Assembly (NCBI RefSeq): GCF_003666605.1
Contig: NZ_RCIV01000001.1
Location: 248,001-312,000 of the forward strand
Direction: 5' to 3'
From: Propionibacterium australiense
GTDB lineage: Bacteria > Actinomycetota > Actinomycetes > Propionibacteriales > Propionibacteriaceae
DNA: 64,000 nt
Of this stretch, positions 1 to 64,000 are shown one piece after another. The notes under the pieces were generated by a model. The model searched no databases and was not told the origin of the DNA. It saw only the letters and a list, made by a program, of their open reading frames with translations. Position 1 is the stretch's first letter; each line of letters starts with the position of its first letter. Position numbers and translations under genes: made by a program.

Positions 1-30
1 ACCGTCACCGCCTGCCGGTAGCGTGTAACC

Positions 31-693
31 ATGCCAAGCAGGTATGCGACGCGGCAGTCACCGATCGACCCCGCCTCGATGCTGGTGCGCGCGGTCCCGA
101 CGATGGCCGTCGTCCGCCACGGCGCCGACCACTTCCCCGAACTGCTGCCCGGCATCACCCTCGTTCCCGCCCAGCCCCGGTCCGATGACGTCCTCGTCAT
201 GGCCGACGAGCACCTGGCGGCCCCGCACGGCGGACCGTCGGCGCTCTACGCGAGGGCACGGGCGGCGCTGCGCGGCCGCCCGGTCGAGCTGACGCCCGAC
301 GGCACCGCCGCCATCTGGGCGGTCAGTGGGGACGGCTTCGTCAGCGGCCGTCTCGGCCTGGTCGCCGACTACCTGCCCGAGCCGTGGCGGGGCTCCCTGC
401 CCGCCAACGGCATCGTCCTGGCCGTTCCCCGGGCCGGACTCATGCTCGTCCACGTACCCACCGGCGAGGACCTCACCCGGGCGCTCAGCACCATGTCGGC
501 CCGGGCCCTCGACGAGTACCGCACCGGCCCCGACCCGCTGGTGCCCTTCCTCTACTACGTCTGCGCCGAGGGCCGCGCCCAGCAGCTGTCCCAATACGAC
601 GGCCCCGATGGCAGCCAGCTCGTCGTCCAGGGCGCCTTCCGCCGGGTCTACGAGCGGTTCATCCCGCAGCGGCCGGCGGCCGGCACCGGCTGA
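31..693 (+). CDS. Uncharacterised 220-aa protein
   Basis: I do not recognise this protein firmly. The frame is closed upstream by an in-frame TAG at 19-21, so the gene starts inside the window; ATG 31 is used, with ATG 79 as the alternative. The product is soluble, with no signal peptide or membrane segment. The middle (a G-R-L-G-L-V stretch followed by IVLAVPRAGLMLVHVP) recalls the DUF1444 pattern of a short helical piece followed by a strand pair, but this is a weak resemblance judged by eye. It lies 126 bp upstream of the frameshifted DUF4132 gene on the same strand. GC-rich codon use matches the surroundings, which supports a real gene. Confidence 0.6.
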   Translation: MPSRYATRQSPIDPASMLVRAVPTMAVVRHGADHFPELLPGITLVPAQPRSDDVLVMADEHLAAPHGGPSALYARARAALRGRPVELTPDGTAAIWAVSGDGFVSGRLGLVADYLPEPWRGSLPANGIVLAVPRAGLMLVHVPTGEDLTRALSTMSARALDEYRTGPDPLVPFLYYVCAEGRAQQLSQYDGPDGSQLVVQGAFRRVYERFIPQRPAAGTG

Positions 694-819
694 TGGTGTC
701 CGGCTGACCCGGGCCGGAGCGGCCCGGTGAGCCCGGCTGCACGGGCTGCGCGGCGGGCGTGAGGCGCCGTCACATTGATAGCCTGAGCTGGCCCGGACAC
801 CCCCGAGTCAGGAGACCCG

Positions 820-3565
820 ATGCCGAAGGACCAGCGCAGCAGGGCCGCTGCCGAGACCATTGCAGTCAGCGAACAGATGCTGGCTGGGCTCACCGATGTC
901 CTCGGCGAGGACAAGACCCCCGAGCTCCCGCCCCTGCACCGGTTCCCCGAGACCAGTGCCGAACCGGCTCGCCGGCGCATCCGTGAGATCATCACCGGCC
1001 TGGCCGACGGCACCGACCCGTACGACGCGTCCTTCCGGCCGGTTCCGCCATCGGATCACCTGCCGCCCGCATATCTGCGGCAGGAGAAGGCATGCGCGCA
1101 GTTCGACGAGGACCTGCTCGACGCGCTCATCAGGGTCGCCGACGGCTCCGACGAGACGCCGGCACTCGACCCCGGCTGGTACACCATCGTCGTCGACATC
1201 CTGTCCCGCGGCTGCCACGAGCTGAGTTTCATCCACCTGGCCCGTATCGTGCGTGTCATCCTCCGGGGTGACCTGGTCAACCTGCCCCACGCGCTGGACA
1301 GGCTCGTGTCGTACCGTGTCCGGCACGAGGAGGTGAACAGCGAACCGAGGGTCCTCGACGACGCCCTGCACCGGTCCGGCTTCGACGAGGAGACGGTCAA
1401 CTCCTTCATCGCATCCCTGGCGATGCACTCCTGGCCGTGGGACCCGGCCGACCTGTGGCCCTGGCTCATCGAGCGCCCCGAGGTCCTCGAGACGTGGCTC
1501 ATCGGTGAGGGCATCGACTCGTGGCTGATGGTCCCCGAGAGGGCCCTGCACGTACTCACGTACTGCCCGCACGTCCCGAACCGGCTGCTGCCGCTCCTCG
1601 CCGAGAAGGCCACCGGGGACTCCCTGGTGCAGCGCCGCCTGGCCCGGCAGATCCTGGCCACCACCCCGGCGGCCCTGTACCTGGCCTGCGCCCAGCTGGG
1701 ACTGCGGACATCTGACAGACGGCTCGTCGCCGTGGACTGGCTGAGTTCGATGGGTGACCAGCGAGCCGTGCCGGTGCTGCGCGAGGCCCTCGACGAGGAA
1801 CGCAACCACTTCGTGCGCGCCGCCGAGATCAAGCTCCTGCAGGCCAGCGGCGAGGACATCGGCGCGTTCCTGTCACCGCGGGTCCTGACCGACGAGGCCA
1901 GGGAGGGGCTGCGGGGATCATGGCCGAAGCACCTCGACTGGCTCGACCCCGCCGCACTGCCGGCCGCCCGCTGGGCCGATGGCACAGTTGTCGAGCCGAA
2001 GGTCCTCGCATGGTGGGTGACACTGGCCGACACGATGAAGGACCCCGACGGTTCCGGTCTCATGGCCCTCTACCTCGACCGGCTCGACCCCGACGACGCC
2101 GCGGAACTCGGCCGCCACGTCATCGACCGGTGGATCGAGCACGACACCCGCCGCCGCAGCACGGAGAAGAACCGCGAGCTGGCCGAGATCTCGGGACTGC
2201 TCACGTACAAGGACTGGCAGCGCAGGGCCGAGTCGCTGACCCCGGCGGACACCGGTTGCTACGCGGAGGAGATCCGTGAGCAGGCGGCCCGGCCCCAGCA
2301 GAGCTTCATCGACGAGTACTTCAGGAACTACGAACGCTCCTACCTGGGTTCGGCGATCACGAACAAGGGCCTGCTCGCCCTGACCGTCGCCATGCCGGGC
2401 GACGAACTGGCCCGGACCGTGCAGACCTACATGAGTGAGCACCGGCAACGCCGGACGCAGTTCGTGGCCCTGCTGTCCGCCCTGGCCGCCAACGGCCGGC
2501 CGGGCAGCGTCGACCTGCTCATGGCGATCGCCCGCCACCACTCGATGCCGACCGTCCAGAAGGCCGCCGGTGAGCTGGCCGGACGGTTCGCCGAACACCA
2601 CGGCTGGACCGCCGACGAGCTGGCCGACCGCATCATCCCCACCGCCGGTCTCGCAGACGACGGCCTGCTGCACCTCGACTACGGGCCCCGCCAGTTCCAC
2701 GGCAGCCTCACCGCCAAGGGCCGCCTCCGGCTGAGCGGTCCGGACCTCAAGCCGATCCGCTCGCTGCCCGGGCCCGAGGCCGGCGACGACCCCGAGCTCG
2801 TGGCGGCCGCCAAGGAGCAGCTGAGCGCCTCACGCCGGGAGCTCACGTCGGTCATGTCCCGGCAGCCGGCCCGGCTCCACGAGGCGATGTGCCTGGGCCG
2901 GGTCTGGCCCGCGGAGGCCTGGCGACAGTCCCTGGCCGCCCACCCGCTGATGCGCCTGCTCCTCGCCCGGCTCGTCATGGCTGGAGAACCCCGGGACGCC
3001 CCGGCAGAGGGCCTTCCGGCCCACTGCCGACGGCAGCCTCGTGGACGTCGACGGCGAACCGCTCACCCTGGATCCCGAGTCCCGCATCGGGCTGGCCCAC
3101 GGCACCGGCCTCGGCGCCGAGGCCGCCGGGGCATGGCGTCGTCACCTGGAGGAGCACGCCGTGGCACCGCTGTTCGACCAGCTGAGCGCGCTGGAGACGC
3201 CGGCCGTCGAACCGCTGGTCACCCGCATGGACGATCTGTGCGGCCGCGTCAGTGACACCTTCAGCTTCCACGACACCATCACCGGACGCGGCTACACCCG
3301 CCGCGACCGGTCCTTCAGCTGGTTCAACGAGTACCAGAGGAGCATCGGCGACTCCGGGTTCGCGGTGGTCATCGAGTTCACCGGCTCGGACCAGGACGAC
3401 ACGGAACCGAGGCCCTGCGCCACCGAGTCGCTGTACGTCCTCAGGCAGAACCATCGGATGGAACTCGCCGCGCTGCCACCGGTGCTGCTGGCCGAGGCGC
3501 GCGCCGACTACGAGGCCGTCGCTGCGCTGGGGCCCTACGACGAGGACTACCGCCGGCTGCGCTGA
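820..3565 (+). pseudogene. DUF4132 protein gene with a single-base frameshift
   Basis: The 5' frame (820 to about 2976) encodes a helical, HEAT-like region. The 3' frame (from about 2978 to 3565) encodes the conserved DUF4132 C-terminal part, the domain found in MolR-like and WGR-associated proteins of unknown function. The first frame reads ...RLLLARLV and then runs into arginine/proline-rich nonsense ending at 3255. Dropping one A at 2977 restores LVWLENPGTPRQRAF and one continuous product of about 914 residues. ATG 820 has a good AGGAG ribosome site. The gene is either a recent pseudogene or carries a sequencing error; codon use is otherwise that of an active gene. The HD-hydrolase gene converges from the other side. 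Confidence 0.75.
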
Positions 3566-3705
3566 GACCAGGCCCGCGACCGGGCCCGGCCGGTCCGCGG
3601 GGCACCCGGCCTGCTGACGCCGGGGCCGGGGGCAGCGCCGTCACGGACCACGCCTGCCAGGGCATCGGTGGTCGCGGCGACGAGCCGGGGCGGTTCCCGG
3701 CCTCG

Positions 3706-4296
3706 TCAGGCGGTCAGCCGATCCAGTTCGGCGCGCAGATTGGCTCGGGATCGGGCGCCCCACAGGGCCCGCCCGGTCGCTGTCGCGTAGCGGTGGGTGG
3801 CCAGCAGGTGCCCGACGGCGGCCCGCCGCGCCGCCCGCCAGCCGGCCTCGTCGAGGCCCTGCTCGGCGCGCAGCTGGGCCACCGACTCCTGGTACCGTGC
3901 CGGCGGGGCGCCGAGCACGGCCAGGTCCGCGTCACAGACCCTGGCCCCCGCCTCGTCCGCGGCGAGGGGACGATGGTGCCCGGTGAGCAGGATCAGCCGG
4001 GTGACCTCCGCCGTCTCGGCGGGCGCCCAGCCGGCCGAGACCAGCCACGAGGCGGCCAGCTCGGCAGAGGCCGGTTCGTCCTCACCGGGCCGGTTGCGGT
4101 GGACGGCGTCATGGAACCACAGGGACAGCCGCTCGAGACGGGTGCAGCCGAGCAGGTCACCCGCCTCAAGCGCCTCGGCCAGGTGCTGGCTGCCGTGGTA
4201 GTGACGCCACGGCTCCTGCCACAGCGCCATCAGCCGCCGCCCCAGTTCGGGCTGGTCCGGCCAGTCCGCCGACCAGCGCTGCACGAGACTCACCAC
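3706..4296 (-). CDS. HD-superfamily phosphohydrolase
   Basis: Predicted metal-dependent HD hydrolase of 196 aa. A YHGSQHL segment near residue 33 and the WFHDAVH motif near residue 60 supply metal-binding His and Asp, and further ligands are likely in LTGHHRPL and VCDADLAVLG; this order fits the family of small HD proteins often annotated as predicted metal-dependent hydrolases. The substrate is unknown, probably a nucleotide or other phosphomonoester. The start is GTG 4296, overlapping the end of the upstream membrane-protein gene by 7 bp. It is therefore the third gene of an operon headed by the SatD-type regulator gene. Confidence 0.8.
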   Translation of the reverse strand: MVSLVQRWSADWPDQPELGRRLMALWQEPWRHYHGSQHLAEALEAGDLLGCTRLERLSLWFHDAVHRNRPGEDEPASAELAASWLVSAGWAPAETAEVTRLILLTGHHRPLAADEAGARVCDADLAVLGAPPARYQESVAQLRAEQGLDEAGWRAARRAAVGHLLATHRYATATGRALWGARSRANLRAELDRLTA

Positions 4297-4706
4297 AGCT
4301 GGACGACCCAGCCGGCGAGCGCGGCCAGGCCGCCGGCGATCAGGAGGCTGGCCAGCGTCCCGATGATGAAGTGTTCGGCCACCTCGCCGCTACGGGCCCC
4401 GCGGATCTCGGGGAACCGGGCGAAGGCCTTCACCGCCACGGTGACGGCCACCAGTGAGGGCTCGCCGGCCAGCAGGGCGCCGAACACGGCGGCACGCTCC
4501 AGCGCGCCGATCCAGCGGCCGCCGCGCAGTACTCCCCCGTCGGCGCAGGAACGAGGCGAGCTCCCGTGCGTGGCGTCGGGACCGGCCCGTGAGCCATCGG
4601 CGCGACGCAGCAGCTCCTCGACGAGCGGGCTGCCGCCGAACACGGCGATCGCGCCGAGCAGGCCGGCCACGAGAACACGGAGAAGATCGGCGAGCAACTG
4701 GGTCAT
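4290..4706 (-). CDS. Small membrane protein, SatD-associated
   Basis: Predicted 138-aa inner-membrane protein with a hydrophobic N-terminal helix (LLADLLRVLVAGLLGAIAVF), a middle hydrophobic stretch and a C-terminal segment rich in Leu, Ala and Gly. Start ATG 4706 overlaps the SatD stop as ATGA, which indicates translational coupling; a longer upstream open frame has no support. In other bacteria SatD genes are often followed by a DUF3307-type membrane gene, and the motif FPEIRGARSGEVAEHFIIGTLAS suits such a partner, but the assignment is inference. It overlaps the downstream HD-hydrolase gene by 7 bp. Confidence 0.75.
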   Translation of the reverse strand: MTQLLADLLRVLVAGLLGAIAVFGGSPLVEELLRRADGSRAGPDATHGSSPRSCADGGVLRGGRWIGALERAAVFGALLAGEPSLVAVTVAVKAFARFPEIRGARSGEVAEHFIIGTLASLLIAGGLAALAGWVVQLW

Positions 4707-5350
4707 GGCGCCACCGTAGAGGGGCCCACCGACACGCCCATCGCCTCGGCGAGCCGAGCCGTGGCGAGATCCAGCCCGGCAGCGGCCTCCCGGTGATGGG
4801 CGGCTCGCAGACGCTGGCCGACCGCCTGGGGACTGATGCCCAGACGCTCGGCCGCCTGCGTCTGGGTGAGGCCGGCATCGACGAGGTCGATGACCTGCCA
4901 TCCTGCCGTGCTGCGCCGGAGCACCAGTGCCGCTGCGAGGGCGAGGATCGTCTGCGCCTCGCCCAGTGCCCGGGCGTCCTGCGTTCCTGCGCCCCCGACG
5001 AGCCGGGGAGCGGTCGCAGCCGCTCGCCCGATGGCCTGCCGGGCCGCCAGATAGGCCGGGCCGCGGGCGGCGCGGGTGGTGTCCGGCAGGGGCATCTCGA
5101 CCTCACCGACACCGACGCCGATGTGCCAGTCCCCCAGGCGCAGGAGCATGGTGACCGCGCCGATGACGGCGGTGGGGTCTGCGCTGAGTGCCTGGATCTC
5201 GTCGCCTGCGGTGCGCTCGAAACCCAACCTGAATCCATCGGACAGCGGCGCCAGCGCATGAAGGGCCTCGGGCACCTTGTCCGGACCGCGCCGGCTCACC
5301 CGCTGATCGGCGACCACCACCGCCCAGCACCGGACCTCACCATCAGCCAT
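4703..5350 (-). CDS. SatD family DNA-binding regulator
   Basis: A 215-aa protein with two parts. The N-terminal half carries the SatD pattern: an Asp near the start (VVVADQRVSRRG), then GDEIQAL and a GVGVGEVE strand. The C-terminal half contains a sigma-region-4-like helix-turn-helix, LTQTQAAERLGISPQAVGQR. SatD proteins were first noted in streptococcal acid tolerance, but their biochemistry is unresolved. Start ATG 5350 is chosen; a TTG 12 bases upstream is possible. It is the first gene of a SatD / membrane protein / HD-hydrolase operon. An AT-rich dyad lies just upstream of the start and may be its own operator. Confidence 0.75.
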   Translation of the reverse strand: MADGEVRCWAVVVADQRVSRRGPDKVPEALHALAPLSDGFRLGFERTAGDEIQALSADPTAVIGAVTMLLRLGDWHIGVGVGEVEMPLPDTTRAARGPAYLAARQAIGRAAATAPRLVGGAGTQDARALGEAQTILALAAALVLRRSTAGWQVIDLVDAGLTQTQAAERLGISPQAVGQRLRAAHHREAAAGLDLATARLAEAMGVSVGPSTVAP

Positions 5351-5358
5351 GACTCCAT

Positions 5359-5397
5359 TCAATCTTTCAGACTTGATTCAGGCAACGAAAGGATTGA
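5359..5397. promoter_or_regulatory. AT-rich inverted repeat upstream of SatD gene
   Basis: The arms TCAATCTTTC (5359-5368) and GAAAGGATTGA (5387-5397) are inverted complements apart from one extra base, separated by 18 bases. The sequence is unusually AT-rich for this genome and ends 9 bases upstream of the SatD start, where a promoter is expected. The downstream gene carries a helix-turn-helix, so autoregulation is a reasonable inference. Confidence 0.4.
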
Positions 5398-5472
5398 GCC
5401 TTGGCAGCGAATCCGTTGTGTCCCGCAGGCACTGGCGTGCGACTGGTTGTATGAGCGGCCGCGGGGACGGGT

Positions 5473-6129
5473 TCAGCGGCAGCGCGCCGCGCCGGGCGCG
5501 ATGACCTCGTCCCACAGGCGGTCCACCTGGGCGCGTGTCGACTGCAGGGAACCGGCATTGTCGATGACCGTGCCGGCCACGGCCAGGCGCTCGGGCCGCG
5601 AGGCCTGCGCCGCGATGCGGTCCCTCGCCTGCTCGGCGCTCATGGCGTTGCGGGCCATCAACCGCGCGATCTGCGTCTCGACCGGCACGTCGACGACCAC
5701 CAGGTGGTTGAAGTCATGGGCCCTGCCGGTCTCGATGAGCAACGGGATGTCGTGCATGACCACCGCGCCGTCGGGGGCCGCGTCCTGCAGCTCGTCTGCG
5801 GCGGCGACGATGAGCGGGTGCGTGATCTCGTCCAGGCGTCGTCGCGCGGCCTCGTCGCTGAACACGAGAGCGGCGAGCGCTCCGCGGTCGAGCGCACCGT
5901 CCGGGGTGAGGATGTCCGGGCCGAACGCCTCGGTGAGGGCCCGCAGCCCGCGGGTCCCCGGTTCGACGATCCGCCGGGCCAGCAGGTCGTAGTCGATGTG
6001 CACGGCCCCGTGCTCGACGAGCACGGCAGCGACGGCGCTCTTGCCGGAGGCGATGCCGCCGGTGAGGCCGAGCGTGAAGACCCGCCCCACCGGGGGGCCC
6101 GTCCTCGTGACGTGGTGTGCGGCCGGCAT
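5473..6129 (-). CDS. coaE: Dephospho-CoA kinase
   Basis: Catalyses the last step of coenzyme A synthesis, ATP-dependent phosphorylation of the 3' hydroxyl of dephospho-CoA, in the cytosol. The P-loop GLTGGIASGKS lies near the N-terminus, followed by the family motifs HIDYDLLAR, FGPDIL, LDEITHP and DIPLLIE, and the C-terminal RIAAQASRPERLAVA. The 218-aa length is normal. ATG 6129 is chosen because translation upstream of it has no family similarity and overlaps the preceding gene. It lies 8 bp after the nucleoside phosphorylase stop, so the two are probably cotranscribed. Its position near rpsA and polA is common in actinobacteria. Confidence 0.95.
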   Translation of the reverse strand: MPAAHHVTRTGPPVGRVFTLGLTGGIASGKSAVAAVLVEHGAVHIDYDLLARRIVEPGTRGLRALTEAFGPDILTPDGALDRGALAALVFSDEAARRRLDEITHPLIVAAADELQDAAPDGAVVMHDIPLLIETGRAHDFNHLVVVDVPVETQIARLMARNAMSAEQARDRIAAQASRPERLAVAGTVIDNAGSLQSTRAQVDRLWDEVIAPGAARCR

Positions 6130-6137
6130 GGGCGTGG

Positions 6138-6917
6138 TCAGGGCGCGATGCGGCTCAGCGCGTCGAGGGTGATCTCGAGGGCCACGCCCCGTGAGCCCCT
6201 CCCCCAGTCTCGGATGTCGTGGCCGTTCTCGGGATCGGCGAGGGTGTCGGCGGTGTAGAAGAGCTGGGCGAACTGCGCCCCGCGCAGGGCGGCGGAGGCC
6301 GCCATGGCGGAGCACTCCATGTCGACGATGGCGCAGCCCTCGGCCCGGCGGTGGTTCAGCATGGCCCTGGTCTCACGGTAGAAGGCGTCGTTCGTCCACA
6401 CGGGAGCATCGCTGACCCGGTAGCCGGCCGCCTCGACGGCCTCGGTGAGGACGGCGCGCAGCTGCGGGTCGATGTCGATCCAGCGGCTGGCCGGCACGTA
6501 CTGGAAACTCGTCCCCTCGCCACGCAGCGCCCGCGCCGGGACGACGAGCTCACCGACCTCCAGCGGCTCGAGGGCACCGCACGAGCCGACGGCGATGGCC
6601 TTGCGGACGCCGTGCCGGAAGAGCATGTCGGTGTGCATGACGGCCGCCGGTGCGCCCAGCGGCATCATGAGGATCGCGAAGTCGCCCTGCACGTCGTGGC
6701 CGCGGTAGACCGGATAGGTGTTGCCGATCAGCTCCAGTGTCTCGATGACGGGCAGGTTCTCGGCGCGGGCGTACTCGTCGACGACCTCGCCGAGGAAGGC
6801 GAGGACGGCCCGGCGCGGGTAGAGGTCGCCGGGGATGGACGCGGCCTCGCTCTCACCGATGAGATCGACGGAGTCGTCGTCGCGTTCGATGATGGGCAGG
6901 TCGTGGGTGTGCAGCAT
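6138..6917 (-). CDS. Nucleoside phosphorylase (PNP/UDP family)
   Basis: A 259-aa cytosolic phosphorylase that cleaves nucleosides with phosphate into base plus (deoxy)ribose-1-phosphate. The family signature GSCGALEPLEVGELVVPARAL sits near residue 110, and the ribose-binding motif VDMECSAMAASAA near residue 200. The overall pattern (LIGNTYPVYRG at the N-terminal phosphate region and an Asp in YTADTLADP) is close to uridine phosphorylase-like members, but base preference cannot be read from the sequence. It is followed after 8 bp by coaE. It sits downstream of the rpsA terminator and so probably has its own promoter in 6918-7002. Confidence 0.88.
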   Translation of the reverse strand: MLHTHDLPIIERDDDSVDLIGESEAASIPGDLYPRRAVLAFLGEVVDEYARAENLPVIETLELIGNTYPVYRGHDVQGDFAILMMPLGAPAAVMHTDMLFRHGVRKAIAVGSCGALEPLEVGELVVPARALRGEGTSFQYVPASRWIDIDPQLRAVLTEAVEAAGYRVSDAPVWTNDAFYRETRAMLNHRRAEGCAIVDMECSAMAASAALRGAQFAQLFYTADTLADPENGHDIRDWGRGSRGVALEITLDALSRIAP

Positions 6918-7002
6918 GGGTCGGGTCCTGGCTCCGGCCGGCTCTCGCGCGGCCTCGGTTTGGGTACAAGGTTCGGGGTCCGGCGGGCCGGCTCCCGGCG
7001 GA

Positions 7003-7051
7003 CAGGATGGAAGGCCCCGGCCCGTCCGCCGGGCCGGGGCCTTCCATCCTG
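7003..7051 (-). terminator. Long hairpin downstream of rpsA
   Basis: A 21-bp perfect stem (7003-7023 with 7031-7051) around a 7-base loop lies 33 bp after the rpsA stop. It is not followed by a T-run on the minus strand. Long GC-rich hairpins without a U-tail are common at actinobacterial gene ends. Confidence 0.75.
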
Positions 7052-7083
7052 CGTTCGTGTCGGGCGCGATGACGCCGACGGGC

Positions 7084-8520
7084 TCAGTGGCTGCCCGACA
7101 GCTTGTCGCGCAGGGCCTGCAGGGCCTCGTCGGAGGCGAGCGAGCCCTCGTTGTCGGCAGGGACGGCGGAGTAGTTCGTGCCGGCCTCGGCAGCGGCCTG
7201 CTGATCGGCCTCCTCGGCCTCGGTGGCCTGCTTCTTCAGGGCCAGCCAGCGGGCCTGGGCCTCGGCGTACTGGGCCTCCCAGGCCGCCTGCTGCTCCTCG
7301 TAGCCCGGCTTCCACTCGTTGGTCTCCGGGTCGAAGCCCTCGGGGTAGATGTAGTTGCCGTTCTCGTCGTAGCTGGCGGTCATGCCGTACAGCGAGGGAT
7401 CGAAGTCGTCGGCCGCGATGTCGATGCCCTCGTTGGCCTGCTTCAGCGACAGGCTGATGCGGCGGCGCTCCAGGTCGATATCGATGATCTTGACCATGAC
7501 CTCGGTGTTGACCGAGACGACCTGCTCGGGGATCTCGACGTGGCGTTCGGCCAGCTCGGACACGTGAACCAGGCCCTCGATGCCCTCCTCGACGCGGACG
7601 AAGGCGCCGAACGGGACGAGCTTGGTGACCTTGCCCGGCACGATCTCACCGATCTGGTGGGTACGGGCGAAGACCTGCCAGGGATCCTCCTGCGTGGCCT
7701 TGAGCGACAGGGAGACGCGCTCGCGCTCCATGTCGACGTCCAGAACCTCGACGGTGACGGGCTGGCCGACCTCGACGACCTCGCTCGGGTGGTCGATGTG
7801 CTTCCAGGACAGCTCGGAGACATGGACCAGGCCGTCGACGCCGCCGAGATCGACGAAGGCACCGAAGTTGACGATGGAGGAGACGACACCCTTGCGGATC
7901 TGTCCCTTCTGGAGCTGCTCCAGGAAGTTGTGGCGCGTCTCGGACTGGGTCTGCTCGAGCCAGGCACGACGCGACAGGACGACGTTGTTGCGGTTCTTGT
8001 CGAGTTCGATGATCTTCGCCTCGAGCTCCTGACCGACGTAGGGCTGCAGGTCGCGGACGCGGCGCATCTCGACGAGTGAGGCGGGCAGGAAGCCGCGCAG
8101 GCCGATGTCGACGATGAGACCGCCCTTGACGACCTCGATGACGGTACCGGTGACGACGCCGTCCTCGTCCTTGATCTTCTCGATCGCACCCCAGGCACGT
8201 TCGTACTGGGCGCGCTTCTTGGAGAGGATCAGACGGCCGTCCTTGTCCTCCTTCTGCTGGACGAGGGCCTCGATCTCGTCGCCAACGCTGACGACGTCGA
8301 AGGGGTCGACATCATGCTTGATGGAGAGTTCCTTGGACGGGATGACGCCTTCGGTCTTGTAGCCGATGTCGAGGAGTACCTCGTCACGATCAACCTTGAC
8401 GACAGTGCCGGTGACGATGTCGCCGTCGTTGAAGTACTTGATGGTGGCATCAACTGCGGCCTCGAAGGCTTCAGCTGTACCGATGTCGTCGATTGCGACG
8501 GCCTCAATGGAGGAGGTCAT
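7084..8520 (-). CDS. rpsA: 30S ribosomal protein S1
   Basis: S1 binds mRNA at the 30S subunit; in actinobacteria it is an essential RNA-binding protein. The 478-aa product has four S1 RNA-binding repeats, starting at about residues 32 (GDIVTGTVVKVDRDEVLLDIG), 118 (VVTGTVIEVVKGGLIVDIG), 205 (GVVSSIVNFGAFVDLGGVDG) and 290 (VPGKVTKLVPFGAFVRVEEG). An acidic, Gln/Ala-rich low-complexity tail follows, as in other actinobacterial S1 proteins. ATG 8520 has GGAG at suitable spacing. A candidate promoter lies about 190 bp upstream and a strong hairpin follows the stop, so this looks like a single-gene unit. Confidence 0.97.
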   Translation of the reverse strand: MTSSIEAVAIDDIGTAEAFEAAVDATIKYFNDGDIVTGTVVKVDRDEVLLDIGYKTEGVIPSKELSIKHDVDPFDVVSVGDEIEALVQQKEDKDGRLILSKKRAQYERAWGAIEKIKDEDGVVTGTVIEVVKGGLIVDIGLRGFLPASLVEMRRVRDLQPYVGQELEAKIIELDKNRNNVVLSRRAWLEQTQSETRHNFLEQLQKGQIRKGVVSSIVNFGAFVDLGGVDGLVHVSELSWKHIDHPSEVVEVGQPVTVEVLDVDMERERVSLSLKATQEDPWQVFARTHQIGEIVPGKVTKLVPFGAFVRVEEGIEGLVHVSELAERHVEIPEQVVSVNTEVMVKIIDIDLERRRISLSLKQANEGIDIAADDFDPSLYGMTASYDENGNYIYPEGFDPETNEWKPGYEEQQAAWEAQYAEAQARWLALKKQATEAEEADQQAAAEAGTNYSAVPADNEGSLASDEALQALRDKLSGSH

Positions 8521-8714
8521 GTAGTAGGGCTCCGATGGTGGATGGTTATTGACTCAGTGCGCCGTGCCTGCTGGCGCGCACGACGGCGACGACGAAATCC
8601 GAGAAGAGCCCGCAACCACCGCTGTGCGCACCCGCCGGCGAGCCGCGGGGTGCCACGGTCCGCTGACGACGACGCCGCACCCTCTGTCCGGCGCGGCGCA
8701 CACAGCGCAGAACA

Positions 8715-8744
8715 AGTTTAGGCGGCCGCGCCACCCCCGGGCAA
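8715..8744 (-). promoter_or_regulatory. Candidate rpsA promoter in the 296-bp gap 8521-8816
   Basis: On the minus strand TTGCCC (8744-8739) and TAAACT (8720-8715) are separated by 18 bases. This predicts transcription from about 8708 and a leader of roughly 190 bases before rpsA. Apart from this I see no gene or RNA in 8521-8816; short open frames there are GC-driven. Confidence 0.45.
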
Positions 8745-8816
8745 CCTTCGGCGCCGTCGGCGCACCCTGACCCGTCCCCGCCCCGGGGATGTCCCGGCCC
8801 AGTCCGCGCGGCGTGC

Positions 8817-10274
8817 TCAGCGCCAGGGATCGGGCAGCGCGACGTACACCGTCTCGAGGTATTCCTCGATTCCCTCGAAGGAGCCCTCCCGGCCGACACC
8901 GGACTGCTTGACGCCGCCGAACGGCGCCGCGGCGTTGGAGAGCAGGCCGGTGTTGGCGCCGATCATGCCGGTCTCCATCGCGTCCGCGAACCGCTGGATG
9001 CGGTCGAGGTCCCGGGTGAAGACGTAGCCGGCCAGACCGGCGGGCACCGAGTTGGCGATGGCCAGGGCCTGTTCCTCGGTCCTGAAGGTGGTGATCGGGG
9101 CGACCGGTCCGAAGATCTCGGTGGTCATGATCTCGGCATCGGGGGCCACCCCGGTCAGGACGGTGGGCTGGTAGTAGCTGCCGGGCAGGTCCGGGATGCG
9201 GGCGCCGCAGGTGGCCCTGGCCCCGGCGGCGATGGCGCGGTCGACGAGGCCGGCGATGGCGTCGCGGTCCGCGGCGCTGATCAACGGGCCGACCTGGGTG
9301 CCGGGTTCGGCGCCGTCGCCGCACACGAGCCCGGACAGGCGCGCGGTGAGCTTCTCGGTGAACTCGGGGGCGCAGGACTCGTGGACGATGAACCGGTTGG
9401 CGGCGATGCAGGCCTGTCCCATGTTGCGCATCTTGGCGGCGACCGCACCGTCGACCGCCGCGTCGACGTCGGCGTCGCCGAAGACGATGAACGGGGCGTT
9501 TCCGCCCAGTTCCATCGAGACCCGCAGGCCGTTCCGGGCGGCTGCGGCGGCCAGGGACTGGCCGACCGGGGAGGATCCGGTGAACGAGAGCTTGCGCAGG
9601 CGCGGGTCGGCGATGATCGCATCGGTCACGTCGTGGCAGCGGCAGGTGATGACATTGACGACCCCGTCGGGCAGGCCGACGTCGGCGAGGACCTTCGCGA
9701 ACAGCAGGGTGGTCAGCGGGGTGGCGCTGGCCGGACGGATGACGACGGTACAGCCGGCGGCCAGGGCCGGGGCGATCTTCCGGGTGGCCATGGCCAGCGG
9801 GAAGTTCCACGGGGTGATGAACAGGCAGGGTCCGACAGGGCGTCTGGTGATGAGCTGCCGGAGCATCCCCTCGGGGGTGCTGGCGTAGCGCCCGGCGATG
9901 CGCGGGGCCTGCTCGGCGAACCAGCGCACGAACTCGGCGCCGTAGGTGACCTCGCCATGACTCTCGGCCAGTGGCTTGCCCATCTCAAGGGTCATGAGCA
10001 GCGCGAAGTCATCCCTGCGCCGGGTGATCTCCTCGAAGGCGGCGCGCAGCAGTTCGGCACGCTCCCGCGGGGCGGTGCGGCGCCACGTGTCCTGGGCCCG
10101 GGCGGCCGCGTCGAGGGCGGCCAGCCCCTGCGCCGTGTCGGCGTCGGCGATGGCCGCCAGGACGCTCCCGTCGGCCGGGTTCGTCACCTCGAAGGTACCG
10201 GCCGCGCCGGGCACGGCCGCACCGCCGATGATGAGCGTGCCAGGAGTGTCCGCCGGAACCGAGTAGGAGGTCAT
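8817..10274 (-). CDS. gabD: NAD(P)-dependent succinate-semialdehyde-type dehydrogenase
   Basis: Aldehyde dehydrogenase superfamily, 485 aa, most like GabD, which oxidises succinate semialdehyde to succinate at the end of the GABA shunt. Visible motifs are the cofactor/oxyanion Asn in FITPWNFPLAM, the SFTGSSPVGQ loop, the general-base Glu in MELGGNAPFIVF, the catalytic Cys in MGQACIAANRF, and EIFGPVAP with the C-terminal PFGGVKQSGVGREGS. The Cys motif differs slightly from the usual GQ(T/V)C form. The exact aldehyde substrate is inferred from overall similarity; other semialdehydes are possible. The gene is divergent from the sortase and no gabT lies nearby. Confidence 0.8.
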   Translation of the reverse strand: MTSYSVPADTPGTLIIGGAAVPGAAGTFEVTNPADGSVLAAIADADTAQGLAALDAAARAQDTWRRTAPRERAELLRAAFEEITRRRDDFALLMTLEMGKPLAESHGEVTYGAEFVRWFAEQAPRIAGRYASTPEGMLRQLITRRPVGPCLFITPWNFPLAMATRKIAPALAAGCTVVIRPASATPLTTLLFAKVLADVGLPDGVVNVITCRCHDVTDAIIADPRLRKLSFTGSSPVGQSLAAAAARNGLRVSMELGGNAPFIVFGDADVDAAVDGAVAAKMRNMGQACIAANRFIVHESCAPEFTEKLTARLSGLVCGDGAEPGTQVGPLISAADRDAIAGLVDRAIAAGARATCGARIPDLPGSYYQPTVLTGVAPDAEIMTTEIFGPVAPITTFRTEEQALAIANSVPAGLAGYVFTRDLDRIQRFADAMETGMIGANTGLLSNAAAPFGGVKQSGVGREGSFEGIEEYLETVYVALPDPWR

Positions 10275-10418
10275 GGACCCAACGATAACGACCGAGGCCG
10301 GCGCCGGGGCCGGGCGAGGAGGGCCATAGGACCGCGGACACGGGTTGTCCTTCCCCGCCCGCTGTTAGGCTGGGCGCGTCGCCGTCACCAACCCCGGACG
10401 GCCCGGCGAAAGGTTCCC

Positions 10419-11087
10419 GTGAAAAGGTCAACGAAGCGCATCCTCGGCTGGGGCATCCCGCTGCTCGTCGTCGTGATCATCGCCGCCTATTTCGGTTGGC
10501 GCTGGCTCAAGACACGTCCTTCGGAGTACGAGCAGAAGATCCCCGTCTACCCGGTCTCCCCCACGGCCACTGCCAGCGAGAACGTGAACGACGTACCCGA
10601 GGGCTGCTCCCCGAACCCGTCGGAGATCGTGGGCACCCACATCAAGTTCGATGGTCACACCGATGAGCTGACGCTGCTCTCCCTCGGTCTCGACGCGGAG
10701 GGCCTGCCCGGCACCCCGCCCGGTGACGAGGGCTACACCCTGGCCTGGTGGAACGGCGGCCCCTCCGTCGGCTCCGAGCATGGCAAGGTCGTCCTCACCT
10801 CGCACACCTTCCGCTACGGCGGGGCGCTCGGCAACGACCTCAACGAGGGCCTGCTCAGCAGGAACGACGTCATCAGGATCAGCAATGACGCGGGCGAGAC
10901 GGTCTGCTACCGCTTCACCAATGCCCTCAAGATCTACGTCGACGAATACGACCCCGACTCGAACGTCCTCTACGACGACTACGGAGATCCGATGATCGTC
11001 ATCGTCGTCTGCTCGGACTACCCCGCCAACGGCGGCGATCCGGCGGCACGGGTCCTCTACTACGCGAAGCTGGTGCGCGCGGCCTGA
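10419..11087 (+). CDS. Class F-like sortase, membrane anchored
   Basis: A 222-aa transpeptidase predicted to anchor LPXTG proteins to the cell wall or to process surface proteins. An N-terminal membrane helix (about residues 8-27) places the domain outside the cell. The catalytic triad is visible: His129 in LTSHTF, Cys198 in IVVCSDY and Arg211 in AARVLYY, with spacing typical of sortases. GTG 10419 is preceded by GAAAGG; long in-frame upstream extensions are antisense to the dehydrogenase and were rejected. The gene stands alone with no pilin cluster. The only LPXTG substrate in the window is the adhesin at 38395-41298. Confidence 0.8.
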   Translation: MKRSTKRILGWGIPLLVVVIIAAYFGWRWLKTRPSEYEQKIPVYPVSPTATASENVNDVPEGCSPNPSEIVGTHIKFDGHTDELTLLSLGLDAEGLPGTPPGDEGYTLAWWNGGPSVGSEHGKVVLTSHTFRYGGALGNDLNEGLLSRNDVIRISNDAGETVCYRFTNALKIYVDEYDPDSNVLYDDYGDPMIVIVVCSDYPANGGDPAARVLYYAKLVRAA

Positions 11088-11102
11088 CGCAGCCCCGTGC
11101 TC

Positions 11103-11139
11103 CCGGAGCCCTCGACGGCCTGGCCGTCGAGGGCTCCGG
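11103..11139. terminator. Bidirectional hairpin between sortase and ATL genes
   Basis: A 17-bp perfect stem with a 3-base loop spans 11103-11139, between the converging stops at 11087 (+) and 11141 (-). No T-run follows on either side. Confidence 0.75.
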
Positions 11140-11140
11140 C

Positions 11141-11485
11141 TCACTGCGGCGGCAGATCGGAGACGGCACGGGCATAGGCGGCCGCCAGCCGGCCGGGGTC
11201 GACGCGGTGCGCGGCCAGCGCGCAGCCGTCCCCGCGGGGATTGAGCCCGATGCCCTCGTCGGCCCAGTGCCCGAGCGCCCTGCGCCAGGGCCCGAGTGTT
11301 CCCCGGGCGTTGACGACGCGCCACCACGGCACGGGCGAGCCGTCCGTCGCCATGATGCGGCCGACCTGGCGCGGACCGGTTCCGACAAGTGCGGCGATGT
11401 CGCCGTAGGTGGCCACCTGCCCCGGCGGGACGCACTCGACGGCGCGCAGCACCCGCTCGATGAGCAGTTCGTCGACCGGGGGCAC
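11141..11485 (-). CDS. Alkyltransferase-like (ATL) DNA-binding protein
   Basis: A 114-aa protein with the DNA-binding domain of O6-alkylguanine-DNA alkyltransferase (MGMT): VPPGQVATYGDIA, RQVGRIMA and PWWRVVNARG. The active-site Cys of the PCHRV motif is replaced by Trp, which defines the ATL family. These proteins bind O6-alkylguanine without repairing it and are known to hand the lesion to nucleotide excision repair. The gene starts 5 bp after the polA stop on the same strand, so it is probably cotranscribed with DNA polymerase I, a sensible pairing for repair synthesis. Confidence 0.9.
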   Translation of the reverse strand: MPPVDELLIERVLRAVECVPPGQVATYGDIAALVGTGPRQVGRIMATDGSPVPWWRVVNARGTLGPWRRALGHWADEGIGLNPRGDGCALAAHRVDPGRLAAAYARAVSDLPPQ

Positions 11486-11490
11486 GGCGC

Positions 11491-14172
11491 TCAGTGGGCG
11501 GCGTCGTTCCAGCTGCGGCCGTAGCCGAAGGAGACCGACAGCGGCACCTTCAGCTCGACGGCGTGGACCATCGCCTCGGAGACGATGTCCTGGACCTGCT
11601 CGCGTTCGCCGGGGGCGACCTCGAGGACCAGCTCGTCGTGGATCTGCAACAGCATCCGGCTGGACAGCCCGGCCTCGGCCAGGGCCCGTTCCACCCGGAG
11701 CATGGCCACCTTGATGATGTCGGCGGCCGTGCCCTGGATGGGCGCGTTGAGGGCCATCCGTTCGGCCATCTCGCGGCGCTGCCGGCTGGTCGAGTTGAGA
11801 TCGGGCAGATAGCGGCGCCGCCCCATCATCGTCTGCGTGTAGCCCTGTTTGCGGGCCTGGACGACGATGTCGGTCAGATACTCGCGCACGGCGCCGAAGG
11901 TCTTGAAGTACTCCGCCATGAGCTCCTTGGCGGTGGGAACGGGCACACCGAGGCGGCTCGACAGACCGTAGGCCGACAACCCGTAGGCCAGTCCGTAGTT
12001 CATCTGCTTGACGCTGGAACGCTGCTCGGGCGTGATCGACTCGGCCGGCACGCCGAAGACGTGCGAGGCGGTGACCGTGTGGAAGTCGATGCCCGAGGTG
12101 AAGGCCTCGATGAGTGCCTCGTCGCCCGAGGCGTCCGCCATGACGCGCATCTCGATCTGGGAGTAGTCGGCGCTCAGCAGCGCCTCGTAGCCCGGGGCGG
12201 CGACGAAGCCGTCGCGGATGCGCCGGCCCTCGGACGTGCGGATCGGGATGTTCTGCAGGTTCGGCTCGGTACTCGACAGCCGGCCGGTACCGGCCACGGT
12301 CTGCAGATAGGTGGTGTGGATGCGCCCGTCGTCACCGACCGACTTCGCCAGGGCATCGACGATCTGACGCAGCTTGATGGAGTCGCGGTGGGCCAGCAGG
12401 TGCTCGAGGAAGGGATGCTGGGTCTTGAGGTAGAGGCTCTCGAGGGCGGCGGCGTCGGTCGTGTAGCCGCTCTTGGTGCGTTTGGTCCGGGGCATGTCGA
12501 GCTGGTCGAACAGGACGCCCTGCAGCTGCTTCGGCGAGCCCAGGTTGATCTCGCGTCCGATGGCCTCGAAGGCAGCGTCCTGCGCCGCCTGCACCTTGGC
12601 GTCGAACTCGTCGTGCAGCTCGGCGAAGACGTCCTCGTCGACGCCGATGCCGCGCCGCTCCATGACGGCCAGCACCTTCTGCAGGGGCAGCTCGAGATCG
12701 CGCAGCAGACCGAGCTGGCCGGTCTTGGCGAGTTCCTCGTCGAGGACGGGCGCGAGCTGGGCGACGGCGCGGGCCCGCACCATGGCCGCCGGCTCGGCCC
12801 GCTCCCCGGAGTCGCCGTCGAAGTCGAGGGTCTCCTGGGCCTGCTCGGGCCGGTCGTCGCCGGCCTCGAGGCTGAGCCCGAGGTGACGTCCGGCGAGTTC
12901 GTCGAGTTCGTAGCGTCGCTGGTCGGGGCGCAGGAGATAGGCGGCGAGCTGGGTGTCGCTGACGAGCCCGGCCAGTTCGAGTCCCCGCGCCGCCAGGGCC
13001 AGCATCGGCCCCTTCGCGTCGTGCATGACCTTGGCCGCCCCGGGATCGGCAAGCCATGCGGCGAGCGCGTTGTCGTCGGCTGGGCTCAGCGAGCCGGGCT
13101 CGAGTCGGACGGCGGCGCCGCTGACGGTGGCGAGGGCCAGGTGGCTCACGTCACCGGTGCCCGCTCCCCAGTGGCCGGATGCCTCGATGCCGGCGCCGGC
13201 CCGGGCGTGCTCGGCGAGCCAGTCGCCGAGAGCATCGGGGGCGAGCCTCACGGGTCTGATGGTGACCGAGTCGGTACTGGCCGGGGCATCGGCCCCGTCG
13301 ACGGCGAACACCCGGTCGCGCAGCCCCCTGAACTCGAGGGTGTCGAACAGCTCGTTGACGGCTTCGCGGTCGACCGGCCTCCTGGCCAGGCCCTCCGCGT
13401 CGATCTCGAGGGGCAGGTCGCTCACCAGGGCGTTGAGACGGCGGTTGCGACGCACGTCGTCCAGGTGCTCACGGAAACTCTGACCGGCCTTGCCCTTGAT
13501 CTGATCCGCCTGGTCAATGAGCTCGTCGAGCCCGCCGTAGGTACCCAGCCACTTGGCCGCCGTCTTGGGGCCGACGCCGGGCACGCCGGTCAGGTTGTCG
13601 CTCGTCTCGCCGACCAGGGCGGCCAGTTCAGGGTAGCGCTGGGGCGGCACACCGTACTTGGCCTCGATGGCGGCCGGATCCATCCACACCAGCTCGGAGA
13701 CTCCCTTGCGGGGGTAGAGCACCGTCGTGTTCGAGTCGACGAGCTGGAAGGCGTCACGATCACCCGAGACCACGAGGGACTCCCAGCCGAGTTCGTCGCC
13801 CTGCCGGGTCCAGGTGGCCAGGATGTCGTCGCCCTCGTACCCGGCGAGGCTGGCATGGACGATGCCCATGGCGTCGAGCACCTGCTCGATCAGCTGGATC
13901 TGCCCGGCGAACTCCGGCGGCGTGGCCGAACGAGTCGCCTTGTACTCGGGATAGGCCTCGGAGCGGAAGGTGCTGCCGGACAGGTCGAAGGTGACGCCCA
14001 CGTGCGTGGGGCGCTCGTCGCGCAGCAGGTTGACGAGCATCGACGTGAAACCGTACACGGCGTTCGTGTGCTGACCGGTGGACGTCGAGAAGTTCTCGGC
14101 TGGCAGGGCGTAGAAGGCGCGGAAGGCCATGGAGTGGCCGTCGATGAGCAGCAGTCGTGGACGATCGTTCAC
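11491..14172 (-). CDS. polA: DNA polymerase I
   Basis: Repair and Okazaki-fragment-processing polymerase of about 893 aa. Domain order is a 5'-3' flap exonuclease at the N-terminus (LLLIDGHSMAFRAFYAL, GYEGDDILAT, GVPGVGPKTAAKWL), a central 3'-5' exonuclease-like domain that looks degenerate as in many actinobacteria, and a C-terminal family A polymerase. The latter carries SADYSQIEMRVMA (motif A), QMNYGLAYGLSAYGLS (motif B) and QIHDELVLE (motif C). GTG 14172 is chosen because the family begins just before LLLIDG; GTG 14208 would add 12 residues. The ATL gene follows after 5 bp. Confidence 0.97.
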   Translation of the reverse strand: MNDRPRLLLIDGHSMAFRAFYALPAENFSTSTGQHTNAVYGFTSMLVNLLRDERPTHVGVTFDLSGSTFRSEAYPEYKATRSATPPEFAGQIQLIEQVLDAMGIVHASLAGYEGDDILATWTRQGDELGWESLVVSGDRDAFQLVDSNTTVLYPRKGVSELVWMDPAAIEAKYGVPPQRYPELAALVGETSDNLTGVPGVGPKTAAKWLGTYGGLDELIDQADQIKGKAGQSFREHLDDVRRNRRLNALVSDLPLEIDAEGLARRPVDREAVNELFDTLEFRGLRDRVFAVDGADAPASTDSVTIRPVRLAPDALGDWLAEHARAGAGIEASGHWGAGTGDVSHLALATVSGAAVRLEPGSLSPADDNALAAWLADPGAAKVMHDAKGPMLALAARGLELAGLVSDTQLAAYLLRPDQRRYELDELAGRHLGLSLEAGDDRPEQAQETLDFDGDSGERAEPAAMVRARAVAQLAPVLDEELAKTGQLGLLRDLELPLQKVLAVMERRGIGVDEDVFAELHDEFDAKVQAAQDAAFEAIGREINLGSPKQLQGVLFDQLDMPRTKRTKSGYTTDAAALESLYLKTQHPFLEHLLAHRDSIKLRQIVDALAKSVGDDGRIHTTYLQTVAGTGRLSSTEPNLQNIPIRTSEGRRIRDGFVAAPGYEALLSADYSQIEMRVMADASGDEALIEAFTSGIDFHTVTASHVFGVPAESITPEQRSSVKQMNYGLAYGLSAYGLSSRLGVPVPTAKELMAEYFKTFGAVREYLTDIVVQARKQGYTQTMMGRRRYLPDLNSTSRQRREMAERMALNAPIQGTAADIIKVAMLRVERALAEAGLSSRMLLQIHDELVLEVAPGEREQVQDIVSEAMVHAVELKVPLSVSFGYGRSWNDAAH

Positions 14173-14274
14173 GCCACCGAGCCTAGGCGCTCGGACCAGC
14201 ACTTTCACCTCGAGGACGGCCCGACCTGGGGCCGGGGACCGAGGTCGGCACCCACCGCCCCCGGGGCGGACGGG

Positions 14275-14889
14275 TCAGCTCTTCTTCGCCTTCTCGTGGC
14301 CGACGACGCCCTCGGCGACCTCGCGCATCGACTTGCGCAGGTCCATGGCGGTCTTCTGGATCCAGCGGAAGGCCTCCGGCTCGCTCATGCCGAGGCTCTC
14401 CTGCAGGATGCCCTTCGCCTGGTCGATGATCTTGCGCGAGGCGAGACGCTCCTCGAGCGTGGAGACCTCCTCGTCGAGGGCGACGATCTCGGCGAACCGC
14501 GCGAGGGCGATCTCGATGGCGGGGATCACGTCGGAGGCGTTGAAGGGCTTGACGACGTAGGCCATCGCGCCGGCCTCACGGGCCTTCTCGATGAGCTCGC
14601 GCTGGCTGAACGCGGTGAGCATGACGCACGCCGCGATACGGTCGCCGGCGATCTGCTCGGCCGCGGTGATGCCGTCCATGACGGGCATGTTGACGTCGAG
14701 TACGACGACGTCGGGTTTGAGTTCACGAGCCTGCTCGACCGCGGCCTGACCGTCACCGACCTGGCCGACGACCTCGTAGCCCTGTTCGGTGAGGAGTTCG
14801 ACCAGGTCGAGCCGGATGAGCGCCTCGTCCTCGGCGACGAGGACACGCGGCGTCGTGTCGGTTGCGGTACTGCCGTTCTTCTTCACCAC
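14275..14889 (-). CDS. pdtaR: ANTAR-domain response regulator (PdtaR-like)
   Basis: A 204-aa two-component response regulator of antitermination type. The N-terminal receiver has acidic residues in VAEDEALIRLD, phospho-acceptor Asp in VVVLDVNMPVMDG, Thr in VMLTAFSQ and Lys in VVKPF. The C-terminal ANTAR domain (LASRKIIDQAKGILQES onward) binds paired RNA hairpins to prevent termination. It is the likely counterpart of mycobacterial PdtaR (Rv1626), also placed near polA and pyk. The partner histidine kinase is not in the window. Start GTG 14889 sits 8 bases after AGGAG; the next codon is also GTG. Upstream in-frame sequence was rejected because it lacks homology. Confidence 0.93.
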   Translation of the reverse strand: MVKKNGSTATDTTPRVLVAEDEALIRLDLVELLTEQGYEVVGQVGDGQAAVEQARELKPDVVVLDVNMPVMDGITAAEQIAGDRIAACVMLTAFSQRELIEKAREAGAMAYVVKPFNASDVIPAIEIALARFAEIVALDEEVSTLEERLASRKIIDQAKGILQESLGMSEPEAFRWIQKTAMDLRKSMREVAEGVVGHEKAKKS

Positions 14890-14940
14890 TATCTCGACTC
14901 CTGTCCTGGCTCTTGGTTCCTGCCTCAGCAGCGGAAAACG

Positions 14941-14954
14941 GACAGATCTGTCAA
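14941..14954 (-). promoter_or_regulatory. Palindrome overlapping a TTGACA -35 upstream of pdtaR
   Basis: GACAGATCTGTC (14941-14952) is a 12-bp perfect palindrome overlapping a minus-strand TTGACA at 14954-14949. No good -10 follows at 17 bases, so the promoter call is tentative. The position is 52 bp upstream of the pdtaR start. Confidence 0.3.
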
Positions 14955-15079
14955 GGACGACACTGCCCATGCCGACCTGAGCATAGCGCTGTGAGGCCGC
15001 CCGCGGGGCAATGCGTGAAATTGTTCTCACCCACCAGATGTGCCCGTGCACTAGGCATGTGACACAATGGGCGACGCCT

Positions 15080-15165
15080 GCCCGAGTGGCGGAATGGTAG
15101 ACGCGGCGCACTCAAAATGCGCTGCCCGCGAGGGCGTAGGGGTTCAAGTCCCCTCTCGGGTACCA
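15080..15165 (+). tRNA. tRNA-Leu (anticodon CAA)
   Basis: The sequence folds as a class II tRNA. The acceptor arm GCCCGAG pairs with CTCGGGT (first pair G-U). The anticodon stem GCGCA/TGCGC encloses the loop CTCAAAA, giving anticodon CAA, which reads UUG. A long variable arm follows, then the T-arm around GGTTCAAGTCC, and the CCA end is encoded. It lies alone between pdtaR and pyk. Its 3' end is partly duplicated immediately downstream. Confidence 0.97.
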
Positions 15166-15199
15166 CCAGTGGCATCTCTCGGGTACCACCAGTGGCATC
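15154..15199 (+). repeat. Tandem 23-bp duplication of the tRNA-Leu 3' end
   Basis: A 23-bp unit beginning TCTCGGGTACCA at 15154-15176, which covers the last 12 bases of the tRNA gene plus 11 downstream bases, is repeated perfectly at 15177-15199. It may be a slippage product or a leftover of an attachment-site event, since tRNA 3' ends are common integration sites. Confidence 0.85.
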
Positions 15200-15291
15200 G
15201 CGCGGTGGCCGGCGGGCGCCGGTGCGCCCGGCCCGCGGCTGGCGTCGCTCAGGGGCGGGGCCAGCAGGGCCCGCGCTCCCCGGACACGACG

Positions 15292-15327
15292 GAGCAGGGG
15301 CGGGAGAACACTCTCCCGCCCCTGCTC
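15292..15327 (-). terminator. Hairpin downstream of pyk
   Basis: A 16-bp perfect stem (15292-15307 with 15312-15327) and a 4-base loop lie 31 bp after the pyk stop. There is no clear T-run. Confidence 0.75.
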
Positions 15328-15358
15328 GGTTCGAGGCGAACCCTGCGTCAGGTCCGGC

Positions 15359-16852
15359 TCACGTGGCGTTCTTCATGTACGGCGGCAGTTCGACGGGCTC
15401 GACCCAGCTGATGTCCTTGAGGCGATGGACCCGCATCGTGTTCGTCTTGCCCTTGATCCCCATGGGTGCGCCGCAGACCAGGATGACGACGTCGCCCTCC
15501 TCGGCCAGCTTCAGTTCCTGGAGCTGACGGTTCACCTCGGTGACCATCTCCTCGTTGGAGCCGTAGCTCGGGGTCTGGATGACGCGGGCGCCCCAGCAGA
15601 GGGTCAGCCAGCGCGCCGTCTTCTCGTCGGGGGTGAAGGCGAGCAGCGGGATGTCCGAACGCAGGCGTGACATGCGGCTGGCGGTGTCGCCCGACTGGGT
15701 GAAGGCGATGAGATATTTCGCGTCGAGCTGACGCCCCGAGGTGGCGGCCGCCATCGCGATGACACCACCGGTCGTGTGCGGGTCCCAGTCGATCTTCGCG
15801 ATGTTCTCGAAGCCCTGCTTCTCGGTGTTCTCGACGATGTTGGCCATCGTCTGGACGGTGATGACCGGGAAGGCCCCCACCGAGGTCTCGCCGGACAGCA
15901 TGACGGCGTCGGCGCCGTCGAGGACGGCGTTGGCGACGTCGGAGGCCTCGGCGCGGGTCGGGCGCGGATTCGAGATCATCGAGTCGAGCATCTGGGTGGC
16001 GACGATGACCGGTTTGGCCCACATGCGCGCCTTCTTGATGATCGTCTTCTGCACCAGGGGGACCTGCTCCAGCGGCATCTCGACGCCGAGGTCGCCGCGG
16101 GCGACCATGAACCCGTCGAAGGCGTCGATGATCTCGTCCAGGTTCTCGATGGCCTGCGGCTTCTCGAGCTTGGCGATGACCGGGATGTGCACGCCCTCCT
16201 CGTCCATGATCTCGTGGACGCGGTTGACGTCGGAGGCGCGGCGGACGAACGACAGGGCGATCATGTCGAAGTCGTTGCGCAGTGCCCAGCGCAGGTCGTC
16301 CTCGTCCTTCTCGGACATGGCAGGCACGTTGACGGCGACGCCGGGCAGGTTGATGCCCTTGTGGTTCGAGACGGGGCCGGCGACGGTCACCTTGGTGACG
16401 ACGTCGTTGCCATTGACCTCGACGGCCTCGAGCCCGATGTTGCCGTCGTCGATGAGGATGCGATCGCCCGGCCTCACGTCGCCGGGCAGTCCCTTGTAGG
16501 TGGTGGAGGCGCGGTTGGCGTCCCCGAGGACGTCATCGGTGGTGATGGTGAAGGTCTGTCCGTGGGTCAGCTCGACCTTGCCCTCGGCGAAGACTCCGAG
16601 CCGGATCTTGGGGCCCTGCAGGTCTGCCAGCAGGCCGACGGTCTTGCCGACGGCCTCGGACGCGGCGCGAGTCTCGGCCAGACGACGGGCGTGCTCGTCG
16701 TGGTCACCGTGACTCATGTTGAAGCGGGCGACGTCGAGGCCCGCGCGGATGATCTCTTCCATTCGCTCCTGGGTCGACGTTGCCGGCCCGAGGGTGCACA
16801 CAATCTTCGCTCTTCGCACGGCGTCCAGCCTAGCCGAAGCAGCCGGTTTCAT
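15359..16852 (-). CDS. pyk: Pyruvate kinase
   Basis: Final glycolytic enzyme, transferring phosphate from phosphoenolpyruvate to ADP. The barrel begins with RRAKIVCTLGPATST; FNMSHG provides Arg/Asn ligands, the catalytic Lys and metal ligands lie in VIAKLEKPQAIENLDEI and MVARGDLGVEMP, and ATQMLDSMI is also present. The C-terminal allosteric domain ends near VCGAPMGIKGKTNTMRVHRL. Length is 497 aa from ATG 16852, which has GGAG five bases upstream; GTG 16819 would match the usual actinobacterial N-terminus (MRRAKIVC) and is a real alternative. A hairpin terminator follows. Confidence 0.97.
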   Translation of the reverse strand: MKPAASARLDAVRRAKIVCTLGPATSTQERMEEIIRAGLDVARFNMSHGDHDEHARRLAETRAASEAVGKTVGLLADLQGPKIRLGVFAEGKVELTHGQTFTITTDDVLGDANRASTTYKGLPGDVRPGDRILIDDGNIGLEAVEVNGNDVVTKVTVAGPVSNHKGINLPGVAVNVPAMSEKDEDDLRWALRNDFDMIALSFVRRASDVNRVHEIMDEEGVHIPVIAKLEKPQAIENLDEIIDAFDGFMVARGDLGVEMPLEQVPLVQKTIIKKARMWAKPVIVATQMLDSMISNPRPTRAEASDVANAVLDGADAVMLSGETSVGAFPVITVQTMANIVENTEKQGFENIAKIDWDPHTTGGVIAMAAATSGRQLDAKYLIAFTQSGDTASRMSRLRSDIPLLAFTPDEKTARWLTLCWGARVIQTPSYGSNEEMVTEVNRQLQELKLAEEGDVVILVCGAPMGIKGKTNTMRVHRLKDISWVEPVELPPYMKNAT

Positions 16853-16925
16853 CGCCGCTCCATGCGATCGGCGGCACCAACTCGCACCAATGCATCACCG
16901 GGGCCCGCCCCGGCTGGACAACCGC

Positions 16926-17843
16926 TCAGTCCCGCAGGAGATCAAGCGCCCGGGTCAGCTCGGGCGGCGGGGCCGACTCGAAGTGCACGTACTCCCCCGA
17001 GCCGGGATGGACGAAACCGAGTTCGGCGGCGTGCAGCCATTGGCGGTCGAGACCGAGCCGGGCCGCCAGCTTCGGGTCGGAGCCGTACAGCGGGTCGCCG
17101 ACGCAGGGATGGTGCAGGGCGGCGAAATGCACCCGGATCTGGTGGGTGCGGCCGGTCTCGAGGTGGACCCGGGCCAGGCAGGCGGACCGCATCATCTCGA
17201 TCACCTCGTAGTGCGTCACCGAGGGACGCCCGTCCGCGGTGACCGCGAATTTCCACTCCGAGCCCGGATGGCGGCCGATCGGGGCGTCGATGGTCCCCTC
17301 CAGGGGTTCGAGGTGGCCCTGGACGAGCGCGAGGTAGACCTTGTCGACGGCGCGGTCGCGGAAGGCACGTTTGAGCATCGTGTAGGCGTGCTCGGACTTG
17401 GCGACGACCATGAGGCCGCTCGTGCCGACGTCGAGCCGGTGCACGATGCCCTGTCGTTCGGGCGCCCCCGAGGTGGTGATCCGGAAACCCGCCCCGGCGA
17501 GACCGCTGACCACGTCGGGGCCATCCCAGCCGAGTGAGGGATGGGCGGCCACGGCTGCCGGCTTGTCGACGACGACGATGTCCGGGTCGTCGTAGACGAT
17601 CGCCATGTCCTCGACGAGGGCGGGCACGACGCGGGCACGACGCACCGGTTCGGACAGGTCGACGTCGAGCAGCTGCCCTGGGCTCACCCGCTGGGAGGCC
17701 TTCGTCACGGGGACCCCGTCGAGCAGCACCTTGTCCTCGGCGATGAGCGCGGCCAGGCGCGAACGGGTCAGCCCGGTCATGCGGGCAGCGGCGGCGTCGA
17801 CGCGTTCACCGGCCAGGCCATCGGGGACGATGAGGACGCTCAT
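16926..17843 (-). CDS. rluD: RluA-family pseudouridine synthase
   Basis: A 305-aa RNA pseudouridine synthase, probably acting on 23S rRNA helix 69 like RluD, although the target is inferred. An N-terminal S4-like domain ([20 protein letters not shown]) is followed by the catalytic domain. The catalytic Asp lies in [17 protein letters not shown], and the conserved [14 protein letters not shown] and [10 protein letters not shown] motifs follow. ATG 17843 overlaps the lspA stop as ATGA, so translation is coupled. This lspA-rluD pair is conserved in many actinobacteria. Confidence 0.93.
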
Positions 17844-18409
17844 CGGTCCTCCTCCGGGGCGCCCTCTGCGCCGGGGCTGGACGCCCCCACCGCGTTGGCC
17901 CGCCGGACGGCGTGCTCCACGGTCTGGTCCGAGCGCACGGCCCACCAGATGAACAGGATCGCCGCACTGGTGATGCACACGTCGGCGATGTTGAACACCG
18001 CGAAGTAGCGCACGGCGATGAAGTCGACGACGGTGCCGCGCATCGGACCGGGTTCACGCAGCAGACGGTCGAGCAGGTTGCCGGCGATGCCGGCCGCGAT
18101 GAGTCCCGCGGCCACGCTGGCGAGCCAGCCCCGGGCCCGCGGGAAGACCCAGACGAGGACGAAGACGAGCGCCACGATCGACAGGCAGCTGAGGCCGACC
18201 GTGAAGGACGTCCCCAGCGAGAAGGCGGCACCGGAGTTGTAGACCAGGTGCAGGCTCAGCCAGCCCGGGATGATCTGACGGTCGTAGACGGACAGCGCGT
18301 GCAGCGCCCACAGCTTCGTCGCCCTGTCGAGGACGAACCCCAGGACCGCGACGGCGATCATGACCGCGCGCGTCGCACTCGGACGCGGGTGCGCGCGGTG
18401 GGACGCCAC
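17840..18409 (-). CDS. lspA: Lipoprotein signal peptidase
   Basis: Membrane aspartyl protease (signal peptidase II) that removes signal peptides from diacylated prolipoproteins. The 189-aa product has four predicted transmembrane segments. The catalytic Asp residues are in GNLLDRLLR and in FNIADVCIT, with the conserved [11 protein letters not shown] segment between helices 1 and 2. A hydrophilic C-terminal tail of about 30 residues follows the last helix. It starts 4 bp after the DksA/TraR stop and overlaps rluD by 4 bp, so all three probably form one transcript. Confidence 0.96.
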
Positions 18410-18413
18410 CGGT

Positions 18414-18851
18414 TCAGCGCCTCTCCGCGCGCTGCTTGCACGCGACGCACATGGTGGCCTTCGGGAAGACCTCCATGCGCGCCTTGCCGATCGGGTTGCC
18501 GCAGTTCTCGCAGACGCCGAACTCGCCGGCCTCCAGACGACGCAGCGCGGCCTCGTTCTGCTCGAGCAGGGTGCGGGTGTTCGCGTTCATGCTGAGTTCC
18601 TGGTCGCGTTCGAAATTGGTGGAACTGACATCGCCCGGGTCCTTGCCGGACGTGTCGCTGCTCTCACCCATCAGCTGCTCGAGTTCGGCGTCCGAGGTCT
18701 CGACTGCCTTGCGCATGCGTTCGATCTCGGCGATGAGATCCTCGCGCACGTCGATCACTTCTTCCGCGGTCCACGCCTCCTCGCCGTCCAGGACGGGCAG
18801 TGCGGCAGCGATCTGCCGCGCCGCTGCCATGGACAAACCATTAGTCGTCAT
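18414..18851 (-). CDS. DksA/TraR-type zinc finger protein
   Basis: A 145-aa cytosolic protein with a long helical N-terminal half and a C-terminal four-cysteine zinc finger (CENCG ... CVACK). Members of this family bind the RNA polymerase secondary channel in proteobacteria; in actinobacteria their action is less clear. ATG 18851 is chosen, with GGAG upstream at a somewhat long distance. It leads a three-gene unit with lspA and rluD, a conserved actinobacterial arrangement. A terminator for the divIVA-like gene lies just upstream, so its promoter must be in 18852-18900. Confidence 0.9.
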   Translation of the reverse strand: MTTNGLSMAAARQIAAALPVLDGEEAWTAEEVIDVREDLIAEIERMRKAVETSDAELEQLMGESSDTSGKDPGDVSSTNFERDQELSMNANTRTLLEQNEAALRRLEAGEFGVCENCGNPIGKARMEVFPKATMCVACKQRAERR

Positions 18852-18899
18852 CGTTCCAACTTTCTCCAGACGGTGACCAACTCGTAGAGGGACCATACA

Positions 18900-18937
18900 C
18901 CAGCGGCCGATGATGGCGAACCATCATCGGCCGCTGG
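18900..18937 (-). terminator. Hairpin downstream of divIVA-like gene
   Basis: A 17-bp perfect stem (18900-18916 with 18921-18937) capped by the tetraloop CGAA lies 20 bp after the DivIVA stop. It separates that gene from the DksA/TraR operon. Confidence 0.8.
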
Positions 18938-18957
18938 CGCGGTCAGAGACGCGCCGC

Positions 18958-19953
18958 TCAGCCCTCCTGATTGCCCAGGAGCGCGTCGAGGCGGGGGGTC
19001 TGGCCGCCCGCGGAGGGCCTCAGGGACAGGCTCCTGAGGCTTTCGAGGTGACGCTGGATCTGCCCCTCGATGTTGCTGCGGTACTCGGCCTCGAAGCCGC
19101 GCAGCTGGCTCACCGAGGCGGTGAGGTTGTCCCGCTCGGTCTCGAGCGCACTCAGCAGCTCCGTGCGCTTGTTGGCGACCTCGCCGTCCAGGGCGTCGGC
19201 ACGTTGCTGGGCCTCGACGGTGACGCGCCTGGCGTTCTCCTGCGCCTCGGCAGTGACGCGCTCGGCGGTGTTGCGAGCCTCGTAGTCGAGCCTGGCGGCC
19301 TTCTGGGTGGCCTCCTCGACGAGCTGATCGGCCTGGTTCCTGGCGTCGGAGCGGATCCGCTCCGCCTCGCTCTCGGCGCCAGCTTGCAACTCGGCGGCCT
19401 TCCGATTGGCCTCCTCGACGAGCTGATCGGCCTCCCGGGTGCTCATCTCGAGCAGGCGGGCGGCCCACGGGCCGGCCTCCTCAGCAGTGGTGACGACGAT
19501 GTGCTGGGGCTCGCCGTTGACGGCCTGCTGGGCATTCGTCGCTGCGGCGCTCTGGGCCGCCTGCAACTGGGACTGGGCCGCCTGCAGCTGGGACTGGAGC
19601 TCGGCGATCTGGGCGCGCAGCTGCTCGTTCTCTCCGGACAGCTGCGCCGCAGCGGCCGAACCCTGGTCGGTCGACGAGCGCAGGTCGTTCAGCTGGGCGC
19701 GCAGCTGCTCGTTCTCCTGGCCCAGGCTGGCCACCTGGCCGTTGAGCTGGTCGATCTGCTGACCGAGCTTGGCGTTCTCCTCGCTCGAGCCGGCACTCGC
19801 CTTGAGCTTCTCGTTCTCGTTGACCAGATCTGCGTAGCTGATCTCGAGTTCGTCCATGAACTTGTCGACAGAGCTGGCGCGGTAGCCGTCCTCATTGGGC
19901 TTGCGGGCCATGGGGAAACGGATACTGCGAACCTCGTCAAGGGACAGCGTCAT
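18958..19953 (-). CDS. wag31: DivIVA/Wag31-like polar growth protein
   Basis: A 331-aa coiled-coil protein. The N-terminal DivIVA membrane-binding region is recognisable as SLDEVRSIRFPM and GYRASSVDKFMDELE, a diverged version of the usual GYDEDEVDxFLD. Two long coiled-coil regions follow, the first rich in Gln/Leu repeats (around residues 45-130) and the second rich in Ala/Glu (about 170-300). In actinobacteria DivIVA marks curved membrane and recruits the apical wall synthesis machinery. ATG 19953 has GGAG nine bases upstream. A terminator-like hairpin precedes it, so it seems transcribed apart from yggT-sepF. Confidence 0.88.
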   Translation of the reverse strand: MTLSLDEVRSIRFPMARKPNEDGYRASSVDKFMDELEISYADLVNENEKLKASAGSSEENAKLGQQIDQLNGQVASLGQENEQLRAQLNDLRSSTDQGSAAAAQLSGENEQLRAQIAELQSQLQAAQSQLQAAQSAAATNAQQAVNGEPQHIVVTTAEEAGPWAARLLEMSTREADQLVEEANRKAAELQAGAESEAERIRSDARNQADQLVEEATQKAARLDYEARNTAERVTAEAQENARRVTVEAQQRADALDGEVANKRTELLSALETERDNLTASVSQLRGFEAEYRSNIEGQIQRHLESLRSLSLRPSAGGQTPRLDALLGNQEG

Positions 19954-20059
19954 TTTGTGCGCTCCAAACCTCGATGCATTGATTCCAAATCCTGCCCGCA
20001 ACTGCGGGGACAGCCCCGAGGCTACCCTGCTTGTCCCAAACAGGTGCAGCCGGCGGCTC

Positions 20060-20080
20060 AAAACTCAACTTCGGGTTGAG
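20060..20080 (-). terminator. Rho-independent terminator after yggT
   Basis: On the minus strand CTCAAC, loop CCGAA, GTTGAG is followed directly by TTTT. It lies 5 bp after the yggT stop and marks the end of the ftsZ-pgeF-sepF-yggT segment. Confidence 0.75.
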
Positions 20081-20084
20081 ACTC

Positions 20085-20372
20085 TCAGACGAGCAACCAG
20101 ACCATTCTCCTGAGCACCACGAGGGCGAGGAAGACGACCATGAAGGCGACGTCCAGTCCGACGGTCCCGATCCTGATCGGCTTGATGTAGCGCCGCACGA
20201 ACGTGATCGGAGGATCGGTGAGCGTGTAAATCGCCTCGAACGCGGCGGCCGCCGCGCCCTTGGGCCGGAAGTCCGGGACGAGCAGCGGGATCCAGCTGAT
20301 GATCATCCGCGCGATGAGCACCCAGATGTACAGGGTGCACAGCAGCGAGAGGACACGGGCGAGCAGTAGCAC
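20085..20372 (-). CDS. YggT family membrane protein
   Basis: A 95-aa membrane protein with two hydrophobic segments (about residues 2-25 and 70-92) flanking the YggT signature PITFVRRYIKPIRIGTVGLD. YggT-family proteins next to sepF and ftsZ are conserved across Gram-positive bacteria and are thought to support septum or membrane organisation, without a known biochemical activity. It starts 6 bp after sepF and is the last gene of the division cluster before a terminator. Confidence 0.92.
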   Translation of the reverse strand: MLLLARVLSLLCTLYIWVLIARMIISWIPLLVPDFRPKGAAAAAFEAIYTLTDPPITFVRRYIKPIRIGTVGLDVAFMVVFLALVVLRRMVWLLV

Positions 20373-20378
20373 GGGACC

Positions 20379-20912
20379 TCAGCTCTGGTTGAAGAAACTG
20401 GGGCTGGCCAGGCGCTGCTTGTCCTCGGCCGTGACGTGGACGTTGCGCGGGCTGAGCAGGAAGACCTTGCTGGTGACGCGTTCGATGGACCCGCGCAGAC
20501 CGAAGATGAGCCCGGCGGCGAAGTCGACCAGTCTCTTGGCGTCCGCGTCGTCCATGTCGGTGAGGTTCATGATGACAGGGGTGCCCTCACGGAAACTCTC
20601 GCCGATGGTGCGCGCCTCGTTGTAGGTGCGGGGACGGACCGAGATGATGCGCGCCAGGTCGGCCGGCTGCGACTCCTCCGCCTCGTCCTCGATGTCGTGG
20701 GGCACATGGCGCTCGTGCGAGCCCGAGGAGGCGCTCTGCTTGGCACGACGCTCCGGCAGGCGGGTGACGGTGGAGACCTGGACGGACTCCTCGGCCGCAG
20801 GGTCGGTGTAGACCGAGTCGGTGTACTCGCCACGCTCGGCGCGGTCCTCATCGAAACGGTCATCACTGACGAGACCCAGCCACACTGCGGCCTTCCTCAT
20901 CGCTCCCGGCAT
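20379..20912 (-). CDS. sepF: Cell division protein SepF
   Basis: A 177-aa FtsZ-anchoring protein. SepF binds FtsZ and the membrane, replacing the missing FtsA in actinobacteria. The N-terminal amphipathic segment ([15 protein letters not shown]) is the membrane anchor, a disordered linker follows, and the globular domain starts near residue 95 with [18 protein letters not shown] and contains [19 protein letters not shown] and [22 protein letters not shown] 20912 is preferred over ATG 20900 because of its strong GAGGGGGA ribosome site. It lies between pgeF and yggT. Confidence 0.96.
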
Positions 20913-20975
20913 GCCGTCCCCCTCTGATCAGCCGCGGTTGTCCATGAATGACACGACTGGAATTAGGGTACCTTC

Positions 20976-21776
20976 TCAGCCCCTGCCTTCGGAACGACCG
21001 CCTCGCCCGGCGCGCCAGATGAGGCCGATCTGTCGGCCGGTGACGCCGTGGTCCCGGCGGTGGCTGAACAGCTGCGGCGTCGTGCGGGTGCACGGGTCGT
21101 GGTGCTCGACGCTGACACCGTCGCGCTCCAGCACGGCGTGCGCGCCGGCCCCCAGGTCGAGAGCGGGGGTGCCCCAGCTCGTCGTGGCCTCGAGTTCGGG
21201 GATGATCGCGCAGGAGGCGGCCTGCAGCTGCTCCGGCACCTCGTAGCAGTCGCCGCAGATGTGCGGCCCCACCCACGCATGGATCCTCGTGGCACCGAGT
21301 TCGCGCATCGTGGCGACGGTGGCCGTCAGGACGCCGGCCAGCAGGCCCTGCCGGCCGGCGTGGGCGGCGCCGATGACGCCCGCCTCGGTGTCGGCGAGCA
21401 GGACCGGCACGCAGTCGGCCACCCGGATGGCCAGCGGCGCACCGGGCAGGTTCGTGACGAGGGCGTCGGCCTTCTCCAGCGGGCGCTGTCCCGGGACGCT
21501 CTCCCCCAGCCAGTCGTCGGGGCCGGGCAGGTCACCGCTGGTGATGGTCCTGACGGTGGCACCGTGCACCTGGTGGACGACGCTGATCGGCGGCAGGGCG
21601 AGCCTGGTGCGCAGGGCCGCCATGTTGGCGCGCAGCGCCCCCTGGTCGTCCTCGCGCGTGCGCCCGAGGTTCAGTGACGCGAAGGCGCCTACGGAGGCCC
21701 CTCCCTCACGGTCGGTGAAGGCCACGTCGACGTCGCCGTCCGCAGCGCAGGCCGGCTCGCTGAGGAAGGCGAACAT
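20976..21776 (-). CDS. pgeF: Peptidoglycan editing factor / laccase-domain protein
   Basis: YfiH/PgeF family, 266 aa. Conserved metal-site residues are seen in VVHQVHGATV, VADCVPVLLAD (Cys) and GAAHAGRQGLLAGV (His). In E. coli PgeF keeps L-Ser out of peptidoglycan precursors; related enzymes show polyphenol oxidase or purine nucleoside phosphorylase activity in vitro. Location between ftsZ (7 bp upstream) and sepF is typical for actinobacteria and supports a wall-quality role. ATG 21776 is used. Confidence 0.93.
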   Translation of the reverse strand: MFAFLSEPACAADGDVDVAFTDREGGASVGAFASLNLGRTREDDQGALRANMAALRTRLALPPISVVHQVHGATVRTITSGDLPGPDDWLGESVPGQRPLEKADALVTNLPGAPLAIRVADCVPVLLADTEAGVIGAAHAGRQGLLAGVLTATVATMRELGATRIHAWVGPHICGDCYEVPEQLQAASCAIIPELEATTSWGTPALDLGAGAHAVLERDGVSVEHHDPCTRTTPQLFSHRRDHGVTGRQIGLIWRAGRGGRSEGRG

Positions 21777-21783
21777 CGCGGTC

Positions 21784-22977
21784 TCACTTCATGAAGTCGG
21801 GGATGTCCAGGTCGTCGTCATCGGCGGGCAGGGTGGTCTGCTCCGATCCGACCCCGGTGCGCCGGGTCGGTTCCTCCTCGGTCTCCGCGGGACCCTGCGA
21901 CACGAACGAGGTCCGTCCGGTCGAACGCGGCGGCTCGGGACGGGGCTGGGCCGGGCGCTGCTCGACGGGACGAGGCTGCGGGCGTTCCACCGTGGCGGGC
22001 CGCCGGACCGGGACCGGCTGCGAGCTCTGGTCGCTGTCGAAACCGGCGGCGATGACGGTGACGCGCACCTCGTCGCCGAGGGCGTCGTCGATGACGGTGC
22101 CGAAGATGATGTTGGCGTCCTCGGCGGCGGCCTCCTCGATGAGATCGGCGGCCTCGGAGACCTCGAACAGGCCGAGGTCGGAGCCGCCGGCGATCGACAG
22201 GAGGACGCCCTTGGCGCCGTCGATGGTGGCCTCGAGGAGCGGGCTGTTGATGGCCTGCTCGGCGGCGGTGCGGGCACGATCCTCGCCGCGGGCCGAGCCG
22301 ATGCCCATGAGCGCGGAACCGGCGTCCTTCATGACCGACTTCACGTCGGCGAAGTCGAGGTTGATGAGGCCCGGCGTGGTGATGAGATCGGTGATGCCCG
22401 AGACGCCCTGCATGAGCACCTGGTCGGCCTGCTTGAAGGAGTCGAGGATCGACATCTGCCGGTCGGTCATCTCGAGCAGCTTCTCGTTGGGGATGACGAT
22501 GAGCGTGTCGACTTCCTCGGACAGGCTCCCGATGCCCTCGTCGGCCTGCCGGGCGCGGCGTTTGCCCTCGAAGCGGAACGGGCGGGTGACGACGCCGATG
22601 GTCAGGGCCCCCAGTGAGCGGGCGATCTTCGCGACGACGGGGGCGCCGCCGGTGCCCGTACCGCCCCCCTCGCCTGCGGTGACGAAGACCATGTCAGCAC
22701 CCTTGAGGGTCTCCTCGATCTCGTCGGCGTGGTCCTCGGCGGCCTGCCGACCGGTCTCGGGATTGGCTCCCGCGCCCAGCCCACGGGTGAGTTCGCGGCC
22801 GATGTCGAGCTTGACGTCGGCGTCGCTCATGAGCAGTGCCTGCGCATCGGTGTTGACGGCGATGAACTCGACGCCCTTGAGACCGTCCTCGATCATGCGG
22901 TTGACGGCGTTGACACCGCCACCACCGACGCCCACAACCTTGATGACCGCCAGGTAGTTCTGGGACGCAGTTGCCAC
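21784..22977 (-). CDS. ftsZ: Cell division GTPase FtsZ
   Basis: Tubulin-like GTPase forming the Z ring. The 397-aa product has [21 protein letters not shown], the tubulin signature [14 protein letters not shown], and [11 protein letters not shown] in the T7 loop. A Pro/Arg/Gln-rich linker (from about residue 320) ends in the conserved C-terminal peptide [11 protein letters not shown] that binds SepF. GTG 22977 fits both the family start ([15 protein letters not shown]) and GGA/GAGG spacing; a long upstream extension in frame is not coding. The 274-bp gap to ftsQ holds a candidate promoter, so FtsZ is probably expressed both from the cluster and separately. Confidence 0.98.
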
Positions 22978-23080
22978 GGGAGTCCGCCTCATTCCTCGGG
23001 AGCCGGCCGGGACCGCCCCCACCAATACTGACATGCTGAATCGGATGCGTCCTGGCAGTGGTCCGCCAAGACTGATGCTC

Positions 23081-23110
23081 AGGCTATGGAAGGCAACGGG
23101 CTGAGTCCAA
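23081..23110 (-). promoter_or_regulatory. Candidate ftsZ promoter
   Basis: In the ftsQ-ftsZ gap the minus strand has TTGGAC (23110-23105), an 18-base spacer and TAGCCT (23086-23081). Transcription would begin near 23074, about 97 bases before ftsZ. Dedicated ftsZ promoters in this gap are well known in actinobacteria. Confidence 0.4.
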
Positions 23111-23251
23111 CAGCCTCGGCGTGTTCGGCCCAGAATCTCAACCTGTGGTCGAGACATTGCGGGCCGGGCCCGCCGGGTGCCGTGCCCCGGTGACGAATGG
23201 CCGAGAACCGGCCCGCCCGGAGCACTGCCCCGTGGCCAGCGGTCCGGGGGT

Positions 23252-23971
23252 TCAGGAGACGGCGGGCCTGGAGGGAGCCGAGACGTCATAGGTCGTGTAG
23301 TCCCCGCCCTGGGCGAGCAGGGCCTCGATGACCGAGGCCTTCTCGCCGGACTGCTCGGCGCTGCCCCAGAAGATGGTGGTGCGGTCGTCGTCGATCCGGA
23401 AACTGATGGAGTCCATGGAGCCCGCTTCGATCGCGGTGAGCCGGTCGCGCATGTCCTGAGGCAGGGCGTTCGTCGCGGTGGCGACGTCGGCACGCAGGTC
23501 CTGGTCGTCGGCGTCGGCGAGCGTGGCGAGGGGCGCGGCGGCACGCTCGGTGCTCGTGACGAAGACGACGCCTTCCGCGTCCACCTGCCCGTAGCCGGGG
23601 TCCTGCGCGATCTGGTAGACGGCGGTGCGTTCGGTGATCTCGATCCGCACGGTACGCGGCCAGGCTCGCACCAGTCTCGCGTCGGCGACGGTCGTCAGCT
23701 GCTCGACACGCCCGGTGACCGCGCCTGCGTCGACGCGGGCGAGCGGGGTGCCGGTGGGAACTGCCGCTGCGGCCACCACGTCGTCTGGCGACGTCAGCGC
23801 CGTCCCGGTGACCTCCACGTCGTCGACCACGAGCAGCGGGGAGAAGCCGACGAGCCAGACGAGCCCGGCCAGCACGAGTGCGATGAGCGCACCGAGGGTG
23901 ATCCTCCGGTTGCGTCTGCGGGCCCTGGCCTGCTGCCGTACCCGCAGTGCCTGGTCCAGGTCGGAACTCAT
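23252..23971 (-). CDS. ftsQ: Cell division protein FtsQ
   Basis: A 239-aa bitopic membrane protein of the divisome. A basic cytoplasmic N-terminus ([12 protein letters not shown]) precedes the single membrane helix (about residues 25-45). The extracytoplasmic POTRA domain starts at [12 protein letters not shown], and the FtsQ domain contains [12 protein letters not shown]. It links late septal proteins FtsB/FtsL. The start overlaps the murC stop as ATGA, showing tight coupling. A gap of 274 bp separates it from ftsZ. Confidence 0.95.
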
Positions 23972-25401
23972 GCCGGATGCGCCTCGAGCCGGTCGAGCAG
24001 GGCGGGGCCGACCCGGGTGATGTCGCCGGCCCCGATCGTCATGACGAGATCACCGCCGCGCACCAGGGAGGCCAGCTCGCCGGGAAGGGCGGTCTTGTCC
24101 TGGACGTAGCGCACGTGCGCACCGGCGGCCCTCGCCGCGTCGGCGACGAGTTCCCCGGTGACGCCCGGAATGGGTTCCTCGCGGGCCGGGTAGACGTCGG
24201 TGAGGACGACCAGGTCCGCCTGGGCTAGCACCTGACCGAACGCGTTCGCGAAGTCACGTGTCCGGCTGAACAGGTGGGGCTGGAAGCAGGCCACCAGCCG
24301 CCCCTGGCCGGCCACCCGGCGGCCCGCGGAGAGGGTGGCGGCGATCTCGGTGGGGTGGTGGGCGTAGTCGTCGACGACGGTGACCGTGCCGTCATCGCGT
24401 TCGGCGGTGCCGAGCAGCTGGAACCGGCGGTGGGTGCCGGCGAACGACGCCGCGCCGGCCAGCAGCGCGTCATCGGCGAGGCCCAGCAGCCGCCCGACGG
24501 CGAAGGCCGCCGCGGCGTTCCAGAGACTGTGCCGGCCCGGCACCGACAGGTCGAGGGCGTGTTCCCGGCCGTCGAGGCTCAGCCGCGCGTGGCTGGTCAT
24601 ACCGCGGAACCGGATGTCCGTCAGACGCACGTCGGCATCGGGGGCCTCGCCGTAGGTGAGGATGCGGGCGGTCGTCGAGGGCTCGCGGCGCAGCTGCTCG
24701 GTCAGGGCCCGCGCACCCGGATCGTCGGCGTTGATGACGATCTGCCCGACCGGCCCCGCGGTGGCGAAACGGGCGAAGCCGGCCGCGTAGTTCTCCGGAT
24801 CGCCCCAGTTGTCCAGGTGGTCGGCCTCGATGTTGGTGATGACGGCGATGTTCGTCGGGTACTGCCAGAAGGAGCCGTCCGACTCGTCGGCCTCGACGAT
24901 GAAGCAGTCGCCGTGACCGATGTGGGCCGACCGTCCCGTCGTGGCCAACGGGGAACCGATGACGTAGCTGGGATCGGTCCCGGCTGCCGAGATCATGGTG
25001 GCGATCATCGCGCTGGTCGTCGTCTTGCCGTGCGTACCGGCCACCGAGATGGTGCGATGGCCGAGCATGAGCGCGGCCAGCGCCGTGCTGCGGTGCCAGA
25101 TGCGCAGCCCGGCCCGGCGGGCGGCGACGAGCTCGGGGTTGTCGGGCCTGATGGCGCTCGAGACGACGACGGTGCTGACGCCGTCGAGCTGGGCCGGATC
25201 GTGGCCGACATGGGCGGGGATGCCCATCGCCGCCAGCTGCCTCAGGGTCGGCGAGTCGCTCTGGTCGCAGCCGCTGACCGGGATGCCCAGTTCGTGGTAG
25301 CCGACGGCGATGCCGCTCATGCCGGTACCGCCCATGGCGATGAAGTGGAGAGCGCCCAGCTGCTCGGGGGCGAGGAGTTCGACTGGTTCACGCAGCGCCA
25401 C
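23968..25401 (-). CDS. murC: UDP-N-acetylmuramate--L-alanine ligase
   Basis: Adds the first amino acid (L-Ala) to UDP-MurNAc using ATP. The 477-aa Mur ligase has the N-terminal Rossmann motif FIAMGGTGMSGIA, the ATP-binding SVAGTHGKTTTSAMI, the central EADESDGSF and NIEADHLDNW, and the C-terminal DDYAHHPTEI with FQPHLFSRT. It overlaps murG by 14 bp and ftsQ by 4 bp, so the three are cotranslated. Confidence 0.98.
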   Translation of the reverse strand: MALREPVELLAPEQLGALHFIAMGGTGMSGIAVGYHELGIPVSGCDQSDSPTLRQLAAMGIPAHVGHDPAQLDGVSTVVVSSAIRPDNPELVAARRAGLRIWHRSTALAALMLGHRTISVAGTHGKTTTSAMIATMISAAGTDPSYVIGSPLATTGRSAHIGHGDCFIVEADESDGSFWQYPTNIAVITNIEADHLDNWGDPENYAAGFARFATAGPVGQIVINADDPGARALTEQLRREPSTTARILTYGEAPDADVRLTDIRFRGMTSHARLSLDGREHALDLSVPGRHSLWNAAAAFAVGRLLGLADDALLAGAASFAGTHRRFQLLGTAERDDGTVTVVDDYAHHPTEIAATLSAGRRVAGQGRLVACFQPHLFSRTRDFANAFGQVLAQADLVVLTDVYPAREEPIPGVTGELVADAARAAGAHVRYVQDKTALPGELASLVRGGDLVMTIGAGDITRVGPALLDRLEAHPA

Positions 25402-26500
25402 GGCCGGCCTCCTCGAGAATGGTCTCGGCGACCCGGCGGGCGGCGCCGGGCGGCATGACGGCCTGAGCGGCGGCGCCCATCCGCTCCAGCCGTGCAGGGT
25501 CCTTCACGAGCGGCACGAGATCGCCGACCAGCCGGTCACTGTCGAGTTCGGCATCGGGCACGAGGAGGGCCGCCCCGGCGTCGACGAGTGGCCTCGCGTT
25601 GCGCGCCTGCTCCCCGTTGCCGATCGGCAGCGGCACCATGAGCGTGGGCAGGCCCACGGTGGCCGTCTCGACGACGGTGCCCGCGCCGGAGCGGGCCAGC
25701 ATGAAATCGGCCGCGGCGTAGGCATTGTCCATGTCGTCGACGTAGGCCAGCGGATGGTATCCGGCGCCGGTCGACTCGTCGATGACGGTCTGGTCGTCGT
25801 GGAAGTTCTTCATGCCGAGCACGTGCAGTACCTGGATGCCGGCGGCCAGCAGCTCGTCCCGTGCGCCGGCGACGGCGTTGTTGATCGAGCGGGCCCCGGA
25901 GGACCCGCCCGAGACGAGCAGGACCGGAAGATCGTCCCGCAGGCCGTAGCGGGCGCGCGCGGCGGCGCGGCGGGCGGCCCTGCCCTGCTCGGCCAGCTCG
26001 GTGATGGCGGTGCGCACCGGCAGACCCACCTGCCGGGCACCTGGCAGCGGGGTGCCGGGGAAGGAGGTCAGTACCGCTGCCGCGAAGCGGGCGGCGACCC
26101 GGTTGGCGAGTCCGGGCAGGGCGTTCTGCTCATGGATGACCACCGGAACGTGCCTGCGGCGGGCCGCCAGGTAGGCGGGCATCGAGACGTAACCGCCGAA
26201 GCCGGCGAGCACGTCGGCATGCGCGTCGTCGAGGATCCTGCCGGCCTGCCGGACCGCCTCGCGCAGCCGGAAGGGCACCTTGAACAGCTCGCCGGTGATC
26301 CTGCGGGGCATGGGCACCGGCGGGATGAGCCGCAGCTCGAGCCCGGCCTCGGGGATGACGCGGGTTTCGAGACCCTTGGGCGTGCCGATGCACAGCACCG
26401 AGCCCTGCGGGTCGAGTTCTGTCAGCTGTTCGGCAGTGGCGATGAGCGGCGAGGTGTGACCGGCCGTCCCTCCCCCTGCCAGCACGACATTGACCATCAT
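25388..26500 (-). CDS. murG: Lipid II synthase MurG (GlcNAc transferase)
   Basis: Peripheral membrane glycosyltransferase that converts lipid I to lipid II with UDP-GlcNAc. The 370-aa product has the glycine loop VVLAGGGTAGHTSPLIA, a second one at LLVSGGSSGARSIN, and the UDP-GlcNAc-binding ARSGAGTVVETATVGLPTLMVP. ATG 26500 overlaps the ftsW stop (ATGA); a second ATG follows directly. A much longer open frame extending upstream is antisense-like sequence inside ftsW and was discarded. Confidence 0.97.
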   Translation of the reverse strand: MMVNVVLAGGGTAGHTSPLIATAEQLTELDPQGSVLCIGTPKGLETRVIPEAGLELRLIPPVPMPRRITGELFKVPFRLREAVRQAGRILDDAHADVLAGFGGYVSMPAYLAARRRHVPVVIHEQNALPGLANRVAARFAAAVLTSFPGTPLPGARQVGLPVRTAITELAEQGRAARRAAARARYGLRDDLPVLLVSGGSSGARSINNAVAGARDELLAAGIQVLHVLGMKNFHDDQTVIDESTGAGYHPLAYVDDMDNAYAAADFMLARSGAGTVVETATVGLPTLMVPLPIGNGEQARNARPLVDAGAALLVPDAELDSDRLVGDLVPLVKDPARLERMGAAAQAVMPPGAARRVAETILEEAGRGAA

Positions 26501-27759
26501 CGTCCCTTTCCGTCGACCACTGAGGTGACACGCACGGTCCGTTCCCGGGCGGGTGCGGAACGGCGCTTCAAGGCGGCCATCGCCTCCGGTTCGTGGCGGG
26601 CGGCGGCCAGCAGCGCCCCGACCGCCATGAGGGTGGCGATGAGTGAGGAGCCGCCGTAGCTGATGAACGGCAGCGGCACACCCATGACCGGGATCATCCT
26701 CATGGCGACGGCGATGTTGAGCATGGCCTGGATGAGCAGCCAGGCCGTCACCGAGGCCGCGACCACGCGCCAGAAGACGCGGGTGCTGCGGGCGGCGATG
26801 CGCAGGCCGATCAGGCCGAGCCCGAGGAACAGGCCGATCACGACGATCGTGCCGAACAGGCCCAGTTCCTCGCCGAGCACCGCGAAGACGTAGTCGTTGA
26901 GGGCGCCGTCGTACAGACCACCCCACTTGGCCCGGCTGCGTCCCAGGCCGACGCCCCACCAGCCGCCGGTGGCCAGGGCGTAGACGGCGTTCAGCGGCTG
27001 CTCGGAGGTGCCGACGGTGTCCGAGCCGGAGACCAGCGCCCGGATGCGCTGCACCCGTCCGGGGCTGGTGACGACCATGCCCGCGACGAGCAGCGCCGCT
27101 GCCGTGACGACTGCGGCGAGCAGGTACCAGGGGGTGCCGATGAACCAGAACACGGCAAGCATGATCGCCAGCAGGATGACGCCCGTTCCCAGGTCGTGTC
27201 CGCCGATGACGACCAGGCCGATGATGACGACGAAGCCGAGAGCCACCGGGAAGAGGAGCGTGCTGGGGCGGGTCAGTTTCTTGTACTTGGCCGCGAAGAC
27301 GCCCGCCGCCCACAGGATGAGGCCGAGCTTGGCGAACTCCGAGGGCTGCAGGCTGAACGAACCCAGGTAGAGCCAGTTGCGGTTGCCCTTGTTCGAGGCG
27401 CCGCTGGCGGCGTCCCCCAGGGGCGTGAAGACGACCAGCAGTTCGGCCACGATCATCCCGATGACGAGGAGTACGCCGATCATGCCCAGCGTCTGCTCGC
27501 TGCGCCGCGAGATCCACCAGCCCAGCGGGACCCCGAAGGCCAGGTAGGTCATGTGACGGACGAAGAAGTAGTACGCATTGCCCAGGTTCTCGGCCGCGTA
27601 GACCGATGACGAGCTGAGGACCATGAGCACGCCGAGGCCGACGAGCAGCCCGGTGCAGGACAGGACGAGGTAGTAGTCGGCGGCGGGGCGGCTGAGCGCC
27701 TCACGCAGGAGCTCGGTGCCCCGGCCCGATCCTCGTGCCAGCTCGCTGGAGGCGGCCAT
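26497..27759 (-). CDS. ftsW: Septal peptidoglycan polymerase FtsW
   Basis: SEDS-family glycosyltransferase, 420 aa, working with FtsI to polymerise septal glycan from lipid II. About ten transmembrane segments are predicted. Family motifs include SFSLQPSEFAKLGLILW, a DLGTGVILLAI stretch and the C-terminal MGVPLPFISYGGSSLIATLMAVGAL. The basic tail after the last helix is usual for actinobacterial FtsW. It starts 1 bp after the murD stop and overlaps murG by 4 bp. Confidence 0.97.
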   Translation of the reverse strand: MAASSELARGSGRGTELLREALSRPAADYYLVLSCTGLLVGLGVLMVLSSSSVYAAENLGNAYYFFVRHMTYLAFGVPLGWWISRRSEQTLGMIGVLLVIGMIVAELLVVFTPLGDAASGASNKGNRNWLYLGSFSLQPSEFAKLGLILWAAGVFAAKYKKLTRPSTLLFPVALGFVVIIGLVVIGGHDLGTGVILLAIMLAVFWFIGTPWYLLAAVVTAAALLVAGMVVTSPGRVQRIRALVSGSDTVGTSEQPLNAVYALATGGWWGVGLGRSRAKWGGLYDGALNDYVFAVLGEELGLFGTIVVIGLFLGLGLIGLRIAARSTRVFWRVVAASVTAWLLIQAMLNIAVAMRMIPVMGVPLPFISYGGSSLIATLMAVGALLAAARHEPEAMAALKRRSAPARERTVRVTSVVDGKGR

Positions 27760-27760
27760 G

Positions 27761-29233
27761 TCAGGAGCCCTGACCGGTCACGGCCCGGACCGCCGCGGCG
27801 AAGTCGTCGCCGCGCTGCGCGTAGCCGGCCCACATGTCCCTCGAGGCGCAGCCCGGCGCCAGCAGCACGGTGTCACCGGGTTCGGCCAGCGCGGCCGCAC
27901 GGCGCACCGCCTCACTCATCAGCGCCGTGTCGTCGCCGTCCAGAACGACGACCGGCACCTGCGGGGCGTGCTCGGCGAGCGCCTCGGCCACGAGCCGGCG
28001 ATCGACGCCCAGCAGGATGGCGCCGCGCAGCCGCTCCCGGTGGGTGGTGATCAGATCGTCGAACGAGGTGCCCTTGGCCTGACCACCGGCGATCCACACG
28101 ATGCGTTCGAAGGCCCGCATGGACGAGTTCGCGGCATGCGGGTTGGTGGCCTTGGAGTCGTCGACCCAGCGCACCCCGCCGGCCTCGGCGACGGTTTCGA
28201 TGTGGTGTCCTCCCAGCCGCACGTCGCGCAGCCCCTGGGCGACGGCACCGGCCGGGACGCCGAAGCTGCGGGCCAGGGCGGCGGCGGCCAGGGCGTTCTC
28301 GACGTTGTGCGGCGCGTACGGCTCGACGTCGCTCAACGCGGCGAGCGGCAGGGCCGAGGTCTGGCGCTGCGGAATGAAGGCCCGGTCGACGATCTGATCG
28401 TCGACGACCCCCAGCTGCGCGACCGATGGGATTCCCAGGGTGAAGCCGATCGCGCGGGCGCCCTCGACGACGTCGGCGTCGGCGACCATCTGGCGCGTGG
28501 CCGGTTCGGCGATGTTGTAGACGCACGAGTGGTGCACCTGGTGGAAGATGCGGGCCTTGTCCGCACCGTAGGCGGCCATCGCCGCAGCGGTGTCGCCGGC
28601 GTAGTCGTACCACTCGAGGTGGTCGGCGTGCAGGTTCAGGACGGCTGCCGAGTGCAGGGCCGGCGAGGGCGACCAGTGCAGCTGGAAGCTCGACAGCTCG
28701 ACGGCGAAGACCTCGTAGCCGACCGGGTCGTTGATGGCCTCGATGATCGGGCGGCCGATGTTGCCGACCGCCGCCGATCTGAGGCCGGCCGCCCGCAGCA
28801 TGGCGTCGAGCATCTGCGTGGTCGTCGTCTTGCCGTTGGTGCCGGTGACACCCAGCCAGGCGATCTGGCGGTCGGCCGGCACGAGCCGCCAGGCGAGCTC
28901 GGGCTCACCCCAGATCGGCAGGCCGGCGGCGGCCGCCTGGGCGAGCAACGGCCAGTCGGGACGCCAGCTCGGGGACGTGACGACCAGGTCGGCGTCCTCG
29001 GGCAGCTGCGCGCTGGAACCGGGACCGAGACGGACCTCGGCGCCGAGGGTCTGCAGGATCCTGCCGTGCTCGTGCAGGGAGGAACTCTCGCCGTCGTCGA
29101 GGACGGTGACGGCCGCACCCAGCTCCAGCAGCGCGTCGGCGGCCGCGTAGCCCGAGGCGCCCAGCCCCGCGACGACGACTCGGGCCTGCCCCCAGGGCGA
29201 GGTCCTGTCCGCTGTCGGCATCCAGTCCTTCAT
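27761..29233 (-). CDS. murD: UDP-N-acetylmuramoylalanine--D-glutamate ligase
   Basis: Adds D-Glu to UDP-MurNAc-L-Ala. The 490-aa Mur ligase has an N-terminal Rossmann start ([17 protein letters not shown]), ATP-binding [15 protein letters not shown], the central ELSSFQL and [10 protein letters not shown], and the C-terminal [11 protein letters not shown] with [22 protein letters not shown]. It lies between mraY (6 bp upstream) and ftsW. Confidence 0.97.
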
Positions 29234-29239
29234 GTCGTC

Positions 29240-30334
29240 TCACCAGCCCCAGATCCAGCCGCCGTAGAACAGGGCGAGGGCCACCGCGACGCACACCCCG
29301 CAGATGATCCAGAACCGGATCACCACCGTGACCTCGTCCCAGCCGAGCATCTCGAAGTGGTGGTGGAGCGGGGCCATCTTGAACACGCGTTTGCCGTGCG
29401 AGAGCTTGAAGTAGCTCACCTGGAGCATCACCGAGGCCGTCTCGATGACGAACAGCATGCCGAGCACGATGAGCAGCAGCTCGGTCCGGGTGTAGATCGA
29501 CAGGGCGGCCATCGCGGCGCCGAGCGCCAGCGAACCGGTGTCGCCGAGGAAGATCTTGGCCGGTTTGGCGTTCCACCACAGGAAACCGAAACAGGCCCCG
29601 GCCAGGGCGATGGACACCACGGCCAGGTCGTTCGGGTCACGGACGGTGAAGCAGCGCGGGCCGTGGTTACCGCCGGTGACGCACCACTGGTTGGTCTGGA
29701 AGATGCTGATGAGGGCGTAGGCGGCGAAGACCATCGTCGAGGCCCCGGTCGCCAGGCCGTCGAGACCATCGGTGAGGTTGACGGCATTGGAACTCGCCGT
29801 GATGAGCAGGGTCATCCAGATGATCGCCACCACGACGGGCAGACGCAGCCAGCTGATGTCATGGACCAGCGAGATCGCGACGGTGGCCGGGCGGGCCCCC
29901 ACGTTCTTGGCGACCTCGGGGTCGGCCGCCGCCGGGAACAGCAGCGAGGCGACGCCGAACAGGACGCCGATGAGGCCCTGCCCGATCATCTTGCCGCGTG
30001 GCGTCAGGCCGAGCGATCTCTGCTTGGAGATCTTCGTCCAGTCGTCGATGAAACCCACCAGACCCGTCGCGACGAAGACGGCGAGCACGAGCAGCCCGGA
30101 GATCGTGATCGAGGACCGGGTGATCAGATGCGCCAGGAGGTACGCCAGGACGACGGCGCCGATGACGATGACGCCGCCCATGGTGGGGGTGCCCCGCTTG
30201 GTGCGGTGGCCGGTGGGGCCGTCGTCGCGGATGAACTGGCCGTACCCTCGGTGCGCCAGGAAGACGATGAAGAAGCGGGTGCCCACGAGCGCGACGGCCA
30301 TGGCGATGATGGCCGCCGTGAGAATCGTGATCAT
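29240..30334 (-). CDS. mraY: Phospho-N-acetylmuramoyl-pentapeptide transferase
   Basis: Integral membrane enzyme making lipid I from UDP-MurNAc-pentapeptide and undecaprenyl phosphate. The 364-aa protein has about ten membrane segments. Signature residues include GGVIVIGAV near the first loops, the Asp pair in GFIDDWTKI, NAVNLTDGLDGLATG and the periplasmic/cytoplasmic MAPLHHHFEMLGW near the C-terminus. ATG 30334 overlaps the murF stop (ATGA). Confidence 0.98.
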   Translation of the reverse strand: MITILTAAIIAMAVALVGTRFFIVFLAHRGYGQFIRDDGPTGHRTKRGTPTMGGVIVIGAVVLAYLLAHLITRSSITISGLLVLAVFVATGLVGFIDDWTKISKQRSLGLTPRGKMIGQGLIGVLFGVASLLFPAAADPEVAKNVGARPATVAISLVHDISWLRLPVVVAIIWMTLLITASSNAVNLTDGLDGLATGASTMVFAAYALISIFQTNQWCVTGGNHGPRCFTVRDPNDLAVVSIALAGACFGFLWWNAKPAKIFLGDTGSLALGAAMAALSIYTRTELLLIVLGMLFVIETASVMLQVSYFKLSHGKRVFKMAPLHHHFEMLGWDEVTVVIRFWIICGVCVAVALALFYGGWIWGW

Positions 30335-31815
30335 CGCGCTGTCCCTTCCTCGTCACGGCCGATGAGTCGTGAGGTGACATCCTCGAGGGCCAGCACGCGG
30401 CTGGCCTTGACGAGCACGACATCGCCCGGGCCCAACTCTAGTGACTCGGCGACGTCCTCCTTGTCAGCAACCCGGGCAATGCCCCCGGCCCCCGGGCTCG
30501 CAGCCCCGTGCCCGCCGGGACCGCGGGCGCCGGCGACGATGGCCCGGGCCTGCTCACCGACGGCGATGATCTCGTCGTAACCGAGCGCGGCGGCGAGCGC
30601 GCCAGCGGCCTCGTGCAGTTTCTCGGCCTCCTCGCCCAGCTCGGCCATGTCGCCGATGACGGCGACCAGCCGGGCGCCCGGGATCTCGGCCTTGCGGGCC
30701 TCGCCCATGGCGGCGACGGTGCGCAGCGCGACGGCCATCGAGTCGGGGTTGGCGTTGTAGCAGTCATTGATGATCGCGGCACCACCGGGTCCCTCGACCA
30801 GCTCCATGCGCAGCGGCGAGCGGGTGCGGGCCGCCCCGAGCGCCTCCCCGACGCCGAGGAGGGGGGCGCCGGCGGCCATCGCCATGGTGGCCGCCGCGAC
30901 GGCGTTGGGGACCTGGTGGGTGCCGATGAGACCGAGCCTCACCGGCACCCGCCCGTGCACGCCCTGGCGCACCGCGTGCAGCGTGAACGAGCCGCGCTGG
31001 AGGGCGTCCAGGACGATGTCCTCGGCCCAGACGACCAGCTCGGCCTCACCCCGGGGCCGCCCGGAGGCCGACCAGCGGGCGATGCGGGCGTCCGTGCGCT
31101 CGCCCATGGCGGCGATGAGCTCGTCATCGTCGTTGAGGACCGCCCACCCGTCGGCGGGCAGGGCCTGAAGGATCTCGCCCTTGGCCTGGGCGATGGCCTC
31201 ACGGCTGCCGAACTCGCCCAGGTGGGCGGTGCCGACGTTGAGCACGGCGGCGACACGGGGCGGGACCACCTCGCACAGCTGCCGGATGTGCCCGATCCCG
31301 CGGGCCCCCATCTCGGCGACGAGGAAGCGGGTGCTGGCGTCGACGCCGCAGGCCGTCAGCGGGACACCGATCTCGTTGTTGTGGTTGCCGGCCGGGCTGA
31401 CGGTGGGGCCGAAGCGCTCGAGCACCTGGGCGAGCAGGTCCTTGGTCGAGGTCTTGCCGCTGGAGCCGGTGATGGCGAGGATCGTCATGCCGCGCCCGGC
31501 CTCCTCGGCGACGAGTGCCCGGGCGAGACCGGCCAGCGCCTCGGCGGCATCGGGGACGACGATGCGCGTGAGGGGGGCCTCGACGTCGTGACCGACGATG
31601 GCCGCCGCGGCGCCGCGCTCAGCGGCGGTGGCGGCGAGGTCGGCGCCGTCGACGCGTTCACCGGGCAGGCCGATGAACAGGGAGCCCGGCGTGGCCACCC
31701 TGGAGTCGATGACGACGTCCGGTCCCACCTGGACCCGTTCGTCGCCGACGATGGACGTCTCGATGGCCGCATCGGCCACGAGTTGCGCGATGTGCTGCGC
31801 GCTGCTGACCCGCAC
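30331..31815 (-). CDS. murF: UDP-MurNAc-tripeptide--D-Ala-D-Ala ligase
   Basis: Adds the terminal D-Ala-D-Ala dipeptide. The product is 494 aa from GTG 31815, which has GGAGGA at good spacing and begins one base after the murE stop. The ATP-binding loop is AITGSSGKTSTKDLL; NHNNEIGVPLT, EMGARGIGHI and the C-terminal NDCYNANPDSM follow. A Gly/Ala/Pro insertion (GARGPGGHGAASPGAG) near residue 430 is unusual but sits in a surface region. The product feeds directly into MraY, encoded next with overlapping codons. Confidence 0.96.
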   Translation of the reverse strand: MRVSSAQHIAQLVADAAIETSIVGDERVQVGPDVVIDSRVATPGSLFIGLPGERVDGADLAATAAERGAAAAIVGHDVEAPLTRIVVPDAAEALAGLARALVAEEAGRGMTILAITGSSGKTSTKDLLAQVLERFGPTVSPAGNHNNEIGVPLTACGVDASTRFLVAEMGARGIGHIRQLCEVVPPRVAAVLNVGTAHLGEFGSREAIAQAKGEILQALPADGWAVLNDDDELIAAMGERTDARIARWSASGRPRGEAELVVWAEDIVLDALQRGSFTLHAVRQGVHGRVPVRLGLIGTHQVPNAVAAATMAMAAGAPLLGVGEALGAARTRSPLRMELVEGPGGAAIINDCYNANPDSMAVALRTVAAMGEARKAEIPGARLVAVIGDMAELGEEAEKLHEAAGALAAALGYDEIIAVGEQARAIVAGARGPGGHGAASPGAGGIARVADKEDVAESLELGPGDVVLVKASRVLALEDVTSRLIGRDEEGTAR

Positions 31816-31816
31816 C

Positions 31817-33409
31817 TCAGTTCTCCTCCAGCACGCCGTGACAGCGCGCATCGCCATCGGCCGCCCTCTCGTGCAGCCGTGTCCATTCCTGTTCGATCAC
31901 CGCGATGTCGTCGAAGGAGTGCAGCACTCCATCGATTTCCTGTGTCGTCTCGTGTCCCTTGCCCAGCACGGCCACCGCGTCGTCGGGACCGGCCAGCGAC
32001 AGGGCCCGGGCGATCGCGCTACGGCGATCCCCTCCGTCGATGGCCTCGGCCCGCCCGGCGCTCCGTGCGCCGGCCAGCACGGCGGCGCGGATGTCCGCGG
32101 GGTCCTCGGTACGGGGGTTGTCGTCCGTGACGACGACGACGTCCGCGTTCTGCGCCGCGATCCGGCCCATCGGTTCCCGCTTCGCCCGGTCGCGGTCGCC
32201 GCCGGCGCCGACGACGACGATCGTGCGGCCGCGTACCGCGCCGAGCGCGGAGGCCACCGCCTGGGGGGTGTGGGCGAAGTCGACGTAGACGCGCGGAGCA
32301 TCACCTGGCAGCTGGATCCGCTGCATGCGGCCCGGCACCTGGGCCGCCGCGAGGCCGGTGAGGGCCGGGTCCAGTTCGACACCGCTGCGGTCCAGCATGG
32401 CCACGCAGGACGCCGCATTGGCGACGTTGTAGCGTCCCGGCAGGGCGATGTCGAAACTCAGGCGACGCCCGGCCGCATCGAGTTCGACGTGCTCGCCGCC
32501 GGTCCCGTTGTCGTCGAAGGTCAGCACCCGGTAGTCGGCCCCGGGCCCGAAGCCGAAGGTCGTCAGCTCGACGTCTCCCGCGGCGCGTACCCGGTCGGCC
32601 AGCACCCGGCCCCACTCGTCATCCAGGTTGATGACGGCGCGACGCGTCAGGGCGGAGGTGAAGAGCCGGGCCTTCGCCTCGAAGTAGTCCTCCTGCGTCC
32701 GGTGGAAGTCCAGGTGGTCGCGCCCCAGATTGGTGAAGGCCGCGACATCGAAACGAACCCCCTCGACCCGGTCGAGGGCCAGGGCGTGCGAGCTGACCTC
32801 CATGGCCACGGCGTCGGCGTCCTGCTCGGCCATGACGGCCAGCAGTGCCTGCAGATCGCAGGACTCGGGGGTGGTCACCGTGCCCCGGGTACTGCGCAGC
32901 GGCCTGCCCTCCAGGCGGAAGCCGATGGTGCCGATGGTGCCCACCCGGCGTCCAGCGGCGCGCAGGGCGGCCTCGAGCAGGAAGGCGGTCGTCGTCTTGC
33001 CGTTGGTGCCGGTGATCCCGGCCATGAGCATCCCGCGCGAGGGATCGCCGAACAGGCGTGCGGCGATGTGCGCCATCGCCCTGCGCGGAGCGGCCGCGAC
33101 GAGGACCGGGACGCCGGCGCCGGCCGCAGCGGCAGCGCCCTCGGCGTCGGTGAGGATGACCGCCGCACCGGCCTCGACGGCCTGGGGGGCGAAATGGGCG
33201 CCATGGGTCCGGGTTCCGGGCAGGGCGGCGTACAGGCAGCCCGGGGCGACCTGGCGCGAGTCCAGCGTGATGTCGCGCACCGTCACCGTCCCGGCCTCCT
33301 CGGGCATCCGCAGGTCGAGACCGGCGACGACAGCGGAGAGGGTCTGCGGGTCGACGGTCGACGGACGCAGCGCGCGTTCGCTGCTGGCGGGCACAGGTGC
33401 ACTCATCAC
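31817..33409 (-). CDS. murE: UDP-MurNAc-L-Ala-D-Glu--diaminopimelate ligase
   Basis: Adds the third stem-peptide residue. A DDNPRTEDP motif is visible; DNPR is the known signature of enzymes that add diaminopimelate rather than lysine, although it does not separate the meso and LL forms. The ATP-binding loop is [38 protein letters not shown] and VDFAHTPQAV are also present. The 530-aa length uses GTG 33409; ATG one codon later is equally possible. It overlaps the ftsI stop, and murF starts one base after its end. Confidence 0.96.
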   Translation of the reverse strand: MMSAPVPASSERALRPSTVDPQTLSAVVAGLDLRMPEEAGTVTVRDITLDSRQVAPGCLYAALPGTRTHGAHFAPQAVEAGAAVILTDAEGAAAAAGAGVPVLVAAAPRRAMAHIAARLFGDPSRGMLMAGITGTNGKTTTAFLLEAALRAAGRRVGTIGTIGFRLEGRPLRSTRGTVTTPESCDLQALLAVMAEQDADAVAMEVSSHALALDRVEGVRFDVAAFTNLGRDHLDFHRTQEDYFEAKARLFTSALTRRAVINLDDEWGRVLADRVRAAGDVELTTFGFGPGADYRVLTFDDNGTGGEHVELDAAGRRLSFDIALPGRYNVANAASCVAMLDRSGVELDPALTGLAAAQVPGRMQRIQLPGDAPRVYVDFAHTPQAVASALGAVRGRTIVVVGAGGDRDRAKREPMGRIAAQNADVVVVTDDNPRTEDPADIRAAVLAGARSAGRAEAIDGGDRRSAIARALSLAGPDDAVAVLGKGHETTQEIDGVLHSFDDIAVIEQEWTRLHERAADGDARCHGVLEEN

Positions 33410-35385
33410 GGCTCGTACTCCAGGGGTTCGGTGTCGATCGGGACCTCAGCACTCGGGAGAACACCGTAGCGCGGAAGAGCCATCGACATGAGCATGCGGG
33501 ACGTCGGCATGGCAACCGTGCCACCGTACTGGTCCTGCACCTCGACGACGGTGTAGACGAGGACCTGCGGGTCCTCGATCGGGGCGACGGTCACGTAGGA
33601 CGACATGTAGCGGTGGGCGTCGTACTGGCCGGTCTCCTCGTCGATCATCTGAGCCGTACCGGACTTGCCGCCCATGCGGTACCCGGAGATCATCCGGCTC
33701 TCCTGGCCGGCGCCGCCGGCGGTGACCGCCTCCATGATGTCGAGGACCTCGGCGCTGGCCTGCTCCGAGATGACCCGCCGGGAGGCCCGCTCCGGCAGGC
33801 TCACCGCAGTGCCGTTGGCGTCGGTGGCCGAGGAGATGATCGTCGGCTGGTGGTAGACGCCTCCGTTGGTGACGGCGGCGAGTGCGGCGGCCATCTGGAC
33901 GACGTTGGTCGAGAAGCCCTGACCGAACGCCATGTTGTCACGCGTGTAGTCGGCCATCGACTCACCGGGCAGGTAGCCCTCGGCCTCACCGGGCAGTTCG
34001 ACGCCGCTGGCCGAGCCGAAACCGAGATCGGTCATGTACTGCTGGTAGGTGGCGGAGTCGAGCTGGCGCAGGAGCAGGGCCGAACCGATGTTCGAGGAGT
34101 GGTAGAAGACACCGCGGGCGGTGTAGTGCTTCGTGTCGGCGTGCCGGTCGGAGTCCCGGATCTCGTTGTCACCCGAGGCGATCGAGGCCGGCACCTCGAC
34201 CTTGGTGTCGGGATTGGCCAGCCCGCGGTCGAAGAGGACCGCGTTGGTGAAGACCTTGGCCACCGAGCCGGGCTCGTAGGCCTCGCTGATCGCCCTGTTG
34301 CCCAGGTCGTCGGGGTTGGCTGCGCCCGGGTCGTTCGAGTCGTAGCCCGGTGTGGTGGCCAGGGCCAGGATCTCGCCGGTCTTGACGTTCATGATGACCG
34401 TCGAGGCGCTCAGCGCACTGTACTTGGCGGCCTCGGCTGCGATGAGCTGCTGGGCCGAGTACTGCAGCTCCGAGTCGATCGTCAGTGCGTAGGTGGTCCC
34501 GTCGACGGCCTCCTTGAGGGTGTTGTCGGCCAGCGGGATGCGCCCGTAGTGCCCCGACTCGTACTGCTCGTAGCCGTCGGTGCCGGCGAGCCGCTCATCG
34601 GCGTAGTACTCGAAACCACCCGCCCCGGTGCCCTCGGCGTTCACGAAACCGACGATGTTCGAGGCGAGCGTGCCCGAGGGATACACCCTGATCGGGTCGT
34701 CCTCGCTGGTGATGCCGTACAGGCCCCTGTTGCCCAGGACGTCGGTGACCTCGTCGAGCGCTTGGCGGAGCTGCTCGTAGGTGTCGGCGACGACCTCCTC
34801 CTTCAGCACCTCGTACTGGTTGACCGAGCCGTCATCGGTGGTGGTTCTCGTGAGGGCGGGCAGGTAGTCGGTGGTCGCACCGCCGAGGAAGTTGACGAGC
34901 ACCTCGGCGACCTGGTGCGGGGTGCGCTCGGCCAGGTCCGCGAGCTGCTCGTCGGTCAGGTTGTCGGCGTTGTAGCCGTTGACGCTGATCGAGGCGGGGT
35001 CGGCGATCACCTTCACTGCCGGCTGGGTGGTCGCCAGTACCGCGCCGTTGCGGTCGAGGACCGATCCGCGGGTGGCCTTGATGGTGCGCGTGTGCGTCAT
35101 CTTCTCGGCGGCGGCCTGGGCGTTGGCCGCCGAGTCGAGGCCCTGCAGCTGAAAGGCCCGTCCGGCCAGCAGGCTGAGGACCAGTGCGAGGACGATCATG
35201 CTGGCACGCAGCCGGAAGGTGGTCGAGCCCAGCCTCATGCGGAAACCGGAGGAGGATGCGCCGTGCGAACGCGCGGACGAGCCGCGCGACGGACTCCGTC
35301 GTGCCGGGGAGGAACGGTACGAGGAGGATGCCCGGCGGGAACCGGACCGGCCACCGCCCGCACCGGTGCGGTCGGAGGAGGCCAT
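33406..35385 (-). CDS. ftsI: Septal transpeptidase FtsI (PBP3)
   Basis: Class B penicillin-binding protein of 659 aa cross-linking septal peptidoglycan. The first 60 residues are a Ser/Arg/Gly-rich cytoplasmic tail, followed by one membrane helix (about 62-78). The dimerisation domain leads to the transpeptidase domain with nucleophile Ser374 (GSVAK), the SSN triad in HSSNIGSALL, and the KSGTA motif at Lys574. ATG 35385 overlaps the ftsL stop by one base (TGATG). The basic tail is longer than in E. coli but such tails occur in actinobacteria. Confidence 0.97.
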   Translation of the reverse strand: MASSDRTGAGGGRSGSRRASSSYRSSPARRSPSRGSSARSHGASSSGFRMRLGSTTFRLRASMIVLALVLSLLAGRAFQLQGLDSAANAQAAAEKMTHTRTIKATRGSVLDRNGAVLATTQPAVKVIADPASISVNGYNADNLTDEQLADLAERTPHQVAEVLVNFLGGATTDYLPALTRTTTDDGSVNQYEVLKEEVVADTYEQLRQALDEVTDVLGNRGLYGITSEDDPIRVYPSGTLASNIVGFVNAEGTGAGGFEYYADERLAGTDGYEQYESGHYGRIPLADNTLKEAVDGTTYALTIDSELQYSAQQLIAAEAAKYSALSASTVIMNVKTGEILALATTPGYDSNDPGAANPDDLGNRAISEAYEPGSVAKVFTNAVLFDRGLANPDTKVEVPASIASGDNEIRDSDRHADTKHYTARGVFYHSSNIGSALLLRQLDSATYQQYMTDLGFGSASGVELPGEAEGYLPGESMADYTRDNMAFGQGFSTNVVQMAAALAAVTNGGVYHQPTIISSATDANGTAVSLPERASRRVISEQASAEVLDIMEAVTAGGAGQESRMISGYRMGGKSGTAQMIDEETGQYDAHRYMSSYVTVAPIEDPQVLVYTVVEVQDQYGGTVAMPTSRMLMSMALPRYGVLPSAEVPIDTEPLEYEP

Positions 35386-35951
35386 CAGCCACCCGCCTGG
35401 TCGCTCTGGACGGGCTCGGTCTCCTGCTGCGCCTCCTGGGGGTTCTCGTCCTGCTGCGTGTCCTGGTCCTGCCCGTCCCGGGGGGCCGGCTCGGCGGTCC
35501 CGGCCGACGGACCGGATGAGGCCGGACTGGTGGGGGACGCGCCGGCCTGGGGGGTCGCCGGGGCACTCTCGGCCGGTACGACCCCCGGCATCTCAGAGCC
35601 GTCCATCGCGGCGGGCGTCCCGTGGCTCGTGCCCTCCGGCATCTGGATGATGAGGGGGTTCGTGTTCGGCACCATGCCCAGCGCCGCCGCCATCCTGGCG
35701 AGCGAGTTCGTGGTGCTGAGCTCATTGACCTCGCCCTGCAGTGCCGCCTCGTGGTACGAGGCCAGCTTGGCCTGGTCCTGCAGCTCCTCGAGCTCGGTCT
35801 GCTGCTGCTGGATCTGGGTGCTCAGGACGAGGACGGTGCCCAGGCCGATGACGAGCAGCAGGATGAGCGACAGGCCGAAGGCGCCGTTGGACAAACGCCG
35901 ACCGCCGTGACCGTCCGGGACGAAGACGCGCAGGCGAACGCGGCGGGCCAT
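35385..35951 (-). CDS. ftsL: FtsL-like divisome protein with long Pro-rich tail
   Basis: A 188-aa bitopic protein in the usual ftsL position between rsmH and ftsI. A short basic cytoplasmic N-terminus, one membrane helix (about residues 25-45) and a leucine/Gln coiled coil (QIQQQQTELEELQDQAK) fit FtsL, which forms the FtsQLB complex. From about residue 105 the protein becomes a Pro/Ser/Ala/Gln/Asp-rich extracytoplasmic tail of roughly 80 residues, longer than classical FtsL. The start overlaps the rsmH stop and its stop overlaps the ftsI start. Confidence 0.9.
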   Translation of the reverse strand: MARRVRLRVFVPDGHGGRRLSNGAFGLSLILLLVIGLGTVLVLSTQIQQQQTELEELQDQAKLASYHEAALQGEVNELSTTNSLARMAAALGMVPNTNPLIIQMPEGTSHGTPAAMDGSEMPGVVPAESAPATPQAGASPTSPASSGPSAGTAEPAPRDGQDQDTQQDENPQEAQQETEPVQSDQAGG

Positions 35952-36943
35952 CAGCGCACCTCCCCGATCGGGGGCCGGACACGTTCGATGACGCGCAGCC
36001 GCGCCGAGGCGGCACGCGGGTTCTGCTCGATCTCGTCGGCGGTGGGGCGCTGGGCGCCGTGGGTGACGAGGGAGAACTGGGCGAGCAGGTGCTCGGGGAC
36101 GACCGGCAGGCCGGCGGGCGCGGAATCACTGGCGGCCCTCGCGAAGGCCCGCTTGACGATACGGTCCTCCAGCGAGTGGTAGGCCAGGACGGCCGCGCGC
36201 GCATGTTCGTTCATGCGTTCCAGCATGACAGGTAGGACCCTGGTCAGCGCATCCAGCTCGCCGTTGACCTCGATCCGGAGCGCTTGGAAGACCCGCCGCG
36301 CGGGATGACCGCTCTGCTTGCCGCGGACCGCGGCGGGCAGGGCGCCGATGATGGTCCGCACGAGGCGGGCCGATGTGGTGAAGGGAGCACGTTCACGCTC
36401 CTCGACGATCGCCCGCACGATGCGCTGGGCCTGGCGTTCCTCGCCGTACTCGCGCAGGACACGGACGAGATCGGCGGGCGCGTAGCTGTTCAGGACGTCG
36501 GCGGCCGTCACCGCGCCACGACTGTCCATGCGCATGTCGAGCGGGGCGTCGACGCGGTAGGCGAAGCCGCGGTCGGTGCGGTCGATCTGCAGACTCGACA
36601 GGCCGAGGTCGAGGAGCATGGCGTCGACGCGTGCTGCACCCGGGTCGTCCAGTACCCGCCCGAGTTCGTCGAAGCGGGCCTGCACCAGCCGGACCCGGTC
36701 CCCGAAACGGGCCAGGCGCTGCCCCGCCAGCTCCAGCGCCTCGGCGTCCCGGTCGATACCGATCAGGACCGCCTGCGGGTTGCGTTCGAGGATGAGGCTC
36801 GCATGCCCGGCCATGCCCAGGGTGCCGTCGACGTAGACGGCACCGGGATGGTCCAGGGGCGGCGCGAGGTACTCGGCTATGGCCTCGGCCAGTACCGGGA
36901 TGTGCAGGACGGCGGGACCGTCCTCGGCGCCCTGTTCGGCCAT
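35951..36943 (-). CDS. rsmH: 16S rRNA m4C1402 methyltransferase
   Basis: SAM-dependent methyltransferase (MraW) modifying N4 of C1402 in the 16S decoding centre. The 330-aa protein begins with HIPVLAEAI and YVDGTLGMAGHA (SAM-binding), followed by GIDRDAEAL, LLDLGLSSLQID, GFAYRVDAPLDMRMD and the C-terminal AYHSLEDRIVKRAF. ATG 36943 is selected by its GGGGGAG ribosome site; the in-frame extension to 36991 has no support. It is the second gene of the cluster after mraZ. Confidence 0.97.
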   Translation of the reverse strand: MAEQGAEDGPAVLHIPVLAEAIAEYLAPPLDHPGAVYVDGTLGMAGHASLILERNPQAVLIGIDRDAEALELAGQRLARFGDRVRLVQARFDELGRVLDDPGAARVDAMLLDLGLSSLQIDRTDRGFAYRVDAPLDMRMDSRGAVTAADVLNSYAPADLVRVLREYGEERQAQRIVRAIVEERERAPFTTSARLVRTIIGALPAAVRGKQSGHPARRVFQALRIEVNGELDALTRVLPVMLERMNEHARAAVLAYHSLEDRIVKRAFARAASDSAPAGLPVVPEHLLAQFSLVTHGAQRPTADEIEQNPRAASARLRVIERVRPPIGEVR

Positions 36944-37064
36944 GGTCCACTCCCCCGCTCCCGGCAGCGCAACTGCGGCATCTGGTTTCAACCCGAGCCG
37001 GGCTCACCTGGCACCGGGGAAGGTGTGCCAGGGGATCGGCCCGGGCCGAAGCCGCATGCCGCAG

Positions 37065-37502
37065 TCAGCGGTCGACGTCAGCTACGAGGATCTCGCCGTT
37101 CATGTCGGCGAAGACATCCTCCTGAGCAGCGGAGTAGCTCTCCCAGGTGGCGCTGTCCCAGATCTCGACCCTGTTGATGGCACCGACGACGACGATCTCC
37201 TTGTCGAGCCCCGCGTACGAACGCAGCGCCGGGGGGATCGTCACTCGCCCCTGCTTGTCCGGCACCTCGTCGCTCGCCCCGGCCGCCAGCATGCGCTGGA
37301 AGTCGCGGACCTGCTTGAGGGTGGCCGGAGCAGTACTGACCGACTGGGTCATGGTGACGAACGTGGCCATCGGGTAGATCGCCAGGCAGCGGTCCTGGGA
37401 CCGCGTGATGACGAGACCGGCGGCCAGCTCGTCCCGGAACTTCGCCGGGAGGAAGAAGCGGCCCTTGTCGTCGAGCTTCGGGGTGTGGGTACCCAGGAAC
37501 AT
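37065..37502 (-). CDS. mraZ: Transcriptional regulator MraZ
   Basis: A 145-aa AbrB-fold DNA-binding protein with two SpoVT/AbrB-like repeats. The first is MFLGTHTPKLDDKGRFFLPA, the second DKQGRVTIPPALRSYAGL, both with the DxxGR signature. MraZ is known to bind repeated boxes upstream of its own gene and to control the division cluster. ATG 37502 has a GGGAGG site. A four-unit box array lies 38-72 bp upstream. Confidence 0.96.
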   Translation of the reverse strand: MFLGTHTPKLDDKGRFFLPAKFRDELAAGLVITRSQDRCLAIYPMATFVTMTQSVSTAPATLKQVRDFQRMLAAGASDEVPDKQGRVTIPPALRSYAGLDKEIVVVGAINRVEIWDSATWESYSAAQEDVFADMNGEILVADVDR

Positions 37503-37539
37503 GGGCCTCCCCCCTTCGATCCCCAACTGCGGGCTTTTA

Positions 37540-37574
37540 CTCCACTAAGCACCACACTACTCCATTTTGCTCCA
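37540..37574 (-). promoter_or_regulatory. MraZ operator: four TGGNG boxes at 10-bp spacing
   Basis: On the minus strand the units TGGAGCAAAA, TGGAGTAGTG, TGGTGCTTAG and TGGAGTAAAA follow one another exactly every 10 bases. Known MraZ operators are direct repeats of a short TGG-containing box with 10-bp period. The stretch is AT-rich relative to its surroundings and lies immediately upstream of the mraZ ribosome site. A -10 hexamer could not be fixed with confidence. Confidence 0.85.
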
Positions 37575-37655
37575 TTTCATCATCAACAACCCGATGCCCC
37601 CACCACGACATGGGTGGCCTGGGCAGCCTCCGGTCCACCGCCCTCGGGCACGCAA

Positions 37656-37686
37656 GAGCCCCCGGACCTCAATGGCCCGGGGGCTC
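37656..37686 (-). terminator. Hairpin downstream of the DUF3040 gene
   Basis: The arms GAGCCCCCGG (37656-37665) and CCGGGGGCTC (37677-37686) form a 10-bp stem with an 11-base loop, 70 bp after the DUF3040 stop and upstream of the mraZ operator. Confidence 0.6.
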
Positions 37687-37756
37687 CTGGGACTGCGTGT
37701 CCTGCGTTCTGCGCTGCTCACCGCCGGCGGTTCCTCCGGCGCGGCTCGGGTGCTGC

Positions 37757-38149
37757 TCAGAGGCGCCCTTCGTCCTGGCGTCGACGCCAGCGGTCCTCCA
37801 TGCGTGTCGTGAAGGGGTCGGACGAGACCGGCTTCCTGGGCGGGGACTTCGGCGGAGCGACGGACTTGGGCTTGGCCGATCCGCCCCAGGCGTTGAGAGC
37901 GAGCACGGTCGAGGCGAGCATGAGGACGAAACCGATGACGCTGACGACCCAGACCGTCTGCATGCCGATGAGCAGGAGGGCCAGACCCGCGATGAAACCG
38001 AGTCCGGCCAGGCCGGCCCTGCGACGTGAACGGGTGACAGGACGGGGTCTGGCCGGCGTGCCCATCGTGCGCGCGAGCCGGGGGTCCTCGGCCCTCAGCG
38101 ATGCTTCGAGCTCATCGAGCATCCTCTGCTCTTCGTTCGAGAGGGGCAT
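37757..38149 (-). CDS. DUF3040 family membrane protein
   Basis: A 130-aa actinobacterial protein. The N-terminus MPLSNEEQRMLDELEASL is the DUF3040 signature, followed by a basic linker, a pair of hydrophobic helices (about residues 45-65 and 67-88) and a Lys/Pro-rich C-terminal tail. ATG 38149 has a strong AGGAGG site. DUF3040 genes beside mraZ are a conserved actinobacterial arrangement; the function is unknown, but the position suggests a membrane-associated role in growth or division. Confidence 0.9.
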   Translation of the reverse strand: MPLSNEEQRMLDELEASLRAEDPRLARTMGTPARPRPVTRSRRRAGLAGLGFIAGLALLLIGMQTVWVVSVIGFVLMLASTVLALNAWGGSAKPKSVAPPKSPPRKPVSSDPFTTRMEDRWRRRQDEGRL

Positions 38150-38318
38150 CACACGCCTCCTTGGTTCAGGCGTCCGGTCCATCAGTGGACCGACTGTGTC
38201 TCCAGTTTATGACCCGCCCTGCCTCTGTGAAACGCCAATCCCGAATCAATTCCGGCACCAGCACGGCGTGGCGGCGCCGGCGGCCCTCGGGGCATCATGC
38301 CGGCGAGCCGCAGAACCT

Positions 38319-38358
38319 GGCGCCGGGCCGGTGACCCGGTGGTCACCGGCCCGGCGCC
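38319..38358 (-). terminator. Hairpin downstream of LPXTG adhesin
   Basis: An 18-bp stem (38319-38336 with 38341-38358) with the 4-base loop CGGT lies 36 bp after the adhesin stop. There is no T-run. Confidence 0.7.
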
Positions 38359-38394
38359 GACGGCGCTGAGGGGCGTGGCCCGCTCAGCGGCCGG

Positions 38395-41298
38395 TCATCG
38401 GCTGCGCCTGCGCAGGAACGACACGGCAGCCAGCGCGCAGAGCGCCACGGCCGAGAGCCCGGCCGCACCGGCGCCGGTCCTGGGCAGACCGGACGGGTGC
38501 GTCGAACTCCGCCTGGGCGACTCGCTGGGCGAGGGGCCCGGGGCAGGCGCGGAGGATTCCGGGGTCCGATCGGGGGTCGACGGGGTCGGCGTCGGGACCG
38601 GCGCGTAGGCATTCTCGAAAGTGGTGGTGACGACCTGGTCCTTCTCCGAGATGGTCACCGTCTGGTCCTGTGGGGCGTCCAGCGTGTGATTCGGCACCTC
38701 GGCTGACGAAGTGTCCTCCGAGATCGTGCACTCGGTACCCAGCGGGAAGGACCTGTCGGCCGTGACCGCCGCGCCGTCGCCCTTGACCGTCAGCGAGCCG
38801 GTCTGACCATCGGAGCAGTCATAGGTGAAGGTGAACTCCTTGTCACCGGCCGAGGCACCGGACACCGACTTCGCGATGGAGAAGGTGCCGCGGTGCAGGG
38901 TGTACGTGTTCGTCGCGGCGATCGCGATCTCGGCGTTGTCCGTCACGTCAAAACCGACGCTGGGGCCGGACTCCTCCTGGCCGTTCACGGTCAGGGTCGT
39001 CACCAGATCGGTGTCGGCAACCCCGGCGTCGCGCTCGGTCACGGTGCAGCGGCCGACCGGGACATCCCCGACACTGGCAGCCGCGCCGGCCTCGACCGTC
39101 AGTTCGCCGGACACGGTGCCCTCCCCGGCCGCATTGGTGCAGTCGTAGTCGAAGGTGAACGATCCGGGGGCCAGCGGGGCGCCATCGCCGTCAACGGTCT
39201 TGGCGATGGTGAACCCGCCGACCAGCCGCGTGTAGTCGTTCGTCACCGTCAGCAGGAGCGCAGCGCTTCCAGAGATGGCCACGGATGGGTCCGAGTAACT
39301 CGTCGCCACCACGTAGCCGTCGCGTTCGGCACTGCCGGCGTCCTCGGTGATCGTGCATACGATACCGGCCGACAGCCTCGGGCTGAGCACTTCGGAGCCG
39401 TCGCCGGGCACCTCCAGCGAACCCTCCGAACCGTCGTCACAGCGGTAGTTGACGGTGAACATCTCCGGGGACGAGGCCTGGTAGTCACCGGTGACCAGCT
39501 TCCTCACGAGGAATGCACCCTCATCACGGGTGTAGTTATTGGTGAACGAGACCGGCACCGGAGTCGTCGCGTCCGAGATGGTCACCGTCTGGTCCTGTGG
39601 GGCGTCCAGCGTGTGATTCGGCACCTCGGCGGACGAAGTGTCCTCCGAGATCGTGCACTCGGTACCCAGCGGGAAGGACCTGTCGGCCGTGACCGCCGCG
39701 CCGTCGCCCTTGACCGTCAGCGAGCCGGTCTGACCATCGGAGCAGTCATAGGTGAAGGTGAACTCCTTGTCACCGGCCGAGGCACCGGACACCGACTTCG
39801 TCACCGAGAACGTGCCGAGGGCGGTCACCTGGTTGCTCAGGCTCACTGCGACGGAGGTCTGGTCACCGATCGTCAGGGTGTTGGTGGTGCGGTTGCCGAT
39901 GGTGAAGACGGGATCGCCCCAGGTGTAGCCGTCGGGGGCCGGGGAGGCCGATGACGTGTCCTCTTCCAGGGTGATCCGCGTACCCGCCGGGAAGGTGCTC
40001 GGGTATGGGTTCTTCTGGCCGACCCGGACCGTCATCGTCGTGGAGCCGGTCCTGCGATCGGCGTTGAGGGTGCCGGGAGCCGTCCAGCCCTCGTAGGCCG
40101 AGGCGGCTGCGGGCAGTTCGTAGTTCACGACGACCCTCAGGCTCGTTCCGTCGGGCACATTGCCCGCGCCATTGCCGCGCAGCAGCTTGGTGATGTCGAA
40201 TCCACCGAAACCGGCCGCCATCTCGACCGAGATCGAGAAGGAGTCGACGTAGTAGCGTTCTGCGCTGCCCGTCTGGTTCAGACCCTGGAGGGTGACGCTG
40301 TTCTGGTACTGGAAGCCCTTGACGACGCTGCCGCCCGGGAACACCGCGTCGTAGACGATGAAGTAGTTGGTCTCGGGGGTGAAGGGGCCGGTCACCGTGA
40401 TGGTGGCGGTGTTGCCCTCGGTGGTCATCGTCATGTCGAAGTCGCCGTAGACGTCGGTCAGGTCCTCGCCGGCGGCGTTGACGATGGGGGCGCCGGCCTC
40501 ACGGCCCGGGTCGGTGGCGCTGTTGCGCATCAGGAGCCGGGCCCGGGTCATGTCCGTGGAGAAGGTCATGCCGTCGCCGAGGGTGTCGGTGAAGGTGAGG
40601 GTCTGGTTCGTCGAACCGTCGAAGACCATCCCCGTGTCCTGGGTCAGGCTGGTGGTGTTGAAGTTGATGCCCCACTGCACGCTGGTGGCGTTCTCGGCAA
40701 TGGCGCCGCCCCACTTGGACAGTGAGCCCCACCGGCCGTAGTCGGGGCCCGGGATGCCCCCGCCCCCGGGGAGCTCAACGGCCGTGACGGTCCCGTTCGC
40801 CGTGATGTTCGCCGTCCTGCTCGTCGTGCTCGTCGTGGCGACGAACAGGGCCTGCCCCGTGCCGCTGAAGCTGGTGAAGCCCGAGTTGCGGAGCTCGTCG
40901 ACCGTGTCGTCGAAGGTGCAGACGACCCGTGTCCTCGTCAGTTCGCAGCTGCCGATCTGTTTCTCGGCGCCGTCGTAGAGGATCGACATCGGGGTGGTCT
41001 TCGGGAACTCGAGGTTCCTGAAGTTGGCGCCGAGGTCGATCGAGAAGGAGTCGCCGCTCTTGACGTTGGCGTTGGTGGCGTCCCAGGAGAAGGACAGCTT
41101 CGCGTAGCCGCCGACCTCGATCTTGCCGTCCTGGGTCTCGCCGCCGACGGTGGAGCGCACCAGGGTCAGGTTCGAGACGGTGATGGCCGAGTTCTCCTCG
41201 GCCCTCGCAGGAGCAGCCGCGTTGAAGACGGTGAGCATCAGGGTGAGCACGAGGAACAGGGCGCCGAACGGGCGCCGCACCAAGCGGGTGCGCGACAT
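38395..41298 (-). CDS. LPXTG-anchored adhesin with DUF5979 repeats
   Basis: A 967-aa secreted surface protein. A signal peptide covers about residues 1-33 (ending PARAEE). Residues 35-370 look like tandem Ig-type adhesin folds related to collagen-binding or SpaA-type N-terminal domains. At least four DUF5979-type beta domains follow, starting near residues 495, 595, 695 and 803, each with the (S/R)(V/I)xK motif and paired Cys. A Pro/Ser/Thr-rich wall-spanning region leads to the sorting signal LPRTG (938-942), a hydrophobic segment and RRRSR. The sortase at 10419-11087 is the candidate anchoring enzyme. Two domains are almost identical at DNA level. Confidence 0.88.
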   Translation of the reverse strand: MSRTRLVRRPFGALFLVLTLMLTVFNAAAPARAEENSAITVSNLTLVRSTVGGETQDGKIEVGGYAKLSFSWDATNANVKSGDSFSIDLGANFRNLEFPKTTPMSILYDGAEKQIGSCELTRTRVVCTFDDTVDELRNSGFTSFSGTGQALFVATTSTTSRTANITANGTVTAVELPGGGGIPGPDYGRWGSLSKWGGAIAENATSVQWGINFNTTSLTQDTGMVFDGSTNQTLTFTDTLGDGMTFSTDMTRARLLMRNSATDPGREAGAPIVNAAGEDLTDVYGDFDMTMTTEGNTATITVTGPFTPETNYFIVYDAVFPGGSVVKGFQYQNSVTLQGLNQTGSAERYYVDSFSISVEMAAGFGGFDITKLLRGNGAGNVPDGTSLRVVVNYELPAAASAYEGWTAPGTLNADRRTGSTTMTVRVGQKNPYPSTFPAGTRITLEEDTSSASPAPDGYTWGDPVFTIGNRTTNTLTIGDQTSVAVSLSNQVTALGTFSVTKSVSGASAGDKEFTFTYDCSDGQTGSLTVKGDGAAVTADRSFPLGTECTISEDTSSAEVPNHTLDAPQDQTVTISDATTPVPVSFTNNYTRDEGAFLVRKLVTGDYQASSPEMFTVNYRCDDGSEGSLEVPGDGSEVLSPRLSAGIVCTITEDAGSAERDGYVVATSYSDPSVAISGSAALLLTVTNDYTRLVGGFTIAKTVDGDGAPLAPGSFTFDYDCTNAAGEGTVSGELTVEAGAAASVGDVPVGRCTVTERDAGVADTDLVTTLTVNGQEESGPSVGFDVTDNAEIAIAATNTYTLHRGTFSIAKSVSGASAGDKEFTFTYDCSDGQTGSLTVKGDGAAVTADRSFPLGTECTISEDTSSAEVPNHTLDAPQDQTVTISEKDQVVTTTFENAYAPVPTPTPSTPDRTPESSAPAPGPSPSESPRRSSTHPSGLPRTGAGAAGLSAVALCALAAVSFLRRRSR
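38645..38873 (-). repeat. 229-bp intragenic repeat, copy nearer the C-terminus
   Basis: This copy matches 39572-39800 over 229 bp with a single mismatch (38704 against 39631). It encodes one DUF5979 domain at about residues 809-885 of the adhesin. The unit offset is 927 bp, exactly 309 codons. Confidence 0.97.
39572..39800 (-). repeat. 229-bp intragenic repeat, copy nearer the N-terminus
   Basis: This is the partner of 38645-38873 and encodes residues of about 500-576. The intervening DUF5979 domains have clearly diverged, so the near-identity of these two copies points to recent gene conversion or duplication. Confidence 0.97.
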
Positions 41299-41477
41299 GA
41301 ACTATGAACCTTCCGGCAATCATTCGGTGGCGGGGGTGCGCAGATGCTTGGAAACTGAACAATGGTACGCGGACGATCCCCGGCTTAGTCAAATCGCTGG
41401 GCGTGTCGCCGGCTCCGGGCCACAGCCACGGCTTTTTCATCCTGGAGTAAACTTGGCCGGTCCCCGGCACAGGAAGA

Positions 41478-43694
41478 ATGCAGTTGAGCGAATCCGAACA
41501 CCTGGACGTCACCGAACCCTTGGCCTCCGAACTGGCCGCCGAGCAGCAGCACGTCGACCGGGTCTACGAGGCCCTCCGTCGGGCTGAGGCCGAGGCGCGC
41601 AATGTCGAGGCCGAGTCCCGAGCCCGTTTCACCTCCGATCGCGCCGACTGGTTGCGCGAGGAGAACAGCACGGCGCTGTTCGAACGCGACGCCTTCGCCT
41701 ACCAGGCGGCCAAGCGCCTGGCGATCCTCGACGAGGAGCACGAGGGCCTGGTCTTCGGCCGGCTCGACCTGCTCGAGGACGACGAGAGCCGCTACATCGG
41801 CCGCATCGGAGTGCGTGACGCCGACTACGAGCCGCTCGTCATCGACTGGCGCGCACCGGCTGCCTCCGCGTTCTACCGGGCGACCCCGACGAATCCGATG
41901 GGCGTCGTCCGCCGCCGCGTCCTGCGGTGCCGTGACGACAAGGTCATCGGCATCGAGGACGATCTGCTCGACACCGAGACGCAGACCGACCTGGTGATCA
42001 TCGGCGAGGGCGCGCTCATGGCGGCCCTGTCCCGGGCCCGTGGCGCGCACATGCGCAGCATCGTGGCGACCATCCAGGCCGAGCAGGACGAGGCGATCCG
42101 CGCCCCCTACCAGGGCGTCACGATGATCGCCGGGGGTCCGGGCACCGGCAAGACGGTCGTCGCCCTGCACCGTGCCGCCTATCTGCTGTACACGCACCGC
42201 AAGCGCCTGGAGCGCGGCGGGGTACTCGTCGTCGGTCCCTCCGGCGTCTTCATGCGCTACATCGAACGTGTCCTGCCCGGCCTGGGCGAGGACGCCGTGG
42301 CCCTGCGCAGCATCGGCCGCGTCGCGCAGGACGTGCTGGGCACGGGCACCGATCGCCAGGACGATGCCGAGACCGCGATCCTCAAGGGCTCGCTCGTCAT
42401 GGCCAAGCTGATGCGCCGCATCTGCAACGAGCCGCTGGCGGCCGAGGCGGCGCGCAGCCTCAAGGTCAGTGTCAAGGGCGAGTTCCTGCGGGCCGACGCC
42501 CGCACCCTGGCCGGCATCCGTTCCCAGGTACTGGGCCAGCGCACGATGAACCAGGCCCGTCCCGCGGCCGAGAAGGCGCTGCTCGACGCCCTGTACGCGC
42601 AGCGCCCGGCCGAGATCGAGGACATGGCCCGTGAGGAGTTCGACGACCGCGTCACGGGGCAGGCGTCCTGGCGGATGTTCATGAACGCCTGGTGGCCGCT
42701 CGTCGGCCCCGAGCAGACGCTCGCCCGGCTGGCCGAGCCGTCGGTGCTCGCCAAGGTCGCGCGGGGGCTGCTCGATCCCGACGAGCAGGCCGTCCTGTCG
42801 CAGTCCCTGGCCCACGCCCGCGGCTATCTGCCCGGCACGGGCCAGCAACGGCCGGCCTGGACGGTATCGGACATCCCGCTGCTCGATGAGCTGTACGCCA
42901 TCCTCGGCCCGGTACCGCCCGGTGAGGACACCGAGCCCGAACTGTTCGTCGACTCGGACGTTCCCGAACTCGTGACGGTGGCCGATCTGCTCACCGATCG
43001 CCGCGAGGACGACGAGCCCCTCGAGAACTACTCCCACATCCTCGTGGACGAGGCCCAGGACATCACGCCGATGCAGTGGCGCATGATCCGGCGGCGCGGC
43101 CCGCAGGCCAGCTGGACGATCGTCGGTGATCCGGCGCAGAGCTCCTACCCGGACGCGGGGCAGAGCGAACGCGCCCTGCGCGACCTCATCGGGCGCGCAC
43201 CGCACCGCACCTTCCGGCTGGCGACGAACTACCGCTCCCCCGCCGAGGTCATGGCCCTGGCCGGCGCCTACATCCGCCGGCTGATCGACGACGCCGACCT
43301 GCCGAACGCGGTGCGCAGCACCGGCGAGCAGCCGCGGCTGCTCAGCTGCACACCGGGGCACGCCGACGACGAGATCCGCGCCCAGGTGGCCGCCCTGGCC
43401 GCCCGGGTCGAGGGCACCGTCGGCGTCATCGTGCCGCCGTCCCGCTACGCCGAGGTCGCCGGGCTCGGTCTCGCCGAGCAGGACGAGCGCGTCTTCGTCG
43501 TCACCGCTCTCGAGGCGAAGGGTCTGGAGTACGACGCGGCGCTGGTCGTCGCGCCCGACGAGATCGTCGACCAGGCCCCGGGAGGCCCGCGGGTGCTCTA
43601 CGTGGCGCTCACCCGCCCCACCCAGTTGCTCACCACGCTCGACATCACCCCGGGGGCCTTCCCCGGCAGCTGGCGCACCGGGCTCGAGGGCTGA
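41478..43694 (+). CDS. HelD/HelR-like UvrD-family RNA polymerase helicase
   Basis: A 738-aa superfamily 1 helicase. The N-terminal helical hairpin (AAEQQHVDRVYEALRRAEAEA) and the IDWRAPAASAFYRA segment are typical of HelD proteins, which enter RNA polymerase channels to release stalled complexes. Walker A is AGGPGTGKTVVALHRA, Walker B ILVDEAQDITPMQWRM, with TNYRSP and YVALTRPTQ as later helicase motifs. Streptomyces HelR of this class protects RNA polymerase from rifamycins; that role here is only inference. I saw no rifamycin-associated inverted repeat in the 179-bp upstream gap, but TAAACT at 41448-41453 could serve as a -10. Confidence 0.88.
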   Translation: MQLSESEHLDVTEPLASELAAEQQHVDRVYEALRRAEAEARNVEAESRARFTSDRADWLREENSTALFERDAFAYQAAKRLAILDEEHEGLVFGRLDLLEDDESRYIGRIGVRDADYEPLVIDWRAPAASAFYRATPTNPMGVVRRRVLRCRDDKVIGIEDDLLDTETQTDLVIIGEGALMAALSRARGAHMRSIVATIQAEQDEAIRAPYQGVTMIAGGPGTGKTVVALHRAAYLLYTHRKRLERGGVLVVGPSGVFMRYIERVLPGLGEDAVALRSIGRVAQDVLGTGTDRQDDAETAILKGSLVMAKLMRRICNEPLAAEAARSLKVSVKGEFLRADARTLAGIRSQVLGQRTMNQARPAAEKALLDALYAQRPAEIEDMAREEFDDRVTGQASWRMFMNAWWPLVGPEQTLARLAEPSVLAKVARGLLDPDEQAVLSQSLAHARGYLPGTGQQRPAWTVSDIPLLDELYAILGPVPPGEDTEPELFVDSDVPELVTVADLLTDRREDDEPLENYSHILVDEAQDITPMQWRMIRRRGPQASWTIVGDPAQSSYPDAGQSERALRDLIGRAPHRTFRLATNYRSPAEVMALAGAYIRRLIDDADLPNAVRSTGEQPRLLSCTPGHADDEIRAQVAALAARVEGTVGVIVPPSRYAEVAGLGLAEQDERVFVVTALEAKGLEYDAALVVAPDEIVDQAPGGPRVLYVALTRPTQLLTTLDITPGAFPGSWRTGLEG

Positions 43695-43750
43695 CACCGC
43701 ACGGGTCCACGCATCACGACCGCCGACCGGGCACCTGCGTTCCGTGCGTC

Positions 43751-43768
43751 CGGCCGGCTCGCCGGCCG
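43751..43768 (+). terminator. Short hairpin after helicase gene
   Basis: CGGCCGGC, loop TC, GCCGGCCG forms an 8-bp stem 57 bp after the helicase stop. It overlaps the first bases of the left 64-bp direct repeat. Confidence 0.4.
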
Positions 43769-43825
43769 GGCCTCACCGAGCCCCTGACTCCAGCATGGCG
43801 AGGATCCTGCGGGTCGCCGCCGAGC
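43762..43825. repeat. 64-bp direct repeat, left copy (att-like)
   Basis: Identical over 64 bp to 44634-44697. It carries a copy of the last codons of metF in the minus orientation, ending in SGAR and a TGA at 43775-43773. Flanking bases on both sides differ from the right copy. Confidence 0.97.
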
Positions 43826-43848
43826 TCACCTCGTTCCGATGAAAACGT

Positions 43849-44199
43849 TCACGGGTCCTGTTCCAGGCAGATCAGGAGTTCATCCAGTTGTTCCAGCAGA
43901 CCTGGCAGGTCATTCTTCGCGGTGACGATGAGGATCTCGGTGTCAATGGACCAGTAGCCGTGAACGATACGGTTGCGCAGGCCAATCGGCCTGCGCCACA
44001 CGATGCCGGCATGCTGCTCACGGAATTCCTGCGAAAGGCTGGCCGCTGCCTCGCCAAGGACCGTGTAGTTCCACAGCAGGGCATCGACGCGGTCCCGCTC
44101 CCGTTCCGGCTCTTGCAGGTCTGACGCCCCGACGATGTCGACGATCCGGGCAGCGGCCGCACGCATCTCATGAACGTACAGGTACTCAGGCCGCCTCAT
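43849..44199 (-). CDS. hepT: HepT-like HEPN toxin
   Basis: A 116-aa HEPN-domain protein (DUF86), the toxin of a type VII toxin-antitoxin pair. HEPN toxins of this group are ribonucleases. The catalytic motif RX4-HXY is complete: Arg75, His80 and Tyr82 in RNRIVHGYW. In studied systems the Tyr is AMPylated by MntA to silence the toxin. ATG 44199 lies inside the end of mntA (14-bp overlap), which gives coupled translation with the antitoxin first. Codon use is less GC-biased than in the flanks, which suggests acquisition. Confidence 0.92.
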   Translation of the reverse strand: MRRPEYLYVHEMRAAAARIVDIVGASDLQEPERERDRVDALLWNYTVLGEAAASLSQEFREQHAGIVWRRPIGLRNRIVHGYWSIDTEILIVTAKNDLPGLLEQLDELLICLEQDP

Positions 44200-44482
44200 A
44201 AAGCGTCTCCGCCTCGGCAACGACACGGTCACGGATCACCGGATGAAGTGAGCGTCGGGACACCAGGTCAACAGGCCTCCCGAAGAGTGCCGCCAAGGAG
44301 TCGGACAGGTCCTCGATCTCCCAGCCGAGAGAACGATCTGCTTCCAGGGTGTACAGCAGGTCAACATCACTGTCCGAGCATTCCTCACCCCGGGCGAAGG
44401 ACCCGAAGACCTCAAGGCGCGCAAGACCATAGCGTCGGCACAACTCGGCAAGACGCGGGAAATCGATCTGGAGGTCGCCCAT
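44186..44482 (-). CDS. mntA: MntA-like nucleotidyltransferase antitoxin
   Basis: A 98-aa minimal nucleotidyltransferase. The motif GSX10DXD is intact with Gly27, Ser28, Asp39 and Asp41 (GSFARGEECSDSDVDLL). This family neutralises HepT by transferring AMP to its Tyr. ATG 44482 is used. TATGCT at 44495-44490 lies exactly seven bases upstream, so the transcript may be leaderless, although GAAGAG is also close. The 151 bp between this start and the right repeat hold no gene. It precedes and overlaps hepT. Confidence 0.92.
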   Translation of the reverse strand: MGDLQIDFPRLAELCRRYGLARLEVFGSFARGEECSDSDVDLLYTLEADRSLGWEIEDLSDSLAALFGRPVDLVSRRSLHPVIRDRVVAEAETLYEAA

Positions 44483-44633
44483 GCTCTTCAGCATAACGAG
44501 AGGAACCACTGCGGATTCAGTCCTCGCCCCACACTGTCACCGTCGATGCGTGCCGTCTCGGAACTCATCGCACGGCAGGCACAGCGACAATCGCCGGCGA
44601 GCAGCGGGCCAGCCGTGTCGGACTGCTCAAACC

Positions 44634-44697
44634 CCGGCCGGGCCTCACCGAGCCCCTGACTCCAGCATGGCGAGGATCCTGCGGGTCGCCGCCGAGC
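44634..44697. repeat. 64-bp direct repeat, right copy within metF 3' end
   Basis: Identical to 43762-43825. It covers metF coding bases 44645-44697 including the stop, plus 11 bases after it. Confidence 0.97.
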
Positions 44698-45583
44698 GGT
44701 TCTGCGTGAAGAACTGGATTCCGGGTGCCCCGCCGGCGAGCAGTTCCCGAGCCAGTTCGGCGCAGATCTGCGCGCCGGTGCTGCGCACCTGCTCGGGGTC
44801 CTCGGCGACGGCCTGCAGACGAGTCACCATCTCGTCGGGCAGCGGCGCCCCGGACAGCTCGGCGAACTTGTCCACCTGCCTGATGTTGGTGACCGGCATC
44901 TTGCCCGCGATGATGGGCATCCGGCAGCCGGCGACACGCAACCGGTCGACGAGCCGGTGGTAGGCGGCCGGGCGGAAGAACAGCTGGGTGATGGCGAACT
45001 CGGCGCCGGCGGCCTGCTTGTCGCACAGCACGCGCACGTCGTTCTCGGCGGTCGAGCCGGGGTGCACGTCGGGGAAGGCGCCGACACCGACGCAGAACTC
45101 GCCGCGGCTCTTGATGAGTTCCACCAGTTCCGTGGCGTTGGACAGCCCCTGCGGGTGCTGCTGCCAGGGCACGAGCGGGCCGCCGGGCATGTCGCCGCGG
45201 ACGGCCAGGATGTGCCGCACGCCCATCTCGCCATAGCTGTCGATGACGACCCTCAGCTCGTCGACGCTCTGGCCGGTGCAGGTGAGGTGGCCCATGACGC
45301 GCAGCCGGGTGCTGGCGAGAATGTCGCGCACGGCGTCCAGGGTGCGCTCCCGGCTGGAGCCGTTGGCGCCGTAGGTGACCGAGACGAAGTCGGGATGCAG
45401 CGGCTCGAGCCGCTCGATGGCGCGGTGCAGGATGGCCTGCCCCTCGTCGTCGCGGGGCGGGAAGAACTCGGCGCTGATGGTCGGGCGGTCGGCGCGGGCC
45501 AGCAGCTGCGCGATGGTCTCGTCGGGACAAAAGTCCAGCCGGTCCTGCGGCGCCACTGCATTGGGACGGTACTCGTGCTGCAC
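44645..45583 (-). CDS. metF: Methylenetetrahydrofolate reductase
   Basis: FAD enzyme reducing 5,10-methylene-THF to 5-methyl-THF, the methyl donor for methionine synthesis. The 312-aa barrel has SAEFFPPRDDEGQ, FVSVTYGANGSSRERT, HLTCTGQS, ILAVRGDMPG, GAEFAITQLFF, PIIAGKMPV and the C-terminal GAPGIQFFTQNRS. GTG 45583 is used because TACGCT (minus strand 45596-45591) ends exactly seven bases before it, implying a leaderless message. The last 16 codons are duplicated beyond the adjacent TA island. It is divergent from the polyprenyl synthase gene. Confidence 0.95.
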   Translation of the reverse strand: MQHEYRPNAVAPQDRLDFCPDETIAQLLARADRPTISAEFFPPRDDEGQAILHRAIERLEPLHPDFVSVTYGANGSSRERTLDAVRDILASTRLRVMGHLTCTGQSVDELRVVIDSYGEMGVRHILAVRGDMPGGPLVPWQQHPQGLSNATELVELIKSRGEFCVGVGAFPDVHPGSTAENDVRVLCDKQAAGAEFAITQLFFRPAAYHRLVDRLRVAGCRMPIIAGKMPVTNIRQVDKFAELSGAPLPDEMVTRLQAVAEDPEQVRSTGAQICAELARELLAGGAPGIQFFTQNRSAATRRILAMLESGAR

Positions 45584-45590
45584 GCACACC

Positions 45591-45613
45591 AGCGTACCGG
45601 CACCGGTTAGGCT
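45591..45613. promoter_or_regulatory. Divergent leaderless promoters, metF and prenyl synthase
   Basis: The 37-bp gap between divergent GTG starts holds TACGCT on the minus strand (45596-45591) and TAGGCT on the plus strand (45608-45613). Each -10 ends seven bases before its GTG, so transcription should begin at or next to the start codons. No good -35 or Shine-Dalgarno was seen. Confidence 0.5.
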
Positions 45614-45620
45614 GCTGGAC

Positions 45621-46721
45621 GTGACCATGTTCAACCCCGCGTCCCCAGCCGGCCGGCCCTTCCGGGACGCCGTCGGCGAGCAGCTGAGCGGCTTCCTCGA
45701 CGGCGCCTGCGCGCGCCTGTCCCAGATCTCGCCGTCGCTGGCACCACTGGGCGAACTGGCCCGCGCCTTCACCGCCGGCGGCAAGCGGCTGCGGCCGGCC
45801 TTCTGCTACTGGGGGCACGCAGCCGTCGCGGGTCAGCCCGCAGACCCGGCCCCGCTCGTCGCCGCCGCCGCGAGCTTCGATCTGCTGCACGTCGCGATCC
45901 TCATGCACGACGACGTCATCGACGACTCCGACACCCGGCGTGGCCTGGCGGCCGTGCACCGCCAGTTCGAGGCCCTTCACGCCGGGCGCACCGGCCCTGA
46001 CGACCCGGTCGCCCTCGGACAGGCAGGCGACCCGGTCGCCTTCGGACGAGCAGGTGCGATCCTGCTCGGTGACCTGCTCGCCGCCTGGTCCGACGAGCTG
46101 GTCTGGGAATCGGGTTTCTCCCCTGCCGCGCTGGCCGCCGCGCACCACGTGCTGGACGGCATGCGCACCGAGGTCAATGCCGGCCAGTTCCTCGACATGG
46201 CCGCCGAGGCCGGGCTGTCCGGCGGGGAGGATCCGGTCGCCGTCGCCGAACGCGTCGTCGAGTTCAAGACCGCCCGCTACACGGTCACCCGTCCCCTGCA
46301 GTACGGCGCGGCCCTGGCCGGAGCGGACCGGCCGACGCTCGACGCCCTGGCCGGGCTCGGCTCCCCGCTGGGACGTGCCTTCCAGTTCCGTGACGACCTG
46401 CTCGGCGTCTTCGGCGACGAGCAGCTCACCGGCAAACCCGCCGGTGACGACCTGCGCGAGGGCAAGCGCACCGTGCTCATCGCCGAGGCACAGGCCGTCA
46501 CGCCCCTGATCCTCGACTTCCTCGGGCGTCCGCTCGACGACTCCGAGCTGTCCCGGGCCCGGGCCCTGCTCGTCGACTGCGGCGCCCGGGCCCGTGTCGA
46601 GGAGCGCATCGCCGCCGATGGCGCCCGGGCCCGTGCCGCCCTGGACCGGCTCGAGATCACCGACGAGGGGCGCACTGCGCTGGCCGGGCTCATCGAGGCC
46701 TGTCTGGTCAGGGACTTCTGA
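45621..46721 (+). CDS. Polyprenyl diphosphate synthase
   Basis: A 366-aa trans-isoprenyl diphosphate synthase. The first Asp-rich motif is LMHDDVIDDSDTRRG, and the second FQFRDDLLGVFGDEQLTGKPAGDDLREGKRT. GGKRLRP binds the diphosphate of IPP. Chain length cannot be read safely, but a menaquinone side chain (octa- or nonaprenyl) or geranylgeranyl product would be usual. Start GTG 45621 is preceded by a -10 at leaderless distance; ATG 45627 is an alternative. A nine-residue imperfect tandem repeat (DPVALGQAG / DPVAFGRAG) lies just before GAILLGD. Confidence 0.92.
   Translation: MTMFNPASPAGRPFRDAVGEQLSGFLDGACARLSQISPSLAPLGELARAFTAGGKRLRPAFCYWGHAAVAGQPADPAPLVAAAASFDLLHVAILMHDDVIDDSDTRRGLAAVHRQFEALHAGRTGPDDPVALGQAGDPVAFGRAGAILLGDLLAAWSDELVWESGFSPAALAAAHHVLDGMRTEVNAGQFLDMAAEAGLSGGEDPVAVAERVVEFKTARYTVTRPLQYGAALAGADRPTLDALAGLGSPLGRAFQFRDDLLGVFGDEQLTGKPAGDDLREGKRTVLIAEAQAVTPLILDFLGRPLDDSELSRARALLVDCGARARVEERIAADGARARAALDRLEITDEGRTALAGLIEACLVRDF
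46002..46055 (+). repeat. 27-bp imperfect tandem repeat in prenyl synthase gene
   Basis: Units 46002-46028 and 46029-46055 differ at a few positions and encode DPVALGQAG and DPVAFGRAG. The duplication keeps the frame and falls in a loop between conserved helices. Confidence 0.85.
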
Positions 46722-46940
46722 CCCGGCTGGGACGGCTGCTGCACCGACGAGACCGGGGCGATGCGGCCCCCATCGGGGACCATCCCGGTTGTCCCCCGCT
46801 CTTCGGGCCTGTTCCGGACCGCCCCTCCCGGCGAATCGTCTTTCTCAGGTGTTTCACTGGGCCTGGCCCGCCCGGACGTCCTACACTGGCTCACAGGCTT
46901 GCACGGCCTTTCTTCCCCGACCGTGTTTGGAGCAGACACC

Positions 46941-49139
46941 GTGACCAGAAATGGCACTACTGACCCTTTGGTGGGTCATGTGCTTGATGACCGCTACGAG
47001 ATCCTGCAGAGGCTGGCTCGTGGCGGCATGGCCACTGTCTACCGTGCCCAGGACCTGCGGCTCGGCCGTATCGTCGCGGTCAAGGTGATGCACGACGACC
47101 TCGACGAGGCCCAGGGAACCGATTTCGCCCGCAAGTTCGACCGGGAGGCACGCGCCGCCGCGGCCCTGACCGACTCGCACGTCGTCGGGGTCTTCGACCA
47201 GGGAATCGACGACGGCCGCCCCTACATCGTCATGGAGTTCATCGAGGGCTGCACGCTGCGCAATCTCATCACGCGCGAGGCACCGTTCGACCCTGAACGC
47301 GCCCTCAGCCTCATCGAGCCCATCGCGGCGGCCCTGGCGGCGGCCCACGAGTCCGGTCTGGTGCACCGCGACGTCAAACCAGAGAACGTCCTCATCGGCA
47401 ACAAGGGCCAGATCAAGGTCGCCGATTTCGGTCTGGCGCGCGCCGCCAGCGCCAAGACGATCACCGTGGCGAAGGGCAATGTCATCGGCACGGTCAGCTA
47501 TCTGCCGCCCGAGATCGTCGCGCAGACGCACGCGGACGCACGTTCTGACATCTACTCGACCGGCATCGTGCTCTACGAACTGCTGACCGGCGAGAAGCCC
47601 TACACGGGCGAGAACCTCCAGGTCGCCTATGCGCACGTCAACAAGTCGGTTCCCGCGCCGTCGCAGACGCTGCGCCGCAACGGCCACGCCCCGGTACCCG
47701 ACTACGTGGATGCGCTCGTCCTCGCCTGCACGCGACGCGACCCCGACCGCCGCCCGGCCGACGGGCACGAGCTGCTCACCAAGGTGCGCCGTGCCCGAGC
47801 AGCCGTGGCATCGGGCGTGACGAATGACGAGTCGCTGTCCGCGGTCATGTACCCGGCGGGCTGGCGCGAGGGCCGCAACTGGTCGAGTGGGGACGCCCGC
47901 TCCGGGGCAACGCGCATCGACACCGAGCCGATCCGTCTCTCGGCAAGGATCCGGGGCCGTGACCGCCTCACGGCCTCGGCCGTCCCCGGCTCGTCGCGCA
48001 CCCGTGCCGGAGCCACCGCGGCCCCGGCGGCGACGCGGGTGCGGGCCGACCAGGAACCGGCGCGCCCGCCCTCGAACGGCTGGCATCCGGTGGGCGCCCC
48101 CTCGCGCCCGTCAGCGCCGGTCAGCCCGGTCGACTACAGCGACCACCTGTCGCAGACCGGACCGCACCAGCTGCCCCGTCACCAGCGCAGCCCGATGCCG
48201 CGCAGCCAGCGCACGCCGCTGTTCCCGGAGATCGTCAACGACCCGGTGCACCGCCGCCGTCGCGGTATCGTCGCGACACTGCTCGTCCTGATCCTGGCCA
48301 CCGTCATCGGCGTGAGCTCCTGGTGGGTCACCTCGGGCCGCTTCATCGAGACCCCGGACATGGTCGGCATGAGCCAGGACGCCGCGATCAGCGCCGCTCA
48401 GCAGGCCGGCCTGACGGTCAGTTTCGAGCAGGCGTTCAGCGACGACGTCGAGGCCGGCGTGGTCATCTCGACCGACCCGACCGCGGGGACGAAGATCGAA
48501 CGCAAGTCGCAGATCGACGCCGTCGTCTCGGCCGGACCGCAGACCTACGCGATGCCGAACGTCGCGGGACTGACCCAGGAGGCGGCCACGCAGGCGCTCA
48601 TCGACGCCCACCTGGCCGTCGGTGCCGTGACGCAGGAGTACTCCGACACCGTCGCGGCCGGTGACGTCATCTCGGCCAGCGCCGAGGCCGGCACCCAGGT
48701 CGTCCACGACACCGCCATCGACCTGGTCGTCTCGATGGGACCCTCGCCGATCAAGGTGAAGGACTACACCGGCAAGTCCGCCGACGAGGCCAAGAGCGCC
48801 CTGGAGCGAGCCGGTTTCACGGTCACCACGGAGGAGCAGCCCTCCTCGGAGGTCGAGGTCGGTCACGTCATCTCGCAGGATCCGGCCAGCGGCCAGCTGC
48901 AGGCCGGCAGCGAGGTCCATCTGGTCGTCTCCAGCGGCGCCGAGGAGGTCGCGGTGCCCGACGTGCGGGCCCGCACCGCCGATGACGCCAGGTCGATCCT
49001 CGAGGCGGCCGGGTTCGAGGTCGAGGAGAAGTACGTGGACGAGGACGCCTCGGTGCGCCTCAACCGGGTCCAGAAGACCGATCCGGTGCGCAACACGAAG
49101 CTCGCCAAGGGCTCGACCGTGACGATCTACATCATCTGA
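46941..49139 (+). CDS. pknB: PASTA-domain Ser/Thr protein kinase
   Basis: A 732-aa receptor kinase sensing muropeptides or lipid II. The kinase domain (about residues 16-285) has LARGGMATVYRA (Gly loop), VAVKVM (Lys), HRDVKPENVL and DFGLARAAS, ending in GTVSYLPPE. A Pro/Arg/Ser-rich juxtamembrane region follows, then a membrane helix near residues 445-463 and four extracytoplasmic PASTA domains to the C-terminus. GTG 46941 has TTGGAG eight bases upstream; earlier in-frame ATGs lie in noncoding sequence. TACACT at 46882-46887 may be a -10. A convergent kinase-like gene follows. Confidence 0.96.
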   Translation: MTRNGTTDPLVGHVLDDRYEILQRLARGGMATVYRAQDLRLGRIVAVKVMHDDLDEAQGTDFARKFDREARAAAALTDSHVVGVFDQGIDDGRPYIVMEFIEGCTLRNLITREAPFDPERALSLIEPIAAALAAAHESGLVHRDVKPENVLIGNKGQIKVADFGLARAASAKTITVAKGNVIGTVSYLPPEIVAQTHADARSDIYSTGIVLYELLTGEKPYTGENLQVAYAHVNKSVPAPSQTLRRNGHAPVPDYVDALVLACTRRDPDRRPADGHELLTKVRRARAAVASGVTNDESLSAVMYPAGWREGRNWSSGDARSGATRIDTEPIRLSARIRGRDRLTASAVPGSSRTRAGATAAPAATRVRADQEPARPPSNGWHPVGAPSRPSAPVSPVDYSDHLSQTGPHQLPRHQRSPMPRSQRTPLFPEIVNDPVHRRRRGIVATLLVLILATVIGVSSWWVTSGRFIETPDMVGMSQDAAISAAQQAGLTVSFEQAFSDDVEAGVVISTDPTAGTKIERKSQIDAVVSAGPQTYAMPNVAGLTQEAATQALIDAHLAVGAVTQEYSDTVAAGDVISASAEAGTQVVHDTAIDLVVSMGPSPIKVKDYTGKSADEAKSALERAGFTVTTEEQPSSEVEVGHVISQDPASGQLQAGSEVHLVVSSGAEEVAVPDVRARTADDARSILEAAGFEVEEKYVDEDASVRLNRVQKTDPVRNTKLAKGSTVTIYII

Positions 49140-49180
49140 GCCGGGCCGCTGACCGTCACCGGGCTGCCCGCGCCGAGCCG

Positions 49181-49206
49181 TGATGTGGCTCAGCTGAGCC
49201 ACATCA
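49181..49206. terminator. 26-bp perfect palindrome between convergent kinase genes
   Basis: TGATGTGGCTCAG and its exact inverse complement abut without a loop. The element overlaps the stop codon of the minus-strand pseudokinase gene and lies 42 bp after the pknB stop. It probably acts as a bidirectional terminator, though a protein-binding palindrome is possible. Confidence 0.5.
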
Positions 49207-50260
49207 CCAGGAGCAGCACGGCCGTCAGGGCGCACAGCAGAACACCGGCCAGCGCCCAGCGTCCAGAGCTGCGACGGGCCGGCGGCCGCCCATCGGCCGT
49301 CGTCGCGGGCCGGCCGGTATCGCCCGGTTCCGGGGTGCGGACGACGTGGATCAGGTGCTCGCTGACACGCGCCGGCAGCGGTCCGTCCAGCCCCCAGTCG
49401 GCGGGCAGGGGCGGGGTGCCGTCCTCGACGATGAAGGGGGCCGCGAAACGGGCCTGCGGCCCTTCCTGGGGCAGCTGCGCGGTGAGGGCCGTCCGCACCG
49501 CGGCCAGCTCGGCACGGGCAGCCGAGGCGCTGCCGATCCGCGCGGACGCGGTGGCCAGCAGGTGGGCGAGGAAGTCGCCGACGGGTGTGTCCCGGTAATG
49601 GGCAGGCACCTCCGCCCCGCCGCGCGCCACCGCGCCTGCCGAAGGGCGACGACCGGTGAGCATCTGCACCAGGAGGGCACCCACCGAGTAGAGGTCCTGA
49701 GCGGGCTCCGGCGCGGCGCCGGAGAAGGCCTCGAAGGACATGTAGCCGGGTGTCCCCACGGCCGGGCCGAGGGCGCGGGTGCTCCTGCCGTCGGGGGCCT
49801 CGGCCACACCGCCGAGTCCGCCGAGGATCACGTGAGGACGGCGACCGGCGCGCAGCATGACGACATGATCGGCGATGTTGCGGTGGACGAGCCCCGCGCC
49901 GTGCAGCACGGCCAGGGCGGCCAGCAGCTGGTCGGTGATCTCCAGCGCGTTGTCGACGTCGATGGGTTCGCGGCTGGCGAGCCGGTCGCTGAGCAGCTGA
50001 CCGCCCACCAGGGGGCTGAGGACGAGTGCGGTGCCGCCGCCGGCGCCGCTGCAGGTGACCGGTACCGCCAGGTGGGCGCTGGTACTGGGTATCCGGGCGA
50101 GCAGAGCGCCCAGGGAACTCGGCGCGTCCTCGACGCGCTGGCAGGCCAGGTAGACCCTGTCCTGGCCGTCCCAGGCCCTCCAGAGTCCGGCCGAGAGGGC
50201 ATCGACCAGTTCGTAGCGTCCGTCGAAGACATCACCCATGGTGGGATAGCTTGCCACCAT
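49190..50260 (-). CDS. Membrane-anchored pseudokinase-like protein
   Basis: A 356-aa protein with a kinase-like fold (GDVFDGRYELVDALSAG at the start, PGYMSFEAFSG and DLYSVGALLVQMLTG in the C-lobe) but altered catalytic motifs. HRD is HRN (LVHRNIADH), DFG is replaced by GGLGG, and no clear ATP-anchoring Lys is seen after the first strands. The glycine loop is also degraded. A single membrane helix lies at the extreme C-terminus (about residues 336-355). It may be a regulatory or scaffold partner of the adjacent PASTA kinase; this is inference from position. ATG 50260 is chosen; ATG 50239 is an alternative. Confidence 0.8.
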   Translation of the reverse strand: MVASYPTMGDVFDGRYELVDALSAGLWRAWDGQDRVYLACQRVEDAPSSLGALLARIPSTSAHLAVPVTCSGAGGGTALVLSPLVGGQLLSDRLASREPIDVDNALEITDQLLAALAVLHGAGLVHRNIADHVVMLRAGRRPHVILGGLGGVAEAPDGRSTRALGPAVGTPGYMSFEAFSGAAPEPAQDLYSVGALLVQMLTGRRPSAGAVARGGAEVPAHYRDTPVGDFLAHLLATASARIGSASAARAELAAVRTALTAQLPQEGPQARFAAPFIVEDGTPPLPADWGLDGPLPARVSEHLIHVVRTPEPGDTGRPATTADGRPPARRSSGRWALAGVLLCALTAVLLLVMWLS

Positions 50261-50344
50261 GACCCCCGCTCGTGCACGGCGCCCTGCCGGTGCGCCGGAT
50301 CGTCGGCTCCTCGCCGGGCGGGACCCGACCGTCCCCGGGCATGA

Positions 50345-50377
50345 CGGAGGGGGCGGCCCGGTGGGCCGCCCCCTCCG
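50345..50377 (-). terminator. Hairpin ending the S10-spc operon
   Basis: A 15-bp perfect stem (50345-50359 with 50363-50377) with a 3-base loop lies 12 bp after the rplO stop. It marks the end of the ribosomal protein transcript. Confidence 0.8.
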
Positions 50378-50389
50378 CGGGGACCGGGG

Positions 50390-50839
50390 TCAGCGCTCGG
50401 TGACGCTGCCGCCGGCCTTCTCGATCTTCTCCTTGGCGGAGGCGCTGAACTTGTCGGCGGTGATGTCGAGCTTGACGCTCAGCTCACCGTCGCCCAGCAC
50501 CTTGACGAGCCGGCCGTCGCGGACCAGGCCCGCGGCAACGAGGTCCTCGACGCCCACGGCGCCACCAGACGGGAAGTGCTCGGCGATCCGGGCCACGTTC
50601 ACCGGCTGGTACTCGATCTTGAACGGGTTCTGGAAACCGCGCAGCTTGGGCATCCGCATGTGCATCGGCATCTGGCCGCCCTCGAAGCTCTCGGGCACGT
50701 TCTTGCGTGCGCCGGTGCCCTTGGTGCCGCGGCCCGCGGTCTTGCCGCCCTTGCCGGCCTCGCCACGGCCGACGCGTTTCTTGCTGTGCTTGGCGCCGGG
50801 AGCCGGGCGCAGGTGATGAACCTTGATCGGCATGCTCAC
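50390..50839 (-). CDS. rplO: 50S ribosomal protein L15
   Basis: A 149-aa late-assembly protein of the large subunit. The Gly/Lys-rich N-terminus ([21 protein letters not shown]) and the [17 protein letters not shown] motif are typical of L15. It is the last gene of this cluster; instead of the usual secY, a hairpin terminator and then the pseudokinase gene's promoter region follow. It overlaps rpmD by 4 bp. Confidence 0.97.
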
Positions 50840-51018
50840 TTCACCTCTTCCACGGTGACCAGGTGACGCGCAGCATGGATCATGCCGCGGATCTCCGGGC
50901 GATCGGGCTGCGTGACGGTGTCACCAATTCGCTTCAGACCGAGGGACCTGACACTCGCGCGGATGGCGGGCTTCTGGGCCACGGTCGACTTGATCTGGGT
51001 GATCTTCAGGTCTGCCAT
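50836..51018 (-). CDS. rpmD: 50S ribosomal protein L30
   Basis: A 60-aa large-subunit protein: [29 protein letters not shown] is the L30 signature split over the first half, with [14 protein letters not shown] following. It overlaps rpsE by one base and rplO by four, so the three are translationally linked. Confidence 0.96.
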
Positions 51019-51632
51019 CAGGCCGACACCTCCGATTCCTTGCGGGCCCGCAGCAGGGCGGCGGGGGCGACGTCCTCGACGGCCTTGCCGCGTCGCTTGG
51101 CGACCTGCTCGGGCTCCTCGAGCATCTGAAGGGCCTCAACGGTGGCGTGCACCACGTTGATGGCGTTGGGCGAGCCGAGTGACTTGGCCAGCACGTCCTG
51201 GACCCCGGCGCACTCGAGGACGGCGCGGACGGAGCCACCGGCGATGACACCGGTACCGGGTGAGGCCGGACGCAGCATGACGACACCTGCCGCCTTCTCG
51301 CCCTGCACGGGATGCGGGATGGTGCGCTGGACCAGCGGCACCTTGAAGAAGTGCTTCTTGGCCTCCTCGACGCCCTTGGCGATCGCCGCGGGCACCTCCT
51401 TGGCCTTGCCGTAGCCGACGCCGACGGTGCCCTCACCGTCGCCCACGACGACGAGCGCGGTGAAGCTGAACCGGCGGCCGCCCTGGACGACCTTGGACAC
51501 GCGGTTGATGGCGACGACGCGCTCGAGGTACTCGTCCTTGCGCTCGCTCTGCTTGTCGCGGCTCCGACGGTCGTCACGGCCGCGACGGTCACCGCCCTGG
51601 CGGCCGGTGGTGCCGCGCTGGGATGTATTCAT
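51018..51632 (-). CDS. rpsE: 30S ribosomal protein S5
   Basis: A 204-aa small-subunit protein involved in decoding fidelity. The N-terminal 30 residues are an Arg/Asp/Gly-rich extension usual for actinobacteria. The double-stranded-RNA-binding part ([28 protein letters not shown]) and the C-terminal domain ([22 protein letters not shown]) are clear. It lies 19 bp after rplR. Confidence 0.98.
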
Positions 51633-51651
51633 CGCTTTTCCTATCCTTCCG

Positions 51652-52035
51652 TCAGAGACTCAGGCCCGCCTTGCGGGCGCCGTCGGCGACCGCAGCGACA
51701 CGACCGTGGTACTGGTTGCCCGCGCGGTCGAAGACGACCTGTTCGATACCGGCGTCCTTGGCGCGCTGACCGACGAGTTCACCGACCCGGGCCGCCTTCG
51801 CCGTCTTGTCGCCGTCGAGCGCGCGCACGTCCTTCTCCATGGTGGAGGCAGACACCAGCGTGACACCGGCGACGTCGTCGACGACCTGGGCCACCATGTG
51901 GCGGGCGCTGCGGGTGACGACGAGACGGGGACGCTCGGGGTAGCCGAAGATCTTCTTGCGGCCACGCTTCTGGCGGCGCAGCTGGGCGGACCTGCGGGCG
52001 GCGAGATGCTTCTGATGCTTGATGTTGACCGCCAT
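51652..52035 (-). CDS. rplR: 50S ribosomal protein L18
   Basis: A 127-aa 5S rRNA-binding protein. The N-terminus is basic ([18 protein letters not shown]), and the core contains [20 protein letters not shown] and the C-terminal [27 protein letters not shown] 52035 is the start; the GTG six bases earlier belongs to an extended frame overlapping the rplF stop. Confidence 0.97.
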
Positions 52036-52037
52036 GA

Positions 52038-52580
52038 TCACTTACCAGCCTTTCCGACCTTGCGACGGATGTGCTCGCCGGCGTACCGAACGCCCTTGCC
52101 CTTGTAGGGCTCTGGCTTGCGGATCTTGCGAATGTTCGCAGCGACCTCGCCGACGACCTGCTTGTCGATGCCGTGCACCTTGAAACTCGTCTGCGTGATG
52201 ACCTCGAAGGTGATGCCCTCGGGGGCGTTGACGACGACCGGGTGCGAGAAACCCAGCGCGAACTCGAGCTGAGTCGGGCTCTTCGCGATGACCCGGTAGC
52301 CGACGCCGACGATCTCGAGGTGCTTCTCGTAGCCGTCCGTGACGCCGACGACCATGTTGTTCACCAGGGTGCGGCTCAGACCGTGCAGCGACTTGCTGAC
52401 ACGTTCGTCATCGGGCCGCTCGACGACCAGCTGGCCCTCGTCGTTCCTGGAAACGGTGATGGGCTCCGGGATGGTCCGCGAGAGTTCACCCTTCGGCCCC
52501 TTCACGGTCACCTCCTGCCCGGCCAGAGTCACCTCGACACCGGACGGAACGGTGATGGGGAGCCTGCCAATTCGTGACAT
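52038..52580 (-). CDS. rplF: 50S ribosomal protein L6
   Basis: A 180-aa large-subunit protein near the sarcin-ricin loop. It starts [16 protein letters not shown], has the two repeated alpha/beta L6 domains, and ends with the family motif [22 protein letters not shown]. It is 30 bp after rpsH and just upstream of rplR. Confidence 0.98.
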
Positions 52581-52610
52581 TCCTGTTCTCCTTACCAGTT
52601 CTCGTTCGGT

Positions 52611-53018
52611 TCACCAGACATAGGCGAGCACTTCGCCGCCCACGGACTTCTCATGGGCCTGCCTGTCGGTCATCAGGCCCTGCGAGGTCGAGATGATCGC
52701 AATGCCCATACCGCCCAGGACCTTGGGCAGCTGGCTGGACTTCGCGTAGACACGCAGACCGGGCTTGCTGATGCGCCGCAGCCCGGCGATGGAGCGCTTG
52801 CGGTCGTCGCCGTACTTGAGCTTGAGGGTGAGCGTCTTGCCCACCTCACCGGCCTGGGGTTCGGCCACCGCGAAGTCCCGGATGTAGCCCTCCTGCTTCA
52901 GGATGGTGGCGATGCCCACCTTGATCTTTGAGCTGGGCATGCTCGTCTCGTCGTGGTACGCCTGGTTGGCGTTGCGCAGACGTGTGAGCATGTCTGCGAT
53001 CGGGTCGGTCATAGTCAT
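52611..53018 (-). CDS. rpsH: 30S ribosomal protein S8
   Basis: A 135-aa primary 16S-binding protein. It begins [20 protein letters not shown] (either of the first two ATGs could start translation) and ends with [20 protein letters not shown] and the invariant GGEVLAYVW. It is separated from rpsN by an unusually long 149-bp spacer that contains a hairpin. Confidence 0.98.
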
Positions 53019-53037
53019 GGCTTGTCAGCCTCTTTCT

Positions 53038-53074
53038 CACAACGGTTTCCGGGCACCGGCCCGGACCTGTTGTG
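53038..53074 (-). other. Hairpin in the rpsN-rpsH spacer
   Basis: CACAAC (53038-53043) pairs with GTTGTG (53069-53074), and an inner CCGGG/CCCGG stem completes an imperfect hairpin just upstream of the rpsH ribosome site. It could be a processing or attenuation site within the operon. Confidence 0.35.
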
Positions 53075-53167
53075 GTCGAGTGTGGAGCCCGCCTGCACCG
53101 GCGCGGGGCCGGGCGGCGGCTGGCGGCTCGCGCCGCCACGGGGTCGTCGGGTGGAACGTCTGCGCGC

Positions 53168-63834: not shown

Positions 63835-64000
63835 GCCGACGCCGGGCGGGACGCGCCCCGGCCCGCGTTCACAGCTCGAACCAATACGAGGCCCCGCTGA
63901 GGCAGAGCCCGCCTCGGATAGGGTGGGGTCGTTTCTGACGTGAGCCACGGCTTCGCCGGCCCACATCCCTGGCCTCGATTCACAGGACTGATCATGACCA

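Follow-up and report, generated by a model that had tools for sequence, protein, structure and literature searches.

Near-identical cores of two non-neighbouring stalk domains in an adhesin-like gene of Propionibacterium australiense: a probable case of gene conversion

INTRODUCTION

How do two stalk domains of one gene, separated by two others, come to share almost the same DNA, and can such a pair change the length of the stalk? The question is raised by a gene in a 64,000-nucleotide stretch of contig NZ_RCIV01000001.1 of Propionibacterium australiense, which is called the window here and to which all positions refer unless a locus is named. P. australiense NML 98A072T is described as an isolate from bovine granulomatous lesions (PMC6256612).

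RESULTS

Architecture of the gene product. The positions of the gene and its parts are given in Table 1. The protein matched DUF5979 (PF19407, CnaB-like) in Pfam with 256.8 bits at a cut-off of 25, and five genomic DUF5979 matches above the cut-off lay inside the gene. A survey places DUF5979 among the CnaB-like families, with Lys, Glu and Asn as the isopeptide triad, and counts DUF7926 as CnaA-like (PMC12617251). The three residues were present at the expected places in D2 to D5, where the bond itself is predicted, while the simple Glu pattern used for the triad gave no match in D1.

Table 1. Positions of the adhesin-like gene and its parts in the window
Feature	Position	Strand	Basis
Wall-anchored adhesin-like gene, 967 aa	38395..41298	minus	ORF, DUF7926 and five DUF5979 domains
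N-terminal head, residues 31-344	40267..41208	minus	predicted model; fold like MSCRAMM ligand-binding regions (UafA, ClfB, FnBPA)
D1, first DUF5979-type domain, residues 365-494	39817..40206	minus	domain match
D2, residues 495-593, candidate isopeptide triad K501/E552/N587	39520..39816	minus	domain match and residues
D3, residues 594-693	39220..39519	minus	domain match
D4, residues 694-803	38890..39219	minus	domain match
D5, last stalk domain, residues 804-902, K810/E861/N896	38593..38889	minus	domain match and residues
Near-identical core tract of D2, codons 500-576	39572..39800	minus	self-alignment
Near-identical core tract of D5, codons 809-885	38645..38873	minus	self-alignment
LPRTG sorting motif, then hydrophobic stretch and Arg-rich tail	38473..38487	minus	sequence

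The predicted structure of the whole protein had a mean pLDDT of 73.7 and a pTM of 0.37. The modelled head aligned to UafA, ClfB and FnBPA with Z scores up to 13.2 at an rmsd of about 11, parts of it having a pLDDT below 50; the value for UafA (3is0; VIA-align Z 13.2, rmsd 11.1 over 235 residues) denotes likeness of fold only. The modelled stalk domains resembled pilin domains (3b2m, Z 12.3, rmsd 4.8 over 195 residues). A search of PDB sequences with an alignment-based profile gave no match at E 0.01. The protein is thus predicted to have a head of MSCRAMM type and a stalk made up of five DUF5979 domains, all CnaB-like, and the name adhesin is an inference from this modelled fold and the wall anchor. 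Beyond the 3' end of the gene, a 40-bp stretch (38319-38358) matched its own reverse complement at 90% and is possibly a terminator hairpin.

Genomic setting. The adhesin-like gene was found in none of the three congeners searched, and the idea that it is common to the genus was rejected. In one congener (G001) the DUF3040 and helicase genes, its neighbours in the window, lie next to each other; about 3.2 kb (38237-41450, the adhesin gene alone) is missing there, and the DUF3040 and helicase alignments end about 40 bp apart. In the other two (G002 and G003) a dnaE2-like and a dinB-like gene, both putative and named from ORFs, lie between DUF3040 and helicase. Because the gene is absent from the congeners, it was either gained in P. 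australiense or lost elsewhere.

Elsewhere in the window, an exact 64-bp direct repeat (43762-43825 and 44634-44697) surrounds a HepT-like/nucleotidyltransferase pair (43849-44232 and 44186-44509, minus strand). One of its copies is the 3' end of a metF-like gene (44645-45784). As the helicase and metF ends abut in G002 and G003, this toxin-antitoxin-like pair looks inserted beside metF together with a copy of the metF 3' end.

The near-identical tract. The first-pass annotation had described two 229-bp copies, differing at one base, in an LPXTG gene whose neighbouring DUF5979 domains are well diverged. Each part of this description held: self-alignment recovered both copies at an offset of 927, the gene encodes an LPRTG motif and five DUF5979 domains, and the nine domain pairs other than D2-D5 had only 49-55% DNA identity, their longest exact matches measuring 8-14 bp. 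The D2-D5 pair contains an exact run of 169 bp. Neighbouring stalk domains were 38-40% identical in amino acids and 49-54% in DNA. The sole mismatch of the tract (T at 38704, G at 39631) gives TCA versus TCC on the coding strand, both Ser, and is synonymous.

The tract covers part of each domain of about 99 codons, not the whole; it begins one codon ahead of the candidate isopeptide Lys and stops shortly before the final strand, which bears the Asn. Outside these limits identity drops to the level of diverged paralogues, with partial similarity as far as 38893. Between D2 and D5 of the window gene the core was identical at 75 of 75 residues (99.6% in DNA), while the ends agreed at 8 of 24. When the 38 mismatches in 297 aligned bases were placed at random, a run of 229 with at most one mismatch arose in none of 100,000 trials, the longest being 102.

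One synonymous change in 57.7 sites corresponds to a dS of 0.018 for the tract. The adjacent helicase gene had a dS of 0.352 against the nearest congener compared, and the exchange is thus far younger than the split from that congener. No donor copy was found elsewhere in the genome, where the six DUF5979 matches comprised the five in the adhesin-like gene and a weak one on another contig. This second locus (L007, contig C23, 2991-3311) scored 30 bits and lies in a 943-aa frame.

Genes compared. The comparison set the window gene against 14 relatives in the genus Actinomyces, to which A. oris belongs, giving 15 genes; A. oris P6N, A. naeslundii NCTC 10301 and A. bowdenii DSM 15435 were among the relatives. 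In a first search 12 genomes matched; G117 was dropped as having no last-type domain and G126 (L119) as having no frame with at least two domains, G114 was not taken in, and second loci of G115 and G119 were left out. In a second search 15 genomes matched, all of which except G117 entered the 15-gene count. The gene is split over two contigs in both A. oris and A. naeslundii, and the pairing of the halves was assumed. One genome per species was compared; P. australiense has a second sequenced strain, 98A078. Searches for relatives on plasmids and on viral contigs gave no match.

Cores and ends in the relatives. Distinct ends for D2-type and last-type domains were present in all 15 genes. In 8 of 8 genes the ends of the window D2 were closer to the relatives' D2 ends; for the ends of the window D5 this held in 0 of 8. 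In 12 of the 14 relatives the cores were distinct as well, with 47-61% amino acid identity between D2 and the last domain. The other two were A. oris (core 64 of 74 residues, 86%; ends 8 of 24) and A. naeslundii (core 61 of 74, 82%; ends 9 of 24). In DNA their D2 cores were 0.83-0.90 identical to last-domain cores in the A. oris group, but only 0.66-0.72 identical to those of D2 in the five unconverted genes nearest to them. Their D2 ends showed the reverse, with 0.83-0.91 to the D2 ends of the same five genes and 0.49-0.58 to last ends. This contrast is the pattern expected if the last domain converted the D2 core, and sequence of the last-domain type appears to have overwritten the D2 core in both species while the D2-type ends were kept. 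The exchange in A. oris and A. naeslundii is a separate and older case than the window tract. Taken together, the cases indicate that the same non-neighbouring pair has exchanged in at least two lineages.

When the protein tree was constrained to unite all D2 cores, the resulting topology was not rejected (p-AU 0.202), and the unrooted DNA tree of the A. oris group was compatible with all D2 on one side. The case for conversion rests on the core/end contrast and the distances. The window core was placed weakly with last-type cores in the 11-gene tree (78/86) and with D2-type cores in the 15-gene tree; of ten diagnostic core columns, four were last-like, three D2-like and three neither. With this shifting placement and the mixed columns, copying in P. 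australiense may have run either way.

Three further similarities were seen among stalk domains. In G070, of the same family, D2 and D5 share 234 bp at 99.6% with an offset of 933, and a run of N follows the second copy (L013, 1400-4700); this parallel to the window pair adds to the case for exchange. In G144 (L146) the last stalk domain is tandemly duplicated, recently and at 0.94 DNA identity, the first copy having the tail type of the preceding domain. At L016 and L077, D2 and D3 are 0.88-0.89 alike in DNA.

Origin of the tract. Abrupt edges inside otherwise diverged homologues, together with positional ends, are a hallmark of gene conversion and were found here. Because identity stops inside both domains and the ends keep their positional signature, it is very probable that a recent ectopic recombination within the gene, a gene conversion, gave D2 and D5 their near-identical cores. 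The cores would have been exchanged with both ends of each domain left as before, probably in a single copying event and not by several crossovers. The near-identity is itself the product of an exchange confined to the domain core, a point which the first-pass annotation missed.

Stalk length variation. The converted pair now presumably forms a 229-bp direct repeat able to recombine. Such an event would leave a stalk 309 residues shorter, consisting of D1 and one D2/D5 hybrid domain. The first-pass annotation had proposed this 927-bp change as a source of adhesins of different length, suggesting a mechanism of stalk-length or antigenic variation; none of the sequences compared pointed to antigenic variation. 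A deletion from long to short stalk is physically plausible by analogy with direct repeats in Deinococcus, where copies of 438 bp lying 1,479 bp apart were reported to delete at a median of 6.5x10^-4, and about 4.8-fold less with one mismatch (PMC4627823). The expected fusion of D2 and the last domain was nevertheless present in 0 of 13 complete genes. The remark that the change would keep the reading frame was correct and uninformative, as the spacing of homologous domains that share a frame is always divisible by three. More generally, recombination altering the stalk was borne out insofar as the D2 and D5 cores have recombined, with each other or with a common source, and domain number differs among relatives; the window gene has four stalk domains after the first and the 12 complete relatives have five to seven. 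The predicted D2/D5 fusion was not part of this variation.

It might be supposed that recombination repeatedly remakes short and long adhesins and that selection for this variability keeps the pair near-identical. Frequent deletion between direct repeats of such kind elsewhere (PMC4627823), the length variation of related stalk proteins by intragenic recombination (Periscope Proteins, PMC8201768), and the varying domain number among relatives with the recent tandem copy in G144 all speak for such a length switch. The differences actually observed, however, are gain or loss of middle domains or a tandem copy and not the predicted deletion, the fusion is missing from every complete gene, the comparison spans one genome per species, and conversion alone accounts for the identity. 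A selected length switch is thus unlikely. A broader form of the idea is that D2 and the last domain are a kept recombination pair. Repeated conversion would then preserve a long direct repeat while the intervening domains diverged, the misfolding cost of identical neighbours would be avoided, and a single step would turn a long adhesin into a nearly stalkless one or back, as a non-tandem counterpart of Periscope Proteins recurring in Propionibacterium and Actinomyces. This reading is speculative and distinctly improbable on the present evidence.

Other explanations of the identity. Reads of one core could have been misplaced into both domains during assembly. The assembly is a draft of 63 contigs (2,996,433 bases), and related drafts break inside the domain array (A. 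oris, A. naeslundii) or have an N gap there. Reads reported for NML 98A072T of up to 301 bases, merged with FLASH and assembled with SPAdes (PMC6256612), are nevertheless long enough to span 229 bp, and the two copies are distinguished by one base within a single contig. The A. oris and A. naeslundii copies are diverged, which misplaced reads would not yield. An artefact is therefore very improbable. A search of the contig ends of these two genomes for shared repeats as a sign of collapse found short words only, the longest of 29 bp, so repeat collapse is no more than a possible cause of the breaks. Recent duplication of the whole of D2 or D5 into the other position would explain high identity over 229 bp, but a tandem or block copy would have brought along ends and neighbours, while here identity ends within both domains, each has position-specific ends, and the intervening 698 bp are unrepeated; contradicted by the end signatures, it was rejected as hardly credible. 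Strong selection on the protein, holding both cores alike without recombination, would account for the 75 identical core residues but is contradicted by the near-identity of synonymous sites (1 of 57.7 changed) and by the divergence of D3 and D4 of the same family, and was dismissed as next to impossible.

DISCUSSION

Probable gene conversion confined to the domain cores sets this gene beside several known systems. The exchange would be one between two domains of a single gene, with no donor cassettes elsewhere, unlike mgpC of Mycoplasma genitalium, whose donor copies are reportedly situated elsewhere in the genome. Both have in common that recombination alters an adhesin gene (PMC2169797). 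With the MSCRAMM adhesins (UafA, ClfB, Cna) the window protein shares a sorting motif and, in the predicted model, a similar head fold and a CnaB-like stalk, a two-domain IgG-like make-up of the head being putative; DUF7926 and DUF5979 are separate sequence families, and ligand binding by the head is putative.

The Periscope Proteins (SasG, Rib/alpha C, Sgo0707) are described as wall-anchored and fibrillar adhesin-like, with an N-terminal head and a stalk of repeated domains (PMC8201768, PMC9704523), and in these respects they resemble the window gene, as they do in near-identical stalk DNA and intragenic recombination. Their stalks consist of highly similar neighbours arrayed in tandem, and variation in stalk length is documented (PMC8201768, PMC9704523), whereas in the window gene only two non-adjacent domains share a core. 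The LPRTG anchor is present; the head fold is predicted to be MSCRAMM-like and the adhesive function is putative. None of the titles listed on gene conversion in LPXTG proteins or on adhesin domains evolving in concert concerned the DUF5979 family.

The results indicate that CnaB-like adhesin stalk domains can swap cores even when several domains lie between them, and that one and the same pair has done so in more than one lineage. The near-identical cores may also be the cause of breaks and gaps in short-read assemblies of such genes. If deletion occurs between the two domains as well, it would provide a one-step change of adhesin length in a gene that is overlooked by searches for tandem identical repeats.
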